Assembly (NCBI GenBank): GCA_025360085.1
Contig: JANYCW010000012.1
Span: 1 to 39,446, forward strand
Reading direction: 5' to 3'
Length of the DNA stretch: 39,446 nucleotides
Source: Actinomycetes bacterium
Lineage (GTDB): Bacteria; Actinomycetota; Actinomycetes; Nanopelagicales; Nanopelagicaceae
The stretch's first letter is position 1. The number at the start of each line of letters is the position of its first letter. The translations under genes and the position numbers were made by a program. Below the pieces are notes generated by a model. That model saw only the letters and a program-made list of their open reading frames with translations. It made no database searches and had not been told where the DNA came from. This document shows positions 1 to 39,446 of the stretch, piece by piece.

Positions 1-143
1 GGGTTTAATGATGTAAGCGCGTTACTAGCAACGATAACGACGGTTGTACGAGTTGCCGAAGCGGCAGGTGCCACTACGCCAAAAACTAAACCGCTTACCG
101 CTGCAACTGCGAGTGCAGCCTTTGCACTGCGATTGAACTTCAT
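1..143 (-). CDS. Secreted protein, N-terminal part only (possible ABC solute-binding protein)
   Basis: Only the first 47 codons or so lie in the window; the gene runs off the left edge. It starts at an ATG (143) behind an excellent Shine-Dalgarno, GAGGAGG, about 4 nt upstream. The N-terminus has two basic residues (K2, R5), a hydrophobic core of Ala, Val, Leu and Gly, and an AxA-type cleavage site (ASA) near residue 30, so it is a Sec signal peptide. The mature start, TTVVIVASNALTSLNP, resembles the first strand of family-5 (peptide/nickel-type) ABC solute-binding proteins, but too little is present to be certain. It follows the MFS gene on the same strand after a 172-nt gap. Confidence 0.7.
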   Translation of the reverse strand, partial: MKFNRSAKAALAVAAVSGLVFGVVAPAASATRTTVVIVASNALTSLN

Positions 144-315
144 ATGTCCTCCTCGAGGGTTAATAAAGGGATGTGCGGAGAGCCGACTTATCCCGCACTT
201 CTCCTTTGGTGGACAGAGTCTGCCGTAGATTGAGCGTGGGTTGCAACAGTAAAGACGTATAAATGGCGGTGAAATTTATAACGATTGTGCATCCAATAAT
301 GCGGAATTACCTTAC
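144..315. other. Intergenic leader of the left-edge secreted gene
   Basis: This 172-nt gap separates the MFS stop from the start of the left-edge secreted protein. Apart from the Shine-Dalgarno next to the start I see no terminator hairpin and no convincing open reading frame. A minus-strand promoter is expected here, but I cannot pick one -10 element with confidence. Confidence 0.4.
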
Positions 316-1626
316 TTATTGGGAGGACTCAGCCCGCGCGTGCTCGATTTTGGATGTCGTCAAACGAGGGATGGCAAAAGCTAAAACGACAAGACCTAAA
401 GCAACTGATAATAAATATGGGAAACGAAGCGCGTTTTCACGGGAAATGTAGTGGGTCGCGACAGAGACCAGAGTTCCACCCACTAATAAGCCAATAGGTA
501 TAGAGCCCCAAGCAAAGAATCGATACACGCTATTGACTCGACCAAGTAAGTGCATGGGAATAATGCTCTGTCTCAAAGAAACTGTGACCGTATTCCAGAG
601 AACGGCTAAAAATATCTCTACCGCCGTCACAATCCACACTACTTGCCATGATGAAGTCAGTCCGACAATGAGATTGCCAATCGCCGCACTGACAAGGGCT
701 AAGACTAAGGATGGGCCACTTCCTATTTTCGACAAAATCTTTGGTCCTAAGAGCCCACCGAGAATGCCACCGATTGCACCAGCAGTCCCAAGAATTGCAA
801 AGACAAAAACGGAGGTATGCAGGACCTCTTGCGCAAATAAAATATATGTGGCACTAACCATTGCGCCTAATCCATTTAAACAACCTAAAATAATTGCCAT
901 AGGTCGCAGAAGTTGATGAGACCATAACCAATCAAAGCCCGCTCTAATCTCAACTCTAAAATTAATTTTTTCACGAGGTACATCTTTTTCAAAAGGTTTA
1001 AAACTGCCAGCAAGAGATGCAATGAGCGCACAGGCAAAAAAGAATGAGATGGTATCAAAGAAAAATGGTAAGAAAATTGCTACACCGATTAATAGAGAAC
1101 CTAACGGCGGGCCAATGAAACTATTGGTCAACGATTCAGCCGACCACATGCGACTATTCGCCTTTTCTAGATTTTCCTTATCAACTATCGAAGGCATAAT
1201 TGTCTGCGCCGTGTTATCGCGCAAAACTTCGGCCAAGCCAATGAGAAATGAAGTAACCATCAAGATTAGATACAAAATCCAGTTAGTACTTAAATCCGTG
1301 ATGGAGCTTAAATCATTTAATGAAGGCAGAGAATCTCTATTCAATACAACAATTACCCCCACGAATGCGGTAAGAACTCCTCGCATAAAATCCATGGTAA
1401 CAATTAATTTTCGTCGATCAAAGCGATCGGTAAGAACTCCGGCGTGCAGCGTAAAAATCAACCATGGAAGCCGCGAAGCAAAGCCTGCTGCGGCAATAAG
1501 TATTGGAGATCTTGTGACCGCCGAAGCAAGCCAAGGATAGGCAATCATCGAAACTCCATCACCTAAGTTGGATATCGCCGTTGCGCTCCATAATTTCCAG
1601 TATGAGCTCCCAAGTGGTTTAGTCAT
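316..1626 (-). CDS. Major facilitator superfamily exporter (DHA3/EntS-like)
   Basis: The product is 436 aa with about 12 hydrophobic segments. The N-terminal half has the MFS loop 2-3 signature GVLTDRFDRRKLIV (about residues 62-75), and the arrangement of helices resembles DHA3-type drug or siderophore exporters. That family uses the proton motive force to export small hydrophobic compounds; the substrate cannot be read from the sequence. The start is ATG 1626, six bases after TAGTAT on the minus strand, which is the leaderless pattern seen at many operon heads in this window. The gene stands alone, and no other transporter or resistance gene adjoins it. Confidence 0.85.
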   Translation of the reverse strand: MTKPLGSSYWKLWSATAISNLGDGVSMIAYPWLASAVTRSPILIAAAGFASRLPWLIFTLHAGVLTDRFDRRKLIVTMDFMRGVLTAFVGVIVVLNRDSLPSLNDLSSITDLSTNWILYLILMVTSFLIGLAEVLRDNTAQTIMPSIVDKENLEKANSRMWSAESLTNSFIGPPLGSLLIGVAIFLPFFFDTISFFFACALIASLAGSFKPFEKDVPREKINFRVEIRAGFDWLWSHQLLRPMAIILGCLNGLGAMVSATYILFAQEVLHTSVFVFAILGTAGAIGGILGGLLGPKILSKIGSGPSLVLALVSAAIGNLIVGLTSSWQVVWIVTAVEIFLAVLWNTVTVSLRQSIIPMHLLGRVNSVYRFFAWGSIPIGLLVGGTLVSVATHYISRENALRFPYLLSVALGLVVLAFAIPRLTTSKIEHARAESSQ

Positions 1627-1632
1627 GGTGGA

Positions 1633-1638
1633 ATACTA
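1633..1638 (-). promoter_or_regulatory. Leaderless -10 element (TAGTAT-N6-ATG) of the MFS gene
   Basis: TAGTAT lies exactly six bases upstream of the ATG on the minus strand, so a transcript starting about 7 nt downstream would begin at the start codon. No Shine-Dalgarno is present, which fits a leaderless mRNA. Confidence 0.55.
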
Positions 1639-1811
1639 CAAATTTCGACCGCGCTTTCGCCTCCGCAAAGCAGTCAACGCACTTAAAATAGCCTAAACCA
1701 CATGTGTACAGCCTGTTTCTTCTGGCTCTAGATAGACTTTAACGCATGGGTGAAGTTGCTGGCAGCTAAATCTCGATTCCAAAGAGTTCACCAGTATTTG
1801 TGGTCTAACTA

Positions 1812-2088
1812 ATGATCTCATTAATTTATTTGATTGCAGCTGTCATTGTTTGTAACTTAGCGCCCGCTTTTGCTCCACTAACGTGGACGCTCCTAGTTTT
1901 CTTTGCGCTAAACACTCAACTCCCGGTGTGGCTTATTGTGACTGCAGGAGCAATGAGCGCTGGAAGAGAAGTCCATACGAAAATATGCAATGCTCGTTTT
2001 CTTTGTAATTTCACCATTGCCATCGGCGCAACTATTTGAAGCCGCTGGGTTAATAGGCGCAAAAATTCTTCCATTAACAAAGGAATAA
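1812..2088 (+). pseudogene. Decayed small integral membrane protein gene (internal deletion and frameshift)
   Basis: Frame 1 from ATG 1812 gives a hydrophobic protein containing NLAPAFAPLTWTLLVFF and a second helix, then runs to a stop at 2039 in hydrophilic nonsense. From about 1968 a shifted frame reads KYAMLVFFVISPLPSAQLF then EAAGLIGAKILPLTKE and stops at 2086-2088. From memory, both pieces belong to one family of uncharacterised actinobacterial membrane proteins, in which a middle section of some tens of residues separates them and more sequence follows the second piece. The simplest reading is a gene that has lost its middle, its frame and its C-terminus. It could instead be a very short true protein of 75 aa. 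No clear Shine-Dalgarno or TANNNT-N6 element precedes the ATG. Confidence 0.6.
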
Positions 2089-2136
2089 GAAGACTAAAAA
2101 TTGATGTGCTTGAGTCAGATATATCTAGGAATAGGG

Positions 2137-2175
2137 AGAGCGCCCAAGCGCATTGCCGCGATTGGGCGCTCTTTT
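2137..2175. terminator. Strong terminator hairpin after pstS and the pseudogene
   Basis: AGAGCGCCCAA (2137-2147) and TTGGGCGCTCT (2162-2172) form a perfect 11-bp GC-rich stem with a 14-nt loop, flanked by GGGA and TCCC-type extensions. A TTTT tail follows on the plus strand and AAAA precedes it, so it fits best as a plus-strand terminator of the decayed gene. It probably also ends the minus-strand pst operon, where its U-tract is poor. Confidence 0.75.
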
Positions 2176-2194
2176 CCCTCGATTAGAAAAAGAT

Positions 2195-3349
2195 TTAACC
2201 GATTTTAGCTACCTGAGCCAGTGATTTCTTGAGCAGCTCTCCATCAATTACCGAGAACCCAAGTGCTCCACCGACATCCTTAGAACACTTAGTGCTCAAG
2301 ATATAAGTGGCATAAGCCTTGACGGCTGCCGCCTTATTCTTATCCGGATATGAAGTATCTGCTAAAAGGTAAGAGACTATTCCTAATGGATATGCGCCTT
2401 TTTCTTTTGTCGCATAGTCGTACGTTAAGTATCCATTCGCATCTTGTGACGCAGATGCAAGGAAAGCACCGACCCCCGTTGAATCCGGAGCAACCGATGA
2501 GCCTGCTGGGTTGATGATGTTAGCAATCTTTAGTTTGTTAGCGGGAGCATAGTTAACCTCAGCGTAAGTGATTGAGTAAGGTGTTTTTCCAGCTAACTGT
2601 GCAACACCAGTCGAGGATGCAGCTCCAACAATGCGACCTAAGTTATCAATAGCATTTATGTCTCCTGGGAATCCATCTTTGAAGACTTTACCCTTTGCCT
2701 TTGTCCAAACTGTCGGAGCAGATTTATTCATAAAGTTTGTAAAGTTTTCGGAAGTTCCCGATGAGTCTGCGCGGTAGACAACTTTGATTTCTTTGTCTGG
2801 CAATGTGTAGTGACTACTCATGATTTGGGTGCGCAGAACGATAGGATTTCCCTTGACATCTTTCTTAGGATTTCCATTTTTGTCTAATCGATATACCGTT
2901 TTTGTAGTTGTGCGATTATTGTCAGCCACAATCGCTGGATTATTCCAACGGGTAATTGTTCCACCAAAAATTCCAGCAATAGTTTCAGCTGAGAGTTGCA
3001 AGGTGGTTCTTGAAGGCAAGTTGTGCAAAATGGCAATTGGCGCGGCAACAAGTGGTACGTGAATGAGTGTCGAGCGCTTTGTTGAGGCGGTATAAGCACC
3101 ATCTGACATCCAGAAATCACCAATTGATTTATCTGAGTTTGCTTGACCTGTTCCCGAGGAAGAGGAAGCATAAACATACGAATTCGCACCTGAATTGCTA
3201 GTGGCAAAGCCGGCTTTGCAACCTTCGATTAAAAGGGCCGGGAAAGATGCGCCCGAACCCTGAAGATCAACTGCGTAGGCAGGTGAGCCTGCTACTAAAC
3301 CAAACGCGAGTGCAAGACTTGCAATTTTCACGAACTTTGAAATTTTCAA
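2195..3349 (-). CDS. pstS: Phosphate ABC transporter, substrate-binding protein PstS
   Basis: The product is 384 aa and captures phosphate outside the membrane for PstCAB. I start it at TTG 3349 because AAGGGG lies 7 nt upstream and the next residues (LKISKFVKIASLALAFG) form a signal peptide ending AYA. A longer reading to 3550 would run through the PHO-box intergenic region and into pstB. The mature protein opens with DLQGSGASFPALL and contains RADSSGTSENFTNFM, the phosphate-binding Ser/Thr loops of PstS. The gene is last in phoU-pstCABS rather than first, and is set apart from pstB by 118 nt carrying its own PHO box. That would allow expression above the membrane subunits under phosphate starvation. 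Confidence 0.93.
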   Translation of the reverse strand: MKISKFVKIASLALAFGLVAGSPAYAVDLQGSGASFPALLIEGCKAGFATSNSGANSYVYASSSSGTGQANSDKSIGDFWMSDGAYTASTKRSTLIHVPLVAAPIAILHNLPSRTTLQLSAETIAGIFGGTITRWNNPAIVADNNRTTTKTVYRLDKNGNPKKDVKGNPIVLRTQIMSSHYTLPDKEIKVVYRADSSGTSENFTNFMNKSAPTVWTKAKGKVFKDGFPGDINAIDNLGRIVGAASSTGVAQLAGKTPYSITYAEVNYAPANKLKIANIINPAGSSVAPDSTGVGAFLASASQDANGYLTYDYATKEKGAYPLGIVSYLLADTSYPDKNKAAAVKAYATYILSTKCSKDVGGALGFSVIDGELLKKSLAQVAKIG

Positions 3350-3447
3350 TGTATTTCCCCTTTTTAGGTGTGTGTGAACCACAGGCAAAACATAAGTAAG
3401 CCACATGAACGAAACGCGATAGATACCTAAACAAAGCCCAACACCTA

Positions 3448-3465
3448 GATGAACACCAGGTAAAT
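3448..3465 (-). promoter_or_regulatory. PHO box upstream of pstS
   Basis: On the minus strand this reads ATTTACC-TGGT-GTTCATC, two 7-bp repeats with a 4-bp spacer matching the actinobacterial PhoP/RegX3 site (GTTCACC repeats, 11-bp period) at 5/7 and 6/7. It starts right after the pstB stop and about 100 nt upstream of the pstS TTG. Weaker GTTCA-type half-sites follow (minus-strand GTTCATG near 3404-3410, GTTCACA near 3372-3378). Confidence 0.7.
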
Positions 3466-3467
3466 GA

Positions 3468-4313
3468 TTAGCCGAAACGGCCTGTGACGTAGTTTTCGGT
3501 GCGCTGGTCCTTAGGTCGAGAAAAAATCTCACTCGTTGGAGCGACTTCAATCATCTGGCCTGGGCCACCTTCTGATAAGAAGAATGCGGTGTAATCCGAG
3601 ACGCGAGCCGCTTGTTGCATGTTATGAGTGACAATGATGATGGTCATTGTCTCAGAAAGTTGACGAATCGTTTCTTCGATGCGAAGCGTCGATCCAGGAT
3701 CTAACGCCGAGCATGGCTCATCCATCAAAATCACTTGTGGTCCGACGGCCAGTGCCCGAGCGATACACAATCGCTGCTGCTGTCCACCTGATAACGAACC
3801 ACCATGGGCGCCTAATCGATCTTTAACTTCACTCCAAAGCCCCGCACGTTCTAAACTCTCCTCAAGTAACTCTTCCTTGTTGTGTACTTTAATCTGTGCA
3901 AGCTTTAGCCCAGATAACACATTCTCGCCAATCGTCATTGATGGAAATGGATTTGGTTTCTGAAAGACCATTCCGATTTGCAGTCGAATCTTGGTGACGT
4001 CGATTCCTGGAGCATAAATATCTTTTCCATCTAGAAGAACTTCTCCAGCCATTGCCGCTCCTGAAATAAACTCGTGCATCCGATTAATTGTCCTAATAAA
4101 TGTTGACTTTCCGCAGCCCGAGGGTCCGATTAGTGCGGTCACAGTACCGGCGGCAAAATCTAATGAAATATTTGAAAGTGCGTGGTGCTTGCCAAACCAA
4201 GCGTGCACGCCACGTGTTTCAAGGCCCGTACCTAGCGCTCGCGCAACGGAAACTTTCGCTGGTTTAGCGTGCGCAACGTCTGCTAACGAACTTGGTTTGA
4301 CGGTCGAATTCAT
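3468..4313 (-). CDS. pstB: Phosphate ABC transporter, ATPase PstB
   Basis: The product is 281 aa and powers phosphate import through PstA/PstC. It has Walker [10 protein letters not shown], the Q-loop in [10 protein letters not shown] (typical of PstB), signature LSGGQQQRL, Walker [14 protein letters not shown] and the switch His in [12 protein letters not shown] chose ATG 4313, which has GAAGGA just upstream. A GTG at 4346 that overlaps the pstA stop (GTGA) is in frame and would add 11 residues. Family homology starts only near [11 protein letters not shown], so the N-terminus is about 30 residues longer than usual with either start. It follows pstA directly and is presumably co-transcribed with phoU-pstC-pstA. 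Confidence 0.94.
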
Positions 4314-4342
4314 TTTATCCTTCTCGTTTTCATCTGATGTTC

Positions 4343-5386
4343 TCACTTGAGAATCTCTCTAGATCCTAAGAAACGCGCCGAAGTGAAGAGAATTAATACC
4401 AAGCCCACAAGTACTAGAAGTCCGGCCCAAGCACGAGTAATAGCTTCAGGGGATCCAGCGTTAAATGCCTTCCAGATGTAATACGGTAATGAGCCCATTG
4501 GTCCGTTAAAGGCGTTGGGATTTACCTTGTCGCCGCCGCCGGTTAACAGGAGTATCGGCGCAGTTTCGCCAGCAATACGGGCGACACCTAAAATTATCGC
4601 GGTTATTAAACCACTTTTAGCGGCAGGCAAAACAATCATCGCAACTGTCCGCCATTGGGTTGCTCCTAATGCAGTCCCGGCCTCGCGCAATTCGTTCGGA
4701 ATCAGATTGAGGACCTCTTCAGATGTCCGCGCAATAGTTGGAATCATTAAAATTGTTAGAGCAAGCGAACCCATTAAGCCCGAATATGCCTTTGTAATTG
4801 GGTAGAGAATTGCTGAGAGAATAAAGAGGCCAGCTACGATTGATGGAACACCGCTCATAGCCTGTACAAGAAAACGAATAGGTGCGGTAAAACGTCCCTT
4901 GATCTCAATTAAATACAGTGCGGTTGAAATTCCAATTGGCACACTCAGAATGAGTGCAATCACAACAAGTGTGAGGGTGCCAGTGATCGCATGTAATAGT
5001 CCCCCGTTGCTCAGCGGATCAGTCGGTGTCGCCAAGCCCATGTCGTGAGTAAACAGGCCAAAACTAATGCCGGGAAGGCCTTTCTTTAGAACTGTCGCCA
5101 AAATACTGGCCGCTGGAATAACTGTAACTATTGTACCGATTGCAACGAGGGAGTTAACAAGCGCATCTTTTGCAGCAGCGCTTCCACGTTGAGTCGCTTT
5201 AAATATCGACGTGAGAAATGCATAGCTAATAAAAAAGATAGCAAAGTATGCAAGTTTGCCTTTCATAGGAGTCATAGCAACTACAACAAAAGAAGAGATA
5301 ATCGAAATTAGAAAAATTACAACATCGTTTGCTCGCTCGCGAATTGAGGGCTTCCAAGGCTTAGTTGGTTGCACCGAAGTTGCCAT
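4343..5386 (-). CDS. pstA: Phosphate ABC transporter, permease PstA
   Basis: The product is 347 aa. The C-terminal 250 residues are the PstA permease, with the inner-membrane component loop [15 protein letters not shown]-type sequence ([17 protein letters not shown]) that docks on PstB. The N-terminus carries two additional hydrophobic segments (about residues 21-40 and 47-64) before the first usual helix, which makes it some 50-60 residues longer than the enterobacterial protein. The ATG is 2 nt after the pstC stop, and the pstA stop may overlap a GTG of pstB, so the genes are likely translationally linked. Confidence 0.93.
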
Positions 5387-5388
5387 AT

Positions 5389-6372
5389 TCAGCGTCCAGA
5401 CTTCCCAGTAGTTTTAACTATTAAATTGGCGAGGCCATTTACAATTAAAGTTAGTAAAAATAGAACTAATCCCGCTGCCATGAGCGCTTTGATTTCATAT
5501 GGACTAGCATCTCCAAACTTCAAAATAATTAGTGAAGCCACGTTTCCGCCTGCACCTAATAACATTTGCCAGTTAATTTGAAAAACGATATTCAAAACAG
5601 TAAAAACTGCGACCGTCTCACCCATGGCTCGACCTAACCCAAGCATCGCTCCTCCAATTACACCGCTGCGCCCGTGTGGAAGTACCACCGCTTTAATCAT
5701 CGCCCAGCGCGTTGCACCCAGTGCATAAGCGGCTTGGATTCGATCAAGGGGAGCTTGCGAAAATATCTCTCGTGAAACCGATGTGATAATTGGAATGATC
5801 ATTATTGCTAGTACGACGCCAGCGACAAAGGGTGATCGCGTGAATACTGGAACTTTCATGTCGAAGACCGGAATAAATCCTAAATTGCGGTGTAAGAGTT
5901 TGGCCCAATATTCAACACTTGGCATTAAGACCAAAAAGCCCCAAATACCAAAGAGGATAGATGGGAACGCCGCCATCAAGTCGATGACCGTGACAAGAGT
6001 CTTTTTAAGCCAACCGGGGGCGTAGAAGTTAAGATAGAGGGCGCAAAATACTGAAATCGGAAGTGCGATCACCACGGCAATGATGGAACAGAGAATTGTT
6101 CCCACAAGCATTGCCGCTAAACCAAAGTTACTCTCAATCACATTTCCCGCGTCATCGGTGGAAATTGCCCAATCTGATTGAGTGATAAATCCAATGCCTT
6201 CCTGTTTAAGGACTTCAAAGCCGCGGTATCCCAGAAAAATCGCAATCAAACCCAAAAGCAAGAGCGAAGACAATCCTCCAGCAGTGACTACCCCTCGGAA
6301 GACCTTGTCAGAGCGACGTGGTTCCGTTGTTATTTTGCGAGGGGCTGGAACAACAAGTTCTAGGGTGCTCAC
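5389..6372 (-). CDS. pstC: Phosphate ABC transporter, permease PstC
   Basis: The product is 327 aa with about six membrane helices; the first is at residues 33-50 (SSLLLLGLIAIFLGYRGF). It contains AAFPSILFGIWGFLVL, typical of PstC, and the ATPase-contact loop IQAAYALGATRWAMIKAVVLP. With PstA it forms the membrane channel for phosphate. It begins 6 nt after the phoU stop and ends 2 nt before pstA, so it sits inside one operon. The start is ATG 6372. Confidence 0.94.
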   Translation of the reverse strand: MSTLELVVPAPRKITTEPRRSDKVFRGVVTAGGLSSLLLLGLIAIFLGYRGFEVLKQEGIGFITQSDWAISTDDAGNVIESNFGLAAMLVGTILCSIIAVVIALPISVFCALYLNFYAPGWLKKTLVTVIDLMAAFPSILFGIWGFLVLMPSVEYWAKLLHRNLGFIPVFDMKVPVFTRSPFVAGVVLAIMIIPIITSVSREIFSQAPLDRIQAAYALGATRWAMIKAVVLPHGRSGVIGGAMLGLGRAMGETVAVFTVLNIVFQINWQMLLGAGGNVASLIILKFGDASPYEIKALMAAGLVLFLLTLIVNGLANLIVKTTGKSGR

Positions 6373-6378
6373 TAAAAT

Positions 6379-7029
6379 TTACGCGTACTTTCCTGTGACT
6401 AGAAAATAGACGCGTCTAGAGATTGAAACTGCGTGGTCGGCATAGCGCTCGTAGTAACGTCCAAGAAGAGTTAAATCAATCGCAGTTTCGATTCCATATT
6501 TCCATTGCGGTTCAATTAGTATTCCAATAAGTTGCCGATGCAAATTATCAATTTTATCATCATCGCGTTCAACCTCTAAGGCCATTTCGGTATTACGTGT
6601 AGAAATTACGATGCCAGTTTTATTTGTTAACTTTACCGCTGCCAATCCCATTGCAGTAATAATCTGCTCTAATTCAAGTGGAACGGCTTTGTCTGGGTGT
6701 CTCAAACGTGCGATTTTTGCCACATGATGTGCTAGGTCTCCCATGCGCTCAAGATCTGAACCCATTCGAAGTGCAGTGACCAAGGCACGCAAATCCGATG
6801 CAACTGGTTGTTGTCTAGCGATGATGTCTATTATGCGCGCGTCAATATCATGTTGGTAATTATCGATTTTTTCATCTTCTAAAATTATTTCCTCAGCAAT
6901 TTTTAAATCGCAGTCAATAATCGCAGTCGTTGCACGTTCCATTGCCTTGGCTACCATTGAAGTTAAGTCAACTAAAGATTGAGAAACACTATCGAGCTCG
7001 TCTTGGAAAACTGATCTGATGAGGGCCAT
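6379..7029 (-). CDS. phoU: Phosphate signalling regulator PhoU
   Basis: The product is 216 aa, the usual PhoU length, made of two helical repeats. It carries the metal-binding motifs EEIILEDEKIDNYQHDID-like (residues 45-62) and EVERDDDKIDNLHRQ in the second half. PhoU keeps the phosphate sensor kinase quiet when the Pst transporter is active. Here it leads the pst operon and is divergent from that kinase. The start ATG 7029 lies 7 nt after TAGGTT, a leaderless-like spacing, with no Shine-Dalgarno. The shared 90-nt divergent region contains a PHO box, so phoU-pstCAB and the kinase/regulator pair are probably co-induced. Confidence 0.93.
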   Translation of the reverse strand: MALIRSVFQDELDSVSQSLVDLTSMVAKAMERATTAIIDCDLKIAEEIILEDEKIDNYQHDIDARIIDIIARQQPVASDLRALVTALRMGSDLERMGDLAHHVAKIARLRHPDKAVPLELEQIITAMGLAAVKLTNKTGIVISTRNTEMALEVERDDDKIDNLHRQLIGILIEPQWKYGIETAIDLTLLGRYYERYADHAVSISRRVYFLVTGKYA

Positions 7030-7073
7030 AAGGCAAAACCTATGCTGAGACGATGAATAGAGGGCCTTGCTTA

Positions 7074-7091
7074 GGTGAACGGAAGGTAAAC
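7074..7091 (-). promoter_or_regulatory. PHO box between phoU and the sensor kinase
   Basis: On the minus strand this reads GTTTACC-TTCC-GTTCACC, two 7-bp direct repeats with a 4-bp spacer; the second is a perfect GTTCACC. It covers the -35 region of the plus-strand kinase promoter (-10 at 7108-7113) and lies about 31 nt upstream of the phoU -10 (7037-7042). One site could therefore control both directions and give autoregulation by the RegX3-like protein. Confidence 0.8.
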
Positions 7092-7107
7092 TGGCATTTT
7101 ATGCCTA

Positions 7108-7113
7108 TAGAGT
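7108..7113 (+). promoter_or_regulatory. Leaderless -10 element (TAGAGT-N6-ATG) of the sensor kinase
   Basis: TAGAGT is followed by exactly six bases and then the ATG at 7120; there is no Shine-Dalgarno. Just upstream a perfect 13-nt palindrome GGCATTTTATGCC (7093-7105) fills the spacer between the PHO box and the -10. Confidence 0.6.
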
Positions 7114-7119
7114 GCTGAC

Positions 7120-8184
7120 ATGAAGCTCTTTCGTAGGGACGTAAATGAGCCAAATCCAAGAGCCCTGCCCGAGATGCTCCTTGAAACCTTAAATCTTCTT
7201 GATGGAGATTCGCTTATCTTAGCCCCTGGCGAAATCCCTATTTTTAGCACGCCAGGGATTGAAAGCCTCGGCATTTTGAAGGACGGCCGAATTCAGAGTT
7301 CGGAATTGCTCGCGACCATTCGAGTCGTGCGACGAACCCATAGTCAGCAAGTCGGAAGGATTGATATTCCGCGAGGTCCCATTGGTGAAGGAAAACATGA
7401 ATTAACCGTCAAGGTGTTGCCTCTAACAAAAGGAGATTTAGTTTTAGTCCTTGTCAGTGATGAAAGTGAGGCGCAACGTGTCCATGATATTCGACGCGAT
7501 TTTGTTGCCAATATTTCTCATGAGTTAAAAACTCCTATTGGTGCGTTATCCCTTCTTAGCGAAGCCGTCCTAGGAGCAAAAGATGATCCTGAATCCGTAA
7601 AAAAGTTTGCAACAAGAATGCAATCTGAGGCTAAACGATTAACGGACTTGGTTCAAGAGATTATTAATCTTTCGCGAGTTCAAGACTCGGACCCACTTCA
7701 ACTTGCACAAGAAGTTGGTGTCGAATACATGATTCGCGAGGCCATAGATCAATGTCAGATTGCAGCCGAGAACCGAAATATTACCGTTACTTACGCAGAG
7801 TCGAGTTCAGCAGTAGTTCTTGGAGATCGAGATCAATTGATTATGGCGCTTCATAACTTGATTGAAAATGCGATCAATTATTCCCCTGAAAATACAAAGG
7901 TTTCAGTTTCGACTACGAAAGAAAATGGAGTTATAGATATTGTAATAACCGACCAAGGAATTGGGATCAACGAATCCGAACAAGATCGAATATTTGAGCG
8001 TTTTTATCGAGTTGATCCAGCGCGTTCACGCCAAACAGGTGGCACTGGACTCGGTCTTTCAATCGTCAAACACGTCGCGTCAAAACACGGCGGTGAAGTA
8101 AAAATATGGAGTGTCGAAAATGTTGGGAGCACTTTTTCTCTCAGACTTCCCGTGTATTCACCAACATTGGAGAGAAGCGAATGA
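7120..8184 (+). CDS. senX3: SenX3/PhoR-type phosphate sensor histidine kinase, soluble form
   Basis: The product is 354 aa. Residues 1-115 form a degenerate PAS-like region. The dimerisation/phosphoacceptor box FVANISHELKTPIGAL follows (phospho-acceptor His134), then the N box (NLIENAINYSPEN), G1 (DQGIGI), F box (RIFERFYRVD) and G2 (GGTGLGLSIV). SenX3/PhoR kinases normally have one or two membrane helices before the PAS domain. Here there are none, and only 90 nt separate the gene from phoU, so none is hidden upstream. The kinase should phosphorylate the next gene's product when phosphate is scarce and be restrained by PhoU/PstB. It overlaps that gene by ATGA. The start is supported by TAGAGT-N6-ATG. 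Confidence 0.9.
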   Translation: MKLFRRDVNEPNPRALPEMLLETLNLLDGDSLILAPGEIPIFSTPGIESLGILKDGRIQSSELLATIRVVRRTHSQQVGRIDIPRGPIGEGKHELTVKVLPLTKGDLVLVLVSDESEAQRVHDIRRDFVANISHELKTPIGALSLLSEAVLGAKDDPESVKKFATRMQSEAKRLTDLVQEIINLSRVQDSDPLQLAQEVGVEYMIREAIDQCQIAAENRNITVTYAESSSAVVLGDRDQLIMALHNLIENAINYSPENTKVSVSTTKENGVIDIVITDQGIGINESEQDRIFERFYRVDPARSRQTGGTGLGLSIVKHVASKHGGEVKIWSVENVGSTFSLRLPVYSPTLERSE

Positions 8185-8867
8185 CTAAAATATTGATTGT
8201 CGAGGATGAAAGCTCTTTCTCTGAGGCCTTGGCTTTTCTACTTGGAAAAGAGGGTTTCGAAGTTAGTGTGGCCGAAAATGGTCGGACGGCTTTAGCCATA
8301 TTTGCCAAAGAGGGCGCGGATTTAATTCTTCTTGACCTCATGATTCCTGAGATATCCGGCGTAGATGTCTGTCGGACAATTCGCACCACTTCGAAAGTTC
8401 CCATCATCATGTTAACGGCCAAAGATGCTGAAATCGACAAGGTTGTGGGCTTAGAGCTAGGTGCCGATGATTATGTAACGAAGCCTTATTCTTCGCGCGA
8501 ACTCATTGCTCGAATTAAAGCGGTTCTCCGCCGCGGAATCTCCGATGCAGATTTAATTGGTGATCTGGAAGTAATTACAGTTGGTCCAATTAGATTAGAC
8601 ACTGCCCGTCACCAAGCCTCTATAAATGGAAACCCGATTGCACTTCCACTCAAGGAGTTTGAACTCCTTGAGTTTTTAATGCGAAACTCTGGACGTGTAT
8701 TAACACGCTCTCAATTAATTGATCGAGTTTGGGGTGGAGATTATTTTGGTGACACTAAAACCCTTGATGTACACATCAAACGTTTACGCTCAAAGTTTGA
8801 AGTTGATCCAGCAAACCCGGTTATGATTCAAACAATTCGTGGGCTTGGGTACAAATTAGAGAGCTAA
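8181..8867 (+). CDS. regX3: RegX3/PhoP-type phosphate response regulator
   Basis: The product is 228 aa of the OmpR/PhoB class. The receiver domain (1-120) has the acidic pair E8-D9, the phospho-acceptor Asp52 in LILLDLMIP and the Lys in YVTKPYSSREL. The C-terminal winged helix (about 130-228) ends with the usual DVHIKRLRSKFE recognition helix and IRGLGYKLE. The start ATG 8181 overlaps the kinase stop (ATGA) and has GAGAGAAG just upstream; longer readings run inside the kinase gene. It is expected to bind the two PHO boxes of this window. Confidence 0.93.
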   Translation: MTKILIVEDESSFSEALAFLLGKEGFEVSVAENGRTALAIFAKEGADLILLDLMIPEISGVDVCRTIRTTSKVPIIMLTAKDAEIDKVVGLELGADDYVTKPYSSRELIARIKAVLRRGISDADLIGDLEVITVGPIRLDTARHQASINGNPIALPLKEFELLEFLMRNSGRVLTRSQLIDRVWGGDYFGDTKTLDVHIKRLRSKFEVDPANPVMIQTIRGLGYKLES

Positions 8868-8936
8868 ACCTGAGCGCCAGCACTCTCAAAAACTTTAATC
8901 GCACTCTTATTGTGGTGTAATCATGCCTCTTCAAAT

Positions 8937-8942
8937 TATGAT
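8937..8942 (+). promoter_or_regulatory. Leaderless -10 element (TATGAT-N6-ATG) of yjjI
   Basis: TATGAT, one base off the TATAAT consensus, is followed by GAAAAC and the ATG at 8949. No Shine-Dalgarno is seen. This fixes the start codon of the glycyl radical enzyme and gives it a promoter independent of regX3. Confidence 0.6.
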
Positions 8943-8948
8943 GAAAAC

Positions 8949-10484
8949 ATGACTTCACTTGAAGATATTCGCGATTTGGTGACGGATCCAAAATTTACGT
9001 ATCGTCAGCGCGTGGCTGGACTTGCACATTTAGCTGAAAATTTACTCGATCCTCCTGCAGTGCGCATTGAGTGCAGTGCTGCTTTAGCAAATCGAATTAT
9101 CTGCGATATGTATGAAGGCAACGCACCATATCGCCCTCGATATTTATTACCCGACTATAAAAAAGTTTTAGTACATGGTTCAGTTTTTTTGGAACTTCCG
9201 CCGGCTGAAAACTTAGACGATGCCCTTGCTTTTCTACTCATAATGTATTCAGCTACACCTTCAATAACGGGCTATCCCGTCTACTTTGGCGACTTGGATA
9301 CTTTACTTCTGCCCTACGTTGAAGGTGTCATCGATGAAGATTTATATTCGAAGTTAAAGCGCTTCTGGATCAGCCTTGATCGTATGTTTCCCGATGCATT
9401 TGCTCACACAAACTTATCTCCAGTTTATAATCGAGTATCAAAAATGATACTGAAGTTGGAGCGCGAACTCTTGCAAGTAGTTCCAAATATCTCTCTTAAA
9501 GTAGATCCAGTTTTGACAAGCGATGACTATATTTTAGACGCGGTCAAAACTGTTTTTCTTTGCGGGAAACCACATTTCATCAATGATGTGATGATGCAAT
9601 CTGATTTAGGAGCCAATTACGCCGCCGTAAGTTGCTATAACTCGCTCAAAATTGGTGGTGGTTCTCATACCCTTGTGCGGATTAACTTGAAAGCAACCGT
9701 TGATGCCGGTGAAGGGGGTATTGAATCTTTCTTTGCTTTGACCCTTCCTTACTATTTAGATCTAACGGCTGAGCTTATGGAGTCACGAATTCTCTATCTT
9801 GTTGAAGAATCGAACTTCTTTGAATCTAATTGGTTGGTTACCGAAGGCCTGCTGGATTTAGATAAATTCTCTGCCATGTTTGGCATCTTTGGATTGGCCG
9901 AAGCGGTCAACACATTGATGCAAAGAGATGGTCTCGAAGGCACATATGGTCATAGCAGCAAGGCTGATGATCTTGGATATCGGATTACATCCTTTATCTC
10001 CAAATGGGTATCGTCGCGAAAGATGCCCTACGCTGATGCAAACAATGGCCATGCCTTTCTACATTCGCAATCTGGCATCGATCTAGATATTGGAGTAACA
10101 GCTGGTACCCGTATTCCAATTGGAACTGAACCGCCGCTAATTTCGCATCTAAAAACGGTTGCGCGCCACCACCATTTATTTCAATCAGGAATCAGTGATG
10201 TTTTATCATTCGATGATACTGCGATTGGGAACCCCCAAGCCGTCGTCGATGTGATTCGTGGCGCCTTTAAAAGTGGAATGCGCGATTTTACTTTCAATCT
10301 GGATAGCAATGATTTCATACGAATCACAGGTTATTTAGTTCGTAAATCTGATCTTGCAAAAATGCCGAGCGCTCGCCATTCAAGTACATATTTAGGAGCT
10401 GGTTCGGTTGCCGAATCCCATGTTGATCAACGCACCGTGAAAAGAGTAACGAGTGCTGAAGGCTCTCCAAGCACAAGTAGCTAG
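8949..10484 (+). CDS. yjjI: YjjI-family glycyl radical enzyme
   Basis: From ATG 8949 the product is 511 aa, close to the 516 aa of E. coli YjjI. The active-site cysteine is Cys229 in AAVSCYNSLKIGGGSHT, and the glycyl radical loop is NDFIRITGYLVRKSDL with Gly461 as the radical site. Family members carry a stable, oxygen-sensitive backbone radical installed by a radical-SAM activase, which here is the next gene (overlap 32 nt). The YjjI substrate is not known to me; the radical chemistry implies an anaerobic or microaerobic C-C, C-O or similar elimination reaction. The gene sits between the phosphate regulators and an amine-catabolism block. A longer reading adds 13 residues that do not look like the family. 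Confidence 0.85.
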   Translation: MTSLEDIRDLVTDPKFTYRQRVAGLAHLAENLLDPPAVRIECSAALANRIICDMYEGNAPYRPRYLLPDYKKVLVHGSVFLELPPAENLDDALAFLLIMYSATPSITGYPVYFGDLDTLLLPYVEGVIDEDLYSKLKRFWISLDRMFPDAFAHTNLSPVYNRVSKMILKLERELLQVVPNISLKVDPVLTSDDYILDAVKTVFLCGKPHFINDVMMQSDLGANYAAVSCYNSLKIGGGSHTLVRINLKATVDAGEGGIESFFALTLPYYLDLTAELMESRILYLVEESNFFESNWLVTEGLLDLDKFSAMFGIFGLAEAVNTLMQRDGLEGTYGHSSKADDLGYRITSFISKWVSSRKMPYADANNGHAFLHSQSGIDLDIGVTAGTRIPIGTEPPLISHLKTVARHHHLFQSGISDVLSFDDTAIGNPQAVVDVIRGAFKSGMRDFTFNLDSNDFIRITGYLVRKSDLAKMPSARHSSTYLGAGSVAESHVDQRTVKRVTSAEGSPSTSS

Positions 10485-11151
10485 CACCATTCCCTTTTCC
10501 TGGGTCGATGGCCCCGGAAATCGTTTTGTGCTCTTTCTTCAGGGTTGCACCTTTAATTGCCTGGCCTGCCATAACCCACAAACGATTCCAATGCATACTC
10601 CACGGGCACGACAGTTGAGTGTGGAGGATGTTGTTGAAGAAATTCGTACGTCAATGCCGTATATCTCGGGCATTACAGTTTCAGGTGGTGAAGCGACCGT
10701 ACAACATGAGTTCGTACTTGAACTTTTTAAAGAGCTGAAACGGCGTCCCGAATTTTGCGACCTCACAACTTTCATTGATAGCAATGGCAATGCCCCACAA
10801 AGCGTTTGGGATTTACTTGCTCCATACACCGATGGCATCATGCTTGATTTGAAAGCTCTAGACGATGAGAAGCACCTCGCCTTGACTGGAAGTTCAAATA
10901 ATGTTGTTTTAGATTCAATTCAATATCTGGATTCAATCTCCAAACTTTATGAAGTTCGCTTACTTTTAGTTCCAGGCCACAATGATTCCGACGATGCTTT
11001 AATTAAGACCGCCGTCTGGCTCAAAAACATTAATCCACACATGAAGATTAAGATCAACGCTTTTACTTCTCATGGCGTGCGTGCCTCTGCCCGAGATTGG
11101 CCAGAGGCAAACGAGCTCGATTTGCTTCGTTATAGAACCATTATCAATTAA
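10453..11151 (+). CDS. yjjW: YjjW-type glycyl radical enzyme activase (radical SAM)
   Basis: The product is 232 aa. The cluster motif CTFNCLAC (CxxxCxxC) lies in LFLQGCTFNCLACHNPQT, preceded by SWVDGPGNRFV, the typical activase start. SGGEAT is the SAM-binding GGE motif. The enzyme cleaves S-adenosylmethionine to place the glycyl radical on YjjI. Activation enzymes of many glycyl radical enzymes carry a second, ferredoxin-like Cys-rich insert after the first cluster; here the sequence goes from CHNPQT straight into the next helix, so that insert is absent. The start GTG 10453 lies within yjjI, which implies translational coupling. The stop overlaps the gabT stop by 4 bases on the opposite strand. 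Confidence 0.85.
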   Translation: MLKALQAQVASTIPFSWVDGPGNRFVLFLQGCTFNCLACHNPQTIPMHTPRARQLSVEDVVEEIRTSMPYISGITVSGGEATVQHEFVLELFKELKRRPEFCDLTTFIDSNGNAPQSVWDLLAPYTDGIMLDLKALDDEKHLALTGSSNNVVLDSIQYLDSISKLYEVRLLLVPGHNDSDDALIKTAVWLKNINPHMKIKINAFTSHGVRASARDWPEANELDLLRYRTIIN

Positions 11152-12488
11152 AGCGAGGCAAAGCCCGCTTCAAGCACGCTCATCGCATCCAACAATAACT
11201 CATCGGTAATTACTAAAGGAGGTAAGAAGCGAATTACATTTGAATAAGTGCCTGCGGTCAGAACCAATACGCCCTTACTTTGGCAGTACTTAACCACTGC
11301 GTTCATCGCAGCAGTATTTGGATTCTTGGTTCCAACTTCGACTAATTCAATTGCCTGCATCGCGCCTCGACCTCGAACTTCACCGATAATTGGGTACTTT
11401 TTTTGCAAGCCACGAAGTGAATCGCCCAAAATTGTTCCAATGTGTTGAGCGCGAGCAACAAGATTTTCCTCTTCAATGGTTTCAAAGACTCCGAGGGCGG
11501 CGGCACAAGCGATTGGATTTCCGCCGAACGTTCCACCTAGTCCAGCAACATGTACTGAATCCATAACTTCGGCACGGCCAGTAATACCTGCAAGTGGCAA
11601 ACCACCGGCAATTCCCTTAGCTGTGACGATGATGTCAGGAATCACATTTTCATCTTCAACGGCAAACATGTGTCCAGTGCGGGCAAAACCAGTTTGAACT
11701 TCATCGGCAATAAAAATGATCCCATTTTCAGAGGAATACTTTGCGAGCGCTGGCATAAATCCTTTTGGTGGAACTATAAATCCACCCTCGCCTTGAATTG
11801 GTTCTATTAAAATCGCGGCAACATTATGTGCGCCAATCTCTTTATCAATCTTCGAAGTAACTAATTCAATGGCATCTTCGGTAATCGTTGCCTGATTGCC
11901 CATCCAATGAAATGAATAGGGCATCGGTACGCGATAAATCTCAGGTGCAAATGGTCCAAATCCCTCTTTGTAAGGCATGTTCTTGGCCGTCAGTGCCATC
12001 GTTAAGTTTGTACGTCCATGGTAACTATGCTCAAAGACAACAATGGCTGGACGTTTGGTGTAGTGGCGCGCAATCTTTACTGCATTTTCCACGGCCTCGG
12101 CCCCTGAGTTAACAAGAAGGGACTTCTTTTTGTGATCGCCCGGCGTAATTGCATTTAATTTTTCACAGACTTCGATGTAATTCATATACGGGGCAACGGT
12201 AAAACACGTATGCGTAAATGCCTGTACTTGTTCGATGACTCGATCTACTACTCGATTAGCTGAGTTACCAACATTAACGACGCCGATACCTGCCCCTAAG
12301 TCGATTATTTGATTGCCATCAATATCGAGCAGAATTGCATCACTTGCACGCTCGATAATGACTGGGATTGCCATACCCAATCCCCCAGATGTCGCCTCAC
12401 TGCGGCGCTTGAGCGCTTCAATAGATTTTGGCCCCGGAATTGCTGAGACCAGACGACGTTCTTGAGTCAGATTAGTCAATGTGTTCAT
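11148..12488 (-). CDS. gabT: 4-aminobutyrate aminotransferase family protein (class III, PLP)
   Basis: The product is 446 aa with the class III aminotransferase pattern: NSGAEAVENAVKIAR (PLP phosphate loop), HSYHGRT, FIADEVQTGFARTG (Asp262 for the pyridine nitrogen) and the PLP lysine Lys291 in VTAKGIAGGLPLAG. GabT moves the amino group of GABA or 5-aminovalerate to 2-oxoglutarate. Its place, divergent from a basic amino acid decarboxylase and an aminoaldehyde dehydrogenase, suggests use in diamine-derived amino acid breakdown. It could instead act earlier, as a diamine aminotransferase, since no other enzyme for that step is present. The start ATG 12488 is 6 nt after TAGACT with no Shine-Dalgarno. 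Confidence 0.88.
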   Translation of the reverse strand: MNTLTNLTQERRLVSAIPGPKSIEALKRRSEATSGGLGMAIPVIIERASDAILLDIDGNQIIDLGAGIGVVNVGNSANRVVDRVIEQVQAFTHTCFTVAPYMNYIEVCEKLNAITPGDHKKKSLLVNSGAEAVENAVKIARHYTKRPAIVVFEHSYHGRTNLTMALTAKNMPYKEGFGPFAPEIYRVPMPYSFHWMGNQATITEDAIELVTSKIDKEIGAHNVAAILIEPIQGEGGFIVPPKGFMPALAKYSSENGIIFIADEVQTGFARTGHMFAVEDENVIPDIIVTAKGIAGGLPLAGITGRAEVMDSVHVAGLGGTFGGNPIACAAALGVFETIEEENLVARAQHIGTILGDSLRGLQKKYPIIGEVRGRGAMQAIELVEVGTKNPNTAAMNAVVKYCQSKGVLVLTAGTYSNVIRFLPPLVITDELLLDAMSVLEAGFASL

Positions 12489-12494
12489 GGCTAA

Positions 12495-12500
12495 AGTCTA
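12495..12500 (-). promoter_or_regulatory. Leaderless -10 element (TAGACT-N6-ATG) of gabT
   Basis: On the minus strand TAGACT, TTAGCC and ATG follow one another. The element lies in the 56-nt divergent gap shared with the decarboxylase promoter, so the two genes can be controlled together. Confidence 0.6.
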
Positions 12501-12532
12501 AGCCCATATTTCGTATGTCGAACCCTAGAAGT

Positions 12533-12538
12533 TAGGCT
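12533..12538 (+). promoter_or_regulatory. Leaderless -10 element (TAGGCT-N6-ATG) of the decarboxylase
   Basis: TAGGCT is followed by TGGGCT and the ATG at 12545, with no Shine-Dalgarno. It is only 32 nt from the opposing gabT -10. Confidence 0.55.
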
Positions 12539-12544
12539 TGGGCT

Positions 12545-13978
12545 ATGAGTTCACTGAGAGTTTCGGCACCTCTTCTTGATGCCTATCTTTCATACTTTGA
12601 ATCCAAGCGCCAACCCTTCACGATTCCCGGACACAAGCAGAGAGCCTCTCGCTTGGACGCTGGACTTGGATTAGTCGTTGATGGAGATACGCCTTTGTAC
12701 GGTGGTCTCGATGAAATAAAATTAACGAATCAGGTGCTCAAGAGAGCCGAAGCCTTAGCCTCGAAGTTGTGGAAGGCCGACTATGCGCGATTTTCGACAG
12801 GCGGATCTACGCATGCCAACCAGGCAATGATTTTGGCGCTTGGGAAACCTGGGGACAAAGTTGCCTTGTCTCGAACCGCCCACCGCTCGGTATTGAGCGC
12901 GCTGGTTTTAGCGGGGTTAGAACCAATCTGGTTGAATCCCGAAATTGATGGCGCAACAGGTGTGCCCATTGGAATTCCACTCGCAGAATTTGAAAGGGTT
13001 GTAGATCAACGACCTATCGCGCTTTTATTAACGGAACCTGGTTATTTAGGTACATTGTCAGATCTACCAGCGCTCCTACGATCTGCCCATGCACGTGCTA
13101 TTCCAGTCATTGTTGACGCGGCATGGGGTGGACACTTTGGTTTTTCTACCTCGGTGCCGGAGCATTGCTTGTCCTTGGGTGCAGATGCACTCATTACAAG
13201 TACGCATAAAGCCTTACCTGGCTATAGTGCATCGGCGTTGCTTATTGCCCAAGGAAAGTATTTGAATCTTGATCGCATTGAGCAGAGTTTTGAAACAACT
13301 CACACAACGTCTCCTGCCGGTGCTCCTCTTGCATCCATCGATGGATGCCGCGCACTTTTAGAAACTCGCGGAGTTGAGTTAATTTCACAACTGGTTATTA
13401 ATGTTGGAGCATTTAAGAGTGAGATTCAATCCCACTTTAACGTACCAATATTTCTAAACGCAGGTGATTTTCCACCTGAGCGCTTTGATCCCACCAAGAT
13501 TGTCCTTCGAGCCAACCAATTAGGTGCCTCAGGTATTGAGATTGAAAAAGCCCTACAAACTCAATCTATAAGGGTTGAAATGGCCGACCATGACACCGTT
13601 GTGTTCTTGGCAACTTTGGCCGACACTAAGCTCGAGTTCGATGAGCTTTCTGATGTGCTGATTCAAATTTTGAAGTCACAACAAAAAACGCCTCGAGCAA
13701 CGACCACTTCGCTCAGCTGGTCAGTGATTCCAACGGTCGCAATCTCGATGCGCGAGGCATATTTCGCCGATACTGAAATGGTGGCCGCCCAATCGGCAGT
13801 GGGGCGAATTTGTGCCGATTTAATCGCTCCTTACCCTCCAGGTGTTGCCGTTATCGCGCCGGGTGAAGTATTAACAGCGGAGATCATCCAAGGATTAGCT
13901 GCAAATAGAGCCGCAGGTGTGCGCATCGCTTATGCCACGGATGTAACACTTGACACATATCGAGTCGTTAAGAGTTAG
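12545..13978 (+). CDS. Orn/Lys/Arg decarboxylase (PLP, fold type I)
   Basis: The product is 477 aa, the size of the short Gram-positive enzymes (SpeA/YaaO type) and not the 700-aa enterobacterial acid-resistance enzymes. It starts with the family motif PFTIPGHKQ. It has GGSTHANQAMILAL for phosphate binding, DAAWGGHFGF with the pyridine-contact Asp and stacking Trp, and STHKALPGYS with the PLP lysine Lys222. The product should be cadaverine, agmatine or putrescine; the substrate cannot be decided by eye. It heads a plus-strand run with an aldehyde and an alcohol dehydrogenase, which points to catabolic use of the amine. It ends 10 nt before the next start. Confidence 0.85.
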   Translation: MSSLRVSAPLLDAYLSYFESKRQPFTIPGHKQRASRLDAGLGLVVDGDTPLYGGLDEIKLTNQVLKRAEALASKLWKADYARFSTGGSTHANQAMILALGKPGDKVALSRTAHRSVLSALVLAGLEPIWLNPEIDGATGVPIGIPLAEFERVVDQRPIALLLTEPGYLGTLSDLPALLRSAHARAIPVIVDAAWGGHFGFSTSVPEHCLSLGADALITSTHKALPGYSASALLIAQGKYLNLDRIEQSFETTHTTSPAGAPLASIDGCRALLETRGVELISQLVINVGAFKSEIQSHFNVPIFLNAGDFPPERFDPTKIVLRANQLGASGIEIEKALQTQSIRVEMADHDTVVFLATLADTKLEFDELSDVLIQILKSQQKTPRATTTSLSWSVIPTVAISMREAYFADTEMVAAQSAVGRICADLIAPYPPGVAVIAPGEVLTAEIIQGLAANRAAGVRIAYATDVTLDTYRVVKS

Positions 13979-13988
13979 CATCCTTCCT

Positions 13989-15473
13989 ATGTCTGAAACT
14001 AATGCGTGGCAGATCAGGGCAGTTGAGTTACAACCACAATCTAAGGCATTTATTGATGGAGAATACGTTGATGCGGCCTCAGGGAAAACTTTTGATAATT
14101 TCTCACCACATGACGGTCATTTAATTTCAAAAGTGGCTGCGGGTGAGACTGAAGATATAAATCGCGCGGTTGCTTGCGCAAAAAAAACCTTTGATGACGG
14201 TACTTGGCGTGACATGAATCCCCGTGACAAAAAAATAATCATGTTACGTTGGGCCGAACTATTGGGTGAGCATAGAGAGGAGTTAGCACTTCTTGAAGCA
14301 GTCGATACTGGACGCCCCATTAGCGATGCATTAAATGTTGACGCACCAAATTCAATGCAAGTTATTCAATGGTATGGCGAAACAATAGACAAGACTTATG
14401 ACGAGGTCGCTCCTGTGCCTGGTGGTGCTCTGGCACTGGTCACACGCGAGCCACTTGGTGTGGTTGGCGCGATCGTGCCTTGGAACTACCCCATGATAAT
14501 TACTAGTTGGAAATTAGGGCCAGCGATTGCAATGGGAAATAGTATCGTTGTAAAACCTGCTGAGAATTCTTCACTGAGTGCGCTGAAAATGGCCGAGTTG
14601 GCCGTTGCCGCTGGCCTCCCTAATGGTGTTTTCAATGTGGTTCCTGGATTCGGAGCCGAGGCAGGCCAAGCCCTTGCTCGACATATGGATGTTGCAAAAA
14701 TCGCTTTCACGGGCAGCGGTGCGACTGGGCGCAAAATGATGCAGTACGCCGCCGAATCGAATATGAAACAAGTCTGCCTTGAATTGGGTGGTAAAAGTGC
14801 ACAGGTTATTCTCAGTGACTGCAGTGATTTGGAAAAAGCTGCAATCACAATCGGCTGGGCAATTTATTACAACGCCGGTCAAACATGCAACGCGGGTTCA
14901 CGCATCATTGTTGAAAGAGGCGTAAAAGAGGAGTTATTTGCGCACTTAAATAAATTTCTTGAAAGCTTTGTTGTTGGAGATCAATTTGACCCTAACACGC
15001 AGATGGCGGGCTTAGTCTCGAAAGTTCAACGCGATCGAGTGAATTCTTATCTTGATTTAATTGGGCAAGAGGGCGAAAAGTTAATTTTTGGTGGTCAAAA
15101 AACTTCAGGTGATAACCTTTTAATTCAACCAACGCTAATTGACGAAGTAAAGCCAGATTCACGACTTGCTCAAGAAGAGATTTTTGGTCCCGTGCTGGTG
15201 GCAATCGATGCAAAAGACGAAGTCGATGCTTTGCGAATTGCTAATGGAACCGAATATGGATTAGCAGCCTCAGTTTGGAGTAGCAATATCACTCGGGCAC
15301 ATAAATTTGCGCGCAAATTACGGGCCGGAACGGTTTGGATTAACACTTTCGATATGTTAGATGTTGTTACTCCATTTGGCGGCTTTGGGGCATCCGGCGG
15401 CGGCCGAGATAAGTCTTTACATGCTCTAGATGATTATAGTGGGCTCAAAACGACATGGGTTGACCTCAATTAA
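13989..15473 (+). CDS. puuC: Aldehyde dehydrogenase, PuuC/aminoaldehyde type
   Basis: The product is 494 aa from ATG 13989, very similar in length and layout to E. coli PuuC (495 aa). Catalytic Glu265 lies in CLELGGKSAQV and the nucleophile Cys300 in NAGQTCNAGSR; VPWNYPM and FTGSGATG are the NAD-binding stretches. The C-terminus GRDKSLHALDDYSGLKTTW is close to PuuC. It would oxidise an omega-aminoaldehyde (for example 4-aminobutanal, its gamma-glutamyl form, or 5-aminopentanal) to the acid that GabT can use. A longer in-frame reading to 13950 overlaps the decarboxylase and is unnecessary. Betaine-aldehyde dehydrogenase is the main alternative. Confidence 0.85.
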   Translation: MSETNAWQIRAVELQPQSKAFIDGEYVDAASGKTFDNFSPHDGHLISKVAAGETEDINRAVACAKKTFDDGTWRDMNPRDKKIIMLRWAELLGEHREELALLEAVDTGRPISDALNVDAPNSMQVIQWYGETIDKTYDEVAPVPGGALALVTREPLGVVGAIVPWNYPMIITSWKLGPAIAMGNSIVVKPAENSSLSALKMAELAVAAGLPNGVFNVVPGFGAEAGQALARHMDVAKIAFTGSGATGRKMMQYAAESNMKQVCLELGGKSAQVILSDCSDLEKAAITIGWAIYYNAGQTCNAGSRIIVERGVKEELFAHLNKFLESFVVGDQFDPNTQMAGLVSKVQRDRVNSYLDLIGQEGEKLIFGGQKTSGDNLLIQPTLIDEVKPDSRLAQEEIFGPVLVAIDAKDEVDALRIANGTEYGLAASVWSSNITRAHKFARKLRAGTVWINTFDMLDVVTPFGGFGASGGGRDKSLHALDDYSGLKTTWVDLN

Positions 15474-15503
15474 ATTTTTATTTCTAACAAATGGTTTTTT
15501 CAC

Positions 15504-16604
15504 GTGAAGATGAAGGCTGCCGTTCTCGATGGTGTTGGAGCTAAATTTCAGGTGCGCGAAGTTGAAATTGATAAACCAAAATCTGGTGAGCTACTTGTCA
15601 AAGTCGTGGCGAGCGGATTGTGCGCAAGTGATCTCAACGCCATTGATGGAAAACGAAAGTTAGTTCCATTTCCCGCCGTCATTGGACATGAAGCGGCGGG
15701 CGTCGTTGTAGAAGTCGGTATTGAGAGTGTAGGTTTTTCTCCCGGTGATCACGTCATCATGTCGATTGTTCCAAACTGCCGGACATGCAGTTACTGCATG
15801 TCCGGGCGCCCCAACTATTGCTCGACCGCAGGAAATGCGATGGCCGCTGGAGGTTTATTTGATGGCACCAGTAGATTGAGTTACGAGGGCACAAGAATTA
15901 ATCACTTCTTAACCGTTGCATCCTTTGCAGAGTACGTCGTCGTACCAGCATCGGGTGCAGTTGTGATTCCAGATGAAATGCCATTGGACCGAGCTGCGTT
16001 GATTAGTTGCGCAGTATTAACTGGATATGGCGCAGTGGTGAACACAGCCAAAGTTAAGGCAGGTTCGCGCGTTGCCGTATTCGGATGCGGTGGTGTCGGT
16101 CTGAATATTATTCAAGGTGCACGCATCGCCGGAGCTAAGACGATCATTGCCATTGATATAACAAGCGAGAAATTAGAGCTGGCGCGTAAGGTTGGAGCAA
16201 CACATACGATTAATGCCTCAAGCACAGATCCCGTGACCGAAGTTAAGAAAATCTGTGGCGGCGTTGACTATGCCTTCGAAGCGCTGGGGCTTGAAGCTAC
16301 AATCCAACAGGCTTGGGGCAGCGTTGATGTTGATGGCGGATTGATATTGGTTGGCCTTTTAAAGAATGGCGCCACATTGACCCTTGATGCCGATCCCTTC
16401 GTTAATGAGCAATGGATAACAGGTTGTTACTTTGGCTCAGCGAACCTGAAAAAAGATGTGCCAAAGTTAATAGAAAGTTATCTAAATGCTCACCTATTCC
16501 TAGACGAACTCATCTCCGAGCAGATAGATTTAGATGGTCTCGATCTCGCCTTTAATCGTTTAAGGGCAGGTGAAGGCGCGCGGAACGTATTGGTCTTTGA
16601 CTAA
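15504..16604 (+). CDS. Zinc-dependent alcohol dehydrogenase (MDR superfamily)
   Basis: The product is 366 aa. Catalytic zinc ligands are visible in GLCASD and GHEAAG. The structural zinc loop is CRTCSYCMSGRPNYC with four cysteines, and the cofactor loop is VFGCGGVGLNIIQGAR followed by an acidic residue (IAIDIT), which favours NAD. It is in the class III / AdhB-like branch of medium-chain dehydrogenases; the substrate is unknown. It follows the aldehyde dehydrogenase after 30 nt, so alcohol-to-aldehyde-to-acid oxidation in sequence is likely. The start is GTG 15504 or ATG 15510, neither with a clear Shine-Dalgarno. Confidence 0.82.
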   Translation: MKMKAAVLDGVGAKFQVREVEIDKPKSGELLVKVVASGLCASDLNAIDGKRKLVPFPAVIGHEAAGVVVEVGIESVGFSPGDHVIMSIVPNCRTCSYCMSGRPNYCSTAGNAMAAGGLFDGTSRLSYEGTRINHFLTVASFAEYVVVPASGAVVIPDEMPLDRAALISCAVLTGYGAVVNTAKVKAGSRVAVFGCGGVGLNIIQGARIAGAKTIIAIDITSEKLELARKVGATHTINASSTDPVTEVKKICGGVDYAFEALGLEATIQQAWGSVDVDGGLILVGLLKNGATLTLDADPFVNEQWITGCYFGSANLKKDVPKLIESYLNAHLFLDELISEQIDLDGLDLAFNRLRAGEGARNVLVFD

Positions 16605-16633
16605 AACGGATTGGCGTAAGTACAAAATTCCAG

Positions 16634-16667
16634 TTCTCTTGCAGTCAACACGTGTACTGCAAGAGAA
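16634..16667. repeat. Perfect 12-bp inverted repeat with a nested palindromic loop
   Basis: TTCTCTTGCAGT (16634-16645) is exactly inverted at 16656-16667, with a 10-nt loop that itself holds the palindrome ACACGTGT (16648-16655). No U-tract follows on either strand, so it is not a standard terminator. It lies between the alcohol dehydrogenase and the binding-protein gene, 48 nt before the latter's start, and may be an operator or an mRNA 5' structure. Confidence 0.7.
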
Positions 16668-16715
16668 AAGGATGTATGAGGAAAACACATACCACTTACA
16701 ACTAGGAGGAACTGA

Positions 16716-17846
16716 GTGAAGTTTTCAAAAATCACCAGCGGATCCCTTGCTGCAGCTCTCGTTGTTGCGCTTGCGATTCCTGTAATAAGTACAACATCGG
16801 CTGCGGCATCGACTGACTACTCCAAAATCACATCCGCTTCACAAGGTGGTGGCATGGGCGCCTTGGTAGCTGCATGTAAAAAAGAAGGTCAGTTAAACGT
16901 CATCGCACTGCCTCACTACTGGGCAAACTACGGCGACATGCTTACTGGTTTTTCTAAGACATACGGTGTCAAGATAGATGAGGCGAACCCAGAAGGATCT
17001 TCTCAAGAAGAAATCGATGCTGCAGTAACAAATAAGGGCACAAATCGCTCGCCTGACGTCTTCGATATCGGTCTTGCAGTTGCCGTTAAATATCTCAATA
17101 CCGGAACATTTGCACCTTATATGGTTAAAAAATGGAACTACTTGCAGTTTGCATCGACAGTAGATCCAAGTGCACAAGTTACTCCAAACTACACAGGGAC
17201 AATGACAATTGGATATAGCGGAGCACTTGGAACAATCACCACACTTGATGATCTATTGGATCCAAAGTTTAAAGGCAAGATTGCTCTCAACGGTGATCCA
17301 CTTGGTTCATCGGCTGCAATGAACGGCATTTTCATGATTAACAAGGCCCTTGGTGGAACATTTGATGATGTTACAAAGGGAGTTGCCTTTTTTGCTAAAT
17401 TAAAGACTGCCGGTAACTTCATTAACGTTAACCCAACAGAGGCGACAATTGCATCTGGTCAGACACCCGTTGTCATTGACAACGGATACATCCAAGCTGG
17501 AGTCATCAAGCAGATGGCTGCTGCTGGAAAAGTCTGGAAGATGTACACACCAGCTGCCGTTGGCTCTACCTATAACAGTGCAGTTTCAGCGTGGGCTCCA
17601 CATCCAGCATGTGCGCGCTTGTGGTTGGAATACACGCTAGGTGAAACGGGTGCCTCGGTATTTGCATCAGGCGGCGCTACACCTACTTTGTGGATTTGGT
17701 TGTTAAAGACCGGTCGCGCATCTGAAGCTGGTAAAGCCTCTATAGGTAAGAGCAAAATTATTGCCGAGAAGGCAACAGCTGATCAAACTGCAAAGGCTCG
17801 CGTTTACCTTAAGACCGCATGGCCCGCAGCAGTTGGTACGAACTAA
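16716..17846 (+). CDS. ABC transporter extracellular solute-binding protein (family 1, PotD/AfuA-like)
   Basis: The product is 376 aa. The start GTG 16716 has a strong TAGGAGGA Shine-Dalgarno. A Sec signal peptide ends near AAAS (residues 30-33); there is no lipobox Cys. The mature protein begins with GALVAACKKEGQLNVIALP, followed by DVFDIG and LLDPKFKGKIALNGDP, which is the pattern of type 2 binding proteins for polyamines, ferric iron, thiamine or 2-aminoethylphosphonate. It delivers ligand to the permease pair encoded next. The neighbours give two competing hints: amine catabolism upstream and a sugar-acid-type enolase downstream. The gene is bracketed by two strong hairpins, as often seen where the binding protein is made in excess. 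Confidence 0.85.
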   Translation: MKFSKITSGSLAAALVVALAIPVISTTSAAASTDYSKITSASQGGGMGALVAACKKEGQLNVIALPHYWANYGDMLTGFSKTYGVKIDEANPEGSSQEEIDAAVTNKGTNRSPDVFDIGLAVAVKYLNTGTFAPYMVKKWNYLQFASTVDPSAQVTPNYTGTMTIGYSGALGTITTLDDLLDPKFKGKIALNGDPLGSSAAMNGIFMINKALGGTFDDVTKGVAFFAKLKTAGNFINVNPTEATIASGQTPVVIDNGYIQAGVIKQMAAAGKVWKMYTPAAVGSTYNSAVSAWAPHPACARLWLEYTLGETGASVFASGGATPTLWIWLLKTGRASEAGKASIGKSKIIAEKATADQTAKARVYLKTAWPAAVGTN

Positions 17847-17863
17847 TAATAGAGATCAAGTAA

Positions 17864-18781
17864 TTGACTCAACTTCAACACATGAGAACCGGTTCTGCCA
17901 CTGGCAGGACCGGTTCTCGGTATTGGCGAAGTAAGACTGCCTATCTTGGCGTTTTACCATTCTTAATCTTTAGTGGGCTTTTTCTTCTCTATCCAACATG
18001 GAACGTTATCTCTGGTTCGGTTAAAGATACCCATAATAAATTCAGTACAACTGTGCTAAAAGAGGTATTCAACTCTCCTGTTGCGCGCCACGCCTTCGCT
18101 AACTCGCTCGAATTATCAGCTAAAACGGCGATAGTTGGTGCGATTCTAGGCGGACTTTTTGCTTGGGCAATTGTCACTGGAAAACCTGGTGGAGTTTTTT
18201 ACAAAGTCTCTGTCGCCCTAAGCAGTGTGTTGGCACAATTTGGCGGTGTCATGCTTACTTTTGCATTTTTGGCTACCTTTGGTTTTAACGGATTAATTTC
18301 TTCTTTGGCAGTAAAATTCCTTCCGAATACTTTTCTCGCTGACTCAACGTGGCTTTATGGAATGAATGGTTTAAGCGTTCTTTATACATTTTTCCAAATC
18401 CCACTCATGGTTCTGGTTTTTTTGCCTACTTTGGAAAACTTGAAGCCGCAATGGCGGGAAGCATCGGATGCCCTCGGAGGAAAGGCTCATGAATACTGGC
18501 TCAGAATTGGAATTCCAATTCTTACACCATCATTTGCTGGAGCCGCCCTTCTACTCTTTGTAAACTCATTCTCAGCTTATGCAACCGCAAATACTCTCAT
18601 TAACTTATCTGATTTCTTGACTCCTTTAGAAATAGCAACGGCATTAACCAGCGAAACCGGTGGATCCAACCCCGCGGAGGCAAAATCTTTGTCGCTCTTT
18701 ATGGTAATTGTTGTGGTCATTGTCATGGGGCTTTACGCACTGCTTCGTCGCAATGTGAGTAAGTGGGAGCAAAAGCGATGA
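17864..18781 (+). CDS. ABC transporter permease 1 (PotB-like)
   Basis: The product is 305 aa with six membrane helices beginning at about residue 28 (YLGVLPFLIFSGLFLLYP). The ATPase-docking loop is WREASDALGGKAHEYWLRIGIP. It pairs with the next permease. The start is uncertain: TTG 17864, or ATG 17882 six codons later; no later ATG, GTG or TTG is in frame before the first helix. The first codons are built on a 35-nt near-perfect palindrome (17884-17918), which yields the repetitive peptide RTGSATGRTGSR. It lies 17 nt after the binding-protein stop. Confidence 0.85.
   Translation: MTQLQHMRTGSATGRTGSRYWRSKTAYLGVLPFLIFSGLFLLYPTWNVISGSVKDTHNKFSTTVLKEVFNSPVARHAFANSLELSAKTAIVGAILGGLFAWAIVTGKPGGVFYKVSVALSSVLAQFGGVMLTFAFLATFGFNGLISSLAVKFLPNTFLADSTWLYGMNGLSVLYTFFQIPLMVLVFLPTLENLKPQWREASDALGGKAHEYWLRIGIPILTPSFAGAALLLFVNSFSAYATANTLINLSDFLTPLEIATALTSETGGSNPAEAKSLSLFMVIVVVIVMGLYALLRRNVSKWEQKR
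17884..17918 (+). repeat. 35-nt near-perfect palindrome at the start of the permease gene
   Basis: The left arm is GAGAACCGGTTCTGCCA and the right arm is TGGCAGGACCGGTTCTC, separated by a single C. All 17 positions pair if one G-U wobble is allowed. As RNA it would form a very stable hairpin (with some loop opening) covering the first codons of the permease, directly after the binding-protein gene. Confidence 0.8.
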
Positions 18782-19572
18782 AACAATCGCTTGGAGTTCG
18801 TTTGTGGCGCTGGACAATTATTTTTGTCGTAGCGCTATATCTATTGGTCCCTTTGTATGCAATGTTTGATTTTTCTACTAAGCCATTTAGTTATGCCGAC
18901 AAAGGGCGGACATTTCGCGCCTGGACCATGATTGCATCGCAACCAGATCTTGTGCCAGCAATTACTCGCTCATTAATTACTGCCGCGATTGTCATGGCAC
19001 TCATTCTCTTTCTCATTGTGCCAACCGCCATCTGGGTTCACTTGAAACTTCCAGCGCTTCGTCGCCCATTTGAATTGTTATGCCTCTTGCCTCTGGCTAT
19101 TCCTGCAATTGTTATAGTTGTTGGGATTGCGCCACTTTATCGCTGGATTTCAATTAATATTAATGAGTCCCCAATAACTCTAGCTGGCGTTTATTCCATG
19201 TTGATTTTGCCATACACGTATAGATCACTATCTGCGGCGTTGGATGCCGTTGATATTCATACGTTAGCTGAGGCGGCGACAACTTTAGGAGCCACAATCT
19301 CTCGAGTTATATTCGGAATTATTATGCCAACGATTAAGACTGGCATAGTTAACGGTTCATTTATTGCAATTGCACTAGTACTTGGCGAATACACGATTTC
19401 AAATATTCTTAACTTCAAGACCTTCCAAGTTGTCATCGCTCAAATCGGTCGCACTAATGGCAATGTTGCGGTTGCAGTCTCGCTTGCCTCGTTACTCTTT
19501 GTAATTTTCTTGCTTTTAATAATTCCTACTAAAAAGCGTCAAGGTACCGTCCTTGACGTTGACGTCGCCTAA
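18778..19572 (+). CDS. ABC transporter permease 2 (PotC-like)
   Basis: The product is 264 aa from ATG 18778, which overlaps the stop of permease 1 (ATGA); GGGAG lies about 9 nt upstream. There are about six helices, the first at WTIIFVVALYLLVPLYAMF. The docking loop is LAEAATTLGATISRVIFGIIMP. A 5-codon longer GTG start (18763) is possible. With permease 1 it forms the heterodimeric channel of a polyamine/iron-type importer. Confidence 0.87.
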   Translation: MKQSLGVRLWRWTIIFVVALYLLVPLYAMFDFSTKPFSYADKGRTFRAWTMIASQPDLVPAITRSLITAAIVMALILFLIVPTAIWVHLKLPALRRPFELLCLLPLAIPAIVIVVGIAPLYRWISININESPITLAGVYSMLILPYTYRSLSAALDAVDIHTLAEAATTLGATISRVIFGIIMPTIKTGIVNGSFIAIALVLGEYTISNILNFKTFQVVIAQIGRTNGNVAVAVSLASLLFVIFLLLIIPTKKRQGTVLDVDVA

Positions 19573-19590
19573 GAGATAAGGATCCATACG

Positions 19591-20640
19591 TTGAGTTCAT
19601 CGGCATATGTACAGTTAGTTGACCTTGCCAAGCACTTCGGCAAAGTCAAAGCTCTCGATGGTCTAAGCCTTGATATCGCCAAAGGTGAACTCGTAGCTCT
19701 CCTTGGTCCCTCTGGTTGCGGCAAAACAACGGCGCTTCGCGCATTGGCCGGTCTTCAGGTTTTAGATCATGGCCAGATGATTGTTGATGGTAAGGATGTA
19801 ACATATCAAAACGCCAATAAGCGAGGAATGGGAATGGTCTTTCAAGCTTATTCATTATTTCCGCATATGACGGCGCGCGAAAATGTTGAGTATGGTTTGA
19901 AACTTCGCGCACACAAAACTTCAGGAGATAAACGTAAAGCACGCTCATCAGAGTTGCTCGAGTTAGTTGGCCTTTCCACGCACGCGCATCACTATCCATA
20001 CCAATTATCTGGTGGACAGCAACAGCGTGTAGCTCTTGCGCGCGCGCTTGCGATTTCACCCAAAGTCTTGCTTCTTGACGAGCCACTCTCAGCCCTTGAT
20101 GCCAAAGTACGCACTCAGCTTCGTGAAGAGATTCGTCGCATTCAGATGGAGCTTGGCACTACAACACTCTTTGTGACTCACGATCAAGAAGAGGCCTTGA
20201 GTATTGCCGATCGCGTAGGGGTCATGCGCAACGGACAGTTAGAGCAAATTGCAGCCCCTGCCGAACTCTATGACCGCCCCAATACTGCTTTCGTCGCCGA
20301 GTTTGTAGGTTTGACTAATCCAATTCCCGGAAATGTTTCGAGCGGCACAATTGAAATTCTTGGCGGCGTAGTTAAAACTCTGCCTGGGTCAATTACATCA
20401 GGTGCGGGTATCGCTTTGGTGAGGCCTGAGAGCATTGATGTTATTGCAAGTAAGTCAGGCAATGCCACCGTATTTTCAGCAAGTTTTCTTGGAGCAACCT
20501 GCCGCTTAAGTATTTCACTGGCCAATGGCACCCGAGTGACAGCGCAACTTCCAAGTCCTGATGCTATTGCACTTGGCGCTGGTGCAACGGTAAACGTAGC
20601 GTTACTGGATTTGCCGGTATTCGTCAAAGCCGCGGGATGA
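19591..20640 (+). CDS. ABC transporter ATPase (PotA/FbpC-like)
   Basis: The product is 349 aa: Walker A GPSGCGKTT, Q-loop FQAYSLFPHMT, signature [15 protein letters not shown], Walker B LLLDEPLSALDAK, switch His in LFVTHDQEEAL, and a C-terminal TOBE-type domain (about 240-349) with VRPESI. This is the energy module of the importer. It starts at TTG 19591 with AAGGA 9 nt upstream. Its stop overlaps the enolase start (ATGA), tying transport to the following enzyme. Confidence 0.9.
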   Translation: MSSSAYVQLVDLAKHFGKVKALDGLSLDIAKGELVALLGPSGCGKTTALRALAGLQVLDHGQMIVDGKDVTYQNANKRGMGMVFQAYSLFPHMTARENVEYGLKLRAHKTSGDKRKARSSELLELVGLSTHAHHYPYQLSGGQQQRVALARALAISPKVLLLDEPLSALDAKVRTQLREEIRRIQMELGTTTLFVTHDQEEALSIADRVGVMRNGQLEQIAAPAELYDRPNTAFVAEFVGLTNPIPGNVSSGTIEILGGVVKTLPGSITSGAGIALVRPESIDVIASKSGNATVFSASFLGATCRLSISLANGTRVTAQLPSPDAIALGAGATVNVALLDLPVFVKAAG

Positions 20641-21746
20641 TTTTTGGCACAATTTCAAAGCTTGAGACGTTTAGTGATGAATTTGTCTGCTTTGTTAAGG
20701 TAACTACCTCAGATGGCTACTTTGGTTGGGGTCAAACTTCAACGTACAACGCCGATATAACTGCTCAAATTTTTCATCGACAGGTTGCGCCTTGGGCTTT
20801 AGGAAAAGATGCATCCGATATTGGAGCACTCATAACTTTAATTGAAGCGCGAGAACACAAATTCCCCGGAAGCTATCGATGTCGGGCAAATGCTGGACTC
20901 GATACTGCATTATGGGATTTGCATGGGCGCGCGCAAGGTAAACCCGTGGTTGAATTATTAGGAGGAAAGCCCAAGAGTTTGCGCACATATGCCTCATCAA
21001 TGAAACGAGATATAACACCACAACAAGAAGCGGCGCGATTTATCGAACTACGTGACACGTTTGGCTTTGACGCATTTAAGTGGCGCGTGGGGGCAGAGTG
21101 TGGCGACGACATTGATGAGTGGCCGGGGCGTACGAAAGAGGTAGTTGCCGTTGTTTCCCGCGCTTTAGGGGACGGAATCTCAAAATTAGTCGATGGCAAT
21201 AGTGGATTTTCGCCCAAACGCGCCATTGAAGTCGGTGCATTCCTCCAAACGCACGGTATTTCACACTTTGAAGAGCCATGTAAATATTGGGAGCTCGAAG
21301 AAACCAAACAAGTTACCGATGCGCTTTCGATAGATATAACAGGCGGCGAACAAGATTGGGATTTAGTGACGTGGCAACGAATGATTGATATGCGAGCCGT
21401 AGATATTTTACAGCCCGACATCATGTATTTAGGTGGAGTCTGGCGCACATTAAAAGTTGTAGAAATGGCAAAAAAAGCTGGACTGCCAATCACACCTCAT
21501 AGTGCAAATCTTTCATTAGTCACAATATGCACGATGCATTTGCTTGGCGCGATCACTAATCCGGGAAAGTATCTAGAGTTTTCGATTGAAGGCTTCGATT
21601 ATTACCCTTGGCAAAAAGATTTATTTCTGGGAGATCCTTTTAAAATCGAGAATGGGCGAATTGAAATTCCATCAGCACCAGGTTGGGGCGTAGAAATAAA
21701 TCCTGTATGGCTTTCAAATGCCACGCGAAGACTATCAACTCTCTAA
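20637..21746 (+). CDS. Enolase-superfamily enzyme, mandelate racemase subgroup (probable acid-sugar dehydratase)
   Basis: The product is 369 aa with the two-domain enolase fold. Visible active-site residues are Lys148 in FKWRVG (K-x-R, where many relatives have K-x-K), the metal ligands Asp186 (VDGNSG), Glu213 (FEEP) and Glu238 (GGEQ), the Asp of the dyad in ILQPDIMYLGG (Asp261) and His288 (TPHSAN). The His/Asp dyad places it in the mandelate racemase subgroup, whose members mostly dehydrate sugar acids; racemases and epimerases also occur. It is translationally coupled to the ABC ATPase, so its substrate may be what the importer brings in. Substrate assignment is not possible from sequence alone. 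Confidence 0.83.
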   Translation: MIFGTISKLETFSDEFVCFVKVTTSDGYFGWGQTSTYNADITAQIFHRQVAPWALGKDASDIGALITLIEAREHKFPGSYRCRANAGLDTALWDLHGRAQGKPVVELLGGKPKSLRTYASSMKRDITPQQEAARFIELRDTFGFDAFKWRVGAECGDDIDEWPGRTKEVVAVVSRALGDGISKLVDGNSGFSPKRAIEVGAFLQTHGISHFEEPCKYWELEETKQVTDALSIDITGGEQDWDLVTWQRMIDMRAVDILQPDIMYLGGVWRTLKVVEMAKKAGLPITPHSANLSLVTICTMHLLGAITNPGKYLEFSIEGFDYYPWQKDLFLGDPFKIENGRIEIPSAPGWGVEINPVWLSNATRRLSTL

Positions 21747-21774
21747 CCTACATATAAGTTTCATATAGAAACTA

Positions 21775-22459
21775 TCAAACTCTTCCGGCAAATGGCATCA
21801 TCCCCTCAACACTATAAATATTGGAAAAACGCAATCCAGTCTTTGTCGAACGGGCCTCCCACATCATGTTATTTCCTGCATAAATACTCATATGATGGAT
21901 TGTGCCTTGGGTTCCCTTGTATGAGTAGAAAATGAGATCACCGGGTTGCATATCGGCTATTGGAATTTGTTTTGTGTACCTGTAGTACAAACCTGAGTTA
22001 AGGCGATCCCAACTCGGCCACCCAAGTCCGGCATACTTATAAGCGGCATATACAAGTCCTGAGCAATCAAAAGTATTTGGTCCCTCACTCCCCCAGAGAT
22101 AAGGCTTGTCTGCCAATTTCAAGATGAGTAGAAGTAACCTCTTGTGCGGCCAACGAATAGGCATCGGTAGCAAGATTGAATTGGGTCGTCGCAATCGATA
22201 ACTCCTTTTTTGCGACTACATATTTTGTGGTGGACGCATTTGCAATCGAGGTAAGAACTTTCAGGTCGCCACGTGCATTGACCAATTTTTTCATCGACGC
22301 ATTTGCAATCTTTTTCTTTATTGACTCTAGTTTTTTCGCAGCCTCAATCTGTGCCCACGTAGGTTTGTGTTTAGTCGCGCTACTATCCTGAGTAGAAAAA
22401 GCGTTGCCAATAAGAATTATCGCACTTAGTACAATTACTTTCTCCCGAAAACTCCTCAT
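21775..22459 (-). pseudogene. NlpC/P60 cell-wall hydrolase, interrupted by a frameshift
   Basis: Frame A starts at ATG 22459, which overlaps the stop of the preceding NlpC gene. It encodes a signal peptide and a short helical region (KKLESIKKKIANASMKKL onward) and stops at 22085. Frame B (open 22194-21775) is +1 relative to A and encodes an intact NlpC/P60 domain: KPYLWGSEGPNTFDCSGLV (catalytic Cys) and TIHHMSIYAGN (catalytic His), ending FAGRV. Joining A to B somewhere in 22095-22125 restores a standard secreted endopeptidase of about 227 aa. Both halves keep good coding character, so the break is recent, a sequencing error, or a real recoding event. I see no obvious slippery heptamer. Alternative annotation is two ORFs: 22085-22459 and 21775-22194. 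Confidence 0.75.
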
Positions 22460-23454
22460 ATTCTGCGCGCACCTACAAAAGGTTTACTACCAAATTTCTT
22501 TGTGAGCGCAACAACCTCAACCTTCTTTCCTGGCCGAGGTGCCTGCACCATTCTGCCTCCACCCATATATATCGAAACATGGCTAATAGGTCTGCCAAAG
22601 AAAAGTAAGTCACCTGGCTTTAAGGCTGAGTAAGAGATGGATTTACCGAAATTTATTTGGAATCGAGAAGAGTGGGGCAATGAAACTCCAGCCTGTTCAA
22701 ATGCCCGCATTGTCAATCCTGAGCAATCCCAACGAGTTGGACCCGCCGCTGCCCAGACATAGACATCTCCGATCTGTCGCAATGCAAATTTGAGCGCGAT
22801 TGAACCTCTGGTGTTATCGCCTTTATATGAGAGTGCATATTGTTTTGACTTCTTTTGGATTTTGCCCTCACGTGCGGCTGATTCACGAATTAGCTTTTCT
22901 CTATCCGATTTTTTTAATGTTTTTAGAACTTTTTCAGCCTGCGATAATGCAGATTTAGCCGCATAAACCTCTTGATTTAATTTCTTTCTTTCGATGAGCA
23001 AAAGAGAGGTTCGATCAGCTACTACCAGCCGTGAAGCCTGGACTCGCTGTTTAATTGCCGCAAATTTTCTTAGTTGTATTGAATATCCACTCGCAACTAA
23101 GTCTAAAGTAGTTGCATCCTGAAGGTACTGACTCGGATTAGTTGAAAATAGGAGCTCAAAGGAGTTCCCGAATCCAATACCTTGATAGTTTAAGATTGCA
23201 ATTCTTGCTAACGTTTTACTGGAAGCATCCAACTCTTTCCGAAGGCTGGTCTCCTTTTTTTGTAGCGCCGTGGTCTCCTTCTCAAGTTGTGCGACTTTAA
23301 TATTTGCTTCGTTCGCAGCTTCATACTTCGTGGCGGCGAGCGTGCGCAGTCGATCGATATCTTGTTGAACTGAAACAACCGTAGGGGAAGCTACCGCTGA
23401 ATCAGGTTGCAACAAAAAAGCAGAAGCCAAAATAATAGCCATGAATTGCTTCAC
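22456..23454 (-). CDS. Secreted NlpC/P60 peptidoglycan endopeptidase with coiled coil (RipA-like)
   Basis: The product is 332 aa. A signal peptide (1-22, ending AVAS) is followed by coiled-coil stretches (about 28-80 and 140-205, rich in Lys, Glu, Ala and Gln) and a C-terminal NlpC/P60 domain (about 218-332). The domain has the catalytic Cys in TRWDCSGLT, the His in PISHVSIYMGGG and GDLLFF. It would cut stem peptides during cell separation. The start is GTG 23454 (in-frame ATG 4 codons later); TATTAG lies six bases upstream, a near match to the leaderless pattern. The stop overlaps the start of the second, frame-disrupted NlpC gene, so the two form an operon. Confidence 0.88.
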   Translation of the reverse strand: MKQFMAIILASAFLLQPDSAVASPTVVSVQQDIDRLRTLAATKYEAANEANIKVAQLEKETTALQKKETSLRKELDASSKTLARIAILNYQGIGFGNSFELLFSTNPSQYLQDATTLDLVASGYSIQLRKFAAIKQRVQASRLVVADRTSLLLIERKKLNQEVYAAKSALSQAEKVLKTLKKSDREKLIRESAAREGKIQKKSKQYALSYKGDNTRGSIALKFALRQIGDVYVWAAAGPTRWDCSGLTMRAFEQAGVSLPHSSRFQINFGKSISYSALKPGDLLFFGRPISHVSIYMGGGRMVQAPRPGKKVEVVALTKKFGSKPFVGARRI

Positions 23455-23473
23455 TTTTTGCTAATACTCATGT

Positions 23474-24016
23474 CTACTTAACCTTGACTAGGAGCTTTTT
23501 CATAGAAACTATTTCGGCTGATTGCATTATGACCAGAGCCTTAGCAAGTTCCATGGCTTCGCTGTTTTTGCTCCCATCTAAGTAATTAACCATTTTTAAT
23601 GCGCCTTGATGATGAGCAATCATGGCCTTAAGAAAAGCTAGGTCAAATTTCGTTCCTTTAAGGGTTTTTAGAGTTTTCATAGCACTTGCGCTGATCATTC
23701 CATTCGTTCCCATATCCATCTGCATTTCCATGGGAGAATGTGTGACAGTTAACCAATACTTCATTTGGCTTATTTCTCGGTTCTGGGCTTTTATTATTGC
23801 TTTTGCAAGCGCTTTAATCTCTAAGTTGGAAGCGTTTTTAGCCGCTAGTTTAGAGATTTCAATGGCCTGTTGATGGTGCGGAATCATCGATTGCGCAAAC
23901 ATGATATCGCTCGCGCTTAAATTACTGAGAGACTTACTATGACTTTCGGCCAAAGCCGGTTGAACCGTGAAAATTGTTGCAAAAACTATTGTGGCAAAAA
24001 TATATTTCTTTAACAT
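23474..24016 (-). CDS. DUF305 family exported protein
   Basis: The product is 180 aa with a signal peptide ending ALAES (about residue 23). Two copies of the DUF305 motif are clear: SMIPHHQQAIEISKLA and AMIAHHQGALKMVNYL, each a His-His pair in a four-helix ferritin-like arrangement. DUF305 proteins are often near copper-handling genes and are thought to bind metal, but no reaction is established that I know of. It starts at ATG 24016 with AAGGA 7 nt upstream. A Met-rich stretch (EMQMDMGTNGM) between the repeats also suits metal binding. Confidence 0.88.
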   Translation of the reverse strand: MLKKYIFATIVFATIFTVQPALAESHSKSLSNLSASDIMFAQSMIPHHQQAIEISKLAAKNASNLEIKALAKAIIKAQNREISQMKYWLTVTHSPMEMQMDMGTNGMISASAMKTLKTLKGTKFDLAFLKAMIAHHQGALKMVNYLDGSKNSEAMELAKALVIMQSAEIVSMKKLLVKVK

Positions 24017-24068
24017 TATTAGTCCTTTTCTCGAATTGGAATGGTTGATTTCAATGGCGAGAAATAGT

Positions 24069-24455
24069 TTAAATTCGAAAAACTCCTAGTTGAGGCCGTG
24101 AAAGTGTAAATAATAGATTGGGATGGTGAGTAAATTTTAATGCGAGAAATGTAGTTAATTTAAATCGATAGTTGTAGCCGAATTTTCGCTGGTGTAGAAA
24201 TAATTTTCGTCCGGCAAGAAGCACTAAGAATGTGATGCCCACACAAACATCAGTAATAAGATGTGGCGAACCCCCGAAGCTGGAATCCAGCGGGTTAACA
24301 TTATGAGAGTGAAGAATATTTATTGCACTAGTGGCTGAATTTATTGATGCATTGGCTTGACATTGATGGGCGAGCACAAACCCTGATAATAGAAACACCA
24401 GGACAAGAGAAAAGCCCAATGAAATCTTGGCCACCCTTGTACGAAGCTCACCCAC
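24069..24455 (-). CDS. Small membrane protein of unknown function
   Basis: I do not recognise this 128-aa protein. It has two hydrophobic segments (about residues 12-29 and 66-82) with a His/Cys-containing stretch between them (AHQCQ, LHSHN, SPH), and a basic C-terminal tail. The neighbouring DUF305 gene and the scattered His and Cys suggest a metal-related role, but this is a guess. The start GTG 24455 lies exactly six bases after TAGAGT, the same leaderless rule as its divergent neighbour gdh, which supports it being a real gene. Confidence 0.6.
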   Translation of the reverse strand: MGELRTRVAKISLGFSLVLVFLLSGFVLAHQCQANASINSATSAINILHSHNVNPLDSSFGGSPHLITDVCVGITFLVLLAGRKLFLHQRKFGYNYRFKLTTFLALKFTHHPNLLFTLSRPQLGVFRI

Positions 24456-24461
24456 CCCCTT

Positions 24462-24467
24462 ACTCTA
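24462..24467 (-). promoter_or_regulatory. Leaderless -10 element (TAGAGT-N6-GTG) of the small membrane protein
   Basis: On the minus strand TAGAGT, AAGGGG and GTG follow one another. The AAGGGG is too close to the start to act as a normal Shine-Dalgarno. Confidence 0.5.
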
Positions 24468-24561
24468 CCAGCAGCCATTCACGGACATACTTTCTTCAGT
24501 TTTGAGTTTGCTGTGAGATTGATTTCAGAGGAAAAATTAGGATTTTCTGTTATTTCAGCGA

Positions 24562-24567
24562 TAGATT
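24562..24567 (+). promoter_or_regulatory. Leaderless -10 element (TAGATT-N6-ATG) of gdh
   Basis: TAGATT is followed by CATCGT and the ATG at 24574; there is no Shine-Dalgarno. Confidence 0.55.
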
Positions 24568-24573
24568 CATCGT

Positions 24574-25812
24574 ATGACAACGGAGTCAGCTTTCGAAACT
24601 GCGCGCGCCCAATTACGCACGGCCGTAGATCAACTAGGCCTTTCAGAGAATGATTGGCAAACGCTTTCAACACCACGGCGAATTTTAGAAGTTGCCGTTC
24701 CCTTGCGACGAGATAACGATAAAGTCGAAATGTACAAGGGATACCGAGTCCAATACTCAACAACGCGAGGACCTTCCAAGGGTGGAGTTCGTTTTCACCC
24801 GCAAATAGACCTTGAAGAGACAATCGCCCTCGCCATGTTAATGACGTGGAAATGTGCCTTAACAAACCTTCCTTTTGGTGGAGCTAAGGGAGGAATTGCC
24901 GTTGATGCTTCTACATTATCGGTACGTGAAAACGAGCGGTTAACACGTCGATATACATCTGAAATACTGCCGATTATCGGTCCCGAGCGAGATATTCCAG
25001 CACCTGACGTTGGAACAGATGAGCGCAACATGGCGTGGATGATGGACACGTACTCAGTTAATGCGGGGTTTTCAGTTCCTGGAGTTGTAACGGGAAAACC
25101 AATTGTTCTTGGTGGATCCCTTGGACGTAACTCTGCAACAGGTGACGGAGTTGCAATCTCTACCCGCGAAGCACTGCGAATGCGTGGAATTAATCCTGTA
25201 GGTGCAACAGTTGCAATTCAGGGTTTTGGTAAAGTTGGTTACTGGGCCGCAGTTGCATTAGAAAACATGGGCCTAAAAGTTGTTGCTGTCAGCGATGTCA
25301 ATGGTGCGGTCATTGGTTTTGAAAATGTAAGTCAACTTTGGTCTCATTTCTTAGCACACAAAAATTTGAATGCTCCCGGTACAGATCGCTTAAGCAATCT
25401 TGAACTGTTGCATTTAGATGTTGATGTGCTCATTCCCGCCGCACTTTCTGATTCAATTACTGGATTGAGCGCGGTTGGAATCAAAGCTAAGATTGTTGTG
25501 GAAGGAGCGAATGCTCCTACATCCCCAGAGGGTGATGCCATTTTAAATGACAAGGGAATTCTTGTGGTCCCCGATATTTTGGCTAACTCCGGTGGAGTTA
25601 TCGTCTCCTACTTTGAGTGGGTGCAGGATAAGCAAAATTATGCTTGGGATGGCGATGAAGTAAGAACAAACTTAAATCGTATTTTGATGAAGGCATTTAA
25701 TGAAGTTGAAGAGATGGCGACGAGCCGCAAAGTTACGTGGCGCGAGGCTGCACATATGTTAGGTGTTGCACGGGTGGCAGAGGCCCACAAACTTCGTGGG
25801 CTATACCCATAA
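24574..25812 (+). CDS. gdhA: Glutamate dehydrogenase family (Glu/Leu/Phe/Val dehydrogenase)
   Basis: The product is 412 aa, the size of the short hexameric enzymes. The substrate loop GPSKGGVRFHP and the catalytic lysine region LPFGGAKGGI are intact, as is DVGTDERNMAWMMDTY. The Rossmann domain has IQGFGKVGYWAA and an acidic end (VSDVNG), which suggests NAD preference. It interconverts glutamate with 2-oxoglutarate and ammonia. That would fit recycling of the glutamate made by the gabT step, although the genes are not adjacent. It ends at a bidirectional terminator facing the HU gene. Confidence 0.92.
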   Translation: MTTESAFETARAQLRTAVDQLGLSENDWQTLSTPRRILEVAVPLRRDNDKVEMYKGYRVQYSTTRGPSKGGVRFHPQIDLEETIALAMLMTWKCALTNLPFGGAKGGIAVDASTLSVRENERLTRRYTSEILPIIGPERDIPAPDVGTDERNMAWMMDTYSVNAGFSVPGVVTGKPIVLGGSLGRNSATGDGVAISTREALRMRGINPVGATVAIQGFGKVGYWAAVALENMGLKVVAVSDVNGAVIGFENVSQLWSHFLAHKNLNAPGTDRLSNLELLHLDVDVLIPAALSDSITGLSAVGIKAKIVVEGANAPTSPEGDAILNDKGILVVPDILANSGGVIVSYFEWVQDKQNYAWDGDEVRTNLNRILMKAFNEVEEMATSRKVTWREAAHMLGVARVAEAHKLRGLYP

Positions 25813-25848
25813 CAACTATCTTTAACAACTCTTCCCATAACAGGGTAG

Positions 25849-25889
25849 AAAAAAGAGGGCGTGAGAGTTTAATCTCGCACCCTCTTTTT
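25849..25889. terminator. Bidirectional terminator between gdhA and the HU gene
   Basis: AAAAAAGAGGGCGTGAGA, then GTTTAA, then TCTCGCACCCTCTTTTT: a 12-bp stem with one C-A mismatch and one G-U wobble in the plus-strand RNA. The A-run on one side and the T-run on the other let it work for both convergent genes. Confidence 0.85.
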
Positions 25890-25910
25890 ATCACTTAATG
25901 TTTAAATAGT

Positions 25911-26183
25911 TTAAGCAACTGCCTTCTTTAGCTTTGTGCCAGCGCTGACCTTTACACCTGTGCGTGCTGGAATCTGCAGAACCGCACCTGTCTGTGGGTT
26001 ACGTCCTGAACGTGCTGCACGGGCCACGGCCTCGATTGAGATAAAGCCAGGAATTACGAGCTTCTCCTTGCTTTGGAGCATTGAGATCGCCAAGGACTCT
26101 AGAGCCTCTAATACGGATGAGACCGCACTCTCGCTCTGCTTTGAATCGGCAGCTAACTTTGCAATAATCTCTTTTTTATTCAT
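25911..26183 (-). CDS. hup: DNA-binding protein HU
   Basis: The product is 90 aa, standard HU length, beginning MNKKEIIAKLAADS. It has the GFISIEAVARAARSGRNPQTG beta-arm with the DNA-intercalating Arg-Asn-Pro (RNPQTG) and ends KLKKAVA. It lacks the long Lys/Ala tail found in mycobacterial and streptomycete HupB/HupS. It wraps and bends chromosomal DNA. It starts at ATG 26183 with GGAGAG 6 nt upstream and is a single-gene unit. Confidence 0.94.
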   Translation of the reverse strand: MNKKEIIAKLAADSKQSESAVSSVLEALESLAISMLQSKEKLVIPGFISIEAVARAARSGRNPQTGAVLQIPARTGVKVSAGTKLKKAVA

Positions 26184-26294
26184 TATGAACTCTCCAGTAC
26201 TGGGTTGAAGTGAATATGGTCAATCCTGCCAGCAAAGCGCCCCGAATCTGGCAAAACCACGCGAGTTTGGCAATAAATTCGCCGTAATCTCGCT

Positions 26295-27287
26295 TTAATC
26301 TGAAATATCGCGCTCTTCGGCCGTAATTCGACCTGCATGCGCCCTTGCCGCAGGATCGGATTTACTCTTTACGACGCTAGCAAGCGTTGAGATAGCAAGA
26401 ATCAAAACGATGACTCCTAGGCTAATAACAGTAGGAATTTTTGGTACTTGTGCATACTGCTCATGGAGGAATGTGAGAATGAGTTTTGTGCCAATGAACA
26501 TCAAGATGATTGAAAGACCGAGCGATAGATAAATTAACCTGTCCAGTAGACCTTTGAGTAGAAAGTACAGTGCTCGCAATCCAAGTAAGGCAAACGCATT
26601 TGCGGTAAAAACTAAAAAGGTCTCGGAGGTAACGCCAAAGGTCGCCGGAATTGAATCAAGTGCAAAAAGTAGATCGGTCGACGCAATTGCAATGATGACT
26701 AAAAACATCGGTGTTGCAAAACGCTTTCCATTTAGGTTTACAAATAGTTTTGTACCGTGAAACTCATCGACCATAGCAATTGAACTCCGTAGCTTTCGAA
26801 CTAAGAAATTATCATTAGGATTTGGATCTTCATCCCAGTGCCTGAAGAGCCCAACACCGGTCCAAATCAAGATTGCGCCAAAGATGACGAATGTGAAGGC
26901 AAACGAGGCGATTGCTGCTGCACCGAGGGCTATAAAGACTGCTCGAAAAATGAGTGCGAGGAAGACGCCGATAAGAAGTGTTCTTTGATGATAAATGCTC
27001 GGCACCGCGAATTGAGTCAAGATAATTACGAATATAAAAAGGTTATCCACCGACAGCGAATACTCAACCAGATATGCCGCAAAAAATTCGGTGCCGAAAA
27101 CCGAGCCATAGTTGTTCCAAACCCAGATACCGAAGCCGATGGAGATGCTGACATAGAAGAGCGTCCATAAGATTGCTTCTCTAAACTTTACTTCATGCGG
27201 TTTCCTACTGGCAGTAAATAAATCGAGCAGAATTAAAAGTGCGATTAATCCTACGGTTATTATCCATATTGCTGCTGAGACCTGCAT
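26295..27287 (-). CDS. terC: TerC/Alx-family membrane protein (probable Mn2+ exporter)
   Basis: The product is 330 aa with about nine membrane helices. TerC signatures are visible: EFFAAYLVEYSLSVDNLFIFV, with acidic residues in the membrane, and DLLFALDSIPATFGVT, also with in-membrane Asp. Members of this family release manganese or protect membrane enzymes from mis-metallation. The ATG has AAGGGGG 6 nt upstream, and its leader carries a probable yybP-ykoY Mn2+ riboswitch, which supports the manganese role. Confidence 0.9.
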   Translation of the reverse strand: MQVSAAIWIITVGLIALLILLDLFTASRKPHEVKFREAILWTLFYVSISIGFGIWVWNNYGSVFGTEFFAAYLVEYSLSVDNLFIFVIILTQFAVPSIYHQRTLLIGVFLALIFRAVFIALGAAAIASFAFTFVIFGAILIWTGVGLFRHWDEDPNPNDNFLVRKLRSSIAMVDEFHGTKLFVNLNGKRFATPMFLVIIAIASTDLLFALDSIPATFGVTSETFLVFTANAFALLGLRALYFLLKGLLDRLIYLSLGLSIILMFIGTKLILTFLHEQYAQVPKIPTVISLGVIVLILAISTLASVVKSKSDPAARAHAGRITAEERDISD

Positions 27288-27293
27288 GTGGTT

Positions 27294-27410
27294 CCCCCTT
27301 GATTGCCATTAATAGAAAATGGTCAAGGTCTCCCTAACCGTTTTATCGGCCAGCTCCCCGGGTTTTAACACCGTGTTGACGAGGTAGCTGTTGCGAGGTA
27401 CTCCCCTTAA
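27294..27410 (-). ncRNA. yybP-ykoY (Mn2+) riboswitch and expression platform of terC
   Basis: On the minus strand the leader has the conserved pieces of this riboswitch in order: TTAAGGGGAGTA, CTCGTCAACACGGTGT, GGGGAGCTGGCCGAT and GGGAGACCTTGACC. P1 can form between TTAAGG (27410-27405) and CCTTGA (27328-27323). The same CCTTGA can pair instead with TCAAGG (27302-27297), which includes part of the terC Shine-Dalgarno; a CCATT/AATGG helper stem closes that alternative. A minus-strand -10 of TATTAT type lies just upstream, at about 27419-27424. The parts and the pairing are read from the sequence; the family call is from memory of RF00080. Confidence 0.82.
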
Positions 27411-27452
27411 GCATCCCAATAATAGAGCCAGATTTTTTTTTCTGCAAATCAT

Positions 27453-27458
27453 TAGACT
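27453..27458 (+). promoter_or_regulatory. -10 element (TAGACT-N7-ATG) of the MMPL gene
   Basis: TAGACT lies seven bases before the ATG at 27466, one base longer than the usual spacing here. No Shine-Dalgarno is seen. Confidence 0.45.
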
Positions 27459-27465
27459 TTGCAGC

Positions 27466-29625
27466 ATGTTGCAACGGTGGACTCGTGCAGTCATCCGCTA
27501 TCGACTACTTGTAATAGTAATGTGGATCCTCGTTGCAATCACAGGCTCGTACGCACAAGCAAACTTAGGCAAATACTTAACAACTTCATTGGATGTACCT
27601 GATAGTCAATCGGCACGTGCGAATGCAATTCTTGCCGAGCGCTTTGACGAAAATAGTGAAGGAACCTTCACTATCGTCTATAAATACAAAACTTCGACTC
27701 TGGCCCAAATAGTAGGATACAAATCCAGAATTATCACAGCGGCTTCAGTGATTCCGAACTCCACTGTCACAATTCAAAAAGCAATGGGTGGGATTTTGCT
27801 ATCAAGCATTACTACACCAATGTCACTTCTAGAGGCTGCACAATATACGGATGCACTGCGAGAGGCTATATTTGATCAAAACTTACTTGGGGCTCAAGTA
27901 ACTGGACCGCCGGCAATTAACCATGATGTCACACCCGTGTTGGCCAGTGATTTAAATAGAGGGAAAGTAGTCGCCATTTCTTTGGCTCTATTTCTCTTGA
28001 TTTTAATTCTTGGTCTATCACTATCTGTCTTAATCCCATTCATTTTTGCTATGGCATCAATCCTATTAGCTCTTTCGTTTATTTTTCTTTTAGCTCAAAA
28101 GACGCTAATGGTGCTGTACATTCCAAATATCATAGAGCTTATCGGCTTAGGAATTGCAATTGACTATTCTTTACTCATTCTTTATCGATATCGACGAGAG
28201 CTGCTAGAGAACCCGCATTCAGGTATAGATGAAGCGCTCACAACAACGATGGCGACGGCGGGTCGAACTGTAATAATTTCGGGATCAATTGTTTCCATCG
28301 CGCTTGCAATCCTTCTCTTTGTTCCTGTTCCATTCATTCGTTCACTAGGCGCCGCAGGATTGATTATGCCGTTAGCTTCCATGGTCGCCGCGATAACACT
28401 TCTTCCAGCGATGCTCTCACTACTTGGCCATAGCGCCGTTTCCACATGTGGTTTTCGGGGTATCTTCGGCCGGGCCAACGACATGAGCGGCCTTTGGGCT
28501 AAAACTGCGCGTTTTGTCATCGCACGACCGAAATCGGTTTTTACAGGTGCCCTAATGATCCTGGCAATTTTGGCCTCTTCGGTTTTCTGGCTTTCCACTA
28601 CCCCGAGCTCACTCACTGCAATCCCAAGTGATCTTGAATCAGCACACGCACTATCAATGGTCGTCAATCGCGCAGGTCCGGGAGTAATCACACCTCATGA
28701 GGTTGTCATAGATCTTGGCATCGAGAACCTAGCTCAAAGCCCCTCCGTAAATTTAGCGCGTATTGAGTTAGCAAAGCGGTTATTGAAAAATCCTGAAATT
28801 TTTATCGTTGCAACCGATAAAAAGCCCCCATTTATCGAAGCTACCGGTCGATATTTACGGTTCTTTATTATTGGCCGACACATACTTGGCGCTCCTGAAA
28901 GTAATCAACTAGTAGAAACTCTGCGCTCCATTAATTTGGCAGATTCGGGATTTAGTAGGGATGTAGTTCTGTATTTAGGTGGGCCACCCGCACAAGGAGT
29001 AGATCTCATCCATGCAATTCTCACTTCATTACCTTGGATAATCCTGCTTGCACTTCTTATGACCTACATATTACTCATGCGTGCCTTCCGTTCAATTATT
29101 TTGCCACTTAAAGCAATAGTTTTAGATCTCATCTCAGTCACCGTTGCCTTTGCATCTTTAGTTGCGGTCTTTCATTTTGGTTTGGCTTCGTCGTTTCTAC
29201 GTACATATCGACTTGATCAGATAGAGGCTTGGGTACTTATTTTTCTCTTTATAGTACTCTTTGGTTTATCGATGGATTATGAAATTTTTCTTGTTGCCAG
29301 AATGCGCGAAGCACGTGATCGAGGTGCCAACAATAATGAAGCAATCATCGAAGGCCTGGCTAGCACCGGCGTCGTCGTAAGTGCAGCCGCGATAATCTTT
29401 GTTGCAGCCGTAAGTGGCTTAGTAACGGGTCATTTTGCCGGCTTGCAGCAGTTGGGTGTCGGTCTTGGCGTTGGCGTACTCATTGATACAACGATTATTC
29501 GTGGGCTCTTGCTGCCAAGTGCGATGGTCTTACTGGGCCGCTGGAACTGGTGGTTGCCATCACCTGTTGCACGTTTGTTAAAAACTAAAGCCTCACCTCT
29601 GGATGCACCAGAAGTGAGGCTATAG
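27466..29625 (+). CDS. MMPL/RND-family transporter
   Basis: From ATG 27466 the product is 719 aa. The layout is one helix, an extracytoplasmic domain, five more helices, then the same again. The two MmpL proton-relay Asp-Tyr pairs are visible: GLGIAIDYSLLILYRYR in the first half and LFGLSMDYEIFLVARMREA in the second. The family exports lipids or other hydrophobic compounds using the proton motive force; the substrate is unknown here. A longer reading to 27391 would overlap the terC riboswitch. The stop codon lies inside a terminator hairpin. Confidence 0.87.
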   Translation: MLQRWTRAVIRYRLLVIVMWILVAITGSYAQANLGKYLTTSLDVPDSQSARANAILAERFDENSEGTFTIVYKYKTSTLAQIVGYKSRIITAASVIPNSTVTIQKAMGGILLSSITTPMSLLEAAQYTDALREAIFDQNLLGAQVTGPPAINHDVTPVLASDLNRGKVVAISLALFLLILILGLSLSVLIPFIFAMASILLALSFIFLLAQKTLMVLYIPNIIELIGLGIAIDYSLLILYRYRRELLENPHSGIDEALTTTMATAGRTVIISGSIVSIALAILLFVPVPFIRSLGAAGLIMPLASMVAAITLLPAMLSLLGHSAVSTCGFRGIFGRANDMSGLWAKTARFVIARPKSVFTGALMILAILASSVFWLSTTPSSLTAIPSDLESAHALSMVVNRAGPGVITPHEVVIDLGIENLAQSPSVNLARIELAKRLLKNPEIFIVATDKKPPFIEATGRYLRFFIIGRHILGAPESNQLVETLRSINLADSGFSRDVVLYLGGPPAQGVDLIHAILTSLPWIILLALLMTYILLMRAFRSIILPLKAIVLDLISVTVAFASLVAVFHFGLASSFLRTYRLDQIEAWVLIFLFIVLFGLSMDYEIFLVARMREARDRGANNNEAIIEGLASTGVVVSAAAIIFVAAVSGLVTGHFAGLQQLGVGLGVGVLIDTTIIRGLLLPSAMVLLGRWNWWLPSPVARLLKTKASPLDAPEVRL
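29586..29620 (-). terminator. Terminator of the secreted-protein run, inside the MMPL 3' end
   Basis: On the minus strand GCCTCACTTCTGG, a 5-nt loop and CCAGAGGTGAGGC form a 13-bp stem with one mismatch, followed by TTTAGTTTTT. It lies just past the stop of the 561-aa secreted gene and within the last codons of the opposite MMPL gene. Confidence 0.7.
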
Positions 29626-29639
29626 CCTCTCAATTTTTT
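29616..29639 (+). terminator. Terminator of the MMPL gene
   Basis: GAGGC-TATA-GCCTC followed by TCAATTTTTT. The loop holds the MMPL stop codon (TAG 29623-29625). It shares the GAGGC arm with the longer minus-strand hairpin. Confidence 0.6.
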
Positions 29640-31323
29640 ACTTTGTTACGTTAATTGCGAAGGTATACATTGGAATTTGATATCCAAGTGCAAGACCTGG
29701 GAAATCGCTATCCCACGTTAAGAACGGCACCATTCCAAATTGCGCATTAGCAAAGGATGGCTGTTGTGTGTACAGAAGTGGACGCAAATTGATGATATGA
29801 GTTCCTGGACCACCCGTAGCACGCAATCTAAAGACTACGTAACCATTCGAGTTAAATCCACAGCCATAACCGATATGAGCGTTGTCATAGGAGACGGCCA
29901 GGGTGTTATCCATCTGGGTCCAGCCAACACCTCTAACGCTGATTGTGAACTCTTCGCCCTCTTTAAATGTCGTTTTACCTACTCCTGAACCGGCTTTAGC
30001 AAGGGCTTCTAGTGAGCCAGATCCATCCCAAGAAGCTGTGCCGTAGGAAATGATTTTGCCTTTGCTGTCCTTGAACTCGACAATGCTCTGTTTTACATAG
30101 TAGGAAACTTGAGCTTCAATTTTGTCGCCGGACATAACTTGAATCGAATGCCATCCGCCAAGATGACTTGGGATTGTAATCTCATTTTCAATAGTTCCAT
30201 TTACTGCCTCGACTGTTGCTAGAGGAATTGGACTATAAACCCAGCACGTTCCCGTTGCGCAGTTAAATCGATTGCCAACTACCGTTGACCACACCAAGTT
30301 ATGCGTTCCAGTAGTTGAAAGACCAGTTACTTTAATCGTGGTTTTACTCTCTCCTACTCCACGATTGGTAGAAAGGGTTGCAACTGCTGTGGAATTTGTG
30401 TCAAATGCACTTGTAGATATTCCAATTCCTGCCTTTTGATCTACGGTTGGAGTAAGAAGTGCTGGATAAGTAATTATTGGTTTAAAGGCACCGTTATCTT
30501 TAGTTATTGTAAAAATGCCTGTTCCTGGAGTGCCGAATGGATCTGGTGACTGCAATATATTCAGATACGAGAAACTCAATGCGGCATTGGCAGTGACATA
30601 GTGTTTTCCTACACGACCAGTTGCAATGACTATCGCCTTTGCCGTGCCACGGGTCCAGCGTCCTTGCAACTCTCCAACGTATTTATTGTCATAAATAAGT
30701 GCACCACCTGAGCCATAGAGCTTTGGTCCGAGCCCGGTGTAAGTCACAGTAAATGGTGTTCCAATTGCTCCACTTTTTGGGGACATCTCAAATGTTCGAC
30801 CTATTTGCATTCCACCTTTACCGGCGGCCGCACCAGCAACTATCGCATACACATCATGTGTACCCCCGAAATCCGATGGGGTTTTAGTCTTATAAGTGAA
30901 TGCACCTTGAGCATCGGTTGTGATAGTCGTGATGTCAATGTACAAAGGAAGGGTTGTGAAGTTGACACCTAAGTAGTTAACGGTCGCAGGTGTCACTTCT
31001 ACCGACCAGGATGCATTTTCTGTGGTTCCCCATACCAGTTGTACTGGTGTGTTGGCGGGTAGTGACTTGCCTGTGATCGTCAGATCTCCGCCTACTAGTG
31101 CGGTTTGAGGTGCGATAGCGATCGCACCAGAAGCATTTGTAGGCGTGGTAAATGGAGCTGATTTTAAACCAGTGAAGGGAAGGGCTGGAACTCCCACTAA
31201 CTCTTTTGGAGCTTTTAAAACAGTAGTTACTGTGTCGGCACCTTGTGCGGTGGTTAGACTTACTGAAGCAAGCATTGCCAATGATGTGATTGCGATAATT
31301 ATTCGTTTAAATTTAGTATTCAC
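29638..31323 (-). CDS. Large secreted protein with Ig-like repeats, function unknown
   Basis: The product is 561 aa, starting at GTG 31323 with AAAGGAGAG upstream. A signal peptide ends near TTAQGA (residues 25-30). The rest is built of beta-rich Ig-like units: one with APQTALVGGDLTITGKSLP (about 72-90), one with SPKSGAIGTPFTVTYTGLGP, one with LSTNRGVGESKTTIKVTGL and one with KEGEEFTISVRGVGW. Each opens with the same pattern (SG.. VG..F/T.TI..G). LGGWHSIQVMSG resembles stretches seen between such domains. There is no membrane anchor or sorting motif, so it is probably released or held to the surface by other proteins. I cannot name a function. Confidence 0.75.
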   Translation of the reverse strand: MNTKFKRIIIAITSLAMLASVSLTTAQGADTVTTVLKAPKELVGVPALPFTGLKSAPFTTPTNASGAIAIAPQTALVGGDLTITGKSLPANTPVQLVWGTTENASWSVEVTPATVNYLGVNFTTLPLYIDITTITTDAQGAFTYKTKTPSDFGGTHDVYAIVAGAAAGKGGMQIGRTFEMSPKSGAIGTPFTVTYTGLGPKLYGSGGALIYDNKYVGELQGRWTRGTAKAIVIATGRVGKHYVTANAALSFSYLNILQSPDPFGTPGTGIFTITKDNGAFKPIITYPALLTPTVDQKAGIGISTSAFDTNSTAVATLSTNRGVGESKTTIKVTGLSTTGTHNLVWSTVVGNRFNCATGTCWVYSPIPLATVEAVNGTIENEITIPSHLGGWHSIQVMSGDKIEAQVSYYVKQSIVEFKDSKGKIISYGTASWDGSGSLEALAKAGSGVGKTTFKEGEEFTISVRGVGWTQMDNTLAVSYDNAHIGYGCGFNSNGYVVFRLRATGGPGTHIINLRPLLYTQQPSFANAQFGMVPFLTWDSDFPGLALGYQIPMYTFAINVTK

Positions 31324-31367
31324 TTGTCTCTCCTTTTTCTAATGAACGGACTATTGATTTTAATTTT

Positions 31368-31403
31368 GTTAAGTAATCCGGAGCGAACTTCGGATTACTT
31401 AAC
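31368..31403. repeat. Perfect 13-bp inverted repeat between two secreted-protein genes
   Basis: GTTAAGTAATCCG, a 10-nt loop and CGGATTACTTAAC. On the minus strand it is followed by an A-rich stretch (AAAATTAAAAT), not a U-tract, so it is more likely an intercistronic processing or stability element than a terminator. It lies 9 nt after the stop of the upstream gene and 44 nt before the next start. Confidence 0.7.
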
Positions 31404-31412
31404 CCTAAATAC

Positions 31413-32384
31413 CTACTTACTGACAGGAACTGCAAATAGAGTGAGCTTTGATGTTGCTGCCCAATCTGGATAGTACGATCCCGTTGAACCTTTGAGCGCA
31501 GGTGAAACCTGAACTGTGCGGTAGTAACTAACTCGATCGTAGACAAATCTTCCATCTTCACCAATGATGCGTTTTCCATCTACTCTCTGTGCAACTAGTT
31601 TGGTGGATAGAACCTTGATGCTCGTTGCATCTTTTGCTGTGACGACAACTTTGTAAACGATGGTTCCTAAGGTGCTATAGAGACCTGGATCCGTGCCGGT
31701 ACGAAGCAATCCACTCCAAAATGCAACTCCGCTGTGGTTTCGGTACACCATCTGGATCGGATCTTTGACTCCAGCAATTTCAACATAAGCTTTCGCAGTG
31801 TTTGTTGGATCCATCACTGCATTTCCTTGATCCGCATTATTTGCATAGACGCGAAAGAGGATGTTCTGACCTAGTAAAAATTCGTTCATAACGGCGCAGC
31901 CGTTAAATCGTGGTGCAATTGGGCCTTTAGATCCTGTTGTAAGAATTGTATCCACAAAAATTTGAATGGGAGATGTACCACTTGATGCTCCCGTTGTTTG
32001 AATAGGTACACCGACTTTTACATTTAATAATGGAGAGTCAACGGCGGTAAAAGCCGCTAAATCAGTTGGTGTAAAGCTGCCTGAAAGTCCATTCAGTCCA
32101 GCCTTGTCGGGTTTCCACATGCAGACCGCAACAAATGGTGCGACGATTTTGGTAGGAACGGCATCGCACCCAGGAATCATAACGGCATTGGCGAAGAATT
32201 TAACTACGCCGGGGGCAATTGCGGTTGCATTCACGGCAACTGGATCCAGACCAAATACTGCGCTTCCCCCTGTCATAACAAGCGTTGAAGCCGCTGGTAC
32301 TGCATAGGCAGGTGCACCTCCAACAATAGCGCCGCCAAGAAGTGCAACTGCACTAATGATTGCGATTGAGATTTTTCTGTTCAT
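31413..32384 (-). CDS. Secreted protein of unknown function
   Basis: The product is 323 aa from ATG 32384, which has AGAGGAG about 6 nt upstream; a reading to 32414 adds 10 residues with no Shine-Dalgarno. A signal peptide (NRKISIAIISAVALLGGAIV, ending AYA near residue 28) is followed by a beta-rich protein with single Cys residues in PGCDAVP, AVCMW and NGCAV. I see no catalytic motif. Its C-terminal third (YRTVQVSPALKGSTGSYYPDW and on) looks like an Ig-like strand set. It shares strand, signal-peptide style and spacing with the flanking secreted genes. Confidence 0.72.
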   Translation of the reverse strand: MNRKISIAIISAVALLGGAIVGGAPAYAVPAASTLVMTGGSAVFGLDPVAVNATAIAPGVVKFFANAVMIPGCDAVPTKIVAPFVAVCMWKPDKAGLNGLSGSFTPTDLAAFTAVDSPLLNVKVGVPIQTTGASSGTSPIQIFVDTILTTGSKGPIAPRFNGCAVMNEFLLGQNILFRVYANNADQGNAVMDPTNTAKAYVEIAGVKDPIQMVYRNHSGVAFWSGLLRTGTDPGLYSTLGTIVYKVVVTAKDATSIKVLSTKLVAQRVDGKRIIGEDGRFVYDRVSYYRTVQVSPALKGSTGSYYPDWAATSKLTLFAVPVSK

Positions 32385-32426
32385 TATTACTCCTCTGTAT
32401 CTTAAGTTTGACATGGGTTTTTAAAA

Positions 32427-33095
32427 CTATTTGGTAACGATATTTCCTGCGATTGAGAACTTAAAGAGACTACTTTCTTTTCCGCCGGATGTTGTTGATC
32501 TAATATCAAATGATCCGCCCGTAACTTTTAGAGTTCCAGTTGCACCGGCATATTTTCCAGTTCCGCCATTTATTATTGCGTTGCCTGTAAAAGAAATTCC
32601 AGTCGGAGCATCGGCATCTCGAGCGCACGCTTTTGCGGAAGAATCAAATGTAATTTTCAGAGTATTTCCACCACCACTTAAAGTGCCAGAGCCATTGAAA
32701 GTGTCACATTGATTGCTAGGGCTAGAAGATCCGGTTCCAGTTAGGGAGGTAAGTCCGAGCACGCCACCGGTTCCGAGGCCTTCTACAGACGTTGCCTGCA
32801 CGTAACTATCACCCCAGAGCAAACTGATTTTTCCACTGTATGTTCCAGAAAAAGCAACTGCGCCAGGTTTTACAATCGGGGTAGGTGACGCTGAATTGAT
32901 GGGTTTAACAACTGGCTTCTTTAATGTATATCCCTGAGGGCACTTTGCTGTTGTAACTTTTTTGATTATCGTGCCTTTGTAGCACGTAATCGTCTTAGTC
33001 GCCGCGCTTGCACTTGGCATAACGCTAACAGAGACCGACATTGCAGCAAGTGTGACAAACACTGTAACTAAGCGGAACTTCTGTATTGCTTTCAT
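32427..33095 (-). CDS. Secreted protein of unknown function with a short Cys motif
   Basis: The product is 222 aa. A signal peptide ends ASA (residues 29-31). Next comes a compact motif KTITCYKGTIIKKVTTAKCP (two Cys 16 apart), then GYTLKKP and a Pro/Ser linker (to about residue 75), then a Gly/Thr/Ser-rich beta domain (SGTYSGKISLLWGD onward). The Cys motif recurs, as I recall, in many small exported actinobacterial proteins and may be a surface-binding module; that is inference. It starts at ATG 33095 with AAGGAGAG about 14 nt upstream and GGGGA closer. It is the first gene of the secreted trio. Confidence 0.7.
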   Translation of the reverse strand: MKAIQKFRLVTVFVTLAAMSVSVSVMPSASAATKTITCYKGTIIKKVTTAKCPQGYTLKKPVVKPINSASPTPIVKPGAVAFSGTYSGKISLLWGDSYVQATSVEGLGTGGVLGLTSLTGTGSSSPSNQCDTFNGSGTLSGGGNTLKITFDSSAKACARDADAPTGISFTGNAIINGGTGKYAGATGTLKVTGGSFDIRSTTSGGKESSLFKFSIAGNIVTK

Positions 33096-33290
33096 CGTAC
33101 TTCCCCATCTCTCCTTGAAGTAATACCTGTTTTACTTACATGCAAATCTTTGCACTGCGCCTGTTTTTCAAGCCATTTCCGGTGAGGGGTACCTCTATCA
33201 TGAGTATCGCGTGAGTCACTTTCTTGGGCTTATTTATTCCTTTCCTCACACTTTTAAAGCAAATTACTCGCCTTAAAGGCATTGCCTCTG

Positions 33291-33296
33291 TAGGGT
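33291..33296 (+). promoter_or_regulatory. Leaderless -10 element (TAGGGT-N6-GTG) of tldD
   Basis: TAGGGT is followed by TTGGGA and GTG at 33303. This favours the GTG over the in-frame TTG at 33297. Confidence 0.5.
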
Positions 33297-33302
33297 TTGG
33301 GA

Positions 33303-34805
33303 GTGAAAACAACGGTAGATGCAGATTTTTTAGCCCTTCCATTATCAACAGTGACCCAAGCGGCGATTAATGCCGCAAAAGATTCGGGTGCAACTCATGT
33401 CGATGTGCGCATCGAACGAACTCGTACTGGATTGCTTTCATTGCGCGATGCGAAACCAGAAATGCAGAGTGATGAGATCCTTGCTGGTTTAGGTGTTCGT
33501 GTCATAGTCAATGGAGCATGGGGTTTTGCATCATCGCCTGAGATTTCTGTCGAGACGGCAAGAAAATTAGCGATGAGTGCAGTTGCCATGGCAAAGACTT
33601 CTAAACCACTTTCGACTGAGTTCGTCACTTTAGTAACTGAACCGGTTTATAGCGATAAAACTTGGGTCTCTGATTATGAAATAGATCCATTTGCGGTTTC
33701 AGATTCAGATAAGAAAGATCGCTTAGCACAGTTGAGTAACGAGCTGTTGAAAACAGAAATTGTTAATCACACTTCGGCCCACACTATGTACGTTAAAGAG
33801 CAGAAGCACTATGCCGATTCTTATGGAACAAGTACCACTCAACAGCGTATACGTATACAAACTCAGATTGAAGCGATCTCAATTGGTTCAAGTGGTTTTG
33901 AATCTATGCGGACATTGGCACAGCCGGCCGGTTTCGGTTGGGAGTGGATGGACAATAAACATTGGGACTGGGATGCCGAGATTGCCGAATTACCAACACT
34001 TTTGGCCGAAAAGGTTGCCGCACCTTCAGTTGAGCCGGGTCGTTACGACGTTCTTGTTCATCCCTCGAATCTCTGGCTAACAATTCATGAATCAATCGGC
34101 CATGCAACGGAACTCGATCGCGCAATTGGATATGAAGCCAACTATGCAGGTACATCATTTGCAACGCCAGACAAATTGAATACATTGCAGTACGGCTCCT
34201 CCTTAATGAATGTTACGGGCGATCGCAGTACCGCCCATGGATTGAGCACCGTTGGTTTTGATGACGAAGGTGTTGCGGCCCAACAATGGGATATCATCAA
34301 AGATGGTGTATTGGTTGGCTACCAATTAGATCGCCGTATAGCCGCGCGAGTTAACCGAGATCGCAGCAACGGCTGCGCCTTTGCAGACTCCCCTGCCCAC
34401 GTGCCTATTCAGCGCATGCCAAATGTCTCGTTGGCAGCCAATCCAACTGGGCCGACATATGATGAGATGGTTGCGTCGATGGAAGATGGAATTATTATTA
34501 AAGGCGACAAGTCTTGGTCCATCGACATGCAACGCTATAACTTTCAATTTACGGGCCAACAGTTTCACCGCGTCAAAAATGGCACAATTGTTGGACAACT
34601 AAAAGATGTTGCATATCAAGCAACGACAACTGATTTTTGGGGCTCCATGAAAGTTGTGGGCGGACCTTCAACGTATGTTCTAGGTGGCGCATTTAATTGC
34701 GGCAAGGCCCAGCCAGGGCAAGTTGCAGCCGTTAGCCATGGTTGCCCCGCGGCAATTTTCGGCAAAGTAAATATTCTCAATACCGTTGCGGAGGCTGGAA
34801 AATGA
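33303..34805 (+). CDS. tldD: Metalloprotease TldD
   Basis: From GTG 33303 the product is 500 aa. The zinc site HExxxH is visible as IHESIGHATELD (His262, Glu263, His267), and the C-terminal PGQVAAVSHGCPAAIFGKVN matches TldD/PmbA proteins. TldD and TldE form a heterodimer in the cytoplasm that degrades unfolded small peptides and trims some ribosomal peptide natural products and antitoxins. The stop overlaps the tldE start (ATGA). No small peptide-precursor gene is seen next to it, so a general proteolytic role is more likely here than peptide maturation. Confidence 0.9.
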   Translation: MKTTVDADFLALPLSTVTQAAINAAKDSGATHVDVRIERTRTGLLSLRDAKPEMQSDEILAGLGVRVIVNGAWGFASSPEISVETARKLAMSAVAMAKTSKPLSTEFVTLVTEPVYSDKTWVSDYEIDPFAVSDSDKKDRLAQLSNELLKTEIVNHTSAHTMYVKEQKHYADSYGTSTTQQRIRIQTQIEAISIGSSGFESMRTLAQPAGFGWEWMDNKHWDWDAEIAELPTLLAEKVAAPSVEPGRYDVLVHPSNLWLTIHESIGHATELDRAIGYEANYAGTSFATPDKLNTLQYGSSLMNVTGDRSTAHGLSTVGFDDEGVAAQQWDIIKDGVLVGYQLDRRIAARVNRDRSNGCAFADSPAHVPIQRMPNVSLAANPTGPTYDEMVASMEDGIIIKGDKSWSIDMQRYNFQFTGQQFHRVKNGTIVGQLKDVAYQATTTDFWGSMKVVGGPSTYVLGGAFNCGKAQPGQVAAVSHGCPAAIFGKVNILNTVAEAGK

Positions 34806-36184
34806 TTTCTGCACAGGACTTAATTGAAAAAATTACATCGAGCGCTACATGCGATGACTGCATTGTTGTTGTCAAAGATAAGACTCAGGCAAATTTGCGT
34901 TGGGCCGGCAGTACGCTGACAACTAATGGTGTCATTCAAGAACGTAGCGTCACGGTGATTGCTTTCGTTGCAGTAGAAGGTGGCATGGCTTCGGGGGGTC
35001 TTACTCGTACCGATGTAACTCTCGCTGATGTTCCAACGTTATTGGCTGATGCGATTTCTGCCGCAAAGGCGGCAGGCAAGGCCGAGGATTACGCACCCCT
35101 TGCGAACAATGTGACTATAGGTGATTGGGCAGCGCCCCATATTCCAACAGGTCCAGATGTATTTTCTACCTTTGCACCAGCCCTTGGCGATATGTTCTCT
35201 CGCTCGATGGCCGACAAGATAGAGCTCTTTGGGTACTCAGAGCACACTCATGAAACAACGTGGATCGGATCAAAGGGCGGCTTACGACTTCGAAAAGATT
35301 CACCCGTTGGCCGTGTGGAGATGACCGGTAAATCCCATGGTCGCAGCCGTTCTACATGGAATGGTGTTGAAACTCGTGACTTTAAAGATGTTTCCGTCGC
35401 ATCCATTGATGCGCAGATCCGCCAGCGTTTAACCTGGCAGGGCACCAAGGTAGAAATGCCTGCAGGTCGATACGACACAATTGTGCCTTCAGGCTCAGTT
35501 GCCGACCTATTTATTTACATGATGTGGGTATCAGGTGCGCGAGATGCGCATGAAGGTCAGTCAGTGTTCTCTAAAAAAGGTGGCGGCACTCGAATTGGAG
35601 AAAAACTATCTAACGTTGGTTTCCAGTTCTTTAGCGATCCTGAATTTAAGCAACTTCCAGCTGCACGCTTTATTGGTACAGCAGTGAGTTCACCTTATTC
35701 ATCGGTCTTTGATAATGGCCAGACCATCAAACGCGTGGATTGGTTTAAAGATGGCGTTTTACAAGCGCTCATTCAAACACGCGCAACTGCGAAACTAACA
35801 AAACTAGATTTCACACCGATTGGTGAGAATGCAATTATTAAGGTCGATGGAGGAACAGGTACTCTGGATGACCTAGTAAAGAAAGTGGATAACGGTCTAT
35901 TGATCACAACTTTCTGGTATATCCGCATGGTTGATCCAAACTCATTACTTCTTACCGGGCTAACTCGAGACGGTGTTTACCATGTCAAGGGTGGCGAAGT
36001 AGTAGGGGCGACCAATAACTTCCGTTGGAATGACTCTCCTGTTTCAGCTCTCAATCGCCTTGCCCATGCAGGTGCAACCGAATGGACTCAGCCACGTGAA
36101 TGGGCTGGAAATATGTCCAATATGGCAACACCGCCACTAGTCATTAAAGATTTCAATATGTCGACGGTGAGCCCGGGTAGTTAA
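34802..36184 (+). CDS. tldE: TldE/PmbA, partner of TldD
   Basis: The product is 460 aa from ATG 34802, preceded by GGAGGC-GGAAA. It has the same fold as TldD but no HExxxH; at the equivalent region it reads SVADLFIYMMWVSGARDAH, as expected for the non-catalytic PmbA/TldE subunit. The remainder (KLTKLDFTPIGENAIIKV, TNNFRWNDSPV) is typical. A longer reading to 34742 lies inside tldD. It ends 11 nt from the convergent uppP stop with no visible terminator between. Confidence 0.9.
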   Translation: MISAQDLIEKITSSATCDDCIVVVKDKTQANLRWAGSTLTTNGVIQERSVTVIAFVAVEGGMASGGLTRTDVTLADVPTLLADAISAAKAAGKAEDYAPLANNVTIGDWAAPHIPTGPDVFSTFAPALGDMFSRSMADKIELFGYSEHTHETTWIGSKGGLRLRKDSPVGRVEMTGKSHGRSRSTWNGVETRDFKDVSVASIDAQIRQRLTWQGTKVEMPAGRYDTIVPSGSVADLFIYMMWVSGARDAHEGQSVFSKKGGGTRIGEKLSNVGFQFFSDPEFKQLPAARFIGTAVSSPYSSVFDNGQTIKRVDWFKDGVLQALIQTRATAKLTKLDFTPIGENAIIKVDGGTGTLDDLVKKVDNGLLITTFWYIRMVDPNSLLLTGLTRDGVYHVKGGEVVGATNNFRWNDSPVSALNRLAHAGATEWTQPREWAGNMSNMATPPLVIKDFNMSTVSPGS

Positions 36185-36195
36185 ATTCGTGAAGT

Positions 36196-37035
36196 CTAAG
36201 GATTTATAACCCCGGCAGAAAGTAATATCAATAGCGTCGTACCTAAAACAATGCGATAAATGATGAATGGCATAAAACTCCGTGTGGTTACATATTTAAG
36301 TAACCAAGCGATCACGCCATAACCCACGACAAATGCGATGCTGGTTGCGACGAAGGTTTCACTCAAGGAAAAAACCTGCGCTCCTGCACTATCTCCAAAT
36401 GCACCTTTGAGTTCGTATAAGCCACTTCCAAATACGGCCGGCAGAGCCAATAAAAATGAGTAACGCAGTGCGGCCTCGCGGCTATAGCCAAGCAAACGGC
36501 CCATCGCAATTGTGGCACCAGAGCGTGAAACACCTGGAATTAAGGCAAGTGATTGGGCGAGCCCATAGAAAATACCATGTGAGGAAGTCAGATCTTTAAG
36601 GCCACGCGTATTTTTCCCGTAGTAATCTGCTAGGCCTAAAATAATGCCAAAGATGATCATCACGCTGGCAATTAACCAGAGCGAGCGAAAATCATTTGTA
36701 ATAATCTCTTGCCCAAGGTAGCCCAAAACAATAATCGGTAATGAACCAATAATAATGAGCCAACCCATTCGAGCCTGAAGTTTTTCATCAGCTATTAAGG
36801 CTTTCCGCAGAATCACTTGCGCAAACCAGGCAACGATAATTCTCTTAATGTCATGCCTAAAAAAAATGAGTACCGCTAATTCGGTTCCAATCTGGGTTAT
36901 TGCCGTAAAGCGGGCTCCAGGATCTTGAGCGTTACTAAAAAATAAACCCACAATGCGTTGATGTGCGCTGGATGAAATCGGTAAAAATTCGGTGAGACCT
37001 TGCACAAAACCTAAAATAATCGATTCGAAACTCAT
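36196..37035 (-). CDS. uppP: Undecaprenyl-diphosphatase UppP (BacA)
   Basis: The product is 279 aa, the normal length, with about eight helices. Active-site motifs are FVQGLTEFLPISSSAHQRIV near the N-terminus and PGVSRSGATIAMGRLLG in the middle. It recycles the undecaprenyl carrier lipid for peptidoglycan synthesis and gives bacitracin tolerance. It starts at ATG 37035, six bases after TAGACT on the minus strand, again leaderless-like. Confidence 0.93.
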   Translation of the reverse strand: MSFESIILGFVQGLTEFLPISSSAHQRIVGLFFSNAQDPGARFTAITQIGTELAVLIFFRHDIKRIIVAWFAQVILRKALIADEKLQARMGWLIIIGSLPIIVLGYLGQEIITNDFRSLWLIASVMIIFGIILGLADYYGKNTRGLKDLTSSHGIFYGLAQSLALIPGVSRSGATIAMGRLLGYSREAALRYSFLLALPAVFGSGLYELKGAFGDSAGAQVFSLSETFVATSIAFVVGYGVIAWLLKYVTTRSFMPFIIYRIVLGTTLLILLSAGVINP

Positions 37036-37041
37036 TCGAGG

Positions 37042-37047
37042 AGTCTA
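37042..37047 (-). promoter_or_regulatory. Leaderless -10 element (TAGACT-N6-ATG) of uppP
   Basis: On the minus strand TAGACT, CCTCGA and ATG follow one another, with no Shine-Dalgarno. Confidence 0.55.
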
Positions 37048-37084
37048 CTAGAGGTTTACGTTCATTCTTTGAAAGACTCGAAAT

Positions 37085-37567
37085 TTAAGGGCTTTCGGCA
37101 GCGGCTTTTAGGCGAACTAAAGATTTGGCAACTGCTTTCTGCGTCCACGGATATGCCTTTCTCATACGTAGCCAAATTTTTGACAAAACTGGTGCAAAAC
37201 TTCCATCAAAACTCTCAGTAACAAGCGTCTTTTCATCGGATATCGCATCCAATCGATATCTCCAACGCCAGCGACCTAAATGTCGCCACGCTATCAACTC
37301 ATTATCCTTGAATTCTACGACAGTATTGAGAATTCGATAATCAATACCTAAGTGCATTTTCATTCCGAACTTCGAACCCAGAGTTAATTGCGTTGGCCCA
37401 CTTATATTTTCGGTGATTGTCTGGCTTCCATCAATTTCTTGGTGGCGTTTAGGGTCTTTCAGAATGTTGAAGATTTTTTGAGCACTCGCGTCAATTACGA
37501 TTCGAGCTGATTTTATTTCAGGATTTCCAGTATCAAAGATTTCAGACCGAATTGGCGTAGTGCTCAT
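37085..37567 (-). CDS. SRPBCC (START/polyketide cyclase-like) family protein
   Basis: The product is 160 aa. It has the small helix-grip layout: SARIVIDASAQKIFNILKDP, a central beta sheet (FGMKMHLGIDYRILNTVVEF), DNELIAWRHLGRWRWRYRL and a long C-terminal helix. The family binds hydrophobic ligands; the ligand here is unknown. Two ATGs are in frame (37573 and 37567). I prefer 37567 because TAGAGT-N6 precedes it exactly (37574-37579). Confidence 0.8.
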   Translation of the reverse strand: MSTTPIRSEIFDTGNPEIKSARIVIDASAQKIFNILKDPKRHQEIDGSQTITENISGPTQLTLGSKFGMKMHLGIDYRILNTVVEFKDNELIAWRHLGRWRWRYRLDAISDEKTLVTESFDGSFAPVLSKIWLRMRKAYPWTQKAVAKSLVRLKAAAESP

Positions 37568-37573
37568 ATGCAT

Positions 37574-37579
37574 ACTCTA
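37574..37579 (-). promoter_or_regulatory. Leaderless -10 element (TAGAGT-N6-ATG) of the SRPBCC gene
   Basis: TAGAGT, ATGCAT and ATG follow on the minus strand, selecting the second of two nearby ATG codons. Confidence 0.5.
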
Positions 37580-37757
37580 ATCCTTTTTCTTTCAATCAGA
37601 GTGGTGAATTTCATGCCGAAGTTGGAAGGACCATTGCCAGCATCACAATCACTTTGGATTAACTTAATTAAATCTTTATAATAATTACATCATTACTTTT
37701 GGCTGTTTTGCCAGAATAATGCCAAGAAATCTATTTGGTGGCTTACAGGGGTGAGAA

Positions 37758-38051
37758 ATGAAACGGAAGATTACGGTATCGCTAGCAGTTCTAGGAATAA
37801 TTTTAGCCCTCGGGTTGGGAATTTCATTGAGTGCCAATAAGAGCGAGATGGCGCCAAATATGCCGGGCATGGATCACTCGACACCAAATGAAAATCATGC
37901 CGAAGGAGATCGGCCACTGGCAACCACGCTTGGGGTCTTCAGTTTGGCTTCTTCAATTGTTTTTTCTAGTGCTTTTTTTCTTAAACGAAAAGACATAAAA
38001 GTCAAAGAGCTCAAACAGAGAGCACGAAATGAGCGCGCTACCACGCTATGA
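37758..38051 (+). CDS. Small Met/His-rich membrane protein
   Basis: The product is 97 aa, starting at ATG 37758 with AGGGG about 7 nt upstream. Helix 1 (about residues 5-25) is followed by an exposed stretch rich in Met, His and acidic residues (MAPNMPGMDHSTPNENH), helix 2 (about 56-75) and a basic tail. The Met/His stretch resembles copper-binding segments. It overlaps the next gene by ATGA, so it is probably an accessory to that Fe-S membrane protein. The name and exact function are unknown. Confidence 0.7.
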   Translation: MKRKITVSLAVLGIILALGLGISLSANKSEMAPNMPGMDHSTPNENHAEGDRPLATTLGVFSLASSIVFSSAFFLKRKDIKVKELKQRARNERATTL

Positions 38052-39442
38052 ACACCATCCAAGATGCAGGAGGTGTAACCGACGAATCCAACGAGTCTAA
38101 AGGCTTGGATCTATTGAAATTTCCCGCAGTAAAAGCGGTAATGAAGAGCAAATATTTTCCTAAAGTTTTTCAAATTCCCGTTGCAGCAGTGTTTGGTCTC
38201 ATTGGTTACGAACTTCTTGCCGGACCAAGTAGCGCGCACGAGAATCCTGGAACCGCCCTCATGTGGGTCCTGTGGTGGCCGCTCATTCCCATCCTTTTTC
38301 TATTCGTTGGCAGGTTTTGGTGCGCGATATGCCCCTTTGCAACACTCTCAGACTTTGTTCAAAAACTGGTGGGCGTCAATCGACCAGTGCCGGCCTTTCT
38401 TAAAAAATATGGAATTTGGATTATCGATGCCTCCTTTATTGCAATCACTTGGGCTGACCACGTCTTTGGAATCGTATCGTCGCCTTGGGGATCAGGAATT
38501 CTCTTACTCCTGATAACTTTCGCCGTAATCGTTTCGGGCGCATTTTTCCAGCGAAGAACTTTTTGCCGATACTTGTGCTTCCTTGGCGGACTTTCAGGAA
38601 ATTATGCTCGGACTGGAATGATCGCACTTCGAGCAAATACCGATATTTGTCAGACCTGCCAAGCTAAAGCCGCCTGTTTTAACGGTACAGAAAAGGCACC
38701 TGCCTGCCCACTCTTTATGTTTCCTCGAACGATGGATTCAAATGCAAACTGCACGCTATGTGCCAACTGCATCAAGAACTGTCCGAATGATGCAATCACT
38801 CTTACCCTTCGTCCGCCAACAAAAGAACTATGGTTTATCAAAACTCCAAAAATTGAAGAGTCATTTTTAGCAATGGCAATTATGGGCATCGTAATAATCC
38901 AAAATGTCACAATGCTTGAAATCTGGGAGCAGATTCTAACAACCGTTGAGAAATTTACTGGAATAACAAATACGGCAGTAATATTCACAGTTGTCTTTGC
39001 CCTCGGCGTTACACTTCCAGTAGCACTTCTCACGCTTAGTGCAAAAATTGCGGCAACTAAAAATAGTGAAAACTGGTTCAAAAACTTTGCACGTTTTGGC
39101 TATGCCCTAATTCCGCTAGATATCGCTGGCCATGTCGCCCATAATCTTTTTCACTTACTGGCAGAGGGTAAATCCATCTATTACTCTGTGGCTTCAATAT
39201 TTGGCGGCAATGCATCAGGACCGGCTGCGATTGTTGGAAATGGCACAATTCGAATTATACAGTTTGTAATCTTGGCCTTAGGACTTTGGGGTTCTCTCTA
39301 CACCGCACGTCGAATAACTTTTCGTCGGTATAGCGCACCTAACATTCAAAGAGCGACGCTCAAACCATATGTAGTTCTTATTGGCTCCCTCACGGCTTTA
39401 AATGTTGGCCTGTTTCTCCTTCCTATGGCACACCGAATGTAA
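38048..39442 (+). CDS. Membrane-bound polyferredoxin-type 4Fe-4S protein (NapH/CcoG-like)
   Basis: The product is 464 aa. Several helices are visible (about 40-95, 125-165, 275-300, 310-335, 395-460). Between them lie FWCAICPFATL and FCRYLCFLGGL, the paired CxxxC(P) motifs of NapH/NosR-type proteins, then two Cys-rich sections: DICQTCQAKAACFNG with ACPLF, and NCTLCANCIKNCPNDAI (a classic 4Fe-4S CxxCxxCxxxCP). It probably moves electrons across or along the membrane to an unknown acceptor. A rare extra helix pair follows the ferredoxin part. Coupling to the Met/His-rich protein suggests a copper-linked redox or cofactor task. The gene ends 4 nt before the window edge. Confidence 0.82.
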   Translation: MNTIQDAGGVTDESNESKGLDLLKFPAVKAVMKSKYFPKVFQIPVAAVFGLIGYELLAGPSSAHENPGTALMWVLWWPLIPILFLFVGRFWCAICPFATLSDFVQKLVGVNRPVPAFLKKYGIWIIDASFIAITWADHVFGIVSSPWGSGILLLLITFAVIVSGAFFQRRTFCRYLCFLGGLSGNYARTGMIALRANTDICQTCQAKAACFNGTEKAPACPLFMFPRTMDSNANCTLCANCIKNCPNDAITLTLRPPTKELWFIKTPKIEESFLAMAIMGIVIIQNVTMLEIWEQILTTVEKFTGITNTAVIFTVVFALGVTLPVALLTLSAKIAATKNSENWFKNFARFGYALIPLDIAGHVAHNLFHLLAEGKSIYYSVASIFGGNASGPAAIVGNGTIRIIQFVILALGLWGSLYTARRITFRRYSAPNIQRATLKPYVVLIGSLTALNVGLFLLPMAHRM

Positions 39443-39446
39443 TATT

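Follow-up and report, generated by a model that had tools for sequence, protein, structure and literature searches.

A conserved, translated hairpin at the binding-protein/permease junction of an ABC import operon in a small-genome actinobacterium

The window analysed here, the whole 39,446-nt stretch of DNA from a small-genome actinobacterium, carries an ABC import operon in which genes for aldehyde and alcohol dehydrogenases are followed by those for a binding protein, permease 1, permease 2 and an ATPase; the gene of an enolase-superfamily enzyme is also part of this operon. With gene starts taken from the longest open reading frames, the features of interest are the following.

16716–17846, + strand: substrate-binding protein gene (PF13343, PF13531), which presumably benefits from the hairpin
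17852–17870, + strand: weak stem in which 17852–17854 and 17856–17859 pair with 17864–17870, that is, the intergenic spacer with the TTG start and the next four bases
17864–18781, + strand: ABC permease 1 gene, 305 aa, TTG start, with PhnU/CysT-type matches below the curated cut-offs
17884–17918, + strand: near-perfect 17-bp hairpin, arms 17884–17900 and 17902–17918, in permease codons 7–19
18778–19572, + strand: ABC permease 2 gene (PF00528), whose ATG overlaps the permease 1 stop codon
19591–20640, + strand: ABC ATPase gene (PF00005 and TOBE_2)

A repeat search delimits the palindrome at 17884–17918, with 17 pairs, one of them G-U, 94% complementarity between the arms and a single nucleotide separating them. 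Folding of the RNA spanning 17800–17950 yields −53.1 kcal/mol (z = −4.15), a stability matched by none of 200 shuffled sequences. The structure scores 41 in a hairpin scan, the highest value among the seven hairpins in the window that score at least 28, and 20 dinucleotide shuffles of the window contain a mean of 0.75 hairpins at this threshold, with a maximum score of 32.5. The repeat search, the fold and the shuffles thus bear out the 35-nt palindrome of the preliminary description, and the codons agree with its reading of the encoded peptide as M-RTGSATGRTGSR. None of 20,000 synonymous recodings of this peptide folds as well as the native sequence (−31.0, against −27.2 for the best). The distance to the binding-protein gene had been put at 38 nt, which is close: 37 nt separate the stop codon, ending at 17846, from the stem, which starts at the 38th. 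No Rfam family is matched in the window at the gathering score.

Other hairpins in the window are recorded here for completeness. Those at 2134–2175, 25850–25889 and 31368–31403 are strong, intergenic and probably terminators, and a 12-bp hairpin, CCGGACATGCAGTTACTGCATGTCCGG, lies within the alcohol dehydrogenase gene at 15779–15805. The hairpin at 16634–16667, upstream of the binding-protein gene, has a core, TCAACACGTGTA, that is kept between arms of different sequence in two of seven relatives (L032 and L034), which suggests that it may be an operator or leader element.

The 17-bp hairpin lies within the translated part of the permease gene. Across 36 orthologs the position of TTG 17864 is occupied by TTG in 32 and ATG in four, defining it as the permease start, and no in-frame ATG, GTG or TTG is found in the window sequence between the hairpin and the first membrane segment. 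The preliminary description was right to place the hairpin in the first codons of the gene but took the ATG at 17882 as its beginning; that codon is present in two of the 36 orthologs and is not the conserved start. Relative to the conserved start codon the hairpin begins at +20, near the edge of the 30S footprint, so that it need not block initiation; the throttling of permease translation that had been ascribed to it does not necessarily follow.

The ortholog set comprises 36 sequences, including the present one, from a search of 135 genomes of the genus, with matches containing the N-terminus at E values of 1.4e-107 or better; a match in G143 was excluded because its N-terminus is missing from the contig. 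All 36 keep the hairpin, with region energies of −27.4 to −32.7, and a clade of four (G046, G137, G149 and G056) lacks precisely 3 nt in the loop region, so that the reading frame is maintained. G237, which belongs to a different genus of the family (74% identity), retains the hairpin with internal mismatches. Among the 35 distinct rows of the alignment, 98.4% of cells are paired; six of 16 pairs have changed on both sides, accounting for 12 such cells, and five are invariant. Neither the paired percentage nor the numbers of pairs and cells changed on both sides nor the covariation score is reached in any of 500 shuffles, while the count of further pair types, reached by 79 of 500, does not beat the shuffles; these figures should not be read as probabilities because the orthologs share descent. 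When the partner is shifted by one column, pairing drops to 53–56%. An RNAalifold consensus of the same alignment has only 12 pairs, two of them credited with changes on both sides, a low count that is due to the gap in the short clade.

Codon usage in the hairpin gives a consistent picture. Among 31 orthologs of equal length, synonymous differences in same-residue comparisons amount to 0.072 in hairpin codons 8–18 versus 0.554 in codons 41–305, while pairwise residue differences are 0.196 in the hairpin codons and 0.162 in codons 41–305. So few synonymous changes in a peptide as variable as the rest of the protein indicate selection on the nucleic acid and not on the peptide. We conclude that the hairpin is selected at the nucleic-acid level and is maintained by compensatory changes. 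Comparison of related permeases had been proposed beforehand as a means of asking whether the peptide varies while the pairing is kept, and it does; the accompanying statement that the structure forces the amino acid sequence does not survive the same comparison. Conservation of the N-terminus that is due to RNA structure should, moreover, not be taken as a sign of protein function.

Hairpins of unrelated sequence are found at the same junction in distant permeases of the same type (33–47% identity, from the genus and the class). Within 110 nt downstream of the binding-protein stop, a hairpin scoring at least 33 is present in 45 of 76 distant loci, against 30 of 4676 control windows from the same loci. 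Where a hairpin of at least 30 occurs (58 of the 76 loci), it starts at a median of 27 nt after the stop (interquartile range 22–36), and 54 of the 58 start within 0–70 nt. Under a strict definition of placement, in which no start codon may lie between the hairpin and the homologous region, and at a permissive threshold of 24 or more, the 76 loci divide into 41 with a coding hairpin, 15 ambiguous, four with the hairpin upstream and 16 without; RNAfold shows bulged hairpins in several of the 16.

A survey of the stretches around PF00528 permeases in two genomes (that of the window and G015; 473 kb including the window) reveals how specific this placement is. Hairpins scoring at least 33 occur at none of 23 permease-to-permease junctions, none of 23 junctions from a permease to another gene, none of six from another gene to a permease and seven of 223 other codirectional junctions. 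They occur at 17 of 20 binding-protein-to-permease junctions, which amount to fewer than 20 independent cases because some are orthologous across the two genomes (certain for the window and L117, probable for L124 and L112), and at 14 of 17 when three are set aside whose upstream genes, lacking a Pfam match, were called binding proteins by place only. The exceptions are L125 and one of L110, where RNAfold gives a bulged hairpin, and L120, where there is none. In the window itself, the junction between permease 1 and permease 2 is without a hairpin. Genes in the binding-protein position with no Pfam match at E ≤ 0.001 lie at L128:6837-8252, L129:2009-3328 and L113:11786-13198; such unmatched genes upstream of permeases are possibly unrecognised binding-protein families.

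Whether the hairpin is translated varies with the spacing of the genes: at gaps of 62 nt or more it is mostly intergenic, and at gaps of 17–36 nt it lies inside the permease gene, the coding or intergenic call being affected by uncertain starts at L118 and L121. Intergenic or coding, the hairpin keeps a rather constant distance from the binding-protein stop that precedes it. The common denominator is therefore this stop and not the permease start, which makes the 3′ end of the binding-protein mRNA the likelier site of action.

Two further transporter families show that the distance from the permease start is not constant. In the first (L111, binding protein PF01547), a coding hairpin occupies permease codons 2–14, starting at about +6. 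Of the 30 loci fetched, 26 orthologs were aligned, the remaining four differing in length. Paired cells make up 96.2% of this alignment, and 45 cells carry changes on both sides, among them one G-C to C-G swap, where shuffles give 13.5; the pairs with changes on both sides and the further pair types, reached by 46 and 449 of 500 shuffles, respectively, do not clearly beat them. Synonymous differences in this family are 0.302 in the hairpin versus 0.499 elsewhere. In the second (L110, PF00497), a long hairpin takes up the conserved permease ATG in its 5′ arm, and does so in each of the 30 orthologs fetched (L216–L245, around +10 of the match). With a stem that starts so early in one family and encloses the start codon in the other, an influence on initiation is at least equally likely in both, and we abandoned the idea that hairpins of this kind never enter the 30S footprint. 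The third coding hairpin, at L125, is bulged, and its permease was found at E ≤ 1e-80 in the genome of the window only.

The start codon of permease 1 is itself involved in the weak stem at 17852–17870, in which TTGACTC pairs with different upstream bases in different clades. At least five pairs form in 34 of 35 orthologs, G041 being left out because its contig begins too near, compared with 68 of 313 other gene starts. The mean is 6.1 pairs versus 2.6 in shuffles, and 27 of the 35 orthologs taken singly give p ≤ 0.05; the energies over 36 sequences are weak, −0.2 to −8.6 kcal/mol. Here a downstream start codon is held in a stem near the upstream stop, as is characteristic of translational coupling, and the stem would probably be opened by ribosomes finishing the binding-protein gene. 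We regard it as a better candidate for translational control than the 17-bp hairpin.

Import by ABC systems usually calls for binding protein in excess of channel, though one mRNA carries the genes for both. We think it probable, on the comparative evidence, that an mRNA hairpin marks the end of the binding-protein cistron within the start of the permease gene and forms a barrier to 3′ decay that would give many binding proteins per channel. The polycistronic mRNA would be cleaved in its permease part and 3′-to-5′ exonucleases would halt at the hairpin, so that the binding-protein mRNA would outlive the permease mRNA and binding protein would therefore be made in excess. Initiation at the permease gene probably depends, via the start-codon stem, on ribosomes completing the binding-protein gene, and ribosomes translating the permease would have to melt the hairpin. 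Three observations are those expected for differential decay: the hairpin lies at the boundary between a cistron needed in excess and a downstream cistron, no U-tract comes after it, and its structure is conserved in relatives with constrained wobble positions. Protection of the binding-protein mRNA, with unequal expression of the two genes, had been suggested in the preliminary description, and the general placement of hairpins at binding-protein/permease boundaries fits that suggestion. The likely outcome is an excess of binding protein over membrane channel in the cell. A wider reading, which we offer tentatively, is that nearly every binding-protein/permease junction in the Actinomycetes has a hairpin some 27 nt after the stop, which permease genes lying close by have absorbed as a translated N-terminal extension; permease translation would then melt the barrier and so influence how stable the binding-protein mRNA is, a feedback by which the ratio would adjust itself through a device written in RNA structure and protein sequence.

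The main rival to a decay barrier is partial termination without a U-tract, in which the hairpin would stop some polymerases after the binding-protein gene in the manner of an 'I-shaped' terminator, producing attenuation and not differential decay. Such a terminator would have the same junction specificity, in the two genomes surveyed several counterparts carry four or five T among the first 8 nt downstream of the stem, and the U-less structured 3′ ends of Streptomyces clavuligerus transcripts are likened to I-shaped terminators in PMC8269248. The present hairpin, however, has no U-tract, GTATTGGC following it with three T in 8 nt and no run of more than two, and lacks the run of U that comes after the G+C-rich stem of an intrinsic terminator. 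A stop within the translated start of the permease gene would also have to happen ahead of the following ribosome, and the E. coli counterparts lack both a U-tract and significant Rho-dependent termination in the available portion of PMC5927463. On balance we consider partial termination unlikely. Less plausible again is a hairpin that mainly slows or blocks permease translation, at initiation or early in elongation. The stem is strong and close to the start codon, the L111 and L110 families have theirs closer still, and the weak start-codon stem is conserved too; against this, the hairpin of this family starts only at +20, other transporters of the same genome have the equivalent hairpin upstream of the permease gene, and its position tracks the binding-protein stop.

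Two readings of the palindrome as DNA can be set against the same alignments. As a protein-binding operator it would draw on two AGAACCGGTTCT-like palindromes in the arms, 21 bp or two helical turns apart, on a 5′ arm that is largely a 12-bp palindrome by itself, and on the invariant pairs. Relatives nevertheless lose the inner palindrome (CTGG for CCGG), and the four G046-like sequences shorten the spacing between centres from 21 to 18 bp, while the outer pairing stays, which makes an operator very unlikely; nor do the hairpins at other junctions have any evident shared sequence. Mobile palindromes are known as REP/BIME- and Rickettsia-type elements, and the malE-malF hairpin of E. coli is a repetitive REP element. 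An insertion that happened to be in frame could account for a palindrome in a coding region encoding a low-complexity peptide, but its codon position is the same in every ortholog and it has undergone compensatory evolution. Since the genome holds a single copy at E ≤ 0.001, where a repeat element would have many, a REP/BIME origin was rejected, and a mobile element of any kind is the least credible of these explanations.

If the hairpin acts as a decay barrier, comparative evidence alone predicts the site at which the ratio of binding protein to channel is set in abundant freshwater bacteria. The rule that the binding-protein stop is shortly followed by a hairpin, whether translated or not, also provides a simple list of candidate sites.

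The closest known system is the intercistronic hairpin of E. coli malE-malF, which, in the available portion of PMC5927463, protects the upstream binding-protein mRNA. In both cases the hairpin sits where the binding-protein gene of an ABC import operon gives way to a permease gene; that of malE-malF is intergenic, whereas the present one is single-copy and inside the permease coding sequence. A structure in a coding region had been called unusual, a view contradicted by the several unrelated transporters described above and by E. coli: Dar and Sorek 2018 (PMC5927463, same portion) place 17 of 26 protective hairpins within the coding region of the downstream gene, at a mean depth of 107 nt (±56). 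The coding-embedded structures described there have no U-tract, are conserved and constrain wobble positions, as does the hairpin in the window, and they were demonstrated by term-seq and half-lives, whereas ours is predicted from sequence comparison. The present hairpin differs further in its position at +20, its 17 pairs with compensatory changes, its occurrence in Actinomycetes and at most of the binding-protein/permease junctions examined, and its accompanying start-codon stem. Within the same phylum, the U-less transcript ends of S. clavuligerus share a stable stem without a U-tract but were identified by mapping RNA 3′ ends, in a report whose main text nowhere uses the terms 'ABC transporter', 'permease' or 'coding region' (PMC8269248). 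High expression of binding proteins, without permease ratios, is described for the acI metatranscriptome in the available part of PMC5574706. Passages from transcriptome papers on Corynebacterium glutamicum and Streptomyces griseus proved irrelevant to the question, and those on genome-reduced freshwater bacteria do not mention operons. A search of open-licence literature listings found no earlier report of such hairpins in Actinobacteria or of the junction rule. By analogy, the mechanism proposed here would be of a kind already known from E. coli, including hairpins in downstream coding sequences; what is described here is an actinobacterial, junction-wide form of it, a worthwhile variant because its covariation is strong, a start-codon stem accompanies it and its placement follows a junction rule.
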